From: an uncultured Bacteroidia bacterium
GTDB lineage: Bacteria > Bacteroidota > Bacteroidia > Bacteroidales > UBA932
NCBI GenBank assembly: GCA_902791945.1
Contig: CADAXR010000011.1
Span: 1-34,769 of the forward strand
Direction: 5' to 3'
DNA length: 34,769 nt
Of this stretch, positions 1-34,769 are shown one piece after another (the stretch's first letter is position 1; the number at the start of each line of letters is the position of its first letter). A program made the position numbers and the translations under genes. Under the pieces are notes generated by a model. It did not search any database. It saw only the letters and a program-made list of their open reading frames with translations, and was not told the origin of the DNA.

Positions 1-445
1 GAAGTTCTTCAGCTTCGTGGTGAAGACGGACTTCACACAGAGCCATCAGCGCTTCGACCAGTGCGGCATAGTGATGTACCTGGACAGCGACAACTGGCTT
101 AAGGGTTCCGTCGAGTTCGAGAACGAGGAGTTCCAGCACCTTGGAAGTGTGGCCACCAACAATGGCTATTCTGATTGGGCCACCACTGCAATCTCGGCCG
201 AGGTAAAGACCATGTGGTACCGTCTCTCCCGCAGGGAGGACGACTTTTGCATCGAGTGCTCCACCAATGGAATCAACTTTAGCCAGATGCGCGTCTGCCA
301 TATGTACGCTGCCACCGACGAGATCAGCTTCGGCATCTACGCCTGCTCCCCAGAGGAATCCTCTTTTACGGCCGTGTTTACGGATATGAAGATTACGGAG
401 TGCGCCTGGAAGGCCCACGACGGCCAGCAGCCGGATGAGGAGTAG
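1..445 (+). CDS. DUF1349 domain protein, 3' part only
   Basis: The reading frame is open from the left edge (first full codon at position 2), so the gene begins outside the window; the GTG at 17 is internal, not a start. The 148 visible residues read like the DUF1349 family (annotated 'regulation of enolase protein 1', concanavalin A-like jelly-roll fold): FFSFVVKTDF, a stretch QCGIVMYLDSDNWLKGSVEF, a paired W-x-R-L-S-R strand, and a late FGIYACSPEESSFTAVFTD. The family folds as a beta-sandwich; its biochemical role is poorly defined, possibly carbohydrate binding. The visible end is acidic (QQPDEE). It ends with TAG. No neighbour on the same strand informs its role. The family call is fairly secure; the function is not known. 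Confidence 0.75.
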   Translation, partial: KFFSFVVKTDFTQSHQRFDQCGIVMYLDSDNWLKGSVEFENEEFQHLGSVATNNGYSDWATTAISAEVKTMWYRLSRREDDFCIECSTNGINFSQMRVCHMYAATDEISFGIYACSPEESSFTAVFTDMKITECAWKAHDGQQPDEE

Positions 446-523
446 CTGGTATTCCGAATTCTGTTAGAAATCAACTTTTCACAGAACCATAAATACCTGA
501 CAATCAATTACTTAAATACTTCG

Positions 524-605
524 TGCGGATGGGGGGACTCGAACCCCCACGCCGTGAGGCACCAGATCCTAAGTCTGGGTTGTCTACCAATTTCAACACA
601 TCCGC
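524..605 (-). tRNA. tRNA-Leu (anticodon UAG)
   Basis: The minus strand folds as a class II tRNA. The acceptor arms are GCGGATG (605-599) and CATCCGC (531-525), with discriminator A at 524. The anticodon stem CCAGA/TCTGG encloses the loop CTTAGGA, giving anticodon UAG (leucine, CUN codons). A long variable arm, typical of tRNA-Leu, and a T arm GGGGG-TTCGAGT-CCCCC are present. The 3' CCA is not encoded. It lies 44 nt downstream of the hexosaminidase gene on the same strand. I saw no att-like direct repeat that would mark an integrated element. Confidence 0.95.
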
Positions 606-649
606 AAAACCCCGTGGAGTGGAAAACTTCGCAAGATACGAATAATTTT

Positions 650-2338
650 TTAAAGCTGCTGAGCCGGGGCCGGTTCGGCGGCCTGCTGTTCACAACCGGG
701 GAGGCCGATGAGGCCCTTGACATGCTTGGCGTAGGTGTAGCCTTTGAGATCGAAGATTGCGAAGGCGTGGTCGAGGGAGGAGACGAAACGTTCGTAATCC
801 TTGGCCTCTCCACGGCACCACTGGACCTCTGAGACTGCGCAGAGGCGGGGGAGTAGCATATACTCGAGGTGCTCCGGGGTTGCGATGTATTCGGTCCAGA
901 GGTTGGCCTGGACGCCGAGGACGTGGCCCTCGGTCCCGGGTTCGTAGCCTTCGAGGGGATCCAGGGCATAGACCTTTTCAAGAGGCAGGTAATTGCCGAT
1001 GGCAAGGGGCTCCTTGTCGTGCTCCTCGCTCTGGTAGTAGTCGAAGTAGCAGTTGGAGTTGGGCGACATGATGACGTCGAAGCCCTTGGAAGCGGCTTCG
1101 ATGCCTGCGGCGGCGCCTCTCCAGGACATGATGGTCGCGCCTTCCTGAAGGTCTCCCTTGAGGATCTCGCCCCAGCCGATGACTTTGCGGCCTTTTTCCG
1201 CGAGGATCTGCTGCGCCCTTGCAGTCACGTAGTTCTGGAGATAGTATCTGGCGTCGGGGCCCGGCTTGATGTGAAGCTCGCGCATCCTGGCGCGGCACTT
1301 GGGGCAGGAGTCCCACGGGACGGGCTTGCCGACCTCGCGCCTGCCGCCGAAGCATTCGTCGCCGCCGATATGGACGTACTCGGAAGGGAATATGTCGGCT
1401 ATCTCCGTCATCACATCATCTATGAAGGTGTAGATCTCGTCGTTGCCTGCGCAGAGGATGTCCTTGGAGATGCCCCAGATCGTACGGACTTCGTAGGGGC
1501 CGCCGGAGCAGCCGAGATTGGGGTAGGCGGCCATCGCTGCGTTCATGTGGCCCGGAAGGTCGATCTCAGGGATGACGGTGATGCCCTTCGAGGCGGCATA
1601 GGCGACTATCTCCCGGAGTTCGTCCTGGGAATAGAACCCGCCGTAGCGGACGCCGTCGTTTGAGTCCCAGTCCTTTTCTATCATGGTCCCGTTTCTCCAG
1701 GCGCCGACTTCGGTGAGGCGGGGGTATTTTTTGATCTCGACCCTCCAGCCCTGGTCGTCGGTGAGGTGCCAGTGGAGGACGTTGAGCTTATAAATCGCCA
1801 TTAGGTCGATGATGCGTTTCATCTCGCCGATGTCCCAGAAATGGCGGGCGGAGTCGATCATGAGACCCCGGTGGCCGAACCTCGGGGCGTCCGCGATGTG
1901 GCCGCAGGGGAGCACCCAGTCCGCTTTGGCTTTCTCCTGCCCGTAAACGGCGGGCGGAAGCATCTGTTTCAGGGTCTCGATGGCGTAGAGGAAGCCGTTA
2001 GTCGAGGAGGCGCCGACAAGGACGCTGTCCTTTGATATATTGATTGTGTATGCCTCGGGGGCAAGGGCTTTGTCCTCGGAGAACAGGATGATCCCCCTGC
2101 CTTTACCTGCGGCTTTGCCGGTCACGACAGCAAGGCTTTCGGAGAAATCGTCGATGGCCTCTGAGGCTGCTCCGGTGATGCCTTCGCCCAGGACGAATGC
2201 GGCGCCTTTGACGGGGAAAACCCCTTCCGAAAGCTCCACTTCGGCGGGCATCGGGATTACACTGAAGGTCTCGGGAACAGGAGCCGCACAGGCGCAGAGG
2301 AGCGCAGCCGCGGCAGTAAAAACAAACTCTCTTGTCAT
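650..2338 (-). CDS. GH20 beta-N-acetylhexosaminidase, lipoprotein
   Basis: A 562-residue glycoside hydrolase family 20 enzyme that removes terminal beta-linked GlcNAc or GalNAc from glycans such as mucin, host N-glycans or chitooligosaccharides. The N-terminus has a short hydrophobic segment and a probable lipobox (L-C-A then Cys17), suggesting a membrane-anchored periplasmic or surface protein. An N-terminal GH20b-like domain (about 26-145) precedes the TIM barrel (about 153-500). Visible barrel motifs are LNVLHWHLTDDQGW at about 185-198, PEIDLPGH near 257-264 and the catalytic pair HIGGDE with Asp327-Glu328. By substrate-assisted catalysis in this family, Glu328 is the acid/base and Asp327 orients the acetamido group. 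Length is usual for a secreted GH20. It is divergent from the dehydrogenase gene. The exact glycan substrate cannot be read from sequence. Confidence 0.95.
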   Translation of the reverse strand: MTREFVFTAAAALLCACAAPVPETFSVIPMPAEVELSEGVFPVKGAAFVLGEGITGAASEAIDDFSESLAVVTGKAAGKGRGIILFSEDKALAPEAYTINISKDSVLVGASSTNGFLYAIETLKQMLPPAVYGQEKAKADWVLPCGHIADAPRFGHRGLMIDSARHFWDIGEMKRIIDLMAIYKLNVLHWHLTDDQGWRVEIKKYPRLTEVGAWRNGTMIEKDWDSNDGVRYGGFYSQDELREIVAYAASKGITVIPEIDLPGHMNAAMAAYPNLGCSGGPYEVRTIWGISKDILCAGNDEIYTFIDDVMTEIADIFPSEYVHIGGDECFGGRREVGKPVPWDSCPKCRARMRELHIKPGPDARYYLQNYVTARAQQILAEKGRKVIGWGEILKGDLQEGATIMSWRGAAAGIEAASKGFDVIMSPNSNCYFDYYQSEEHDKEPLAIGNYLPLEKVYALDPLEGYEPGTEGHVLGVQANLWTEYIATPEHLEYMLLPRLCAVSEVQWCRGEAKDYERFVSSLDHAFAIFDLKGYTYAKHVKGLIGLPGCEQQAAEPAPAQQL

Positions 2339-2356
2339 TGGTTATTACAGTTTGTG

Positions 2357-2364
2357 CAAAAATA
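2357..2364 (-). promoter_or_regulatory. Candidate -7 box for the hexosaminidase
   Basis: On the minus strand this reads TATTTTTG, matching the Bacteroidetes -7 consensus TAnnTTTG, 18 nt before the ATG of the GH20 gene. No good -33 TTTG is visible, so the call is tentative. Confidence 0.4.
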
Positions 2365-2389
2365 GCTATATTTATTGAAAATTTGCGAA

Positions 2390-3322
2390 ATGAAAATCGT
2401 ATTTCTCGACAGCGCAACGATGGGAGACACCCCTCTTTCGCCGATTTCCTCACTTGGAGACCTGAAATGTTATCCCCGTTCTTCAGCGGCCGAGGCCAGT
2501 GAAAGGGTGGGGGAGTGCGAAGTGCTTATCGTCAATAAGGTAAAGGTGGACCGCGCCCTGCTGGACGCGGCGCCGAAGCTCCGGCTTGTCTGCGAGGCCG
2601 CGACCGGCGTCAATAACATCGACACCGCCCTCTGCGCTTCCCGCGGCATCGCCGTTCGAAACGTCGCCGCCTATTCCACCGAGTCCGTCGTGCAGACCAC
2701 TTTTATGCACGTTCTCTCCCTTCTCGGCTGCGCGCCGTATCTCGACGCAGTAGTGAAGGACGGACGGTATTCCCGTTCGGGCATATTTACCGATGTGTCG
2801 CAAAGGATAGTCGAGGCCGACGGCAAGACCGTCGGGATAGTGGGCATGGGGACGATCGGCCGCCGCGTAGCGGCTGTTGCGGAGGCGTTCGGCATGAATG
2901 TGATTTACTATTCCACCTCCGGGACCAACCACTGCACCGACTACCCGGCCGTCACGCTGGATGAGCTTCTTGAACTCTCGGACGTGGTGTCGGTCCACGC
3001 GCCCCTCAACGAGAGGACCGCAGGGCTGATAGGCGCGGCTGAGCTGCGGAAGATGAAGCCGACGGCCTTTGTCGTGAACCTCGGCCGCGGCGGCATCGTC
3101 GACGAGAAGGCTCTGGCCGAAGCGGTCGACGGGGGAGTCATCGCAGGGGCGGCCCTCGACGTGTTCACGGAGGAGCCCCTTCCGGCGGACCACCCGCTGC
3201 TGCGGGTAAAGCACCCGGAGCGCTTCCGCTTCTCGCCCCACACGGCATGGGCTTCCGACGAAGCCCGCCGCCGCCTCGTCGCCGGCATCGCAGCGAATAT
3301 TTCCGCATTCATCGGAAAATAA
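2390..3322 (+). CDS. D-2-hydroxyacid dehydrogenase (glycerate dehydrogenase-like)
   Basis: A 310-residue NAD-dependent D-2-hydroxyacid dehydrogenase, which reversibly reduces a 2-keto acid (hydroxypyruvate, glyoxylate or similar) to the D-hydroxy acid in the cytoplasm. The Rossmann motif GMGTIG is at 152-157. Family catalytic residues are present: Arg233 in NLGRGG, Glu in DVFTEEP near 261, and His284 in SPHTAW. I chose the ATG at 2390, which starts MKIVFLDS; an in-frame TTG at 2375 adds only five residues and is less likely. The closest functional class by motif spacing is glycerate dehydrogenase (HprA-like), but formate, lactate and phosphoglycerate dehydrogenases share these motifs. The stop codon lies inside the left arm of the inverted repeat that follows. 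Confidence 0.88.
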   Translation: MKIVFLDSATMGDTPLSPISSLGDLKCYPRSSAAEASERVGECEVLIVNKVKVDRALLDAAPKLRLVCEAATGVNNIDTALCASRGIAVRNVAAYSTESVVQTTFMHVLSLLGCAPYLDAVVKDGRYSRSGIFTDVSQRIVEADGKTVGIVGMGTIGRRVAAVAEAFGMNVIYYSTSGTNHCTDYPAVTLDELLELSDVVSVHAPLNERTAGLIGAAELRKMKPTAFVVNLGRGGIVDEKALAEAVDGGVIAGAALDVFTEEPLPADHPLLRVKHPERFRFSPHTAWASDEARRRLVAGIAANISAFIGK

Positions 3323-3436
3323 GCTGATGTGCTGGCGGAGGCCGTCTGCGCCCACGCAATCGTGAGTGGGAGGGGCCCATCGGAGATGGGAGGGATAGGC
3401 CGAAGGCCGTAGTCTCCGTCAGCACATCAGCTTATT
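3318..3436 (+). repeat. Structured element 1: long stem enclosing three hairpins
   Basis: Outer arms 3318-3340 and 3414-3436 are inverted repeats of 23 nt that match at all but one position, which would be a G-U pair. Inside lie, in order: hairpin CCCAC/GTGGG (3351-3370); linker AGGGG; hairpin CCCAT-cggag-ATGGG (3376-3390); linker AGGGATA; and hairpin GGCC-gaa-GGCC (3398-3408). The same plan recurs at 18705-18873 with different stem sequences but the same linkers. The left arm overlaps the dehydrogenase stop codon and the right arm runs into TTTTTA, so it may also end transcription. It could be a structured RNA, a terminator-type 3' UTR or a mobile palindromic repeat. Confidence 0.75.
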
Positions 3437-3465
3437 TTTAGTTATGTGAACTGAAAAAAATATTG

Positions 3466-3473
3466 TAGATTTG
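3466..3473 (+). promoter_or_regulatory. Candidate -7 box TAGATTTG for the AsmA-like gene
   Basis: A perfect TAnnTTTG box ends only four nt before the ATG at 3478. The usual start of transcription, a few nt past this box, would fall at or next to the ATG, so the mRNA may be leaderless. No clear -33 TTTG is visible. Confidence 0.5.
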
Positions 3474-3477
3474 CGGT

Positions 3478-6400
3478 ATGGCTGGTAAAAAGCATATAGT
3501 GAGGAACCTGCTGCTCGGAGTGGTGGGTTTCTTCGCCGTTGTGCTGATAGTCATACAGATAGCCCTGAGCCCCAAGGTGCTCGCGAGGATAGTGAAGGCC
3601 GTCGCCGCCGAGCTGGTGCCGGAAGGCGAGGTGGAGTTCTCCGGCATACGCGCGTCCGTGCTCAGGAATTTCCCCCGGATAAGCGTCACTATCGACGATT
3701 TCTCCCTTACGTATCCCCACGAAAGGTACGCCGCCTACGACAGCCTCTACAGCACCGGCGAAATGGCCGGACGCCATTTCTCGCTGCTGGAAGCAGGCCG
3801 GGGTGCGGAGAGGGACACCCTCGCGTCCTGCCGTCGGGCCCACGCGTCGATTAATCTCCTGAAAGCCCTTCGCGGCGAGTATCATATCCGCCGCGCCGAG
3901 CTCTCCAGACCACGTATTTTCGCCCACTACTACGACTCCACCGCCGCCAACTGGGACATCCTTCCTCTCGGCGGGTCGGATGACGCCGAAAAGGACACGA
4001 CGTCTTCAAAGACGGTGATATCCGTCCGCAAGGTGTTTCTCGACGACACCCCGTTCGTGGTGTTTACGGACCCTCGCGACACCCTGTACGGCCTTGCCAC
4101 GATGCGGCGTATGTCATATAAAGGTACCCTTTCGACTGCGGACCTTACCGCCTCGAGAGCTGACCTTTCTGTGGACAGCCTCTTTGTCGCCGGGCGCCTC
4201 CCGTCGGATACCCTCGCCGTCGGCCTCGATCACCTCGGCCTTAAGGGCAACCGGACAGGCTTCGACCTCGACGCCGCCGCGACGGCGAGGATAATGAACT
4301 CCTCGCTCGGCCGGCTGAACGTTCCGGTCAGTCTCGAGAGCCGGTTCTCCCTGCCTGAGGCGGAGGAAGGATTTGCCGTGAGCGTAGAAAGCCTGGACCT
4401 CAAGGTCGCGCCGGTCCACCTGACAGGCTGCGGCGACGCCGTCTTTTACGGCGACAGCACCTTCGTGCGCGCCGAAGCCCTCATCGACGACTGCCCGCTC
4501 AAGGATGTGCTCGATTTCGCCAAGGATATATTCCCTGCCGGGAAAAAGATAAAGACCGACGCAAAACTCTCCTTGACTGCGCTTTGCGACGGGGTCTATT
4601 CGAAGGAGTCCGGGACTATCCCGGAGGTGCTTGCGGAGCTCATAGTGCCGCCTGCCGCCGTTTCGTTCTCAGGGCTGCCGTACAAGGGTACGGTGAGCCT
4701 CGACGTCAACGCGGAGACCGACTCTAAACTCTGCTTGGACGCCACCCTCGACGAGCTGATGGTCGATATCCGCGGCGCGGAGCTGCTCTTCGAGGGCAGC
4801 GCCTCCGACCTTCTCGGCGAAGACCCTGACCTCAGTCTCGAAGGCTTCCTCGACGCCGACATTGCGGCGCTTACGGAAATGTTCCTCTCCGATTCCGACA
4901 TCTACGGCAGGGGCTCGCTCAGCGCCGATATGGCCCTGAAAGCGAGGATGTCTCAGCTGTCCATGGCGAAAATCAGCGGCGCATCGGTCAAGGCGGACCT
5001 CACTGCGTCGGGCGTCAGCATCGACGACCGGGCCGACACCCTGGAAGCCGGGTTCAACTCCGCCAGGGTAAAGGTAGGCATCGGCGGCAACAAGATAGAC
5101 GACAGCCTCCGGAAGGGCGCCCGCGTCCTCTCTCTCGACGGATCCATAGATACCCTCTGGTGCGATTACAAGGGCGATGTCTCCGCTTCCGGCAAAGATA
5201 TCAAGGTTCTCGCCCAGAACTCCGCCGCGATCCTTTCCGGCGGGAAGGGACTGCAGCCGTTCATGGGGCTATTCAAGGCTTCTTCCGTTGCCCTTCGCGA
5301 CAGGGAGGGGACGGCGGTCGATATAGAGAAATCCACGGAGACTTTCCGTATCATCCCTCCCCGCGCGGAGACGGGCGCGACCCTGAACCTTTCGGGGCGC
5401 AATGCTTCCGTGAACCTTATCAGCGGAATGGACAGGGTTGCGCTTGACTCACTGTCCTTCAAACTTTCAGCGACCCAGTCGGTACGTAAGCGCAGAGCTT
5501 CTGCGAGATACACCCATATGCTCGATTCCCTGCAGCGGCTCTATCCCGGAGTGCCGAGGGACACCATAGCACGTCGCTATCGCAGGGCTATGAGGAGCAC
5601 CCATGCCGACGACCTTTCTTCCGGAGACATCAAGATAAGCCTCGGGAGCGGCGTCAAGCAGTACTACCGCGACTGGAATCTCTCCGGCAACCTGTCGCTC
5701 AACTCCGCTCTTCTCAGGACGCCGAGCTACCCGATAAAGCTTTCCGCCGAGAAGGTCAAGGGCTCTTTCACCAACGACGAGATCAAACTTGACAACATCA
5801 CTCTCAGGGCAGGGCGGACCGACGTCTCGGCCAGGGGCCGTGTCCACGGCCTCCGCCGCGCCATCCTCGGCCGCGGGATCATCTATCTCGACGCCACGGT
5901 GGATTCGGACTACATAGACGCCAACGAACTCCTCAGGACCTATGCCTACTCGACGACGCACAAGCCGTCGTCCGAGTTCTCCTCCTCCCAGAGCGAGGCG
6001 GCTTATGACAGCGCCCTGGAGGAGGCTATCAGCGAGGCGGACGCTTCGGCCGAGCCCGACCTCATCATCGTCCCGCGCAACCTCAACGCCAATATATCCC
6101 TCAACGCCAACAGGATAAAGTACGACAGCCTCCTCGTGACCTGGGCCGCGTCCGACATCTCGATGCGCGACCGCTGCCTCCAGGTGACCAACACCGTCGC
6201 GACTTCCAACATGGGCGACATCTATTTCGAGGGCTTCTATTCCACGCAGTCGAAAAAAGACGTCAAGGCCGGCTTCGACCTCAACCTCGTGGACATAACG
6301 GCGGAGAAAGTGATCACTCTGATACCTGCCGTGGACACTCTTATGCCTATCCTTAAGTCCTTCTCCGGCCTTCTCGACCTCGAGATGGTCGCTACGGCAG

Positions 6401-7203
6401 ACCTGGACGAGCATATGAACATCCAGCTTCCGTCGATAGACGGAGTCATCAAGATCTCCGGCAAGGACCTTACCCTCCAGGACAGCGAGCAGTTTACCAA
6501 GATTGCCAAGATTCTCGTCTTCAAAAATAAGAAGAAAGCGGTCGTCGAAAAGATGAGCGTGGACGGCATGGTGAGGGACAACACCATAGAAATCTTCCCG
6601 TTCGTGCTTAAGGTTGACCGGTACACCCTCGCCGCTTCCGGCATCCAGGGCCTCGACGAGTCCTACAAGTACCACATCAGCGTCATTAAGTCGCCGCTGA
6701 TAATACGTTTCGGCGTCAACGTCTTCGGCGACAACTTCGACCAGATGAAGTTCCGCCTCGGCAGGGCCAAGTACAAGAACACCCGCGTCCCGGTGTTCAC
6801 CAAGCAGCTCGACACCGTCCAGCTCAACCTGGTCAATTCTATCCACAACATCTTCGAACTCGGCGTCGAAAAGGCCATCCGCGAGAACAGGGACCAGAAC
6901 CTCATCCGCGAGAAAATGGCCCTGGAGAATTACTCCGTCAATGCCGAGGTCGACACTATGACACGCGAACAGCTCGACTCGCTGACCTTCATGCAGGACA
7001 GCCTGTCCGTCCCCGAGGAAGAGCGCCTCAAGGAGAAGCTCGACACCCTCGACGCCCAGGTCAAGGACGCCTCCGTCCTCGACGGCGACGTCTCCCGCAG
7101 TTCGATGCTCAAGGACGCCCGCAAGGGCCGCAAGGCCGAGCGCGAAGTCGCCCGCGCCGCCCGCCGCCGCGAAAAAGCCGCCAAAAAATCCGCAAAGAAA
7201 TAG
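3478..7203 (+). CDS. Large AsmA-like membrane-anchored protein
   Basis: A 1241-residue protein with one N-terminal membrane helix (about 9-31, rich in L, V and F), followed by a long periplasmic region of repeating amphipathic beta segments. AsmA-type features are the early LRNFPRISVTIDDFSL segment and a C-terminal part (about 920-1140) with SFSGLLDLEMVATADL and GDNFDQMKFRLGRAKYKNT. AsmA/TamB-like proteins are thought to form hydrophobic grooves bridging the envelope and to affect outer-membrane lipid or protein assembly; the Bacteroidetes members are little studied. The last 90 residues are highly charged, ending in a lysine/arginine-rich coiled-coil-like tail (ARRREKAAKKSAKK). It appears monocistronic: a structured element precedes it and a repeat cluster follows. 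Family call good, precise role unknown. Confidence 0.85.
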   Translation: MAGKKHIVRNLLLGVVGFFAVVLIVIQIALSPKVLARIVKAVAAELVPEGEVEFSGIRASVLRNFPRISVTIDDFSLTYPHERYAAYDSLYSTGEMAGRHFSLLEAGRGAERDTLASCRRAHASINLLKALRGEYHIRRAELSRPRIFAHYYDSTAANWDILPLGGSDDAEKDTTSSKTVISVRKVFLDDTPFVVFTDPRDTLYGLATMRRMSYKGTLSTADLTASRADLSVDSLFVAGRLPSDTLAVGLDHLGLKGNRTGFDLDAAATARIMNSSLGRLNVPVSLESRFSLPEAEEGFAVSVESLDLKVAPVHLTGCGDAVFYGDSTFVRAEALIDDCPLKDVLDFAKDIFPAGKKIKTDAKLSLTALCDGVYSKESGTIPEVLAELIVPPAAVSFSGLPYKGTVSLDVNAETDSKLCLDATLDELMVDIRGAELLFEGSASDLLGEDPDLSLEGFLDADIAALTEMFLSDSDIYGRGSLSADMALKARMSQLSMAKISGASVKADLTASGVSIDDRADTLEAGFNSARVKVGIGGNKIDDSLRKGARVLSLDGSIDTLWCDYKGDVSASGKDIKVLAQNSAAILSGGKGLQPFMGLFKASSVALRDREGTAVDIEKSTETFRIIPPRAETGATLNLSGRNASVNLISGMDRVALDSLSFKLSATQSVRKRRASARYTHMLDSLQRLYPGVPRDTIARRYRRAMRSTHADDLSSGDIKISLGSGVKQYYRDWNLSGNLSLNSALLRTPSYPIKLSAEKVKGSFTNDEIKLDNITLRAGRTDVSARGRVHGLRRAILGRGIIYLDATVDSDYIDANELLRTYAYSTTHKPSSEFSSSQSEAAYDSALEEAISEADASAEPDLIIVPRNLNANISLNANRIKYDSLLVTWAASDISMRDRCLQVTNTVATSNMGDIYFEGFYSTQSKKDVKAGFDLNLVDITAEKVITLIPAVDTLMPILKSFSGLLDLEMVATADLDEHMNIQLPSIDGVIKISGKDLTLQDSEQFTKIAKILVFKNKKKAVVEKMSVDGMVRDNTIEIFPFVLKVDRYTLAASGIQGLDESYKYHISVIKSPLIIRFGVNVFGDNFDQMKFRLGRAKYKNTRVPVFTKQLDTVQLNLVNSIHNIFELGVEKAIRENRDQNLIREKMALENYSVNAEVDTMTREQLDSLTFMQDSLSVPEEERLKEKLDTLDAQVKDASVLDGDVSRSSMLKDARKGRKAEREVARAARRREKAAKKSAKK

Positions 7204-7218
7204 CTCCGGCCTCGCTCT

Positions 7219-7282
7219 TTCGACCGCAGCTTCCCCTTTGTCATTTCGACCGCAGCTTCCCCTTTGTCATTTCGACCGCAGC
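7219..7282 (+). repeat. 26-bp tandem repeat, three copies of TTCGACCGCAGC
   Basis: TTCGACCGCAGC starts at 7219, 7245 and 7271, an exact 26-bp period; the copies are separated by TTCCCCTTTGTCAT. The last copy runs into CGAGAAATCT. Related copies (CTTTGTCATTTCGAG...) occur in opposite orientation at about 12560-12617. In both places the array lies directly next to the outer end of a REPIN-like element. Confidence 0.85.
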
Positions 7283-7302
7283 CGAGAAATCTCCACACCG
7301 CC

Positions 7303-7457
7303 CCAACGCAAATTTCTGACTCCATCCCCATGTGGTCTGGAGCCCCATGGAAGGCACACAAAGATGGACTCCTCGGCAAAATCGCCGGGGAGTCCATCTT
7401 TGTGTGCTCCAAAGCGCCATGTAGGGCCGGCACACATGGACACCGAATTTCGGGTTG
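7303..7457 (+). repeat. REPIN-like palindromic element, copy A (155 bp)
   Basis: The left end reads CGCAAATTTCTGACTCCAT and the right end CATGGACACCGAATTTCGGG; these are imperfect inverted repeats of each other. Between them is a very strong hairpin: 24-nt arms at 7354-7377 and 7384-7407, paired throughout with one G-T, loop AAAATC, core GATGGACTCC/GGAGTCCATC. The element stops six nt before the stop codon of the lipoprotein gene. Copy B (12379-12534) has almost the same length and the opposite orientation; a shorter copy C lies at 9848-9927. Confidence 0.85.
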
Positions 7458-7463
7458 CCGGCG

Positions 7464-8489
7464 CTACTTCTCCGTCTTCAATGAAGTGACCTTCTGAAGA
7501 AGCCTGGCTCTATTTCCCTCATCCATCGAGACCTTTTCAACCCACGCAGATATTGTATCTAGATTTTTCTCATACATCGTACGGTCTATCTTCTCATCCC
7601 TGTACAATTTACTTACGGTCATTATAGCCGACACTCCAGCCTCATAATTGTGCGTATTAGAAGTACCCTTACTTACTGATGCATCAACACTACTTATGAT
7701 TTTGCTTTTAGGGCCATAAATTACCAGCGTTGATTTTTCTCTGCATTTGTTATACGCCTTTTGCATCGAAGCGGATATCCGATTGCGTGTGCGTTTTTTC
7801 CAGACATTATCGCCATCGGAAGATTCCAAGTAATCCTTAAAAACTTGGTACTCTTCGACAATGGAATTATACTCCTCCTCGGTCTTTGCATTATCACACG
7901 CATCTTCTATCCTTTTTCTCAAGATGTCCGAATACTTCTCCTGTTTCTCTTCATCGAGTTTCAGTATCTCTCCACTATGGAAAAGCGCAATTATTTCTTC
8001 TATCGGCTCGTCTTCAACAGGGTCGTTCTTTTCTGCTGCCTGCCGTAACGGCTCGTCAAGAGCGGGACCGTCAGACATTGCTTCGATTGGTGTGAATCCT
8101 TCGGCAGATACCGCGCCTGACGTCAGAAATTCAACGACCCATCCGGAGACGACTGTTGTCACTGTATGTACTATGCCTCCGCAATATAGAAGTTTATTTT
8201 TTCGGATTGACACATTGGCAATAGTCTGGCCAGGACCGAGATTCGCTTCCTGCATCATCTTGTTATATGCATTTGTCTCGCGGGCTTCCCGACTCATTCC
8301 ACCAATTCCGAAAACGTATTTCGAAGTTTCACTGCCCTCCACATAGCGAACATATTTGAAATTTCCCTGGTCCAGGACGGCAGTCGGAAGAGCAGTAACC
8401 TGATGAATCCCAGCACAAGCGTAGAAGGCGACTGCCGCTACACCAATGACTGCCGCACGACGAAGTAACAAACATAATGACTTTGACAT
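7464..8489 (-). CDS. DUF6567-like lipoprotein with a charged C-terminal extension
   Basis: A 341-residue secreted protein. The N-terminus has a hydrophobic segment ending AFYACAG, a probable lipobox with Cys25. Residues about 35-125 resemble the Bacteroidetes DUF6567 lipoprotein family: LPTAVLDQGNFKYVRYVEG, YVFGIGGMSREAR, NAYNKMMQEANL and a WVVEF strand. The remainder (about 150-341) is acidic and helical, with EEPIEEIIALFHSGEILKL and long charged stretches; I do not recognise it. Function unknown; the family is probably envelope-associated. Base composition is visibly more AT-rich than the flanking core genes, which fits acquisition by transfer. Its stop codon is abutted by repeat copy A. 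An upstream ATG in another frame was not used. Confidence 0.65.
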   Translation of the reverse strand: MSKSLCLLLRRAAVIGVAAVAFYACAGIHQVTALPTAVLDQGNFKYVRYVEGSETSKYVFGIGGMSREARETNAYNKMMQEANLGPGQTIANVSIRKNKLLYCGGIVHTVTTVVSGWVVEFLTSGAVSAEGFTPIEAMSDGPALDEPLRQAAEKNDPVEDEPIEEIIALFHSGEILKLDEEKQEKYSDILRKRIEDACDNAKTEEEYNSIVEEYQVFKDYLESSDGDNVWKKRTRNRISASMQKAYNKCREKSTLVIYGPKSKIISSVDASVSKGTSNTHNYEAGVSAIMTVSKLYRDEKIDRTMYEKNLDTISAWVEKVSMDEGNRARLLQKVTSLKTEK

Positions 8490-8798
8490 AATACTGTAAC
8501 GTTTTGCTCCCGGACCCGTTGAGAGCTAATATAAAAAGAAAGCGCGAGTCCATTGAACCTTGTATCCATCGGGTAGGCTCTGGACAAGCCGTTGCTACAG
8601 ATGAAGATTCAGGGGGGCCGCACTTTCGCTATGATGTCGGCCGAAGCCGAAACACAGCCAGTGCAAGCGTTTACCCTATCCCAGTAGCAACGTTGAATTG
8701 TCCAGATTCACCCGAATGGGATAAAGCCAATCGCTTTCTATATCTGCCGCATTATGCAACAATGCAAAAATAAGAAAAAAAATCCTGTTGCAATAGCA
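8490..8798. other. 309-bp gene-free stretch with an extended imperfect palindrome
   Basis: No convincing gene is seen. The main content is the 161-nt inverted-repeat structure listed separately at 8563-8723. The open frame at 8504-8773 (+) has no family resemblance, no plausible start context, and covers the palindrome, so I treat it as spurious. The stretch lies between the end of the transposase gene and the start of the lipoprotein gene, both on the minus strand. Confidence 0.6.
8563..8723. repeat. Long imperfect inverted repeat
   Basis: Nested complementary blocks are, left to right: TATCC-AT-CGGGT (8563-8574), TCTGGACAA (8579-8587) and CGTTGCTAC (8590-8598). They pair with GTAGCAACG (8684-8692), TTGTCCAGA (8698-8706) and ACCCG-AATGGGATA (8710-8723). 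The centre contains a further small hairpin, TCGGC-cgaa-GCCGA, near 8638-8651. The structure lies just downstream of the RAYT transposase gene and upstream of the lipoprotein gene. It may be a degenerate palindromic element mobilised by the RAYT or a structured leader RNA. Confidence 0.7.
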
Positions 8799-9761
8799 CT
8801 ACAGCCTGTTCTTGACCTCATTGTAAACGAGGCCGGAGAGACGGATGATTTGCTTGACGGAACTGTTGTAACGGGAACGGAGGGTACGGGCCAGGCGCAG
8901 TCTCTGGGTTGTGGAAAGGCCTTTGACGGAGGTGACGCCGAAAAGTTCACGGCAGACTTCATTTTTGTGCTGGCGCATCTCTGACATGGGAATGCTGAGG
9001 TGCGATATGGTTCCACCACGCGAATCGATATCGTCCTCCTTGCTGATACACATAAAGAAGTTGAAACTCCTGCATGTTTTGAAAAGCAGTTCAACTACTT
9101 CATAGGCCACATATTCTCCCGGAAAGATGATGTCTCCTATCATCCTCACTTCATCTTTCTGGCGATTGCGTGTCCTGAGAACCTGCCTCTGGCGGACCAG
9201 CCCTTCATCCAACACCTTGTGCGATTCTTCGAAAGTCCAAGAAGGGGAACTCCACAGCGACGGCCTGCGGAAATACAGCGGCCCGCTGGACCATGGGTAA
9301 TCCCAGCCCATATATGATATACCACCTGCCGGAGCATTCTTGACAGTATAGCAGATGGCCGTTTTGAGATAGCTGTCAGTATCTATCTCCTGATAATGGA
9401 TTGGGACATCAGCAAGTTTATTGTTGTCACCGTGAGTTATCGCGATGTGCCTGGAGGTTCTGGCAACGTAATCATGCATGAAACGCCTGCATTCCTCAAT
9501 CTCACCGTAGAGGATAAAATGAACGTGGGTATCCATAAGGGAGAATGCGAGAATGACGACCTTATATCCCTTTACCACGACATAGACGCGATTCATCCCG
9601 GCGATAAAATCATTATCGTCATAGAACATCTGATCGACGGCGTTGCCATCGGTCGAAAAATGCCAGCATTTTCTGACCTTGATTACTTGTCCTCTTGCGA
9701 ATGGTTTATCAAGCCCGAGATCTGAAACGATCTGCGTGAGCGTCACTTTCTTTAATTTCAT
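8799..9761 (-). CDS. REP-associated tyrosine transposase (RAYT, Y1_Tnp family)
   Basis: A 320-residue protein with an N-terminal HUH-endonuclease domain of the IS200/RAYT type. It shows the His-x-His metal motif (MDTHVHF, His79 and His81) and the candidate nucleophile Tyr138 in CYTVKNAPAGG, which corresponds to the RAYT motif Y-x-x-x-N-P-x-x-A-G. The C-terminal part (about 270-320) carries TTQRLRLARTLRSRYNSSVK, a helical, probably DNA-binding segment found in Bacteroidetes members. RAYTs nick and join single-stranded DNA at short palindromic REP sequences. I chose ATG at 9761; the in-frame TTG at 9782 adds seven residues. Palindromic elements lie on both sides of the gene, the nearest (copy C) 86 nt upstream of the start, as expected for a RAYT with its cognate repeats. 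Confidence 0.88.
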   Translation of the reverse strand: MKLKKVTLTQIVSDLGLDKPFARGQVIKVRKCWHFSTDGNAVDQMFYDDNDFIAGMNRVYVVVKGYKVVILAFSLMDTHVHFILYGEIEECRRFMHDYVARTSRHIAITHGDNNKLADVPIHYQEIDTDSYLKTAICYTVKNAPAGGISYMGWDYPWSSGPLYFRRPSLWSSPSWTFEESHKVLDEGLVRQRQVLRTRNRQKDEVRMIGDIIFPGEYVAYEVVELLFKTCRSFNFFMCISKEDDIDSRGGTISHLSIPMSEMRQHKNEVCRELFGVTSVKGLSTTQRLRLARTLRSRYNSSVKQIIRLSGLVYNEVKNRL

Positions 9762-9798
9762 GTTTCCCCCCGGTCGCCTCAAGTGGCCCTCCGTGTGA

Positions 9799-9829
9799 CA
9801 AAATTATATCACGCTTCGCTAAATAGCAA
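9799..9829 (-). promoter_or_regulatory. Promoter of the RAYT gene
   Basis: On the minus strand a TTG (plus 9827-9829) precedes TAATTTTG (plus 9799-9806) by 20 nt, the Bacteroidetes -33/-7 arrangement. The box ends 37 nt before the chosen ATG at 9761. Confidence 0.55.
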
Positions 9830-9847
9830 GGATAAGTATTTAATTTT

Positions 9848-9927
9848 CAACCAAAATTTCAGGGTCCACCACATTATGCCCCTCATGCCGTCAGAGCCAT
9901 CCTTACATGGACTCCGATTATCGGGTG
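9848..9927 (+). repeat. REPIN-like palindromic element, copy C (short form)
   Basis: The left end (CAACCAAAATTTCAGGGTCC) and right end (CATGGACTCCGATTATCGGG) match the two termini of copies A and B. The interior, ACATTATGCCCCTCATG through GTCAGAGCC, matches the terminal-proximal part of copy B. The strong internal hairpin of A and B is missing, so this is a short version of about 80 bp. It ends nine nt before the stop codon of the small secreted protein gene and lies upstream of the RAYT. Confidence 0.75.
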
Positions 9928-9936
9928 GGGGAGGTG

Positions 9937-10407
9937 CTACTGCCGTTCGTTGCCGAGGGTGTCGTAGTAGAAGAGCATTCCGGCGCGGTAGCAGCGGAAG
10001 AGGCCGTTCGGCATTACATCGATGGCATCGCCCCAGACGTTGCCGAGACGGTTGCCGGCAGAGGAATAGATGTACCAGAACTCGCCGTTTCTCACTTTGT
10101 AGAGACCTGACGGCAGCAGGCTGACCTCGTCGGCCCATATAAGCCTGTCGCCCTGGGCGTTATATATAGATATTCGGTCCAGTTTGATCCTCACGTGGCA
10201 CCCGTTCCACAGCTCCTGCCAGTCCCTGACGCAGCGGACCTCGAAACGAGGCTGCACCTGACGGCGTTCAATATTTCCGCGGAGGTGTTCAAATCTCCCG
10301 GGGCCTCCGTCACGGTGCCCGAAACTGCCGTGGCGGCCGTGATGATGTTGTGCTGAAGCGGTGAGGGCCGCCAGCATTATTGTTAAAGCGACAAAAAACT
10401 TTTTCAT
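9937..10407 (-). CDS. Small secreted His-rich protein with internal repeats
   Basis: A 156-residue protein with a signal peptide (MKKFFVALTIMLAALTASAQ), then a His/Gly-rich stretch HHHGRHGSFGHRDGG. The C-terminal half holds roughly two units of about 34 residues: IYNAQGDRLIW...LLPSGLYKVRNGEFW and IYSSAGNRLGNVWGD...MPNGLFRCYRAGMLF, then a partial YYDTLGNERQ. The units alternate beta strands with a G-D/G-N turn and suggest a small beta-repeat domain. I do not recognise a named family. It is preceded by AGGAGGT eight nt before the ATG, an unusual strong Shine-Dalgarno sequence for this phylum. It follows the sirtuin gene on the same strand, separated by 36 nt. The histidine stretch could bind metal, but that is speculation. 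Confidence 0.7.
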   Translation of the reverse strand: MKKFFVALTIMLAALTASAQHHHGRHGSFGHRDGGPGRFEHLRGNIERRQVQPRFEVRCVRDWQELWNGCHVRIKLDRISIYNAQGDRLIWADEVSLLPSGLYKVRNGEFWYIYSSAGNRLGNVWGDAIDVMPNGLFRCYRAGMLFYYDTLGNERQ

Positions 10408-10443
10408 GGGGACCTCCTTTTTTTAAGGTGTCCATAGCAAATG

Positions 10444-11145
10444 CTAGGCCAGCATGGAGATGAAGGTCTCCATGCCTTTGGTCGCGACGTCGCGGATGTG
10501 GGTTATGCGGGCGTCGTGGACGGGGACATCCTTGGGGTCGATAATATATATAGGAGCGTCCGGGCGGGCGAAACGGTAGAGACCGGCCGCCGGCTAGACC
10601 TGCAGCGAGGTACCGACAATCAGGAGGATGTCGGCCTCGGAGACAACGTTGATGGCCGCTTCGATTTTCGGTACGGCTTCACCGAAGAAGACGATATGGG
10701 GGCGAAGTTGGACGCCCTTGGGGGACTTGTCGCCGAGCACGACCTTGTCGTAGCCTATGTCGATGACTTCCTTTTCGCTGCCGGTGTCGTCATAAATGCC
10801 GTGCTCGGGGCGGACCTTGGTCAGCTCGCCGTGGAGGTGGATGATGCGGGTCGAGCCGGCCCTCTCGTGGAGGTTGTCGACATTCTGGGTGATAACATTG
10901 ACGTCGTAATCTTTTTCGAGCGAAGCTATCGCGAGGTGGGCCGCATTGGGTGCGGCGTCCTTGAGCTGGGCCCGGCGCTCGTTGTAGAACTCGAGCACCA
11001 GTTTTCTGTTGCGATACCAGCCTTCGATGGAGGCGACTTCCTGGACATCGTATTTCTCCCAGAGGCCGCCGCTGTCGCGGAAGGTCGCGAAACCGCTCTC
11101 GGCGCTCACTCCGGCGCCGGTGAGGACTGCAATTTTCTTTTTCAT
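10444..11145 (-). pseudogene. cobB: Sirtuin-type NAD-dependent deacylase interrupted by an in-frame TAG
   Basis: A Sir2/CobB deacylase, which removes acyl groups from lysines using NAD. Codons 1-183 contain GAGVSAESGFATFRD (NAD site), TQNVDNLHERAG and the catalytic His in HLHGE. It lacks zinc-binding cysteines, as many Bacteroidetes CobB proteins do. After GTSLQV comes TAG (10594-10596). The same frame then continues for 49 codons (PAAGLYRFA...VPVHDARITHI...FISMLA) to a second TAG at 10444-10446. The family reads GTSL-x-VYPAAGL, so the TAG replaces a conserved Tyr codon by one base change. Restored length would be 233 residues, normal for CobB. TAG ends several other genes here, so general reassignment is unlikely. 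The protein may be truncated, read through, or the stop may be a sequencing error. The gene overlaps the ATPase stop by four nt (ATGA). Confidence 0.88.
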
Positions 11146-12302
11146 TTTTCTGCCGTTTTACCGAAATAGACCGTGCGTACCCAATATTCGAAAAGGGGAT
11201 CAAGCACCTCCGGACTGTCGTCATCACCGAAGGAGACGATTTCTTTTTTCATGAGGGCGTCCTTGACCCGCTTTACATTGGCGGAGGAATTGAGGGCATA
11301 CAGGCGCACCACCTCGCTCCCGCTGAAGCGGGTGCAGCCCTCGATGATGGCCTTCAGGAGGTTGACCTGGTGGGTCGTGAGGGAATTCATGGTGGCGGCG
11401 AAACGGGCCTCGTGGATCGCGATAATGCTTGCAAGCGCCTCCGTCAGCATCGCCTCGGTGATAAATCCCTTGGCGCGGGCATCGACGATGGAGACGAACA
11501 TATTCAGGTAGTAGAGGTTGCACTTGAAAAGGCGGCAGGTGCCGGCAAGGAGCTCCCTGTCGATGACCTTTCCGCCGGAAAGGAAACCCTTGGCAAGGTG
11601 CTCCGCGATTTCTTTTTCGTCGACCTCCGAGAGTTCGAGAGGCTCCGTCAGGCGGTAGAAATAGCGCCGGTGGCGGAATATATCCTTCATGGCGTTGACC
11701 CCCGAGCCGATGAATACGCTGGAGAACATTTTGCGGCTCTCTTCAGCGGCTTCCTTCATGACCTTTTCCATTGCGCCGAAGATCAGGTCGTCTCCTTCCG
11801 CAAGGGCTATGTTCTGGAACTCTGAGATGACCATTACCATCATCTCGCCCCTGTCGCGGGCTATGGAATAAGGCATCCTGAGGATGGAGATCAGGTCGTT
11901 CTCGTCCGGCTCCCAGTTGAAGGACACGGGTTCTCCGCTGTCGGAGAATGCGTCCTGGTCGAAGACAATATGGGTCCCCTGAAGGTAACGGGCCACCATC
12001 TCGGCGTACTCCGACGGAGTCGAAGCGACCATCCTCATCACCGCGGAGCCGTATTTCGAGATGAAATCGGCGAGTGTCCTCACCGTTAGGGCGGACATCT
12101 GCCCGACGAGGAACTGCGTCCCCGTCATCTTCATCGAAAACAGCGTGTGCTCCAGGAGCGACATCTTGCCCGACTTCGCCGGGGCGGAGATAACGACATT
12201 CTCATTCTGGAGAATAAGGTTCTGCAGAATCTGCGAGTCCTTCTTGCGTCCTATGAAATTTTTCCCCGTGACGGGGCGGTCAAATATAAAAGGAGAATCC
12301 AT
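11142..12302 (-). CDS. AAA/STAND-like P-loop ATPase
   Basis: A 386-residue ATP-binding protein of a type common in Bacteroidetes. It begins MDSPFIFDRPVTGKNFIGR, typical of this COG1672-like ATPase group (a 'VxGxxFxGR' box). The Walker A is SAPAKSGKMS (about 39-48): the usual first Gly is Ala, but Gly45-Lys46 are kept. The Walker B-like strand is MMVMVISEF, with Glu where Asp is more usual. The C-terminus (about 310-386) is a winged-helix-like region, TTHQVNLLKAIIEG ... SSANVKRVKDALMKK, ending in FEYWVRTVYFGK. The longer open frame upstream (to 12629) runs through repeat copy B and is not coding. ATG at 12302 lies behind a good promoter. It overlaps the sirtuin start by four nt. Cellular role unknown. 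Confidence 0.82.
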   Translation of the reverse strand: MDSPFIFDRPVTGKNFIGRKKDSQILQNLILQNENVVISAPAKSGKMSLLEHTLFSMKMTGTQFLVGQMSALTVRTLADFISKYGSAVMRMVASTPSEYAEMVARYLQGTHIVFDQDAFSDSGEPVSFNWEPDENDLISILRMPYSIARDRGEMMVMVISEFQNIALAEGDDLIFGAMEKVMKEAAEESRKMFSSVFIGSGVNAMKDIFRHRRYFYRLTEPLELSEVDEKEIAEHLAKGFLSGGKVIDRELLAGTCRLFKCNLYYLNMFVSIVDARAKGFITEAMLTEALASIIAIHEARFAATMNSLTTHQVNLLKAIIEGCTRFSGSEVVRLYALNSSANVKRVKDALMKKEIVSFGDDDSPEVLDPLFEYWVRTVYFGKTAEK

Positions 12303-12320
12303 AATGCTACTTTTGACCTC

Positions 12321-12351
12321 CAAATATAACATTTTTGTTTTACAATTGCAA
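12321..12351 (-). promoter_or_regulatory. Promoter of the ATPase-sirtuin operon
   Basis: The minus strand has TTG (plus 12349-12351), 20 nt, then TATATTTG (plus 12321-12328), fitting the Bacteroidetes consensus. The box lies 18 nt before the ATG at 12302 and supports that start over the longer open frame. Confidence 0.65.
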
Positions 12352-12378
12352 CCAGGGGCAGCAGATGAGCAAAAGCAT

Positions 12379-12534
12379 CCAACCCGAAAATCGGAGTCCA
12401 TGTTCGGCGGGCTCTGACGGGGATGAGGGGCATAATGGGATGGACTCCTATGCAAAATCGGCTGGGAGTCCATCTTTGTGTGCCTTCCAGTGGCTTCCAA
12501 GGCACATTGGGATGGAGTCCGAAATTTGCGTTGG
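12379..12534 (-). repeat. REPIN-like palindromic element, copy B (156 bp, inverted)
   Basis: In minus orientation its ends read CGCAAATTTCGGACTCCAT and CATGGACTCCGATTTTCGGG, nearly the same as copy A, and the two termini are imperfect inverted repeats of each other. The internal hairpin GATGGACTCC/GGAGTCCATC (12439-12448 and 12465-12474) keeps the loop GCAAAATCGGC. With copy A it brackets 7.3-12.5 kb as inverted repeats. Confidence 0.85.
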
Positions 12535-12559
12535 GGCGGCGGAGGCCAATCCCGGCTGC

Positions 12560-12617
12560 GCTCGAAATGACAAAGGGAGGCTGTGCTCGAAATGACAAAG
12601 GGAAGGGGACGCTCGAT
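12560..12617 (-). repeat. Tandem repeat GCTCGAAATGACAAAGGG, about 25-26 bp period
   Basis: GCTCGAAATGACAAAGGG starts at 12560 and 12585, and a truncated GCTCGAT at 12611. On the minus strand this is the CTTTGTCATTTCGAGC type of unit seen as an array at 7219-7282. It adjoins the outer end of copy B as the other array adjoins copy A. Confidence 0.75.
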
Positions 12618-12668
12618 AGAGAGTAGCACCCCTCAACCCGGAATCGGGGGCGGAAGGTGAAAATATTT

Positions 12669-12698
12669 TTTGTTTTAAGGAAAAAGTTTCTATCTTTG
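12669..12698 (+). promoter_or_regulatory. rpsU promoter
   Basis: TTTG (12669-12672), an 18-nt spacer and TATCTTTG (12691-12698) match the Bacteroidetes housekeeping consensus well. The mRNA would begin about 12705, leaving a short leader that contains the Shine-Dalgarno sequence. Confidence 0.75.
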
Positions 12699-12712
12699 CA
12701 GCCCCAAATAAA

Positions 12713-12720
12713 AGGAGGTG
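12713..12720 (+). promoter_or_regulatory. Strong Shine-Dalgarno sequence before rpsU
   Basis: AGGAGGTG ends eight nt before the ATG at 12729 and sets that start. Bacteroidetes genes rarely use Shine-Dalgarno pairing because bS21, bS18 and bS6 sequester the 16S rRNA tail; rpsU is the known exception, where the site is thought to let bS21 levels control their own translation. Confidence 0.8.
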
Positions 12721-12728
12721 TAAGCGAA

Positions 12729-12923
12729 ATGATTATAGTACCTGTAAAAGAGGGTGAGAACATAGAGAGGGCCCTGAAGAAATTCAAGAGGAAGTTCGAG
12801 AAGACCGGAGCCGTCCGCGAGATGCGTTCCCGCAAGAACTTTGAGAAGCCGTCCGTCAAGAAGAGAATGGCTATGCAGAAGGCTATCTATGTCCAGCACA
12901 TGAAGCTTATGGACGAGCAGTAA
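12729..12923 (+). CDS. rpsU: 30S ribosomal protein bS21
   Basis: A 64-residue bS21, a small basic protein of the 30S platform near the 3' end of 16S rRNA. The start MIIVPVKEGENIERALKKFK and the basic C-terminal half (KKRMAMQKAIYVQHMKLMDEQ) are typical of Bacteroidales bS21, and the length is normal. A longer frame to 12657 lies in the promoter and leader and is not used. It has its own promoter and a strong Shine-Dalgarno site. A terminator-like hairpin follows, so it is probably transcribed mostly on its own. In this phylum bS21 helps hide the anti-Shine-Dalgarno sequence, which fits autoregulation through the ribosome-binding site seen here. Confidence 0.96.
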   Translation: MIIVPVKEGENIERALKKFKRKFEKTGAVREMRSRKNFEKPSVKKRMAMQKAIYVQHMKLMDEQ

Positions 12924-12966
12924 TGCCGCCTCCAGGGGTTCGGACGGCCCTTTCAAGCGTCCGGGT

Positions 12967-12982
12967 GGACGGCCTTCCGTCC
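12967..12982 (+). terminator. Terminator-like hairpin after rpsU
   Basis: GGACGG-CCTT-CCGTCC is followed by GATTAATTTT. A second CGGACGG at 12941-12947 could pair with the same CCGTCCG arm, so two alternative folds are possible. The T-rich tail also contains the -7 box of the next promoter. Confidence 0.5.
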
Positions 12983-12985
12983 GAT

Positions 12986-13065
12986 TAATTTTGGTCTACG
13001 GGCCTGTAAAGACCCTTCGAAGATGAAGGGCGCCCGCCGCCGCAAACTGAAAAAGTTTTTTCAAG
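12986..13065 (+). promoter_or_regulatory. rplU promoter box and leader
   Basis: TAATTTTG (12986-12993) matches the -7 consensus; no clear -33 box is seen. The resulting leader of about 65 nt can fold as CCCTTC-gaagat-GAAGGG enclosed by GGGC/GCCC (about 13005-13035), ahead of a purine-rich run before the ATG. Such leaders often carry ribosomal-protein autoregulation, but no specific known motif is recognised. Confidence 0.4.
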
Positions 13066-13377
13066 ATGTACGCAATCGTTGATATTGCAAGCCAGCAGTT
13101 CAAAGTGGAAGCTGGAATGGAAATCTTCGTCAACCGCCTTCAGGCGAAGAACGGCGAAGAGGTCGTATTCGACAAAGTGCTCCTTATCCAGGACGGCGAC
13201 GCCGTCAAGGTAGGAACCCCCTATGTCGAGGGCGCATCTGTCAAGGCTACCGTCGTCGATGACGACGCCAAGGCAAAGAAGGTCCTCGTTTTCAAGAAAA
13301 TCCGTCGCAAAGGATTCCAGACTCTGAACGGTCACCGTCAGAAGCTCACCAAGATCCGCATCGACGCTATCGCTTAA
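13066..13377 (+). CDS. rplU: 50S ribosomal protein bL21
   Basis: A 103-residue bL21, an early-assembling protein that binds 23S rRNA. It starts [17 protein letters not shown] and contains [20 protein letters not shown], the family hallmarks; the C-terminal signature reads [19 protein letters not shown]. Length is normal. It forms the standard rplU-rpmA pair with the downstream L27 gene (19-nt gap), probably transcribed from the promoter at 12986. Confidence 0.96.
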
Positions 13378-13382
13378 TCTCC

Positions 13383-13388
13383 AGGAGG
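13383..13388 (+). promoter_or_regulatory. Shine-Dalgarno sequence before rpmA
   Basis: AGGAGG ends eight nt before the ATG of rpmA. It is one of only a few clear Shine-Dalgarno sites noticed in this window. Confidence 0.6.
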
Positions 13389-13396
13389 AATTTATT

Positions 13397-13657
13397 ATGG
13401 CACATAAAAAAGGTCAGTCAAGCTCCAAGAACGGTCGTGAGTCGCAGAGCAAGCGTCTCGGTCTCAAGAAGTTCGGTGGAGAGGTCGTGAAAGCCGGAAA
13501 CATCATCGTCCGCCAGAGGGGCACCGTCCACAACCCTTCGACCAACGTCGGTATGGGCAAGGACCACACCCTTTACGCTCTCGTTGACGGCACCGTCAAA
13601 TTCACGAAGAAAAGAGACGACAAATCCTTTGTTTCCGTCATTCCGTTCGAGAACTAA
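13397..13657 (+). CDS. rpmA: 50S ribosomal protein bL27
   Basis: An 86-residue bL27, whose N-terminus reaches the peptidyl-transferase centre. It starts [20 protein letters not shown] and contains RQRGT and [11 protein letters not shown], the family signatures. There is no N-terminal extension of the kind processed in Firmicutes. Length is normal. It follows rplU directly; a hairpin lies between it and serS. Confidence 0.96.
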
Positions 13658-13680
13658 GGGATTTGCTGTGGAACAGGGAT

Positions 13681-13718
13681 CAGGGGACTTGCATCTGAAA
13701 TAAGTGCAAAGTCCCCTG
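13681..13718 (+). terminator. Hairpin between rpmA and serS
   Basis: CAGGGGACTTGCA pairs with TGCAAAGTCCCCTG around an 11-nt loop, with one bulged base. The sequence after it is TCCTTATAG, not a strong T-tract, so it may be a weak terminator or a 3' mRNA-stabilising structure. Confidence 0.5.
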
Positions 13719-13740
13719 TCCTTATAGAAATTAATCAGTT

Positions 13741-15012
13741 ATGCTCACACTGAAAACAATACGCGACGAAAAGGAAAGAGTCATCGCGAAACTCGCGGTC
13801 AAGAATTTTGACGCTCGCGAGACCGTCGAAAAGATAATCGCCCTCGACGACGAGAGGAAAGCCCTCCAGACCGAGTCCGACGCCCTTCTCGGCGAACAGA
13901 AAAAGAAGGCGGCCCTCATCGGCGGCCTTATGAAGGAAGGACGCAGGGATGAGGCCGAGGCTGCGAAGGCGGAAGTCGCCGCCCTCAAGGCCCGCAGCGC
14001 CGAGCTCCTTGCCAAGGCTGACGAGAACGCCAAGGTCCTGCAGGACACCCTCGTTCTCCTTCCGAACCTTCCCTGCGACCTCGTGAAGCCCGGCAAGGGC
14101 GCCGAGGACAACGAGGTTGTCAAGATGGGCGGTCCGGAGCCCAATCTGCCCGCCGACGCCCTCCCTCACTGGGAGCTCGCACGCAAGTACGACCTCATCG
14201 ACTTCGACCTCGGAGTCAAGATCACCGGAGCCGGTTTCCCTGTCTATAAAGGCAAGGGTGCAAAGCTCCAGAGAGCCCTTATCAACTACTTCCTCGACCG
14301 CAACACAGCGGCCGGCTACAAGGAGGTCGAGCCTCCGGTGGTGGTCAACGCCGCCTCCGGTTTCGGCACCGGCCAGCTTCCCGACAAGGAGGCCCAGATG
14401 TACTATGTCGGTCTCGACGATTTCTATCTCGTCCCGACCGCCGAAGTCCCTGTGACAAACATCTTCCGCGACGTGATCCTCCAGGAGGGACAGTTCCCGC
14501 AGAAGCTGACGGCCTACACGCCTTGCTTCCGCCGCGAGGCCGGTTCCTACGGCAAGGACGTCCGCGGCCTCAACCGTCTCCACCAGTTCGATAAGGTCGA
14601 AATCGTCCGTATCGAGAAGCCGGAGGACAGCTACGCCGCCCTCGATGAGATGGTCGCCCATGTTGAGAGCCTCGTGAAAGAACTCGGGCTCAAGTACAGG
14701 ATCCTCCGTCTCTGCGGCGGTGACATGAGCTTCACTTCTGCAATTACCTATGACTTCGAGCTCTACAGCGCAGCCCAGGGCCGCTGGCTTGAGATTTCCT
14801 CGGTGTCCAACTTTGAGAGCTACCAGGCCAACCGCCTCCACTGCCGCTACAAGGACGCCGCAGGGAAGACCCAGCTCTGCCACACCCTCAACGGCTCCTC
14901 CCTCGCTCTTCCGAGGGTCGTCGCCGCCCTTCTCGAAGACAACCAGACTCCCGACGGGATTGTCATCCCCGAGGTGCTCAGGCCTTACACCGGATTCGAC
15001 GTGATCCGCTAA
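13741..15012 (+). CDS. serS: Seryl-tRNA synthetase
   Basis: A 423-residue class II aminoacyl-tRNA synthetase that charges tRNA-Ser with serine. The N-terminal 110 residues form the antiparallel helical arm, rich in charged residues, that contacts the tRNA long variable arm. The catalytic domain has motif 2 FRREAGSYGKDVRGLNRLHQ, a QLPDKEAQMY segment and motif 3 in HTLNGSSLALPRVVAALLED near the end, preceded by the EISSVSNFESYQANR serine-site region. Length is normal for bacterial SerRS. The gene ends one nt before ruvC, so the two are very likely cotranscribed. Confidence 0.97.
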   Translation: MLTLKTIRDEKERVIAKLAVKNFDARETVEKIIALDDERKALQTESDALLGEQKKKAALIGGLMKEGRRDEAEAAKAEVAALKARSAELLAKADENAKVLQDTLVLLPNLPCDLVKPGKGAEDNEVVKMGGPEPNLPADALPHWELARKYDLIDFDLGVKITGAGFPVYKGKGAKLQRALINYFLDRNTAAGYKEVEPPVVVNAASGFGTGQLPDKEAQMYYVGLDDFYLVPTAEVPVTNIFRDVILQEGQFPQKLTAYTPCFRREAGSYGKDVRGLNRLHQFDKVEIVRIEKPEDSYAALDEMVAHVESLVKELGLKYRILRLCGGDMSFTSAITYDFELYSAAQGRWLEISSVSNFESYQANRLHCRYKDAAGKTQLCHTLNGSSLALPRVVAALLEDNQTPDGIVIPEVLRPYTGFDVIR

Positions 15013-15013
15013 T

Positions 15014-15571
15014 ATGGCCCCCGACAGGACCATACTCGGTATAGACCCCGGAACCAACCTGCTTGGTTTCGGGGTAATCCGTACCAGCGGCAAGAAAGCC
15101 GCATTCGTTGACATGGGCATTCTTGATCTCCGGAAAGATAAGGATAACCTCCAGAAACTCAAGGCGATATATGACTGCATAAGCGAGGTCTGCAAGACCT
15201 ACAGGCCGGACTGTCTCGCCATCGAGTCGCCGTTCTACGGAAAGAATGCACAGGTCATCCTCAAACTCGGCCGTGCCCAGGGAGCGGCGATGATCGCCGC
15301 GATGGAGTTCGGCATCCCCGTGTTCGAATACGCCCCGAGGAAGGCCAAGATGGCCATCGTGGGCAACGGCGCCGCCTCCAAGGAGCAGGTCGCCGTGATG
15401 CTGGAAAAGACCCTCGGGATGAAACTTGAGGCCGGGCATCTGGACGCTACGGACGCCCTTGCAATCGCTCTCTGCCACCACTATGAGACAATAAATCCTG
15501 TTGCCTCCGCCGCTTCAGGCAAGGGTGGCTGGGAGAAATTTATCAAGGATAACCCCGACAGGGTGAAATAA
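15014..15571 (+). CDS. ruvC: Holliday junction endonuclease RuvC
   Basis: A 185-residue RuvC, the nuclease that resolves Holliday junctions with RuvAB during recombination repair. RNase H-fold catalytic acids are visible: Asp in ILGIDPGTN, Glu in LAIESPFYG, and Asp residues in HLDATDALAIALCHH. The FYGKNAQ segment and the QVAVMLEKTLG helix are also typical. Length is near normal with a short tail (GGWEKFIKDNPDRVK). ATG lies one nt after the serS stop. Confidence 0.95.
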   Translation: MAPDRTILGIDPGTNLLGFGVIRTSGKKAAFVDMGILDLRKDKDNLQKLKAIYDCISEVCKTYRPDCLAIESPFYGKNAQVILKLGRAQGAAMIAAMEFGIPVFEYAPRKAKMAIVGNGAASKEQVAVMLEKTLGMKLEAGHLDATDALAIALCHHYETINPVASAASGKGGWEKFIKDNPDRVK

Positions 15572-15586
15572 ATACAAATTTTCTAT

Positions 15587-15594
15587 TAACTTTG
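15587..15594 (+). promoter_or_regulatory. Candidate -7 box TAACTTTG for the outer-membrane protein gene
   Basis: It matches TAnnTTTG and would give a leader of about 45 nt before the ATG at 15641. The leader contains a small hairpin, CCGTTC-tataa-GAACGG, at about 15604-15620. A -33 box is not clear. Confidence 0.5.
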
Positions 15595-15640
15595 TCAGGT
15601 TAGCCCGTTCTATAAGAACGGTACTGAATAAAGTAGCGTT

Positions 15641-18600
15641 ATGTCCTTGAAGAAGTCATTCTCCATTTTCGTCCTTCTGTTTGCGGCAGTAGCCGCCGCG
15701 GCGCAGAATTTCCCCGTCAAAGCCCAGCTGCAGGACGCCGATTCCGGCGAGCCTGTCGGGTTCGCGACCGTTTCCCTGACCCCGGAGGGCGCGAGCAAAG
15801 CCTCCAAATACACCCTTTCCGACGGAGAGGGCCACGTGACCATCGAGAAGGTCCACCCCGGCAAGTACATGGTCAAGGCCGAGTTGCTCGGCTACAAGAC
15901 CTGGAGCGTCGACATGGACCTCCACAAGGACAATGCGGATCTCGGAGTGATCAAGCTCGCCCTTGACTCCCAGGTTCTCGACGCCGCCGGCGTGACAGCG
16001 GTCGGAAACCCCATCGAGATAAAGAAGGACACCATAGTCTATAACGCTTCTTCCTTCAAGACAACCGAGAACGACATGCTCGTGGACCTTCTCAAGAAGC
16101 TCCCCGGCATCGAAGTCTCCGAGGACGGCTCCATAACCTCCAACGGCGAGACCATCAACAAGATAACCATCGACGGCAAGACCTTCTTCCTCGACGACCC
16201 GCAGCTCGCTTCCAACAATCTTCCCGCAAAGATTATCGAAAAGGTCAAGGTCGTTAAGAAAAAATCCGAGCAGGCCGAGTTTACCGGCATTGACGACGGC
16301 GAGGAGGAGACGGTCATCGACCTCAATGTCAAGAAGGGCATGATGAAGGGCCTCTTCGGCAATGTGATGGCCGGCGGAGGCCATGACCTTCCTTCCACCA
16401 TGAAGCAGAAGGAGTACGGCGACTGGAGGTGGCAGGGCGCGGCCATGATAGGCCGTTTCACCGACAAGAGCCAGATAAGCTTCATCGCCAACGGAAACAA
16501 CACCAACAACCGCGGTTTCAACGACCTCTCCCGCAGCATGATGTCTTCGATGAGGGGCGGTTCCGGCGGCGGTGGCGGCGGAATGGGCCGCGGTCAGGGC
16601 GGCTGGGGCACCGGAAACGGCATCTCGACGACCTGGATGGGCGGTCTCAACGGCGCCTGGGACCTTCTCGACAAGAAGATGGAACTCTCCGGCAACTACC
16701 TCTACAACGGTTCCCGCAAGGTGGTCGAAGAGAACAGCCTCAAGGACACATATCTTCCCGACGGCTCCACCCTCCGCAGCATCAACGGCCAGTTTGACAA
16801 CGACCCCAACAGCATAAGCTTCTCCCACGGACACCGTTTCGGCCTCCGCCTGGACCACAAGTTCTCGGACAAGACATCCCTCCTCATCCAGCCTCAGATC
16901 AACTTCGGTAACGGCACATTCAACGAGCGCAGCCGTTTCTCGACCTCTTCTCTCGAGGAGGGCGAGACCGACTGGGAGAACGCCAGGAAGAAGAACGAAG
17001 GTTTCTCCAGCTCCATGGGAAGCAACAGGAATCTCTCCACCAACGGCTTCTTCCTCTTCCGCCAGAAACTCGGAATCCCCGGAAGGACCCTTTCCTTCTT
17101 CGGCAGATGGGCCTATTCGACCAACTCCATAAGCGGTCTCAACCAGTCGCGCACCACGACTTATGACGAGACAGGAGCGGAGGCAGGCAGCGAGATCGTC
17201 AACCAGCGCTATGACCAGGGCGCCAAGAACCGCAGCCTCCGCGGCCGCGTCGTCTACACAGAGCCCCTCGGCAAGAACTTCTACCTCGAGGCCAATTATT
17301 CCTTCGGCTGGAGTCTCAACACATCCGAGAAGAAAACCTACGACAGCGGCGCCTTCGACGGCGAGTTCCTCCCCGGCTGGGGCAGCTACGGCAGGGAAGG
17401 GGAGACGGGCAACGTGACCTACTCCAACAGCATCCGCAACAGGGCCCTCACCCAGGTCGGCGGTGTCAACCTTGCCTACCAGAAGGAAAAACTGCGCGCC
17501 CAGATAGGTTTCGCCGTCCACCCGACCCGTACGACGAACACAACCGTCGACGGCGGCAAGACGACATCCTACGACTCCGGCTGGGACATCAAGTATGCCC
17601 CGCAGGCGATGCTCTTCTATGACATCAACGACAACACCGACGTCCGTATCTTCTACCGCGGCTCCTCGTCGCAGCCTTCGACAAATCAGCTGCTTGCCGT
17701 CGCCGACAACTCGAACCCCCTTGCGGTCACCTTCGGTAACCCGACGCTGAACTCGTATTTCTCGCACCGTCTTCGCGGCGAACTCGGCCACACCAACAAG
17801 AAGACCTTCTTCTCCGTAAGACTCAACGCCGAGGCCGACTTTACCCAGAATCCCATCGTCAGGGCTTCCTGGTACGATGAGAGCGGCGTCCAGTATTCGC
17901 TGCCCGTCAACGGCAATTCCTCCGTCAACGCCAACGTACGGATGTTCCTCAATTCGCCGATTGCGAAGTCCAACTTCTCGGTCTCCTGGATGAACCGCAT
18001 CGCGTACACCAAGTCCAACAGCTATGTCGGCAAGTCAGGATTCGATATGAGCGACTTCCTTGCGGAGGACGGCTCGATGATCTACACCAATGCAGCGGGG
18101 ACGGGATTCTTCGATGTCCACGGCGATCTCAACCACGACGACCTTTTCGTCAACAGCATCATCCGCAACCTTACCCTCGTCGAAAGGCTCCGTTTCACTT
18201 ATCGCGACGACAACATCGAGGCGACCATCAGTGCGCGCACAAGGATGTCCAAGCCCTGGAACACCATCAAGACCGCAACTGCGAACACCACCTGGAACAA
18301 CCAGGCCGAAGCCACCGTCAACTGGACGATAGGCAAGAGCGGCGTAATCCTCAAGGCCGATTTCGACTTCAACTGGTACAACGGATACGCCACCAAGCAG
18401 CCCAACGAGTACATTCTCAACGCCGAGATCTCCAAGCTTCTCTTCAAGAAGCAGGCGACCCTCGCCCTCAAGTGCTACGACATCTTCAACCAGGCGAAGA
18501 ACCTTACGGTTACGGACGCCTCCAACTATCACCAGGAGGTCCGTAACAACACCCTCGGCCGTTACATCATCCTTTCCTTCACCTGGCGTTTCGGCAATTT

Positions 18601-18697
18601 CGGCAAAGCCGGCCAGCAGCTCCAGCAGCGCTATGGCGGCGGCCCCGGCGGTCCCGGCGGTCGTGGCGGTTACGGCGGCCGTGGCGGCTTCAGATAG
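15641..18697 (+). CDS. Outer-membrane beta-barrel protein (TonB-dependent receptor-like)
   Basis: A 1018-residue outer-membrane protein. A signal peptide (MSLKKSFSIFVLLFAAVAAAAQ) is followed by a CarboxypepD_reg-like beta-sandwich (about 24-110: DADSGEPVGFATVSL, GKYMVKAELLGYKTW). A plug-like segment (about 125-215) contains DLLKKLPGIEVSEDGSI and ITIDGKTFFLDDP. A long barrel of aromatic-rich strands then matches the OMP_b-brl_3 type. Internal and C-terminal Gly-rich stretches (GGSGGGGGGMGRG near 308-320; the last 20 residues) are frequent in this family. It lacks SusC signature features and has no SusD neighbour, so polysaccharide uptake is not indicated; the substrate is unknown. It appears monocistronic, followed by structured element 2. 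Confidence 0.88.
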   Translation: MSLKKSFSIFVLLFAAVAAAAQNFPVKAQLQDADSGEPVGFATVSLTPEGASKASKYTLSDGEGHVTIEKVHPGKYMVKAELLGYKTWSVDMDLHKDNADLGVIKLALDSQVLDAAGVTAVGNPIEIKKDTIVYNASSFKTTENDMLVDLLKKLPGIEVSEDGSITSNGETINKITIDGKTFFLDDPQLASNNLPAKIIEKVKVVKKKSEQAEFTGIDDGEEETVIDLNVKKGMMKGLFGNVMAGGGHDLPSTMKQKEYGDWRWQGAAMIGRFTDKSQISFIANGNNTNNRGFNDLSRSMMSSMRGGSGGGGGGMGRGQGGWGTGNGISTTWMGGLNGAWDLLDKKMELSGNYLYNGSRKVVEENSLKDTYLPDGSTLRSINGQFDNDPNSISFSHGHRFGLRLDHKFSDKTSLLIQPQINFGNGTFNERSRFSTSSLEEGETDWENARKKNEGFSSSMGSNRNLSTNGFFLFRQKLGIPGRTLSFFGRWAYSTNSISGLNQSRTTTYDETGAEAGSEIVNQRYDQGAKNRSLRGRVVYTEPLGKNFYLEANYSFGWSLNTSEKKTYDSGAFDGEFLPGWGSYGREGETGNVTYSNSIRNRALTQVGGVNLAYQKEKLRAQIGFAVHPTRTTNTTVDGGKTTSYDSGWDIKYAPQAMLFYDINDNTDVRIFYRGSSSQPSTNQLLAVADNSNPLAVTFGNPTLNSYFSHRLRGELGHTNKKTFFSVRLNAEADFTQNPIVRASWYDESGVQYSLPVNGNSSVNANVRMFLNSPIAKSNFSVSWMNRIAYTKSNSYVGKSGFDMSDFLAEDGSMIYTNAAGTGFFDVHGDLNHDDLFVNSIIRNLTLVERLRFTYRDDNIEATISARTRMSKPWNTIKTATANTTWNNQAEATVNWTIGKSGVILKADFDFNWYNGYATKQPNEYILNAEISKLLFKKQATLALKCYDIFNQAKNLTVTDASNYHQEVRNNTLGRYIILSFTWRFGNFGKAGQQLQQRYGGGPGGPGGRGGYGGRGGFR

Positions 18698-18704
18698 CGA
18701 AGGA

Positions 18705-18873
18705 AGGGAGCAGGCTGACAAACCTGAATCCCCCTGGCCACCCGCGGCCGATAGCGGGAGGGGCCCGAAGGGCATAAGATAAAAGCAGGCTTCACGGCCT
18801 GCTTTTACTTTGTCTTTGGGAGGGATGAGCGGTCGAAGACCGCGAAGGGGTGAAGGTTGTCAGCCTGCTCCCT
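18705..18873 (+). repeat. Structured element 2: long stem enclosing three hairpins
   Basis: Outer arms 18705-18721 and 18857-18873 are perfect 17-nt inverted repeats. Inside, in order: CCCGC/GCGGG (18741-18758); AGGGG; an arm closed by CCC/GGG (18764-18820) that contains the hairpin AAAAGCAGGC-ttcacg-GCCTGCTTTT; AGGGATGA; and GCGGTC-gaa-GACCGC (18829-18843). Order and linkers match element 1 at 3318-3436, while the stems differ by compensating changes. It lies between convergent genes and its inner hairpin probably ends transcription both ways. Confidence 0.75.
18781..18806. terminator. Bidirectional terminator inside structured element 2
   Basis: AAAAGCAGGC and GCCTGCTTTT form a 10-bp stem with loop TTCACG, with A and T runs on the two sides. 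It can serve the outer-membrane protein gene on plus and gdhA on minus. Confidence 0.65.
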
Positions 18874-18881
18874 GACAGTAG

Positions 18882-20225
18882 CTAGATGACGCCCTTTTCG
18901 AGCATCGCGTGGGCGACTTTCATGAAGCCTGCGATGTTGGCGCCCTTGACGTAGTCGACGGAGCCGTCGGGCTGTGTGCCGTAGCGGACGCACTGCTCGT
19001 GGATGCTCTTCATTATGAAGTGGAGCTTGGCGTCGACCTCTTCGGCGGACCAGCTGATGTGGCTTGCGTTCTGGGTCATCTCGAGGCCGGAAGTCGCGAC
19101 GCCGCCTGCGTTGACGGCCTTTCCGGGAGCGAAGAGGATGCCGTTGTGCTGGAAGAAGTGGATGGCATCAGGCTGGCAGCCCATGTTGGAAACCTCGCAG
19201 CAGCACCAGCAGCCGTTCGCCTTGAGCTCCTCGGCGTCCTCGAGCGCGAGCTCGTTCTGGAACGCGCAGGGGAGAGCGATGTCGCAGGGGATGCTCCAGG
19301 CCTTCTTGCCGGGAGTGAAGATTGCTTTGCCGGGGAACTTTGTCGCGAGATCTTCAACCATATTGCGGTTGGAAGCCCTCATCACGAGCATGTATTCGTT
19401 CATCTCGGGGGTGAGGCCGTCGGGAATCTCGCAGACTCCGTCGGGGCCGGAGATGGCGACGACCTTGGCGCCGAGCTGGGCGGCCTTCTTGGCTGCGCCC
19501 CAGGCCACGTTGCCGAAACCGGAGATTGCGATCTTCTTGCCCTCGATGCTCTTGCCCGCCTTTGCGAGAAGGTGCTGGGTGAAGTAGAGGGCGCCGAAGC
19601 CGGTCGCCTCGGGACGGAGGATGGAGCCGCCCCAGGTGAGGCCCTTGCCGGTGAGAACACCGGTGTTGTACTCGCGGGCGAGTTTGCAGTACATGCCGTC
19701 GAGATAACCGATTTCGCGGCCGCCTACGCCGACATCGCCTGCAGGAATGTCCTGGTCGGGACCGATGCAGTTCCACAGCTCAAGCATGAAAGCCTGGCAG
19801 AAACGCATGATCTCTGCGTTGGATTTGCCGACAGGGTCGAAGTCCGAGCCGCCCTTTGCGCCGCCCATCGGAAGGGTCGTGAGGGCGTTTTTGAAAGTCT
19901 GCTCGAAGCCGAGGAACTTCAGCATTGAAGGGTTTACGGCCCTGTGGAAACGAAGACCGCCCTTGTAGGGACCGATGGCCGAGTTGAACTGGATGCGGTA
20001 GCCGGTGTTGGTCTGGATCTCGCCGCGGTCGTCCACCCAGGTTACCCTGAAGGAGAAGATACGGTCGGGCTCCACGAGCCTCTCCACGATTTTCGCCTCC
20101 TCGAATTCGGGGTGTTCGTTGTAAACGTCCTCGATGGACTCGAGAACTTCCCTGACAGCCTGCAGATATTCTTTCTCTGCGGGATACTTGGCCTCGAGAC
20201 GGGCCATGATGTCATTGGTTTTCAT
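18882..20225 (-). CDS. gdhA: NADP-type glutamate dehydrogenase
   Basis: A 447-residue hexameric glutamate dehydrogenase interconverting 2-oxoglutarate plus ammonia and glutamate. Visible signatures are GGLRFHRAVN, the catalytic-Lys region LPMGGAKGGSDFDP (about 120-133), AGDVGVGGREIGYL and the Rossmann GFGNVAWG (about 236-243). The length of about 447 is that of the 50-kDa bacterial GdhA class, usually NADP-linked and assimilatory. It is the last gene of the operon porin-korA-korB-gdhA, 33 nt after korB. That position couples 2-oxoglutarate made or used by KorAB with glutamate and ammonia assimilation. Cofactor choice is inferred from class, not from residues checked. Confidence 0.96.
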   Translation of the reverse strand: MKTNDIMARLEAKYPAEKEYLQAVREVLESIEDVYNEHPEFEEAKIVERLVEPDRIFSFRVTWVDDRGEIQTNTGYRIQFNSAIGPYKGGLRFHRAVNPSMLKFLGFEQTFKNALTTLPMGGAKGGSDFDPVGKSNAEIMRFCQAFMLELWNCIGPDQDIPAGDVGVGGREIGYLDGMYCKLAREYNTGVLTGKGLTWGGSILRPEATGFGALYFTQHLLAKAGKSIEGKKIAISGFGNVAWGAAKKAAQLGAKVVAISGPDGVCEIPDGLTPEMNEYMLVMRASNRNMVEDLATKFPGKAIFTPGKKAWSIPCDIALPCAFQNELALEDAEELKANGCWCCCEVSNMGCQPDAIHFFQHNGILFAPGKAVNAGGVATSGLEMTQNASHISWSAEEVDAKLHFIMKSIHEQCVRYGTQPDGSVDYVKGANIAGFMKVAHAMLEKGVI

Positions 20226-20258
20226 CTTGGTTATAGTGTTAGTAGTCAGTGTTTTGTC

Positions 20259-21266
20259 TTAAACATCCCAGGTCGCGCCGCTGTGGAGCAGCTCATCCAT
20301 GGAGCGTATCTTTGATTTGGCGGCCACGTCGCAGGCCTGGGTGTCGACCCTCTCGTCGTAGGTGCCGTCGCAGACGCGGCGGATGACGCCGAGTGCGACC
20401 GGGAATTCGGGCCAGCGCATGTCTGCGAGCTGCATCTGAAGGCCGAGATTGTCCGACTGGGAGTCGTGGACGAGGATGTCCTCCTCGCGGACCTCGGAGA
20501 CGAGCGCGGTCTTGAGTTTCCAGCCGTCGAGTACGAGGCACTTGTCGGAGTCCTTGCCGTAGATCATCTTCTGCCCGTCGCGGAGGACTATGGTCCGGTC
20601 CGCACGGGTTTCCCTGTCGGTCACGTCGGAGTGGATGCCGTTGTTGAATATCACGCAGTTGGTCAGGAACTCCATCACGGCTGCGCCCTTGTGGCGCGAG
20701 GCCTCGAGCATGATTTCCTCGCTGAGGGCGAGGTCCACGTCGAGGCTGCGGGCGAAGAACGTGCCCTTGGACCCGAGCACGAGGCTTCCGGGGTTGAAGG
20801 GGTTTTCGACCGTGCCGTAGGGCGAGGTCTTGGTTATGGCACCAAGTTTCGAGGTGGGGGAGTACTGGCCCTTCGTCATGCCGTAGATACGGTTGTTGAA
20901 GAGCATGATGTTGATGTCGACATTGCGCCTGATGGCGTGGATGAAGTGGTTTCCGCCGATGGCGAGCGCGTCGCCGTCGCCGCTGGCCTGCCAGACGCTG
21001 AGCTCGGGGTTGGCGACCTTGACGCCGGTAGCTACGGCCGTGGCGCGGCCGTGTATGCTGTGGAAACCGAATGTGTTCATATAATAAGGGAGACGGGAAG
21101 AGCATCCGATGCCGGACACCACCACTACCTTTTCCTTGTCAATCCCTTTCTCTTCACAGACCTTCGGAAGAACCCTCTGCAGGGCGGCGAGCACTGCGTA
21201 ATCGCCGCATCCGGGACACCAGCGCACTTCCTGGTCGCTCTTGAAATCTTTCTGCGAATACTTCAT
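20259..21266 (-). CDS. korB: 2-oxoglutarate:ferredoxin oxidoreductase, beta subunit
   Basis: A 335-residue thiamine-diphosphate-binding subunit of a 2-oxoacid:ferredoxin oxidoreductase. It shows the start RWCPGCGDYAVLAALQ with a CxxC pair, a conserved GIGCSSRLPYYMNTFGFHSIHGRA, and the TPP/Mg motif SGDGDALAIGGNHFIHA followed by NINIMLFNN-type residues. With KorA it converts 2-oxoglutarate and CoA to succinyl-CoA, CO2 and reduced ferredoxin, or runs in reverse as in the reductive branch. It is three nt downstream of korA. No separate ferredoxin-like delta subunit is encoded nearby, as in other two-subunit enzymes. Pyruvate or branched-chain 2-oxoacids are alternative substrates, but the gdhA neighbour favours 2-oxoglutarate. 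Confidence 0.93.
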   Translation of the reverse strand: MKYSQKDFKSDQEVRWCPGCGDYAVLAALQRVLPKVCEEKGIDKEKVVVVSGIGCSSRLPYYMNTFGFHSIHGRATAVATGVKVANPELSVWQASGDGDALAIGGNHFIHAIRRNVDINIMLFNNRIYGMTKGQYSPTSKLGAITKTSPYGTVENPFNPGSLVLGSKGTFFARSLDVDLALSEEIMLEASRHKGAAVMEFLTNCVIFNNGIHSDVTDRETRADRTIVLRDGQKMIYGKDSDKCLVLDGWKLKTALVSEVREEDILVHDSQSDNLGLQMQLADMRWPEFPVALGVIRRVCDGTYDERVDTQACDVAAKSKIRSMDELLHSGATWDV

Positions 21267-21269
21267 ACC

Positions 21270-23105
21270 CTACAAAGCGTTTTTGATGGAAGACAGAATC
21301 TCGTGGACCAGGAAAGTCTGACCCTGGACCTTGTTGCACTGGAGATACTCGTGGGCGGGATGTGTGCTCCTGAGCCAGGAGGCGAACTGCCCGGAGTTGA
21401 GCTCACAGACGAGTATGCGGTCGAAGCCGGAGAGAACCTCCTCCGTGTTTGCGGGAAGGGGATTGATGAAATCGAAATGGGCGAAGCTCACCTCGAGCCC
21501 TTCCTCACGGGCCTTCTCGACTGCGCTGAGGATGTGGCCGAAAGTGCCGCCCCAGCCGACGACAAGGAGCCTGCCCTTCGCAGGGCCGTCCACCTTGACC
21601 GGAGGAATCATATCGGCGACTTTAGCCACCTTGCCGGCCCTTTCGCTGACCATGAGCTCGTGGTTGTCGGGGTCTGTCGAGAGAGCGCCGGAGTGCTGCT
21701 TCTCGAGGCCGCCGACCCTGTGCTCAAGGCCCGGGGTGCCGGGGACAGCCCAGCGGCGGGCGAGAGTCTCCGCATCCCTCTCGAAGGGGCGGAAAGGCTC
21801 GTCGGAAGCCTCTGCGATGCGAGGCTTGATCTCCGGATACGATGCCATTGACGGAACCCTCCACGGCTCGGAACCGTTGCCGAGGAAGCCTTCGGAGAGA
21901 AGGAGCACCGGGGTCATCCTCTCGAGCGCAATCTTCGCGACCATGAAGGCGGCGTCGAAGCAGTGGGCAGGAGAATGGGCGGCGATGACCGGGATGGGGC
22001 ACTCGCCGTTACGGCCGTAGAGGGCCTCGTTGAGGTCCGTCTGCTCGGTCTTGGTCGGCATGCCGGTGCAGGGACCGGCGCGCTGGACGTCCACGACGAC
22101 AAGCGGCAGCTCTGTCATCACGGCGAGTCCGAGGGCCTCCGACTTAAGCGAAAGGCCGGGACCGGAGGTCGTCGTGACGGCAAGGCGGCCGGCGAAGGCC
22201 GCGCCGATTGCCGTGCAGATGCCTGCGATTTCATCCTCGGTCTGCATGGTCTTGACGCCGAGACCCTTGTGGAGCGCGAGCTCCTCGAGGATCGCGGTCG
22301 CGGGGGTTATGGGATACGAGCCGCAGAAAAGCTTCAGTCCGCTTTTCTCGGAGGCGGCCATAAGGCCCCAGGCGAGAGCCTGGTTGCCCGTTATGTTCCT
22401 GTAGGTGCCCTTCTCAAGGGGCGCAGGGGCCACCTTGTAGATGTTCGGCACCGCCTGGATGGCGGCGGCGTAGTTGAAGCCGTCGGTCACCACCTTGCGG
22501 TTGGGCTCCACCATCTCGGGGTGCTTCTTCGAGAATTTCGAGGCGATGTAGCCGTAGACATAGTCGAGGGGGCGGCTGTAGATATAGCACGCCATCCCGA
22601 GGGTGAACATGTTCTTGCACTTGAGGACCGACTGCTGGTCGAGCCCGGTTCCGGCGAGGCTCTCTTTCGTGAGCTCCGTGATCGGGGCCACTATGATGTT
22701 CCTGTCGGAGACGCCGGCTTCGGCGAACGGGTCGTCCGTCGAGAAGCCCGCTTTCCGGAGGGAAGCCTCGTCGAAGGCGTCGGAATTGACGAGCACGAGG
22801 CCCGTGCGGCTCACCCACTTGGCGTTTGCCTTGAGGGCCGCCGGGTTCATCGCCACGAGCATGTCGCAGTAGTCGCCGGGGGTGTTGACCTTGCGGCTGC
22901 CGATGTGGACCTGGAAACCGGAAACCCCGGAGACCGTGCCCTTCGGGGCCCTGATCTCGGCGGGGTAGTCGGGGAATGTTGAAAGTGAGTTGCCGAAGAC
23001 TGCGGAGGTGTTTGCAAACAGGGTTCCTGTGAGCTGCATTCCGTCGCCGGAGTCTCCGGCGAAACGTATCACGACATCTTCGGCGTCGATGACTTTATGC
23101 TGCAT
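21270..23105 (-). CDS. korA: 2-oxoglutarate:ferredoxin oxidoreductase, alpha subunit (gamma-alpha fusion)
   Basis: A 611-residue KorA with the gamma domain fused at the N-terminus (about 1-190: VVIRFAGDSGDGMQLTGTLF, APKGTVSGVSGFQVHIGS, LVAMNPAALKAN). The alpha domain follows (about 220-610), with GNQALAWGLMAA, SYPITPATAILEEL, MQTEDEIAG and TTTSGPGLSLKSEALGLAV, hallmarks of 2-oxoacid:acceptor oxidoreductase alpha subunits. The VVDVQRAGPCTGMPTKTEQ segment is also typical. Length matches the two-subunit Kor class. It starts nine nt after the porin stop and ends three nt before korB, so transcription is shared. Confidence 0.94.
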   Translation of the reverse strand: MQHKVIDAEDVVIRFAGDSGDGMQLTGTLFANTSAVFGNSLSTFPDYPAEIRAPKGTVSGVSGFQVHIGSRKVNTPGDYCDMLVAMNPAALKANAKWVSRTGLVLVNSDAFDEASLRKAGFSTDDPFAEAGVSDRNIIVAPITELTKESLAGTGLDQQSVLKCKNMFTLGMACYIYSRPLDYVYGYIASKFSKKHPEMVEPNRKVVTDGFNYAAAIQAVPNIYKVAPAPLEKGTYRNITGNQALAWGLMAASEKSGLKLFCGSYPITPATAILEELALHKGLGVKTMQTEDEIAGICTAIGAAFAGRLAVTTTSGPGLSLKSEALGLAVMTELPLVVVDVQRAGPCTGMPTKTEQTDLNEALYGRNGECPIPVIAAHSPAHCFDAAFMVAKIALERMTPVLLLSEGFLGNGSEPWRVPSMASYPEIKPRIAEASDEPFRPFERDAETLARRWAVPGTPGLEHRVGGLEKQHSGALSTDPDNHELMVSERAGKVAKVADMIPPVKVDGPAKGRLLVVGWGGTFGHILSAVEKAREEGLEVSFAHFDFINPLPANTEEVLSGFDRILVCELNSGQFASWLRSTHPAHEYLQCNKVQGQTFLVHEILSSIKNAL

Positions 23106-23114
23106 GATATGTGG

Positions 23115-24458
23115 TTAGAAATTGAACTTTACCATGGTGAGGATGCGGTGGTTGCCGATCCAGTGGAGGTTCTCGGTGGGGAGGACCCTGTTTCCGGTGA
23201 TAGTGCCGTAGCGGACCATCGTGTAGTTGTACTCGAGGGCGAACTGGAGCTTGCCGAGATTATAGATGAAGCCCGGAGTAATACGGACAATCTGGTCGAT
23301 GTTGGCGAAGCCGTTGGCGCTGAAATAGACCTTGTCGGCGAGGACGTCCTTGAATGTGCCGAGGTTCTTGTGGTAGCCGACCATAAGGTGGCCCTGGGCT
23401 TTCTTTCCTACCATGAAGGAAAGGAAGTTGACCGAGGCGTTGACGGGGGTGTATTCATACGAAATACCGTCGTCCTTGAGGGCGGTCGCGGCGTAGCCGT
23501 TGTTGAGCTGCATGTACTCGCCGCTCTGGGCGAAGACGCTCTTGGCCTTGATCTGGAAGATGCCTTTGGTGTACTGGAGATAGATGAACGGGCTGAAGGA
23601 GGTCATCCACTCGTTGTATTTCTTGCCGTTGAGGGGGTCGGCAGGATCCTCGGTGTTGTTGTAGAAGCCGTACTGGGGCCTGAGGTTCATGATGGAGACA
23701 CCGGCCCTGCCGAGGAATCCGCCGCCTTTGACGCTGATGCCGGCGTAGAACTCCGGAAGGGAGTGGCGAAGGTACTTGTTGGTCACGCCCTGGGGGCCGT
23801 TGGACTTGTACTGCATGTGGGAGATCGCGGCGGCGGTGAGGATAACGTGCTCACCGAGGCCGGCGTTGAACTGGACCTGGGCGCTGCGGTTGAACGGGGA
23901 GAAGGGAGCGCCGGTCTCGAGGTTGATGCCGTGGGCCATGTCGGCGGCCATAGGGTGCCATGTCTGGCCGACGAGGAGGCTGAGGTTGCTCTTGCCGGAG
24001 CGGCCGAGGCCGTCCCAGCCGAGCTTTACGTAGGCCTGGCGCATACGGAAGGTCGCTGCGGCGCCTTCCTTTGCGAGGAAGTAGAAGTCGCCCTCGATCT
24101 TGCCTTCAATGCTGGTCCCGCCTACTTTGTAGTCCTTTATGTCAAGGCCGAGGCGGGTCGTGATGGCCTGGAAGTTCCACGAAGTGACTGCGTTGATGTC
24201 CTGCCCGTTTACCTCTTTGCTGTCGAGGGGAAGGAAGAAGAACATGTCCTCGGTGAGGGATTTGGTCGCCCTCGTGTCGACGAAAATGAAGCTGCGGATG
24301 AAACCGTAGGGCTTGAAGTGCATCTCGAGGTGATCCTTGACGGCTTCCTTGCGGGCGGCTTTCCTGGCGGCTTTGTCGGCGGCAGTCTCCTGGGCGTAAA
24401 GCCCGGTTGCGCAGAGCAGCGACGCGCCAAGTGCGATGATTGAGAGTATTCTTTTCAT
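23115..24458 (-). CDS. Outer-membrane porin, DcaP-like
   Basis: A 447-residue outer-membrane protein with a signal peptide (to about residue 22, GLYAQ) and then an Ala/Lys/Arg-rich helical stretch (AADKAARKAARKEAVKDH). That pattern resembles the N-terminal coiled coil of DcaP-family trimeric porins. The remainder is a barrel of alternating aromatic strands (YGFIRSFIFVDTR, NFQAITTRLGLDI, LLVGQTWHP) ending in LTMVKFNF with a terminal Phe, the usual Bam-recognised signal. DcaP porins favour dicarboxylates. As first gene of the operon with korA, korB and gdhA and divergent from a DASS dicarboxylate transporter, it probably admits the same substrate through the outer membrane. The specific family is likely, not certain. 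Confidence 0.75.
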   Translation of the reverse strand: MKRILSIIALGASLLCATGLYAQETAADKAARKAARKEAVKDHLEMHFKPYGFIRSFIFVDTRATKSLTEDMFFFLPLDSKEVNGQDINAVTSWNFQAITTRLGLDIKDYKVGGTSIEGKIEGDFYFLAKEGAAATFRMRQAYVKLGWDGLGRSGKSNLSLLVGQTWHPMAADMAHGINLETGAPFSPFNRSAQVQFNAGLGEHVILTAAAISHMQYKSNGPQGVTNKYLRHSLPEFYAGISVKGGGFLGRAGVSIMNLRPQYGFYNNTEDPADPLNGKKYNEWMTSFSPFIYLQYTKGIFQIKAKSVFAQSGEYMQLNNGYAATALKDDGISYEYTPVNASVNFLSFMVGKKAQGHLMVGYHKNLGTFKDVLADKVYFSANGFANIDQIVRITPGFIYNLGKLQFALEYNYTMVRYGTITGNRVLPTENLHWIGNHRILTMVKFNF

Positions 24459-24486
24459 ATTATAAGCGTTCTTTGTTCTGAGGCTA

Positions 24487-24494
24487 CAAATTTA
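24487..24494 (-). promoter_or_regulatory. Candidate -7 box for the porin-korAB-gdhA operon
   Basis: On the minus strand it reads TAAATTTG, 28 nt before the porin ATG. A -33 box is not clear; an AT-rich stretch of about 40 nt separates it from the divergent promoter. Confidence 0.5.
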
Positions 24495-24528
24495 GCCTAT
24501 TTTATTCAATTTATTAAATAAATTTAAG

Positions 24529-24536
24529 TAAATTTG
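24529..24536 (+). promoter_or_regulatory. Candidate -7 box for the DASS fusion gene
   Basis: TAAATTTG lies 37 nt before the ATG at 24574. It is the same octamer as the divergent porin box, so the two units might share control, although I see no clear operator. Confidence 0.5.
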
Positions 24537-24573
24537 CGGCCACTTAAATGACAAATTTAAACCTTAGTTTATA

Positions 24574-27500
24574 ATGTCTTCTGAAAAAGGCAAATTCAAT
24601 CTGAAGTATTGTGTCTTCCTGCCTGTAGTGCTTCTGGTCACAATCTTCCTTTGGGCCGTCCCGACATCTTTCTTCGGCATCGAGGCCCTTACTCCCGTGC
24701 AGCAGAGGGTCATCGCCCTGTTCGTTTTCGCCGCCCTGATGTGGATATTCGAAATCATCCCCAACTGGACGACTTCGCTGCTGGTCATCGTGATCTCCCT
24801 CCTGACCGTATCCAACAAGGGTCTCGGCTTCTTCTGCGACCCGAAGTTCGGCCAGCTCGTGAGCTACAAGGACCTGATGGCCTCCTTCGCGGACCCCGTC
24901 GTGATGCTTTTCCTCGGCGGATTCGTCCTCGCCATAATGGCCGAGAAATTCGGCCTTGACGTGACCCTGGCCCGTATCCTCCTGAAGCCCTTCGGCACGA
25001 AGCCTAGGATGGTCCTTCTCGGATTCCTCATCGTGATCTCCATCTTCTCGATGTTCATGTCCAACACGGCGACCGCCGCGATGATGCTCGCATTCCTCGC
25101 ACCGGTGCTCGCCGTCCTTCCGAAGGACGACAAGGGCCGCATAGCCCTTGCCCTGTCGATTCCCGTCGCGGCGAACCTCGGCGGCATCGGTACGCCTATC
25201 GGCACCCCTCCGAACGCGACCGCCGTCAAGTTCCTCGCTGAGGCCAACTACGACGTGACCTTCGGCGAGTGGTCGATGAGGATGATCCCGTTCGTGATCA
25301 TCATGATCTTCATCGCCTGGATACTCCTTCAGGTCATATTCCCCTTCAAGAGCGACAAGATAGTCCTTGAGATCCCCGAGAACAAGCGCAAGAGCGACTG
25401 GAAGACCTGGGTGGTCTGGGTTACTTTCATCGGCACGATCCTCCTCTGGGCCACTGAGCAGTGGACCAAGATCAACTCCAATGTCGTCGCCCTCATCCCT
25501 CTCGGCGTGTTTACCGCGACAGGCCTCTTCGGCAAGGAGGACATCAAGCAGATCAACTGGAGCGTGCTCTGGTTGGTGGCGGGAGGTTTCGCCCTCGGCA
25601 CCTGCCTCCAGGGGACCGGCCTTGCCAAGGTCCTCATCAACGCGATTCCTTTCGGAACGATGTCGGTGGTGCTCGTGCTCGTTATTGCGGGCCTCGTGTG
25701 CTACTTTCTCTCCAACTTCATATCCAACAGCGCGACCGCGGCCCTTCTCATACCTATCCTGATTGTCGTGGCCGGCGGTATGGCTGACCCCGAGGCGGCC
25801 AACAACGCCCAGTTCGTGGCCCTCGGCGGCACCAAGGCGATGATCTCCTTCATCGCGATCTGCGCCTCCATCGCCATGCTGTTCCCGATCTCCACCCCTC
25901 CGAACGCCATCGCATCTTCGACAGGTCTCGTTGAGACTAAGGATATGGCGAAGGTCGGCATCATCGTCGGTGTCGTCGGCTTCGTGCTCGGCTACTTCTG
26001 GCTCACCAAGCTCTTCCCGTTCGAGAACAAGCATGAAGGCGGCGTCCAGACGTCCGTGATGGAGAAGAAAGTCGGTCAGTATGCCGTCGTGGAGATAGCG
26101 GAGCCCGACCTTTCCGGCATCAGCGAGAACGGCAAGGAGGTTCTCAACCTCTACCGTTTCGCCGCGGATGAGGCCGACAATATCTTCTGGAAGCAGAACG
26201 GCATCGACAAGGCCGCGATCGATTCGCTCTCCGACGAGGCTTCAAGGACATACGCCGGCATCAACTACGGCCCCTGGGACCGCATAGACGGCAAGGCATT
26301 CCTGCCCGGCTATCCCGAGCACAGGCCTCTCGGCGGCGGATTCTATCCCGCCGACATGACCGCCGAAGAGTTCGAGTCCTTCTCCGACCCTTCGAAGACG
26401 AGTCCGTACACGCTCGTGACCCGCGGCGCTGACGGTACCCTCTCCACCGTGTGGTACCACGACGCCTACAAGGAGAACATAGACAAGATCTGCAGCTACC
26501 TCGGCGCCGCCGCGGACATCACCATCAAGCCCAGCGTACGCAAGTACCTGCTCGGCAAGATCGACGCTCTCCGCAGTGACGACTACTACAGCAGCGACCT
26601 TTCCTGGCTTGAGATGTCCGACAGCAAGATGGACCTCGTGATTGGGCCTACAGAGACTTCCGACGACGCCCTTTATGGCTGCAAGGCCTCCTACGGCGCT
26701 TTCGTGATGCTCAAGGACCAGCGCAAGACCGACGAACTCTCGAAGTTCGCGGCCATGCTGCCGGAGCTCCAGAAGAGCCTCCCGGGCGATGCTGAGTACC
26801 ACGCCTTCAAGCCCGGCGCCGGCTCGAACATCTTCGCCTGCGACGCCATGTACTACGCCGGAAGCTACAACGCCGGCTTCAAGGTCATCGCCGTCAACCT
26901 GCCTCACGACCCTAAGGTTCAGGCTGAGAAGGGCACCCGCACCATCCTATTCTCCAACATCATCAAGGAGAAGTTCAACACGACCGTGTTCCCTCTCGGT
27001 TCAGTCCTTCTGACCCACGAGGAGCAGCCTCACCTCGACGCCGACGCTTTCTACTGGAACATCGTCTTCCGCGAGGTCGCCCACGGACTCGGTGTCACGG
27101 AGACAGTCAATGGTAACGGTTCCGTTAAGGACGCCCTCGGCAACGAGGCCGAGACCTGGGAGAAAGCCAAGGACAACGTCCTCGGCGCCTATCTCGCCTG
27201 CGAGCTCATCGACCGCGATGAGATCTCCGCCCTCATCACCCGTGAGGACGCTCTCACGACCTTCGTCGCCAGCGTCATCCGTTCGGCCCGCTTCGGTGCC
27301 GAAGAGGCCACCGGCCGTGCCAACGTGATGATCTACAACTACCTCGTGGAGCAGAACGCCATCGCCCGCGGCGAGGACGGCAAATACAAGATCGACTATG
27401 ACGCCACCTGGCAGAGCATAAGCGATCTCGGCGCCCTCATCCTCAAGACCCAGGCGACCGGCGACTATGAGTTCGCCAGCACCTTCGCCGCCTCGCACAC

Positions 27501-27588
27501 CGAGATCGGCAAGGGTCTCAAGGCGGACTTCAAGGCCCTCGCCCTCGAGAACATCCCCGTCGACATCCGCTTCACCTGGAAGCGATAG
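24574..27588 (+). CDS. DASS (SLC13) transporter fused to an M49-like pseudopeptidase domain
   Basis: A 1004-residue fusion. Residues 1-485 are a divalent anion:sodium symporter with about 11 membrane helices. They have both DASS repeats: MSNTATA (Asn164) with TPPNAT at 211-216, and SNSATA (Asn385) with TPPNAI at 441-446. Substrates of the family are succinate, fumarate, malate, 2-oxoglutarate or citrate. After a linker, residues about 520-1004 match the short dipeptidyl peptidase III (M49)-like family: INYGPWDRIDGK, GGGFYPADMTAEEF, DLVIGPTE, LPELQKSLP, FREVAHGLGVTETVNG and WEKAKDNVLGAY. The zinc motif HExxHG reads R833-E-V-A-H837-G, and the expected metal Glu of the E-E-A-K-A-D motif aligns with Lys864. 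Both changes argue against peptidase activity. With usual DASS topology the domain is periplasmic. It is divergent from the porin-korAB-gdhA operon. Confidence 0.88.
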   Translation: MSSEKGKFNLKYCVFLPVVLLVTIFLWAVPTSFFGIEALTPVQQRVIALFVFAALMWIFEIIPNWTTSLLVIVISLLTVSNKGLGFFCDPKFGQLVSYKDLMASFADPVVMLFLGGFVLAIMAEKFGLDVTLARILLKPFGTKPRMVLLGFLIVISIFSMFMSNTATAAMMLAFLAPVLAVLPKDDKGRIALALSIPVAANLGGIGTPIGTPPNATAVKFLAEANYDVTFGEWSMRMIPFVIIMIFIAWILLQVIFPFKSDKIVLEIPENKRKSDWKTWVVWVTFIGTILLWATEQWTKINSNVVALIPLGVFTATGLFGKEDIKQINWSVLWLVAGGFALGTCLQGTGLAKVLINAIPFGTMSVVLVLVIAGLVCYFLSNFISNSATAALLIPILIVVAGGMADPEAANNAQFVALGGTKAMISFIAICASIAMLFPISTPPNAIASSTGLVETKDMAKVGIIVGVVGFVLGYFWLTKLFPFENKHEGGVQTSVMEKKVGQYAVVEIAEPDLSGISENGKEVLNLYRFAADEADNIFWKQNGIDKAAIDSLSDEASRTYAGINYGPWDRIDGKAFLPGYPEHRPLGGGFYPADMTAEEFESFSDPSKTSPYTLVTRGADGTLSTVWYHDAYKENIDKICSYLGAAADITIKPSVRKYLLGKIDALRSDDYYSSDLSWLEMSDSKMDLVIGPTETSDDALYGCKASYGAFVMLKDQRKTDELSKFAAMLPELQKSLPGDAEYHAFKPGAGSNIFACDAMYYAGSYNAGFKVIAVNLPHDPKVQAEKGTRTILFSNIIKEKFNTTVFPLGSVLLTHEEQPHLDADAFYWNIVFREVAHGLGVTETVNGNGSVKDALGNEAETWEKAKDNVLGAYLACELIDRDEISALITREDALTTFVASVIRSARFGAEEATGRANVMIYNYLVEQNAIARGEDGKYKIDYDATWQSISDLGALILKTQATGDYEFASTFAASHTEIGKGLKADFKALALENIPVDIRFTWKR

Positions 27589-27605
27589 CCCCGGAGAGCA
27601 CAAAG

Positions 27606-27644
27606 AAAAAGAGACTGACCCGTGACGCGGGTCAGTCTCTTTTT
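27606..27644. terminator. Bidirectional terminator after the DASS fusion gene
   Basis: AAAAAGAGACTGACCCG and CGGGTCAGTCTCTTTTT form a perfect 17-bp stem with loop TGACG, flanked by A and T runs. It serves the plus gene and the Spy-like gene on minus. Its GAGACTG/CAGTCTC core recurs in the terminator at 31750-31788. Confidence 0.85.
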
Positions 27645-27661
27645 TCGTTGTGTATCGCGGC

Positions 27662-28213
27662 TTACTTTCGGCCGGAGGCGGGGCCTCGGCCACCATTGCC
27701 GGGGCCGTGCATGCCGCCGGGGGCGCCGCCCTTGCGGGCCATCTGCTCGTGCTTCATGCCTGCGCCGGTCTTCTTCTCCTGCTCGTAGATCTTCTGGATC
27801 TGGCGGGGGTTGAGGAAAGCCTTGAATTTGGAGTAGTAGCTTTCCCTGACGTCGATCAGCTCGCGGCCTTCAGCGAATTTGTCGAGGATCATCTTCTCGA
27901 TTTCGGCGTCGGTCTTGCGTTCGGGTGCGGCGCCGGGTTCAACGCTCTGCTTCACGGGATGATACTTTTTCTTCACGGCAAAAAGATCGTTCTTGTAGGC
28001 CTTGAAGACGGGGGAGAACTTTGCGGCGGTGGCGTCGTCGAGAGCAAGCTCTTCGACAAGCCTTGCGCACTGGGCGTCAACGATCTGCTCCCTTGAGGGG
28101 CGGACACGTTCGGCGCTTCCATTCTCTGAAGGGGCGCCCTTGCGGGGCTGCGCACTGAGCGCGATTCCTGCCGAAACACCGAGGACGGCGAGGAGGGTAA
28201 TCATCTTTTTCAT
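27662..28213 (-). CDS. Spy/CpxP-like periplasmic protein
   Basis: A 183-residue protein with a signal peptide (MKKMITLLAVLGVSAGIALSAQ) and a mostly helical, charged body. It includes a helix with ELALDDATAAKFSPVFKAYK and one with ESYYSKFKAFLNPRQIQKIYE, the latter resembling the LTxxQ-type motif of Spy/CpxP-like proteins. A Gly/Pro/Arg-rich tail (GGAPGGMHGPGNGG...) follows. Proteins of this kind in Bacteroidetes commonly sit with an ECF sigma factor and a small membrane protein, as here (minus strand, 31 nt after the latter). A role in sensing or buffering envelope stress is inferred from family and context only. Confidence 0.68.
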   Translation of the reverse strand: MKKMITLLAVLGVSAGIALSAQPRKGAPSENGSAERVRPSREQIVDAQCARLVEELALDDATAAKFSPVFKAYKNDLFAVKKKYHPVKQSVEPGAAPERKTDAEIEKMILDKFAEGRELIDVRESYYSKFKAFLNPRQIQKIYEQEKKTGAGMKHEQMARKGGAPGGMHGPGNGGRGPASGRK

Positions 28214-28244
28214 AATTCTTTCTTTTTTGGAGGGTTATACACTG

Positions 28245-28559
28245 CTATTCATCCATCAAATCGAGGAATACGTCGTTGTCTGAAAAATCGACCCAGGAGT
28301 CGAGCTCTTCGTCGGAGAGGAACTGCTCATAGTCGGCCAGGATGTCCGAAACGAGGGTCTCCTGTGGTCTGGAACGGAAGGTGAAAAATGCCACCGACGC
28401 GACCAGGACGACTGCCGCGGCCGCTGAAATCCAGCGGAACGCGAGTACCCTTTTCTGCCTCGCCGGGATGGCGGAGAGCTTCACGTGCATGGCATCGAAG
28501 TAGCCTTCCGGGACGGTGTAGGGCATTTTTTTGCCGATGTTTTCAAATTCCTTTTCCAT
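28245..28559 (-). CDS. Small membrane protein, probable anti-sigma factor
   Basis: A 104-residue protein with one membrane helix (about 43-62, WISAAAAVVLVASVAFFTF). A cytoplasmic N-terminal part contains GKKMPYTVPEGYFDAM, a motif common in Bacteroidetes proteins encoded after ECF sigma factors. The C-terminal part is acidic (LSDEELDSWVDFSDNDVFLD). It starts four nt after the sigma factor stop and is probably translated with it. No zinc-binding anti-sigma motif is present. Restraint of the sigma factor at the membrane is inferred from the gene pair. Confidence 0.65.
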   Translation of the reverse strand: MEKEFENIGKKMPYTVPEGYFDAMHVKLSAIPARQKRVLAFRWISAAAAVVLVASVAFFTFRSRPQETLVSDILADYEQFLSDEELDSWVDFSDNDVFLDLMDE

Positions 28560-28563
28560 GGCT

Positions 28564-29076
28564 TTATGCTATAATTGCGTTCTTGATCTTTTCCTTTGCG
28601 TAGTGGTAGGCGACCTTGAGGGTCGCTACCGAACTGCCTGTCACTTCCGCGATTTCCTCGTAGCTGAGGTCGTCGTAGTAGCGGAGAGTGAATACGGTGC
28701 GCTGCTGGGGGCTCAGCGAAAGCAGGGCTTTCTGGAAGCGGAGGGCCGCCCCGTCGGAAAGGTCCACCCCGGGCGAGCTCTCGAGCTGCTCCGCGAGAAA
28801 GGCGTTTTCTTCAGTGAGGGCCTGCTCCTTCCTTCTGGAAAGGAAGCGGATGCACTCGTTGGTCGCTATCCTGTAGACCCAGCTGCGGAGCGCGGCCTTT
28901 TCGCGGAGCGAGGGGAGCCCTTTATATATATTGATGAACGTTTCCTGCAGGACGTCGGAGGCGTCGTCGTGGGAGACGACCATCCTCCTGATGTGCCAGT
29001 AGAGGGGCTGCTCGTAGTCGCGTATTACCTCTTCGAAGGTGACGGCGGGCGTCCGTTTATGCAGAAAAATGTCCAT
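28564..29076 (-). CDS. ECF-type RNA polymerase sigma factor
   Basis: A 170-residue sigma-70 family protein of the ECF group. Region 2 is at about 18-80, with DASDVLQETFINIYKGL and RSWVYRIATNECIRFL. Region 4 is at about 115-168, with LSPQQRTVFTLRYYDDLSYE and the recognition helix VATLKVAYHYAKEKIK. Length is typical. It is the first gene of a three-gene set with a membrane protein and a Spy-like periplasmic protein, the usual arrangement for envelope-responsive sigma factors. Target promoters are not identifiable from this window. Confidence 0.93.
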   Translation of the reverse strand: MDIFLHKRTPAVTFEEVIRDYEQPLYWHIRRMVVSHDDASDVLQETFINIYKGLPSLREKAALRSWVYRIATNECIRFLSRRKEQALTEENAFLAEQLESSPGVDLSDGAALRFQKALLSLSPQQRTVFTLRYYDDLSYEEIAEVTGSSVATLKVAYHYAKEKIKNAIIA

Positions 29077-29134
29077 TCCGTAAAAACACTCTGCAAATAA
29101 GAAACCGTCCGGAAGGAAAAGTTAATGAGAAAAG

Positions 29135-30175
29135 TTAAAATTCTTCTTTCATCGACGAGACATAGGTCCTCCATTTCTCGATGAGGGCGGTCATGTCGGC
29201 GGGAACCGGGGCGGCGAAGGACATCCGTTTGCCGGTAGAAGGATGTGTGAAGCCGAGCGTGCGGGCGTGGAGCGCCTGACGCGGGCAGAGCGTGAAGCAG
29301 TTGGAGATGAACTGGCGGTATTTGGCGTAGATGGTGCCGGAGCGGATTTCGCTGCCGCCGTAGCGGGCGTCGTTGAAGAGTGGATGCCCGATGGAACTCA
29401 TGTGGACCCTGATCTGGTGGGTCCTGCCCGTCTCGAGGCGGCACTCCACGACCGTGATGAATCCGAAGCGCTCCAGCACGCGGTAATGCGTCACGGCGTG
29501 CTTGCCTTTCTCCGGGTCGTCGACGTTGCGGAAGCGCAGGCGGTCGTTGGGGTCGCGGCCGATGTAGCTCTCTACAGTGCCTTCATCCTCTTTTATATTG
29601 CCCCAGACGACGGCCGTGTAGAGCCTTTCTGTCGTGTGGTCGAAAAACTGTTTGGCCAGGGACATCTGGGCCTCGTCCGTCTTGGCGACGACGAGGAGCC
29701 CGGAAGTGTCCTTGTCTATACGGTGGACGAGGATGCCCATCCTCTCGTCGGAGCCTTTGCCTAGGCCGAGGTGGAAGGCGAGGGCGTTGACGAGGGTCCC
29801 GGAGAAATTGCCGTGGCCGGGATGGACCACCATCCCGGCGGGCTTGTTGACGACAAGGAGGGCGTCGTCTTCATATGTTATGTCGAGGGGAATGTCCTCG
29901 GGGAGAATCTCAACGCCGCGCCTCTGGTAGGGCATTACGAAGCGGATGATGTCTCCGGGGCGGACGATGAGGCTCGCCTTGGCGGGGACGTCGTTGACGA
30001 GGACGAAGCCCGCCTTGATGGCGAGCTGCACCCTGTGGCGCGAAGTGTCTTCCTGGTGGGTCGCGATGTAGCGGTCTATCCTGTCCGGCTCCTGACCCTT
30101 GTCCACGACAAGGCGGAAATGCTCGAACATCTCCTGCTGCTCCTCTTCCGGAAGGATCTCGCCGGGAGGGATCAT
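29135..30175 (-). CDS. RluA-family 23S rRNA pseudouridine synthase
   Basis: A 346-residue pseudouridine synthase that isomerises uridines in RNA. An N-terminal S4 RNA-binding domain is seen at about 33-95 (RIDRYIATHQEDTSRHRVQL, then LVNDVPAKASLIVRPGD). The catalytic domain has LLVVNKPAGMVVHPG, the catalytic Asp in VHRIDKDTSGLLVVAK, and ETGRTHQIRVHMSSIGHPL. The N-terminal 30 residues form an acidic extension seen in many Bacteroidetes members. RluD (23S U1911, U1915, U1917) is the likeliest subtype given the S4 domain, but RluC is possible. Its ATG overlaps the stop of the PASTA gene (ATGA at 30172-30175), suggesting coupled translation. Confidence 0.93.
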   Translation of the reverse strand: MIPPGEILPEEEQQEMFEHFRLVVDKGQEPDRIDRYIATHQEDTSRHRVQLAIKAGFVLVNDVPAKASLIVRPGDIIRFVMPYQRRGVEILPEDIPLDITYEDDALLVVNKPAGMVVHPGHGNFSGTLVNALAFHLGLGKGSDERMGILVHRIDKDTSGLLVVAKTDEAQMSLAKQFFDHTTERLYTAVVWGNIKEDEGTVESYIGRDPNDRLRFRNVDDPEKGKHAVTHYRVLERFGFITVVECRLETGRTHQIRVHMSSIGHPLFNDARYGGSEIRSGTIYAKYRQFISNCFTLCPRQALHARTLGFTHPSTGKRMSFAAPVPADMTALIEKWRTYVSSMKEEF

Positions 30176-30960
30176 TTGGTCGGAACCTTTGAGAGGTCGT
30201 TGGTGAGCCAGATGGCGACGGGGGTGCCCATCGTGCGCGAGGCGCGCGGAGGACCGTCCTGCTTGTAGACGACGGCGTCAAGCGAGTCGGCGTAGGTCCT
30301 TATGCCTTCGTCGAAGCGCACGCGGCCGACATTGAGATAGCTGTCGTGGATGGCGTCCATCGCGCTGATGTACTTCATTCCGGAAAGGTAGGGGATCGTA
30401 GTCCTGCTGTCAGAGGAGTTGAGGCCGACTGTGAGGTCTATCTCTGAGCCGGCGATGACCTTTTTGCCGGGAGCGATGACCCTGCCGCCGCATTTCTGGG
30501 CGAGGACGTTGTTGGTCGCCATGTCGGAGACGTACTCGAGACGTCCGAGCGAAAGACCGTGGTTGACGATTTCGGCCTTGGCCTGGACGAGGGAATAGCC
30601 GACAAGGTTCGGCATTGTAGTCGTCCTGGGAACGATGGAGTTGATCGTGAGGAAGACCAGGCGGCCTTTCTTGACCTTGGCGCCGGCTTTGGGGCTCTGG
30701 CGGAAGACGACGCCGGCGCCGAGCCTCCTTACGAAGACCGAGTCGGCGACCTTTATCGCGACTCCGCCCTTAGATGCGGCGGCTTCCGCCTCGGAGGGAG
30801 TCATGTTGATAAAGTCGGGGACCTCGACGGTCTTGCCGTGGCGGGTCGCTATGTTGAGGAAGATGGAGGCCGTCACAAGGAGCACTGTCAGGAACAGCAC
30901 GGCATAGAGGACGTTACGGACTATCCAGTTGGACAATATTTTCTTCCAGTCGATATTCAT
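30172..30960 (-). CDS. Membrane-anchored PASTA-domain protein
   Basis: A 262-residue protein with one N-terminal membrane helix (about 17-38) and a periplasmic part made of three PASTA-like repeats. These are about 44-108 (VEVPDFINMTPSEAEAAASK), 113-180 (TTMPNLVGYSLVQAKAEIVN) and 185-255 (TTIPYLSGMKYISAMDAIHD). PASTA domains bind peptidoglycan fragments or beta-lactams in kinases and PBPs; here there is no kinase or transpeptidase domain. I chose ATG at 30960 because it gives a clean cytoplasmic start (MNIDWKK) and lies behind a good promoter; the longer frame to 31041 crosses that promoter. It is followed by the pseudouridine synthase with a four-nt overlap. Confidence 0.85.
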   Translation of the reverse strand: MNIDWKKILSNWIVRNVLYAVLFLTVLLVTASIFLNIATRHGKTVEVPDFINMTPSEAEAAASKGGVAIKVADSVFVRRLGAGVVFRQSPKAGAKVKKGRLVFLTINSIVPRTTTMPNLVGYSLVQAKAEIVNHGLSLGRLEYVSDMATNNVLAQKCGGRVIAPGKKVIAGSEIDLTVGLNSSDSRTTIPYLSGMKYISAMDAIHDSYLNVGRVRFDEGIRTYADSLDAVVYKQDGPPRASRTMGTPVAIWLTNDLSKVPTK

Positions 30961-30989
30961 CTGATAGGTGTTTGGCTGTTGATTACCTG

Positions 30990-31022
30990 CAAAGATAATC
31001 AATTCGGCGTGAATATTGCAAA
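30990..31022 (-). promoter_or_regulatory. Promoter of the PASTA-pseudouridine synthase operon
   Basis: On the minus strand TTTG (plus 31019-31022) is followed after 21 nt by TATCTTTG (plus 30990-30997), the same -7 octamer as rpsU. It lies 29 nt before the ATG at 30960. Confidence 0.65.
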
Positions 31023-31057
31023 GAAGGGCCCCGGAAATCAAAACTGACAGAAATATT

Positions 31058-31732
31058 ATGAGAAAACTTCTGATTCTTTTCGCCGCGGCGCTCCCTCTTT
31101 CGCTCGCCGCTCAAAATCTTCCCTCCGTGGCTTCCGGAAGCCTCGACGGAGTCTCTGAAGTCAATCGCATAAGTGTGAAATTCGCCTGGGGAGGCGCTAC
31201 CGTCGCCGGCATGAGCGAGGAGGCCTACAGCCTCACCGACAAGGCCTGGGAAGACGGCAAGGCCGAGGCCGAGCGGCGTTTCATCGTGGAGCTCAACACT
31301 TCGCTCCGCCGCGCCGCCATCGAAGCCGCCCCTTTCGAGAACACTAAATACACCCTCCTCGTCTCGGTCGTAGGCGTCTCCAAGACCGGCGACGTGACAG
31401 CTCTCGCACAGGTCCTTGACGAGTCGAACGCCGAGGTCGCCGTGATTGAAGGCATCTACGGCAAAGGTGGCAAGGTCGGAGGGCTTTCGAACCTCGTCGG
31501 CGACGGTATGGAGAGCGCCGCCCGCCAGACGGGCCGCTGCTTCCTCCGCGCCTTCGGCATCATCTACACCCCTTCCGAGCAGGAGACCGAATCCATCAAG
31601 CAGCTCCAGGTAGAGATTGACTCCCTTGAAAAAGGCGTCCGCGACGCCACCGGCGCCCTCTACCAGAGCGCCAAGCGCGCCACCCTCGAGCAGTACAAGC
31701 GCTTCCTGGAAGCCCTGCCGTTCGTGAAGTAA
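31058..31732 (+). CDS. Secreted protein of unknown function
   Basis: A 224-residue protein with a signal peptide (MRKLLILFAAALPLSLAAQ). The body reads as a mixed alpha/beta domain: VNRISVKFAWGGATVAGMSE, KAEAERRFIVELNTSLRRAA, YTLLVSVVGVSKTGDVTALAQ and a Gly-rich loop IYGKGGKVGGLSNLVGDGME. A C-terminal coiled-coil-like helix (TESIKQLQVEIDSLEKGVRD) follows. I do not recognise the family; the central part suggests an envelope protein with a curved sheet, but this is only an impression. I chose ATG at 31058 because the signal peptide starts there; the frame upstream to 31016 is unlikely. It is divergent from the PASTA gene and ends at a bidirectional terminator. Confidence 0.7.
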   Translation: MRKLLILFAAALPLSLAAQNLPSVASGSLDGVSEVNRISVKFAWGGATVAGMSEEAYSLTDKAWEDGKAEAERRFIVELNTSLRRAAIEAAPFENTKYTLLVSVVGVSKTGDVTALAQVLDESNAEVAVIEGIYGKGGKVGGLSNLVGDGMESAARQTGRCFLRAFGIIYTPSEQETESIKQLQVEIDSLEKGVRDATGALYQSAKRATLEQYKRFLEALPFVK

Positions 31733-31749
31733 AAACCGACACAAGACAG

Positions 31750-31788
31750 AAAAAAGAGACTGACTCAAATAGAGCCAGTCTCTTTTTT
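31750..31788. terminator. Bidirectional terminator between convergent genes
   Basis: AAAAAAGAGACTG-a-CTC pairs with GAG-c-CAGTCTCTTTTTT around loop AAATA, with A and T runs outside. It serves the secreted-protein gene on plus and the membrane-protein pair on minus. Confidence 0.8.
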
Positions 31789-31803
31789 TGAAGTGCGTGG
31801 TCT

Positions 31804-32580
31804 TTAGAACCTTATGGCTAAGCCGAGGCCGTTGCGGCCGGAGACGACGTTGAAGGACATCGCGTTGCGCTGGTTGTAGCTGTCCGCAGCCCAGTTGAGG
31901 CGGGCGTTGCCGATGCAGAAGAGGGGAGCACCGACGGTCATCGCGGTCACACCGACGCTGAGGAAGACGATGCCGCTGTAGTAGAGGGCGGCTGACCAGG
32001 AGTTATAATAGTAGTTGTCGCCGGACCAATCCCACATAGTCGTTGCGCCTACCGCCGTGAACACAATACCTACGCCGGTAAGGGCGCCACCGGTGATGAG
32101 GAGGCTCTTACCTGAGCTCCTCTGGCGGAGCGCACCGTTGACGGTCTCGAACTCGTCGGCGTTGAAATAGTTGCGGTACTCGCCTTCATAGATCTGGCTC
32201 CCTCCAACCTCGAAGTCGCCGCCCGTGTGCTCCATGTGGCCTGTCACGCGCGGGGTCGCGGCCTGGGGGTTATACGAGGCCTGACGGTCCGCGGACTGGA
32301 AGGCCTGAGGGACATTCTGCTGCACGGGAGCGGGGGCTGTGAACACCTGCTCGGTGCCGTTGGCAAAACGGATCTTCTGGACGTTGGAGGTCGCAATCCT
32401 GTAGTTGGGACCTTCCTGGTTGTCGTAGGTTTTGTAGACGATCTCGGCATCGCTGATTTCGAGCACGACTGCGGAGATGATCTGGCTGTCGCGGGTCAGG
32501 ATGATGTCCTGGGCGGAAGCGTTGGACGCGCAGAACAGCATCGCTGTCGCTGCGGCAAGGATTGCAAATATCTTTTTCAT
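31804..32580 (-). CDS. Putative membrane protein, paralogue 2 of a tandem pair
   Basis: A 258-residue protein with a signal peptide (ending NASAQ). An N-terminal beta domain (about 24-80: DIILTRDSQIISAVVLEISD ... KIRFANGTEQVF) is a type common in Bacteroidetes secreted proteins. A Gln/Pro-rich linker follows, then a C-terminal part with two hydrophobic stretches (SLLITGGALTGVGIVFTAVG; LYYSGIVFLSVGVTAMTVGA). The C-terminal end is NVVSGRNGLGLAIRF with a terminal Phe, which suggests insertion as or association with an outer-membrane barrel. It is closely similar in length and order to the gene at 32604-33368 and follows it after 23 nt. Function unknown. Confidence 0.78.
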   Translation of the reverse strand: MKKIFAILAAATAMLFCASNASAQDIILTRDSQIISAVVLEISDAEIVYKTYDNQEGPNYRIATSNVQKIRFANGTEQVFTAPAPVQQNVPQAFQSADRQASYNPQAATPRVTGHMEHTGGDFEVGGSQIYEGEYRNYFNADEFETVNGALRQRSSGKSLLITGGALTGVGIVFTAVGATTMWDWSGDNYYYNSWSAALYYSGIVFLSVGVTAMTVGAPLFCIGNARLNWAADSYNQRNAMSFNVVSGRNGLGLAIRF

Positions 32581-32603
32581 ATTGCTGAAGGGGTTAATAA
32601 TTT

Positions 32604-33368
32604 CTAGAACTTAAGGGCAAGGCCTAAGCCGTTGCGGCCGGCGACGACATTGAAGGTCATCGCGTTGCGTTGGTTGTAGTTGTCGGCGACCCAGTTGAGG
32701 CGGGAGTTGCCGACGCAGTAGAGAGGGGAGCCGATTGTCATAAGGGTTATACCGGTGCCCATTAGTGTGAATCCGGTCATTCCGAATGCCCAGGCCATGT
32801 AGTCGTAGTCACCCTCCATACAGAATATCCACCAGGGGATGGTGAAGAGGATACCGATTCCGGTCGTGACGCCACCGGCGATGAGGAGGCCTTTACCGGC
32901 GTTTCTCTGGCGCACGGCGCCGTTGATGGTGCTGTATTCGTCGGCGTTGAAGTAGTTGTGGTACTCTCCTTCATAGATCCTTCTGCCGTTGAGCTCGAAA
33001 TCTCCGTGGCTGTGCTCCATATGGCCGACGATGGGGGTGTTTGCTACCGGGCCGGAATTATATGAGGGCTGCTGAGGCGCCGGGGCAGGCTCGGCGGGCG
33101 CTTCTGTCGTGATTGTCGCCATGGTGGCGAAGTTCTGCTCTATGCCGTTGGCAAAGCGGATTTTCTGTACCTGGGAAATGGCGATTTTGTAAGTCGGGCC
33201 GCTCTGGTTGTCGTAGGCCTTGTAAATTACTTCGTTGTGGTTGATCTCACTGATGATGGCGGTGATGATCTGGCTGTCGCGGGTCAGGATGATGTCCTGG
33301 GCGGAGGCATTGAACGCGGAAAGCAGCATTGCCGCCGCTGCGACGAGGATGACGATGAGTTTTTTCAT
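32604..33368 (-). CDS. Putative membrane protein, paralogue 1 of a tandem pair
   Basis: A 254-residue protein with a signal peptide (MKKLIVILVAAAAMLLSAFNASAQ), the same DIILTRDSQII N-terminal domain, a Pro-rich linker (EAPAEPAPAPQQPSYN), and a C-terminal half with two hydrophobic stretches. It ends NVVAGRNGLGLALKF. It is clearly paralogous to the next gene along its length, including YEGEYHNYFNADEYSTINGA versus YEGEYRNYFNADEFETVNGA. I chose ATG at 33368; the frame to 33413 only adds residues upstream of the signal peptide. It is first in a two-gene unit with a promoter at 33402-33409. Function unknown; outer-membrane location is inferred from the terminal Phe and the signal peptide. Confidence 0.78.
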   Translation of the reverse strand: MKKLIVILVAAAAMLLSAFNASAQDIILTRDSQIITAIISEINHNEVIYKAYDNQSGPTYKIAISQVQKIRFANGIEQNFATMATITTEAPAEPAPAPQQPSYNSGPVANTPIVGHMEHSHGDFELNGRRIYEGEYHNYFNADEYSTINGAVRQRNAGKGLLIAGGVTTGIGILFTIPWWIFCMEGDYDYMAWAFGMTGFTLMGTGITLMTIGSPLYCVGNSRLNWVADNYNQRNAMTFNVVAGRNGLGLALKF

Positions 33369-33401
33369 AATACCTTGTTGTCCAAGTTGTCCGTATAAAT
33401 G

Positions 33402-33409
33402 CAAAAATA
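33402..33409 (-). promoter_or_regulatory. Candidate -7 box for the tandem paralogue unit
   Basis: On the minus strand TATTTTTG, 33 nt before the ATG at 33368, with a TTG (plus 33428-33430) 18 nt upstream. It is divergent from the promoter at 33455-33486. Confidence 0.5.
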
Positions 33410-33454
33410 TCAAAAATTGCCGAATATCAACACAATTGGAGAAATTTTATCACA

Positions 33455-33486
33455 TTTGCAAAGGATTTATTTATTGCATATCTTTG
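33455..33486 (+). promoter_or_regulatory. Promoter of the YiiX-like lipoprotein gene
   Basis: TTTG (33455-33458), a 20-nt spacer and TATCTTTG (33479-33486) fit the consensus. The box ends ten nt before the ATG at 33497, so the leader would be only a few nt long. Confidence 0.7.
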
Positions 33487-33496
33487 ACATTTGGGT

Positions 33497-34096
33497 ATGC
33501 GGACCGGAGTTTCCATACTGCTGTTGCCCTTGATTTTTCTTGCCCTTTCGTGTTCGGAAGGAAAGGAAAGGGTGATTCCGGAAGATGGCATTGAGGAAGG
33601 AGACCTCGCCTTCCGGTGCGGCCGGGGCGTTTTCAGCCGTATAGTAACCACCGCCGAGCAGGAAGGGGTCTACAGCCACGTTGGGCTCGTAGTCCGCGAC
33701 GATGGTAAGTGGAAAGTCGCCCATGCAGTGCCGGCGGAGCCGGAGTACAAGGGCGATTTCGACAGGGTGAAGCTGGAGGATATAGAGGTGTTCTTCTCCC
33801 CGGACAGGGCCTGCAGCGGCTGCCTGGTGCGTCCCGGAGTCCGCGACCCGGAAAGGATGTGCGCAGAAGCGATACGCGCCGCGAGGGACAGCGTCGCTTT
33901 CGACGGCGGGTATGACCTTGCCGATTCGTCGAAGGTCTATTGCACGGAGTTCGTCTGGCGCCTGTACCTGCAGGACGGCACAGACCTCAGCGAAGGCCGC
34001 CGCCGCCACATCAACGTCCTCGGGGTAGGCGGCGACGTGATCCTCCCCGAGCATTTATTGGAATATAAGGATATGAAACCATATTACAAATTTTAA
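33497..34096 (+). CDS. YiiX/NlpC-P60-like lipoprotein (permuted papain-like amidase)
   Basis: A 199-residue lipoprotein with signal MRTGVSILLLPLIFLALSC and a lipobox ending at Cys19. The rest resembles the YiiX/YebB family (permuted NlpC/P60, C92-type): EEGDLAFRCGRGVFSRIVT, the catalytic His in YSHVGLVVRD, and the catalytic Cys in VYCTEFVWRLY near the C-terminus. That order, His before Cys, is the circularly permuted arrangement. Members hydrolyse amide or ester bonds in peptidoglycan peptides, lipids or other substrates; the actual substrate here is unknown. ATG at 33497 was chosen over a TTG at 33491 because the lipoprotein signal begins there. The next lipoprotein gene follows after 12 nt. 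Confidence 0.82.
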   Translation: MRTGVSILLLPLIFLALSCSEGKERVIPEDGIEEGDLAFRCGRGVFSRIVTTAEQEGVYSHVGLVVRDDGKWKVAHAVPAEPEYKGDFDRVKLEDIEVFFSPDRACSGCLVRPGVRDPERMCAEAIRAARDSVAFDGGYDLADSSKVYCTEFVWRLYLQDGTDLSEGRRRHINVLGVGGDVILPEHLLEYKDMKPYYKF

Positions 34097-34108
34097 AATC
34101 TTACAGCT

Positions 34109-34489
34109 ATGAAACGTATCATTACCATCGCAGCCATCGCCCTCGCGGCGCTTTTCGCTTCCTCTTGCGGCGCCAAGTCCAACGGCCCTGAAGGCGTTAT
34201 CAAGAAGGCATTCGAGGCTATCCAGAAGCACGACTATGACGGCTATGCCGCGACCTTCAACATCAGCGAATCCGACCAGAAGATGCTCGCCGGCATGCTC
34301 GAGGAGAAACTTTCCTCCGAGCTTGACAAGAAGGGAGGCATCGACAACTACAAGATTACCGACATCCAGATTGACGGTGAAAAGGCGACCGCCAAGGTCC
34401 ACGTTGCCTACAAAGACGGTTCTGAGGACGACCAGACGATAAACCTCGTGAAGGTCGATGACGAGTGGAAGCAGGAGCTTAAGAAATAA
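34109..34489 (+). CDS. DUF4878-like lipoprotein
   Basis: A 126-residue lipoprotein with signal MKRIITIAAIALAALFASSC (Cys20). The mature part is a small NTF2-like alpha/beta domain of the DUF4878 type: GPEGVIKKAFEAIQKHDYDG near the start, then paired strands NYKITDIQIDGEKATAKVHV and INLVKVDDEWKQELKK at the end, the usual closing strand. These proteins are widespread in Bacteroidetes; function unknown. It lies 12 nt after the YiiX-like gene and two nt before the isochorismatase-family gene, so a shared transcript is likely. Confidence 0.8.
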   Translation: MKRIITIAAIALAALFASSCGAKSNGPEGVIKKAFEAIQKHDYDGYAATFNISESDQKMLAGMLEEKLSSELDKKGGIDNYKITDIQIDGEKATAKVHVAYKDGSEDDQTINLVKVDDEWKQELKK

Positions 34490-34491
34490 TT

Positions 34492-34769
34492 ATGGAAAAA
34501 CTGAATCACCCTGCCATCCTCGTCGTTGACATGCTCAACGACTTCGTCACCGGAGCGCTCGGATGCGACCGTGCGAGGGACATCGTCCCCGCGACGGCCG
34601 AACTCCTTGATGCCGCCCGCAAGGCCGGCGTCCCCGTCATTTTCTGCAACGACGCCCACCTCAAGGGCATCGACCGCGAGCTCAAGCTCTGGGGCGACCA
34701 CGCCATCGCCGGGACCCCCGGCGCCGAGGTCATCCCCGAACTCGGCCTCTGCGGGAGCGACTACGTCGT
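34492..34769 (+). CDS. Isochorismatase-family cysteine hydrolase, 5' part only
   Basis: Starts two nt after the previous stop and runs off the right edge after about 92 codons. It shows the family's catalytic-Asp strand ILVVDMLNDFV, the AAELLDAARKAGVPVIFCND-type helix and strand, and the HAIAGTPGAEVIPEL segment. The catalytic Cys lies beyond the window. Members include nicotinamidases, isochorismatases and related amidases; the subtype cannot be decided from this part. Confidence 0.85.
   Translation, partial: MEKLNHPAILVVDMLNDFVTGALGCDRARDIVPATAELLDAARKAGVPVIFCNDAHLKGIDRELKLWGDHAIAGTPGAEVIPELGLCGSDYV

Follow-up and report, generated by a model that had tools for sequence, protein, structure and literature searches.

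A DASS transporter fused to an M49-like domain with a replaced zinc site in an uncultured Bacteroidales: a candidate partner for acid uptake

Why would a bacterium attach what looks like a disabled peptidase to the end of an anion transporter? The question is raised by one reading frame in the window (the whole stretch of DNA that was analyzed, 34,769 nucleotides), which joins a transporter domain of the DASS family to a domain resembling dipeptidyl peptidase III (DPP III, peptidase family M49). Our analysis finds this dead peptidase across a group of uncultured Bacteroidales as a neighbor, and at times a fused part, of acid-uptake transporters, where its role would probably be to bind the nutrient or pass it on.

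The fused frame and its two domains

The ORF check of the window returned a single ATG-started frame of 1,004 amino acids at 24574-27588 on the + strand, with zero internal stops, which bears out the claim of the first-pass annotation that the two domains share one frame. That annotation had also called the DASS part complete, with both SNT/SNS-type and both TPPNA motifs, and all four were located by a motif scan (SNT 163, TPPNA 211, SNS 384, TPPNA 441). The DASS profile match spans residues 18-483 (TIGR00785, E 1.5e-70; PF00939, E 4e-37), the full-length TIGR00785 match scores 238.1 bits against a cut-off of 198.6 (residues 44-472), and comparison with VcINDY (6okz) by Foldseek gives a TM of 0.76 by target length. 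By profile and motifs, this part is predicted to be a member of the divalent anion:Na+ symporter family. The linker probably acts as a flexible tether in the periplasm: the pLDDT of residues 485-493 is below 50 in the AlphaFold2 model (99 alignment rows), and the DNA similarity of the window to unfused relatives (L034-L036) ends at 26023-26026.

Residues 484-999 match the DPP III of Caldithrix abyssi (CaDPP III, PDB 6eom) with an E of 8e-76 (phmmer). In the same model, the M49 part has a pLDDT mostly above 90 and a Foldseek TM of 0.90 by target length to 6eom (rmsd 2.3), and DPP III is its best match by both phmmer and Foldseek. The earlier description of a full-length M49-like domain is therefore upheld for the whole fold, in sequence and in the AlphaFold model, although the Pfam M49 profile reaches only 18.6 bits, below its cut-off of 21.

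Table 1. Features of the fused frame and of the surrounding genes (His379, His383, Glu240, Asn321, Glu412, Asp416, and His460 in CaDPP III numbering)
Feature	Residues	Position	Strand	Basis
Glutamate dehydrogenase		18882..20225	-	PF00208, PF02812
2-oxoacid:ferredoxin oxidoreductase beta (KorB-like by family)		20259..21266	-	PF02775
2-oxoacid:ferredoxin oxidoreductase alpha (KorA-like by family)		21270..23105	-	PF01855, PF01558
DcaP-like outer-membrane porin candidate, divergent from fusion		23115..24458	-	PF19577 E 6e-4, below cut-off
DASS symporter domain	1-484	24574..26025	+	TIGR00785, motif scan, Foldseek
Linker	485-500	26026..26073	+	Low pLDDT; end of DNA similarity to unfused relatives
Pseudo-M49 (DPP III-like) domain	501-1004	26074..27585	+	6eom match, AF2, Foldseek
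Glu694 = Glu240, kept	694	26653..26655	+	Alignment
Asn775 = Asn321, kept	775	26896..26898	+	Alignment
Arg833 (CGC), replaces first zinc His (His379)	833	27070..27072	+	Alignment
His837 = second zinc His (His383), kept in window; Lys in RKK subtype	837	27082..27084	+	Alignment
Lys864 (AAA), replaces zinc Glu412	864	27163..27165	+	Alignment
Asn868, replaces Asp416	868	27175..27177	+	Alignment
Thr913, replaces His460	913	27310..27312	+	Alignment
Stop codon of fusion		27586-27588	+	

According to excerpts of PMC5805324, His379, His383, and Glu412 of CaDPP III are its zinc ligands, and Glu240 is a ligand of the amino end of the substrate. The His, His, Glu set of an active M49 peptidase reads Arg833, His837, Lys864 in the window, where codons and alignment agree on the Arg and Lys noted earlier at two of the three positions. 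Glu834 (Glu380, the catalytic Glu after the first His) and Glu863 (Glu411, before Lys864) are kept, and His460, which we take to have a catalytic role, is replaced. The domain thus appears, as far as its residues tell, to be M49 by fold and homology, lacking both the ligand set of an active zinc peptidase and His460. Its subtype, RHK, differs from the RKK subtype described below.

A dead M49 clade beside transporters

To place these substitutions, we used an alignment of 166 unique M49 rows (116 dead and 50 active), from which rows with M49 covering less than about 430 query residues and duplicates over residues 20-400 were excluded. In a tree computed with the ligand columns removed, the dead rows form one clade within the active relatives (SH-aLRT 100, stem 0.78). 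The first zinc His is Arg in all 116 dead rows, such that sequencing point errors at the site are very unlikely, whereas the 50 active rows keep His-His-Glu. Homologs with HExxH, which the first-pass annotation had set against its own reading, therefore do exist among the active relatives, but none falls in the dead clade. The dismantled zinc site as a trait of the domain stands with respect to the Arg; Lys864, however, is not universal, since zinc Glu412 is still Glu in 45/116 dead rows. The former ligands in the dead rows read RKK (52), RHE (45), RHK (7), RQK (5), RHD (4), RQV (2), and RHR (1), and in RKK, the largest subtype (Arg, Lys, Lys), the two substrate amino-group residues are kept. 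The RHK of the window and the RHE copies, whose remaining His and Glu could still coordinate a metal, are points against reading the clade as binding proteins.

The remainder of the site is partly lost and partly conserved. His460 is His in 50/50 active and 0/116 dead rows, and the Asp416 position is Asp in 50/50 active rows and Asn in 107/116 dead ones; Tyr242 and Asp310 are each lost in 116/116 dead rows, Glu326 in 100 of 116, and Glu254 in 85 (kept in 31/116). Glu380 and Glu411 are present in 116/116 dead rows and Glu240 in 110/116, and Asn321, which holds the amino end and the first carbonyl of the substrate, is Asn in 166/166 rows, including 116/116 dead ones. Of the third amino-end ligand, Asn324, only 2/116 dead rows retain the Asn, which, like the persistence of Glu254 in some rows, also counts against a binding protein.

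Dead and active copies differ sharply in their gene neighborhoods. Counting each duplicate within the set once and excluding edge-cut frames, 71 of 79 dead copies at M49-seeded loci adjoin a DASS gene (55; within 400 nt or fused) or an AspT-type antiporter gene (16; within 400 nt of PF06826, AspT/YidE-type). Neither transporter was found beside the 50 active M49 genes (0/50), of which 7 show 609-1250 nt on the shorter side, so that a neighbor could be missed in a few. For DASS linkage alone, the difference between dead and active copies is significant (Fisher 1e-17), and transporter adjacency as a trait of all M49 genes is ruled out by the active copies. The 8/79 dead genes next to neither transporter argue against the partnership. 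At the tool-picked loci only, which are the best-scoring and hence biased toward close relatives of the window, 27/32 dead copies are linked (23 DASS, 4 AspT) versus 0/50 active ones. The hand-chosen loci (L171-L210, with L210 outside the M49-seeded set) were taken mostly in listing order with some skipped, and in several (including L183, L187, L193, L197, L199, L204, L205, and L207-L209) about 3 kb separates two M49 matches; picking such loci, where a gene between is hinted, biases the sample toward DASS-linked triplets. The RKK subtype is DASS-linked in 52/52 unique rows over all loci and in 35/35 in M49-seeded loci. Estimated stop-to-start gaps are 6-172 nt in the 61 M49-then-DASS pairs (at most 17 nt in 42/61), 6-42 nt in the 13 DASS-then-M49 pairs, and 2-12 nt in the 14 AspT-then-M49 pairs, apparently as in co-transcribed genes.

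The fused frame itself occurs in 8/300 genomes searched in the window's genus, the window's included. The others are G390 (probably the same as locus L033), G308, G084, G438, G216, G236, and G350, where the frame is interrupted by a contig end. This recurrence makes an assembly join of two genes very unlikely and shows that the M49 part is not a decoration peculiar to the window's genome. The fusion on which the first-pass annotation focused is thus real, but it is only the visible tip, as most of the relatives sampled encode this M49 protein in a lipoprotein gene of its own adjoining the transporter. In a quick tree, the fused DASS rows do not form one clade, although a single clade is compatible with the AU test (p-AU 0.318); in the M49 tree, the fused rows fall into two clades. 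Among 395 genomes of the class, only the window's own genome matches the AspT-linked dead M49 at more than 50% identity, and the ten other listed genomes match at 41-43%, with copies that may be dead or active. Among the best 30 matches of a search across 393 genomes of the order, RHE copies adjoin an AspT-type gene in two genomes from a different family (L212, L213).

The transporter also occurs alone. In the close relatives L034-L036, an intact DASS frame with 90-93% identity to that of the window has no M49 beside it; as such, the transporter can dispense with M49 there, which also counts against a binding partner. Among 80 genome-contig loci, the 80 top-ranked of 165 with the full-fusion query and thereby biased toward both domains, 41 DASS loci have no M49 (7/41 with less than 600 nt on one side). 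In the same 80, the glutamate dehydrogenase family lies no more than 500 nt from the DASS unit at 54 loci and the DcaP-like porin family within 600 nt of DASS at 55; loci with a short flank and no visible dehydrogenase number 5 with and 3 without M49. Since the dehydrogenase and the porin also adjoin DASS at 24 and 27 M49-free loci, respectively, the hint of glutamate belongs to DASS and not specifically to M49, and the dehydrogenase is weakened as proof of the M49 ligand. No solved relative of the window's porin candidate was found by sequence.

A lipoprotein-type signal is present, by pattern, in 100/101 standalone dead M49 relatives, and the C-terminus of VcINDY is on the extracellular face (PMC7553777, in excerpt). 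Together, these support a periplasmic M49 domain, as had been proposed from standard DASS topology. In four pairs of fusions, dN/dS over the M49 part comes to about 0.08-0.16, which, with the substitutions shared across the clade, rules out a decaying passenger domain; as far as sequence can tell, the earlier view of a selected binding or regulatory module is sustained.

A candidate binding partner and its alternatives

We consider it an even call whether the M49 domain was turned from a peptidase into a periplasmic protein that binds acidic amino acids or peptides or acts as an accessory in their uptake; such a role is a more specific model than the earlier binding-or-regulatory module. The ancestor would have been a secreted lipoprotein peptidase resembling DPP III; its zinc site would have been lost a single time, and the protein would have joined transporters of acidic substrates as their periplasmic partner. 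Most of the genomes sampled would make it as a separate lipoprotein beside the transporter, and in the window it would be tied to the transporter's C-terminus in place of a lipid anchor. The ligand in the cleft might then be an acidic amino acid or a short peptide of acidic character, with Glu694 and Asn775 gripping the amino group and Arg833 gripping a carboxylate where zinc once held the carbonyl; in the RKK subtype, the Lys residues that replaced the other two zinc ligands could help to hold the carboxylate. The loaded domain would pass its ligand to the DASS elevator. The known DASS cargo, di- and tricarboxylates rather than amino acids (PMC7553777, in excerpt), is a point against an acidic amino acid.

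The domain could instead be an ancillary subunit that stabilizes, places, or gates the transporter as a dead ectodomain, like collectrin/ACE2 or 4F2hc, with no hand-over. Such a general helper would account for a single dead clade adjoining two transporter families, and the partnership, the fusion, and the lost catalytic set suit it too. However, the cleft has not simply been abandoned: the invariance of Asn321, Glu380, and Glu411 in the dead rows and the RKK shared by a 52-row subtype suggest that something is bound there, and we regard this alternative as unlikely, if still credible. A ligand-sensing regulator, switched by a peptide or amino acid to turn the transporter on or off with no cargo delivered, would be expected to leave near relatives with DASS and no M49, as is seen; yet lipoprotein copies beside the transporter fit delivery just as well, and we hold this reading to be improbable. 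More doubtful still is a surviving enzymatic role, in which altered chemistry or a different metal would let the domain produce the substrate of the transporter, such as by trimming glutamyl peptides: Glu380 persists throughout and the RHE subtype retains His383 and Glu412, but the Arg for the first His and the loss of His460 and Tyr242 extend to every dead row, and an Arg/Lys/Lys site would be unlikely to hold a cation. An artefact or a dying domain, for which the draft state of the window's genome (187 contigs) and the missing tail in L034-L036 might speak, is scarcely credible given the other fused genomes, the dN/dS, and the clade-wide substitutions.

A binding protein for acidic substrates thus remains our preferred model. 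More tentatively, and with a little less confidence, we propose an additional class of secondary transport that depends on a binding protein. Here an M49 that exchanged its metal ligands for Arg/Lys/Lys and retained part of its amino-group pocket would feed acidic amino acids or peptides to DASS and AspT-type transporters, sometimes as a fusion. As in such systems, the gene for a secreted or lipid-anchored partner adjoins that of the transporter or is fused to it; the partner, however, is an M49 and comes from none of the known binding-protein families of TRAP, TTT, or TAXI-GltS.

Comparison with known systems

A literature search found no description of a DASS-M49 pairing, in agreement with the earlier statement that no such architecture was known. 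The DASS/SLC13 proteins VcINDY, LaINDY, and NaCT share with the fusion the fold, the SNT/SNS and TPPNA motifs, and a C-terminus outside; neither an M49 nor any other partner in the periplasm is mentioned in the excerpted literature on them. The DASS family, to which the human SLC13 transporters belong, is of the elevator type and has solved structures. The short bacterial M49 peptidases (CaDPP III, 6eom; Corallococcus DPP III, 5zum) share the whole fold at 29-31% identity (Foldseek) but keep the zinc ligands and His460, which are replaced in the dead M49, leaving a peptidase function unsupported. CaDPP III has a predicted signal peptide, and plant M49 proteins with a NUDIX domain likewise join M49 to a second domain, although there the M49 is of the zinc-motif type and the partner has a hydrolase motif instead of being a transporter (excerpts of PMC5805324).

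The closest parallel is TAXI-GltS, a coupled and sometimes fused pair of binding protein and elevator-type transporter (excerpts of PMC12344293, here and below). In Bordetella pertussis (BP0403 with GltS), as here, a lipoprotein gene adjoins an elevator-type secondary transporter; one-piece fusions occur in some genomes (Lachnospiraceae), and the transporter also occurs alone. The partner there is a TAXI domain with demonstrated glutamate binding, whereas here it is a dead M49 that would bind by our model; the transporter is GltS there and of DASS or AspT type here, and the fusion here, unlike TAXI-GltS, has the transporter first. Before TAXI-GltS, soluble binding proteins were known only for TRAP and TTT secondary transporters, and the same source suggests that the elevator mechanism may permit their use, which further classes would allow to be tested. 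A natural single chain of DASS and a candidate binding domain makes this elevator question directly testable, helped by near-matching loci with the tail (the window) and without it (L036).

Animal transporters offer a second parallel. 4F2hc is an ancillary subunit of LAT1. Similarly, collectrin and ACE2 are ancillary proteins for the membrane trafficking of B0AT1 (PMC10491607, in excerpt). In both cases, as here, an enzyme-related ectodomain protein is paired with a transporter, although folds and transporters are unrelated, and the present partner is bacterial and either fused or lipoprotein-signaled. If our model is true, a peptidase active site would have been remodeled to serve a transporter, a parallel to the subunits of ACE2/collectrin type in animals.

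Dead M49 domains and their transporter partners

Both halves that the first-pass annotation had proposed within one stop-free frame are present: residues 18-483 of the fusion match DASS symporter profiles, and residues 484-999 form an M49 (dipeptidyl peptidase III, DPP III) domain whose nearest solved relative is Caldithrix abyssi DPP III (CaDPP III, PDB 6eom). A motif scan recovered the claimed SNT, TPPNA, SNS and TPPNA motifs, in that order, in the DASS half. AlphaFold2, run on a 99-row alignment, modeled the fusion with a mean pLDDT of 86.4, mostly above 90 in the M49 part and below 50 in the linker (485-493), while the pTM of 0.57 means that the mutual placement of the halves is not given by the model. 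Foldseek with this model returned 6eom (TM 0.90) and VcINDY (TM 0.76), each by target length.

Features and loci discussed in the text
Feature	Location	Strand	Remark
DASS-M49 fusion	24574-27588	+	stop-free frame, 1004 aa
Glutamate dehydrogenase (GDH) and two subunits of 2-oxoacid:ferredoxin oxidoreductase	18882-23105	-	
DcaP-like porin candidate	between oxidoreductase genes and fusion		weak Pfam match
Adjoining frames, 258 and 254 aa	31807-33368	-	one similarity group (tandem pair)
Genomes with fused frame	G000 (the window's own), G390, G350, G308, G084, G438, G216, G236		
AspT-type antiporter with dead M49	L206:929-4223, L175, L177, L179, L185, L186, L188, L190, L195, L196, L199, L200, L212, L213		fetched loci

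The pairing of dead M49 genes (Arg at the first zinc-ligand position) with transporter genes is well supported. Loci were retrieved with the M49 part alone and duplicates removed. Of the 79 dead genes in this set, 55 are fused to DASS or lie within 400 nt of it, another 16 have an AspT/YidE-type antiporter inside the same distance, and 8 adjoin neither; none of 50 active genes, which keep all three ligands (HHE), is near either type. Because some regions were chosen by hand, we recounted on tool-picked loci alone, where 32 dead genes divide into 23 with DASS, 4 with AspT type and 5 with neither (active, 0/50). Fisher's test for DASS alone gives 1e-17, which is overstated since related genomes are not independent. 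With estimated start codons, gaps are 6-172 nt for M49-then-DASS (61 pairs) and 6-42 nt for DASS-then-M49 (13 pairs).

The antiporter is a second, different partner, followed after 2-12 nt (14 pairs) by a dead M49 gene, mostly RHE (residues at the three ligand positions). The L206 antiporter matches PF06826 at 2e-75. Of the NCBIfam models, it passes the cut-offs of PRK03818 ('putative transporter') and of the YidE/YbjL duplication domain and falls below that of the aspartate-alanine antiporter, so our AspT/YidE-type label implies no cargo. At L178:3207-6424, the neighbor of a dead M49 gene is neither DASS nor AspT type; this frame matches MatE weakly, below the cut-off.

A genome-contig scan, of which the best 80 of 165 loci were kept, returned records of uncultured Bacteroidales or Bacteroidia, many ruminant. 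Where M49 is present in these 80, the usual form is two genes with M49 directly upstream of DASS, and a single locus (L033) is fused. Across 300 genomes of the window's genus, with matches sorted by score and fusions ranking first, the fused frame occurs in at least 8 among the matches listed; that of G350 is cut by a contig end, and G390 probably corresponds to L033. In nine retrieved loci (L183, L187, L193, L197, L204, L205, L207, L208, L209), a second type of DASS, with 52-55% identity to that of the window, has an M49 gene on each side, RKK upstream and RHE downstream, so one transporter may be served by two different dead M49 proteins.

Several variants were also seen. DASS matches in G096:C29, G291:C35 and G421:C6 lie inside frames open for 924-978 aa, possibly an upstream extension or perhaps just the scarcity of stops in G+C-rich DNA. 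One stop splits the DASS frame at L150:37-1494 into 345- and 140-aa pieces (an error or a broken gene). In L073, L093 and L096, M49 is only 506 aa long, having lost residues right after the former zinc helix, and DASS still adjoins. The window's genome also holds a 668-aa frame (G000:C53:2929-3867, L002), 28% identical to the M49 domain over 304 residues, which is probably a canonical long DPP III.

What the zinc site has lost and kept

The zinc ligands of CaDPP III are given as His379, His383 and Glu412 (PMC5805324). The two codons that had been singled out read as claimed: Arg833 aligns with His379 and Lys864 with Glu412, and His383 is retained as His837. Dead and active classes were based on 166 unique M49 rows, 50 with HHE and 116 with Arg first; the latter comprise RKK (52), RHE (45), RHK (7, including the window's fusion), RQK (5), RHD (4), RQV (2) and RHR (1). 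In a tree built from 6eom and 95 M49 rows, with the three ligand columns and column 416 omitted, the Arg rows form one branch inside the active rows (SH-aLRT 100, length 0.78). Judged from sequence, the dead zinc site is a clade character.

His460, present in 50/50 active rows, is lost in all 116 dead rows, as is Tyr242. Retained are Glu380, Glu411 and Asn321 (116/116 each) and Glu240 (110/116); Asn324 persists in only 2, Glu254 in 31, Glu326 in 16 and Asp310 in 0, and Asp416 is Asn in 107. Since Glu240, Asn321 and Asn324 are described as holding the amino end of the substrate and its first carbonyl in CaDPP III (PMC5805324), the amino-end pocket is partly kept. In the RKK group, fixed positive charge takes the place of the metal, and positive charges at the former zinc site may bind a carboxylate.

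In four fusion pairs, dN/dS of the M49 part is about 0.16, 0.10, 0.08 and 0.15, with lower values for DASS, which agrees with the expectation that M49 is under selection and not decaying.

Location, context and proposed role

By a relaxed lipobox pattern, a signal followed by Cys is found in 100/101 standalone dead genes and 47/50 active genes. An acidic stretch resembling the surface-export signal occurs in 2 of the 100 lipoprotein-type dead genes. The VcINDY C-terminus is reported on the extracellular surface (PMC7553777). Therefore, by both routes, standalone and fused, the M49 part would lie in the periplasm, as had been predicted.

In the window, the GDH/oxidoreductase genes are followed by the porin candidate and then the fusion. 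Among the best 80 of 165 loci, GDH lies no more than 500 nt from the DASS unit, on either strand, in 54 and the family of the porin candidate within 600 nt of DASS in 55, which suggests glutamate or 2-oxoglutarate as the DASS cargo. Since M49 is absent from 24/54 and 27/55 of these loci, respectively, this context alone gives no M49 ligand. L036, a relative with DASS but without the M49 tail, aligns with window positions 18882-26023 (84%) and 27716-32553 (83%), lacks the M49 stretch between them and has an intact DASS frame of 490 aa. Consequently, the M49 module is cleanly gained or lost, and DASS persists without it. In two similar relatives (L034, L035), the match ends at the same place and the downstream block is inverted.

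The most likely reading, to which we give about even odds of being right, is that the M49 part is a binding protein that would hand its ligand over to the transporter. Ranked second, and rather unlikely, is an ancillary subunit that delivers no ligand. The architecture had been put forward as undescribed, and in the open-access literature, with subscription papers and bioRxiv largely outside scope, we found no description of M49 paired with DASS or AspT-type transporters. For the binding-protein reading, the closest logic is that of TAXI-GltS, described as a lipoprotein binding protein coupled to an elevator-type transporter, sometimes fused to it, with the transporter also found alone (PMC12344293).
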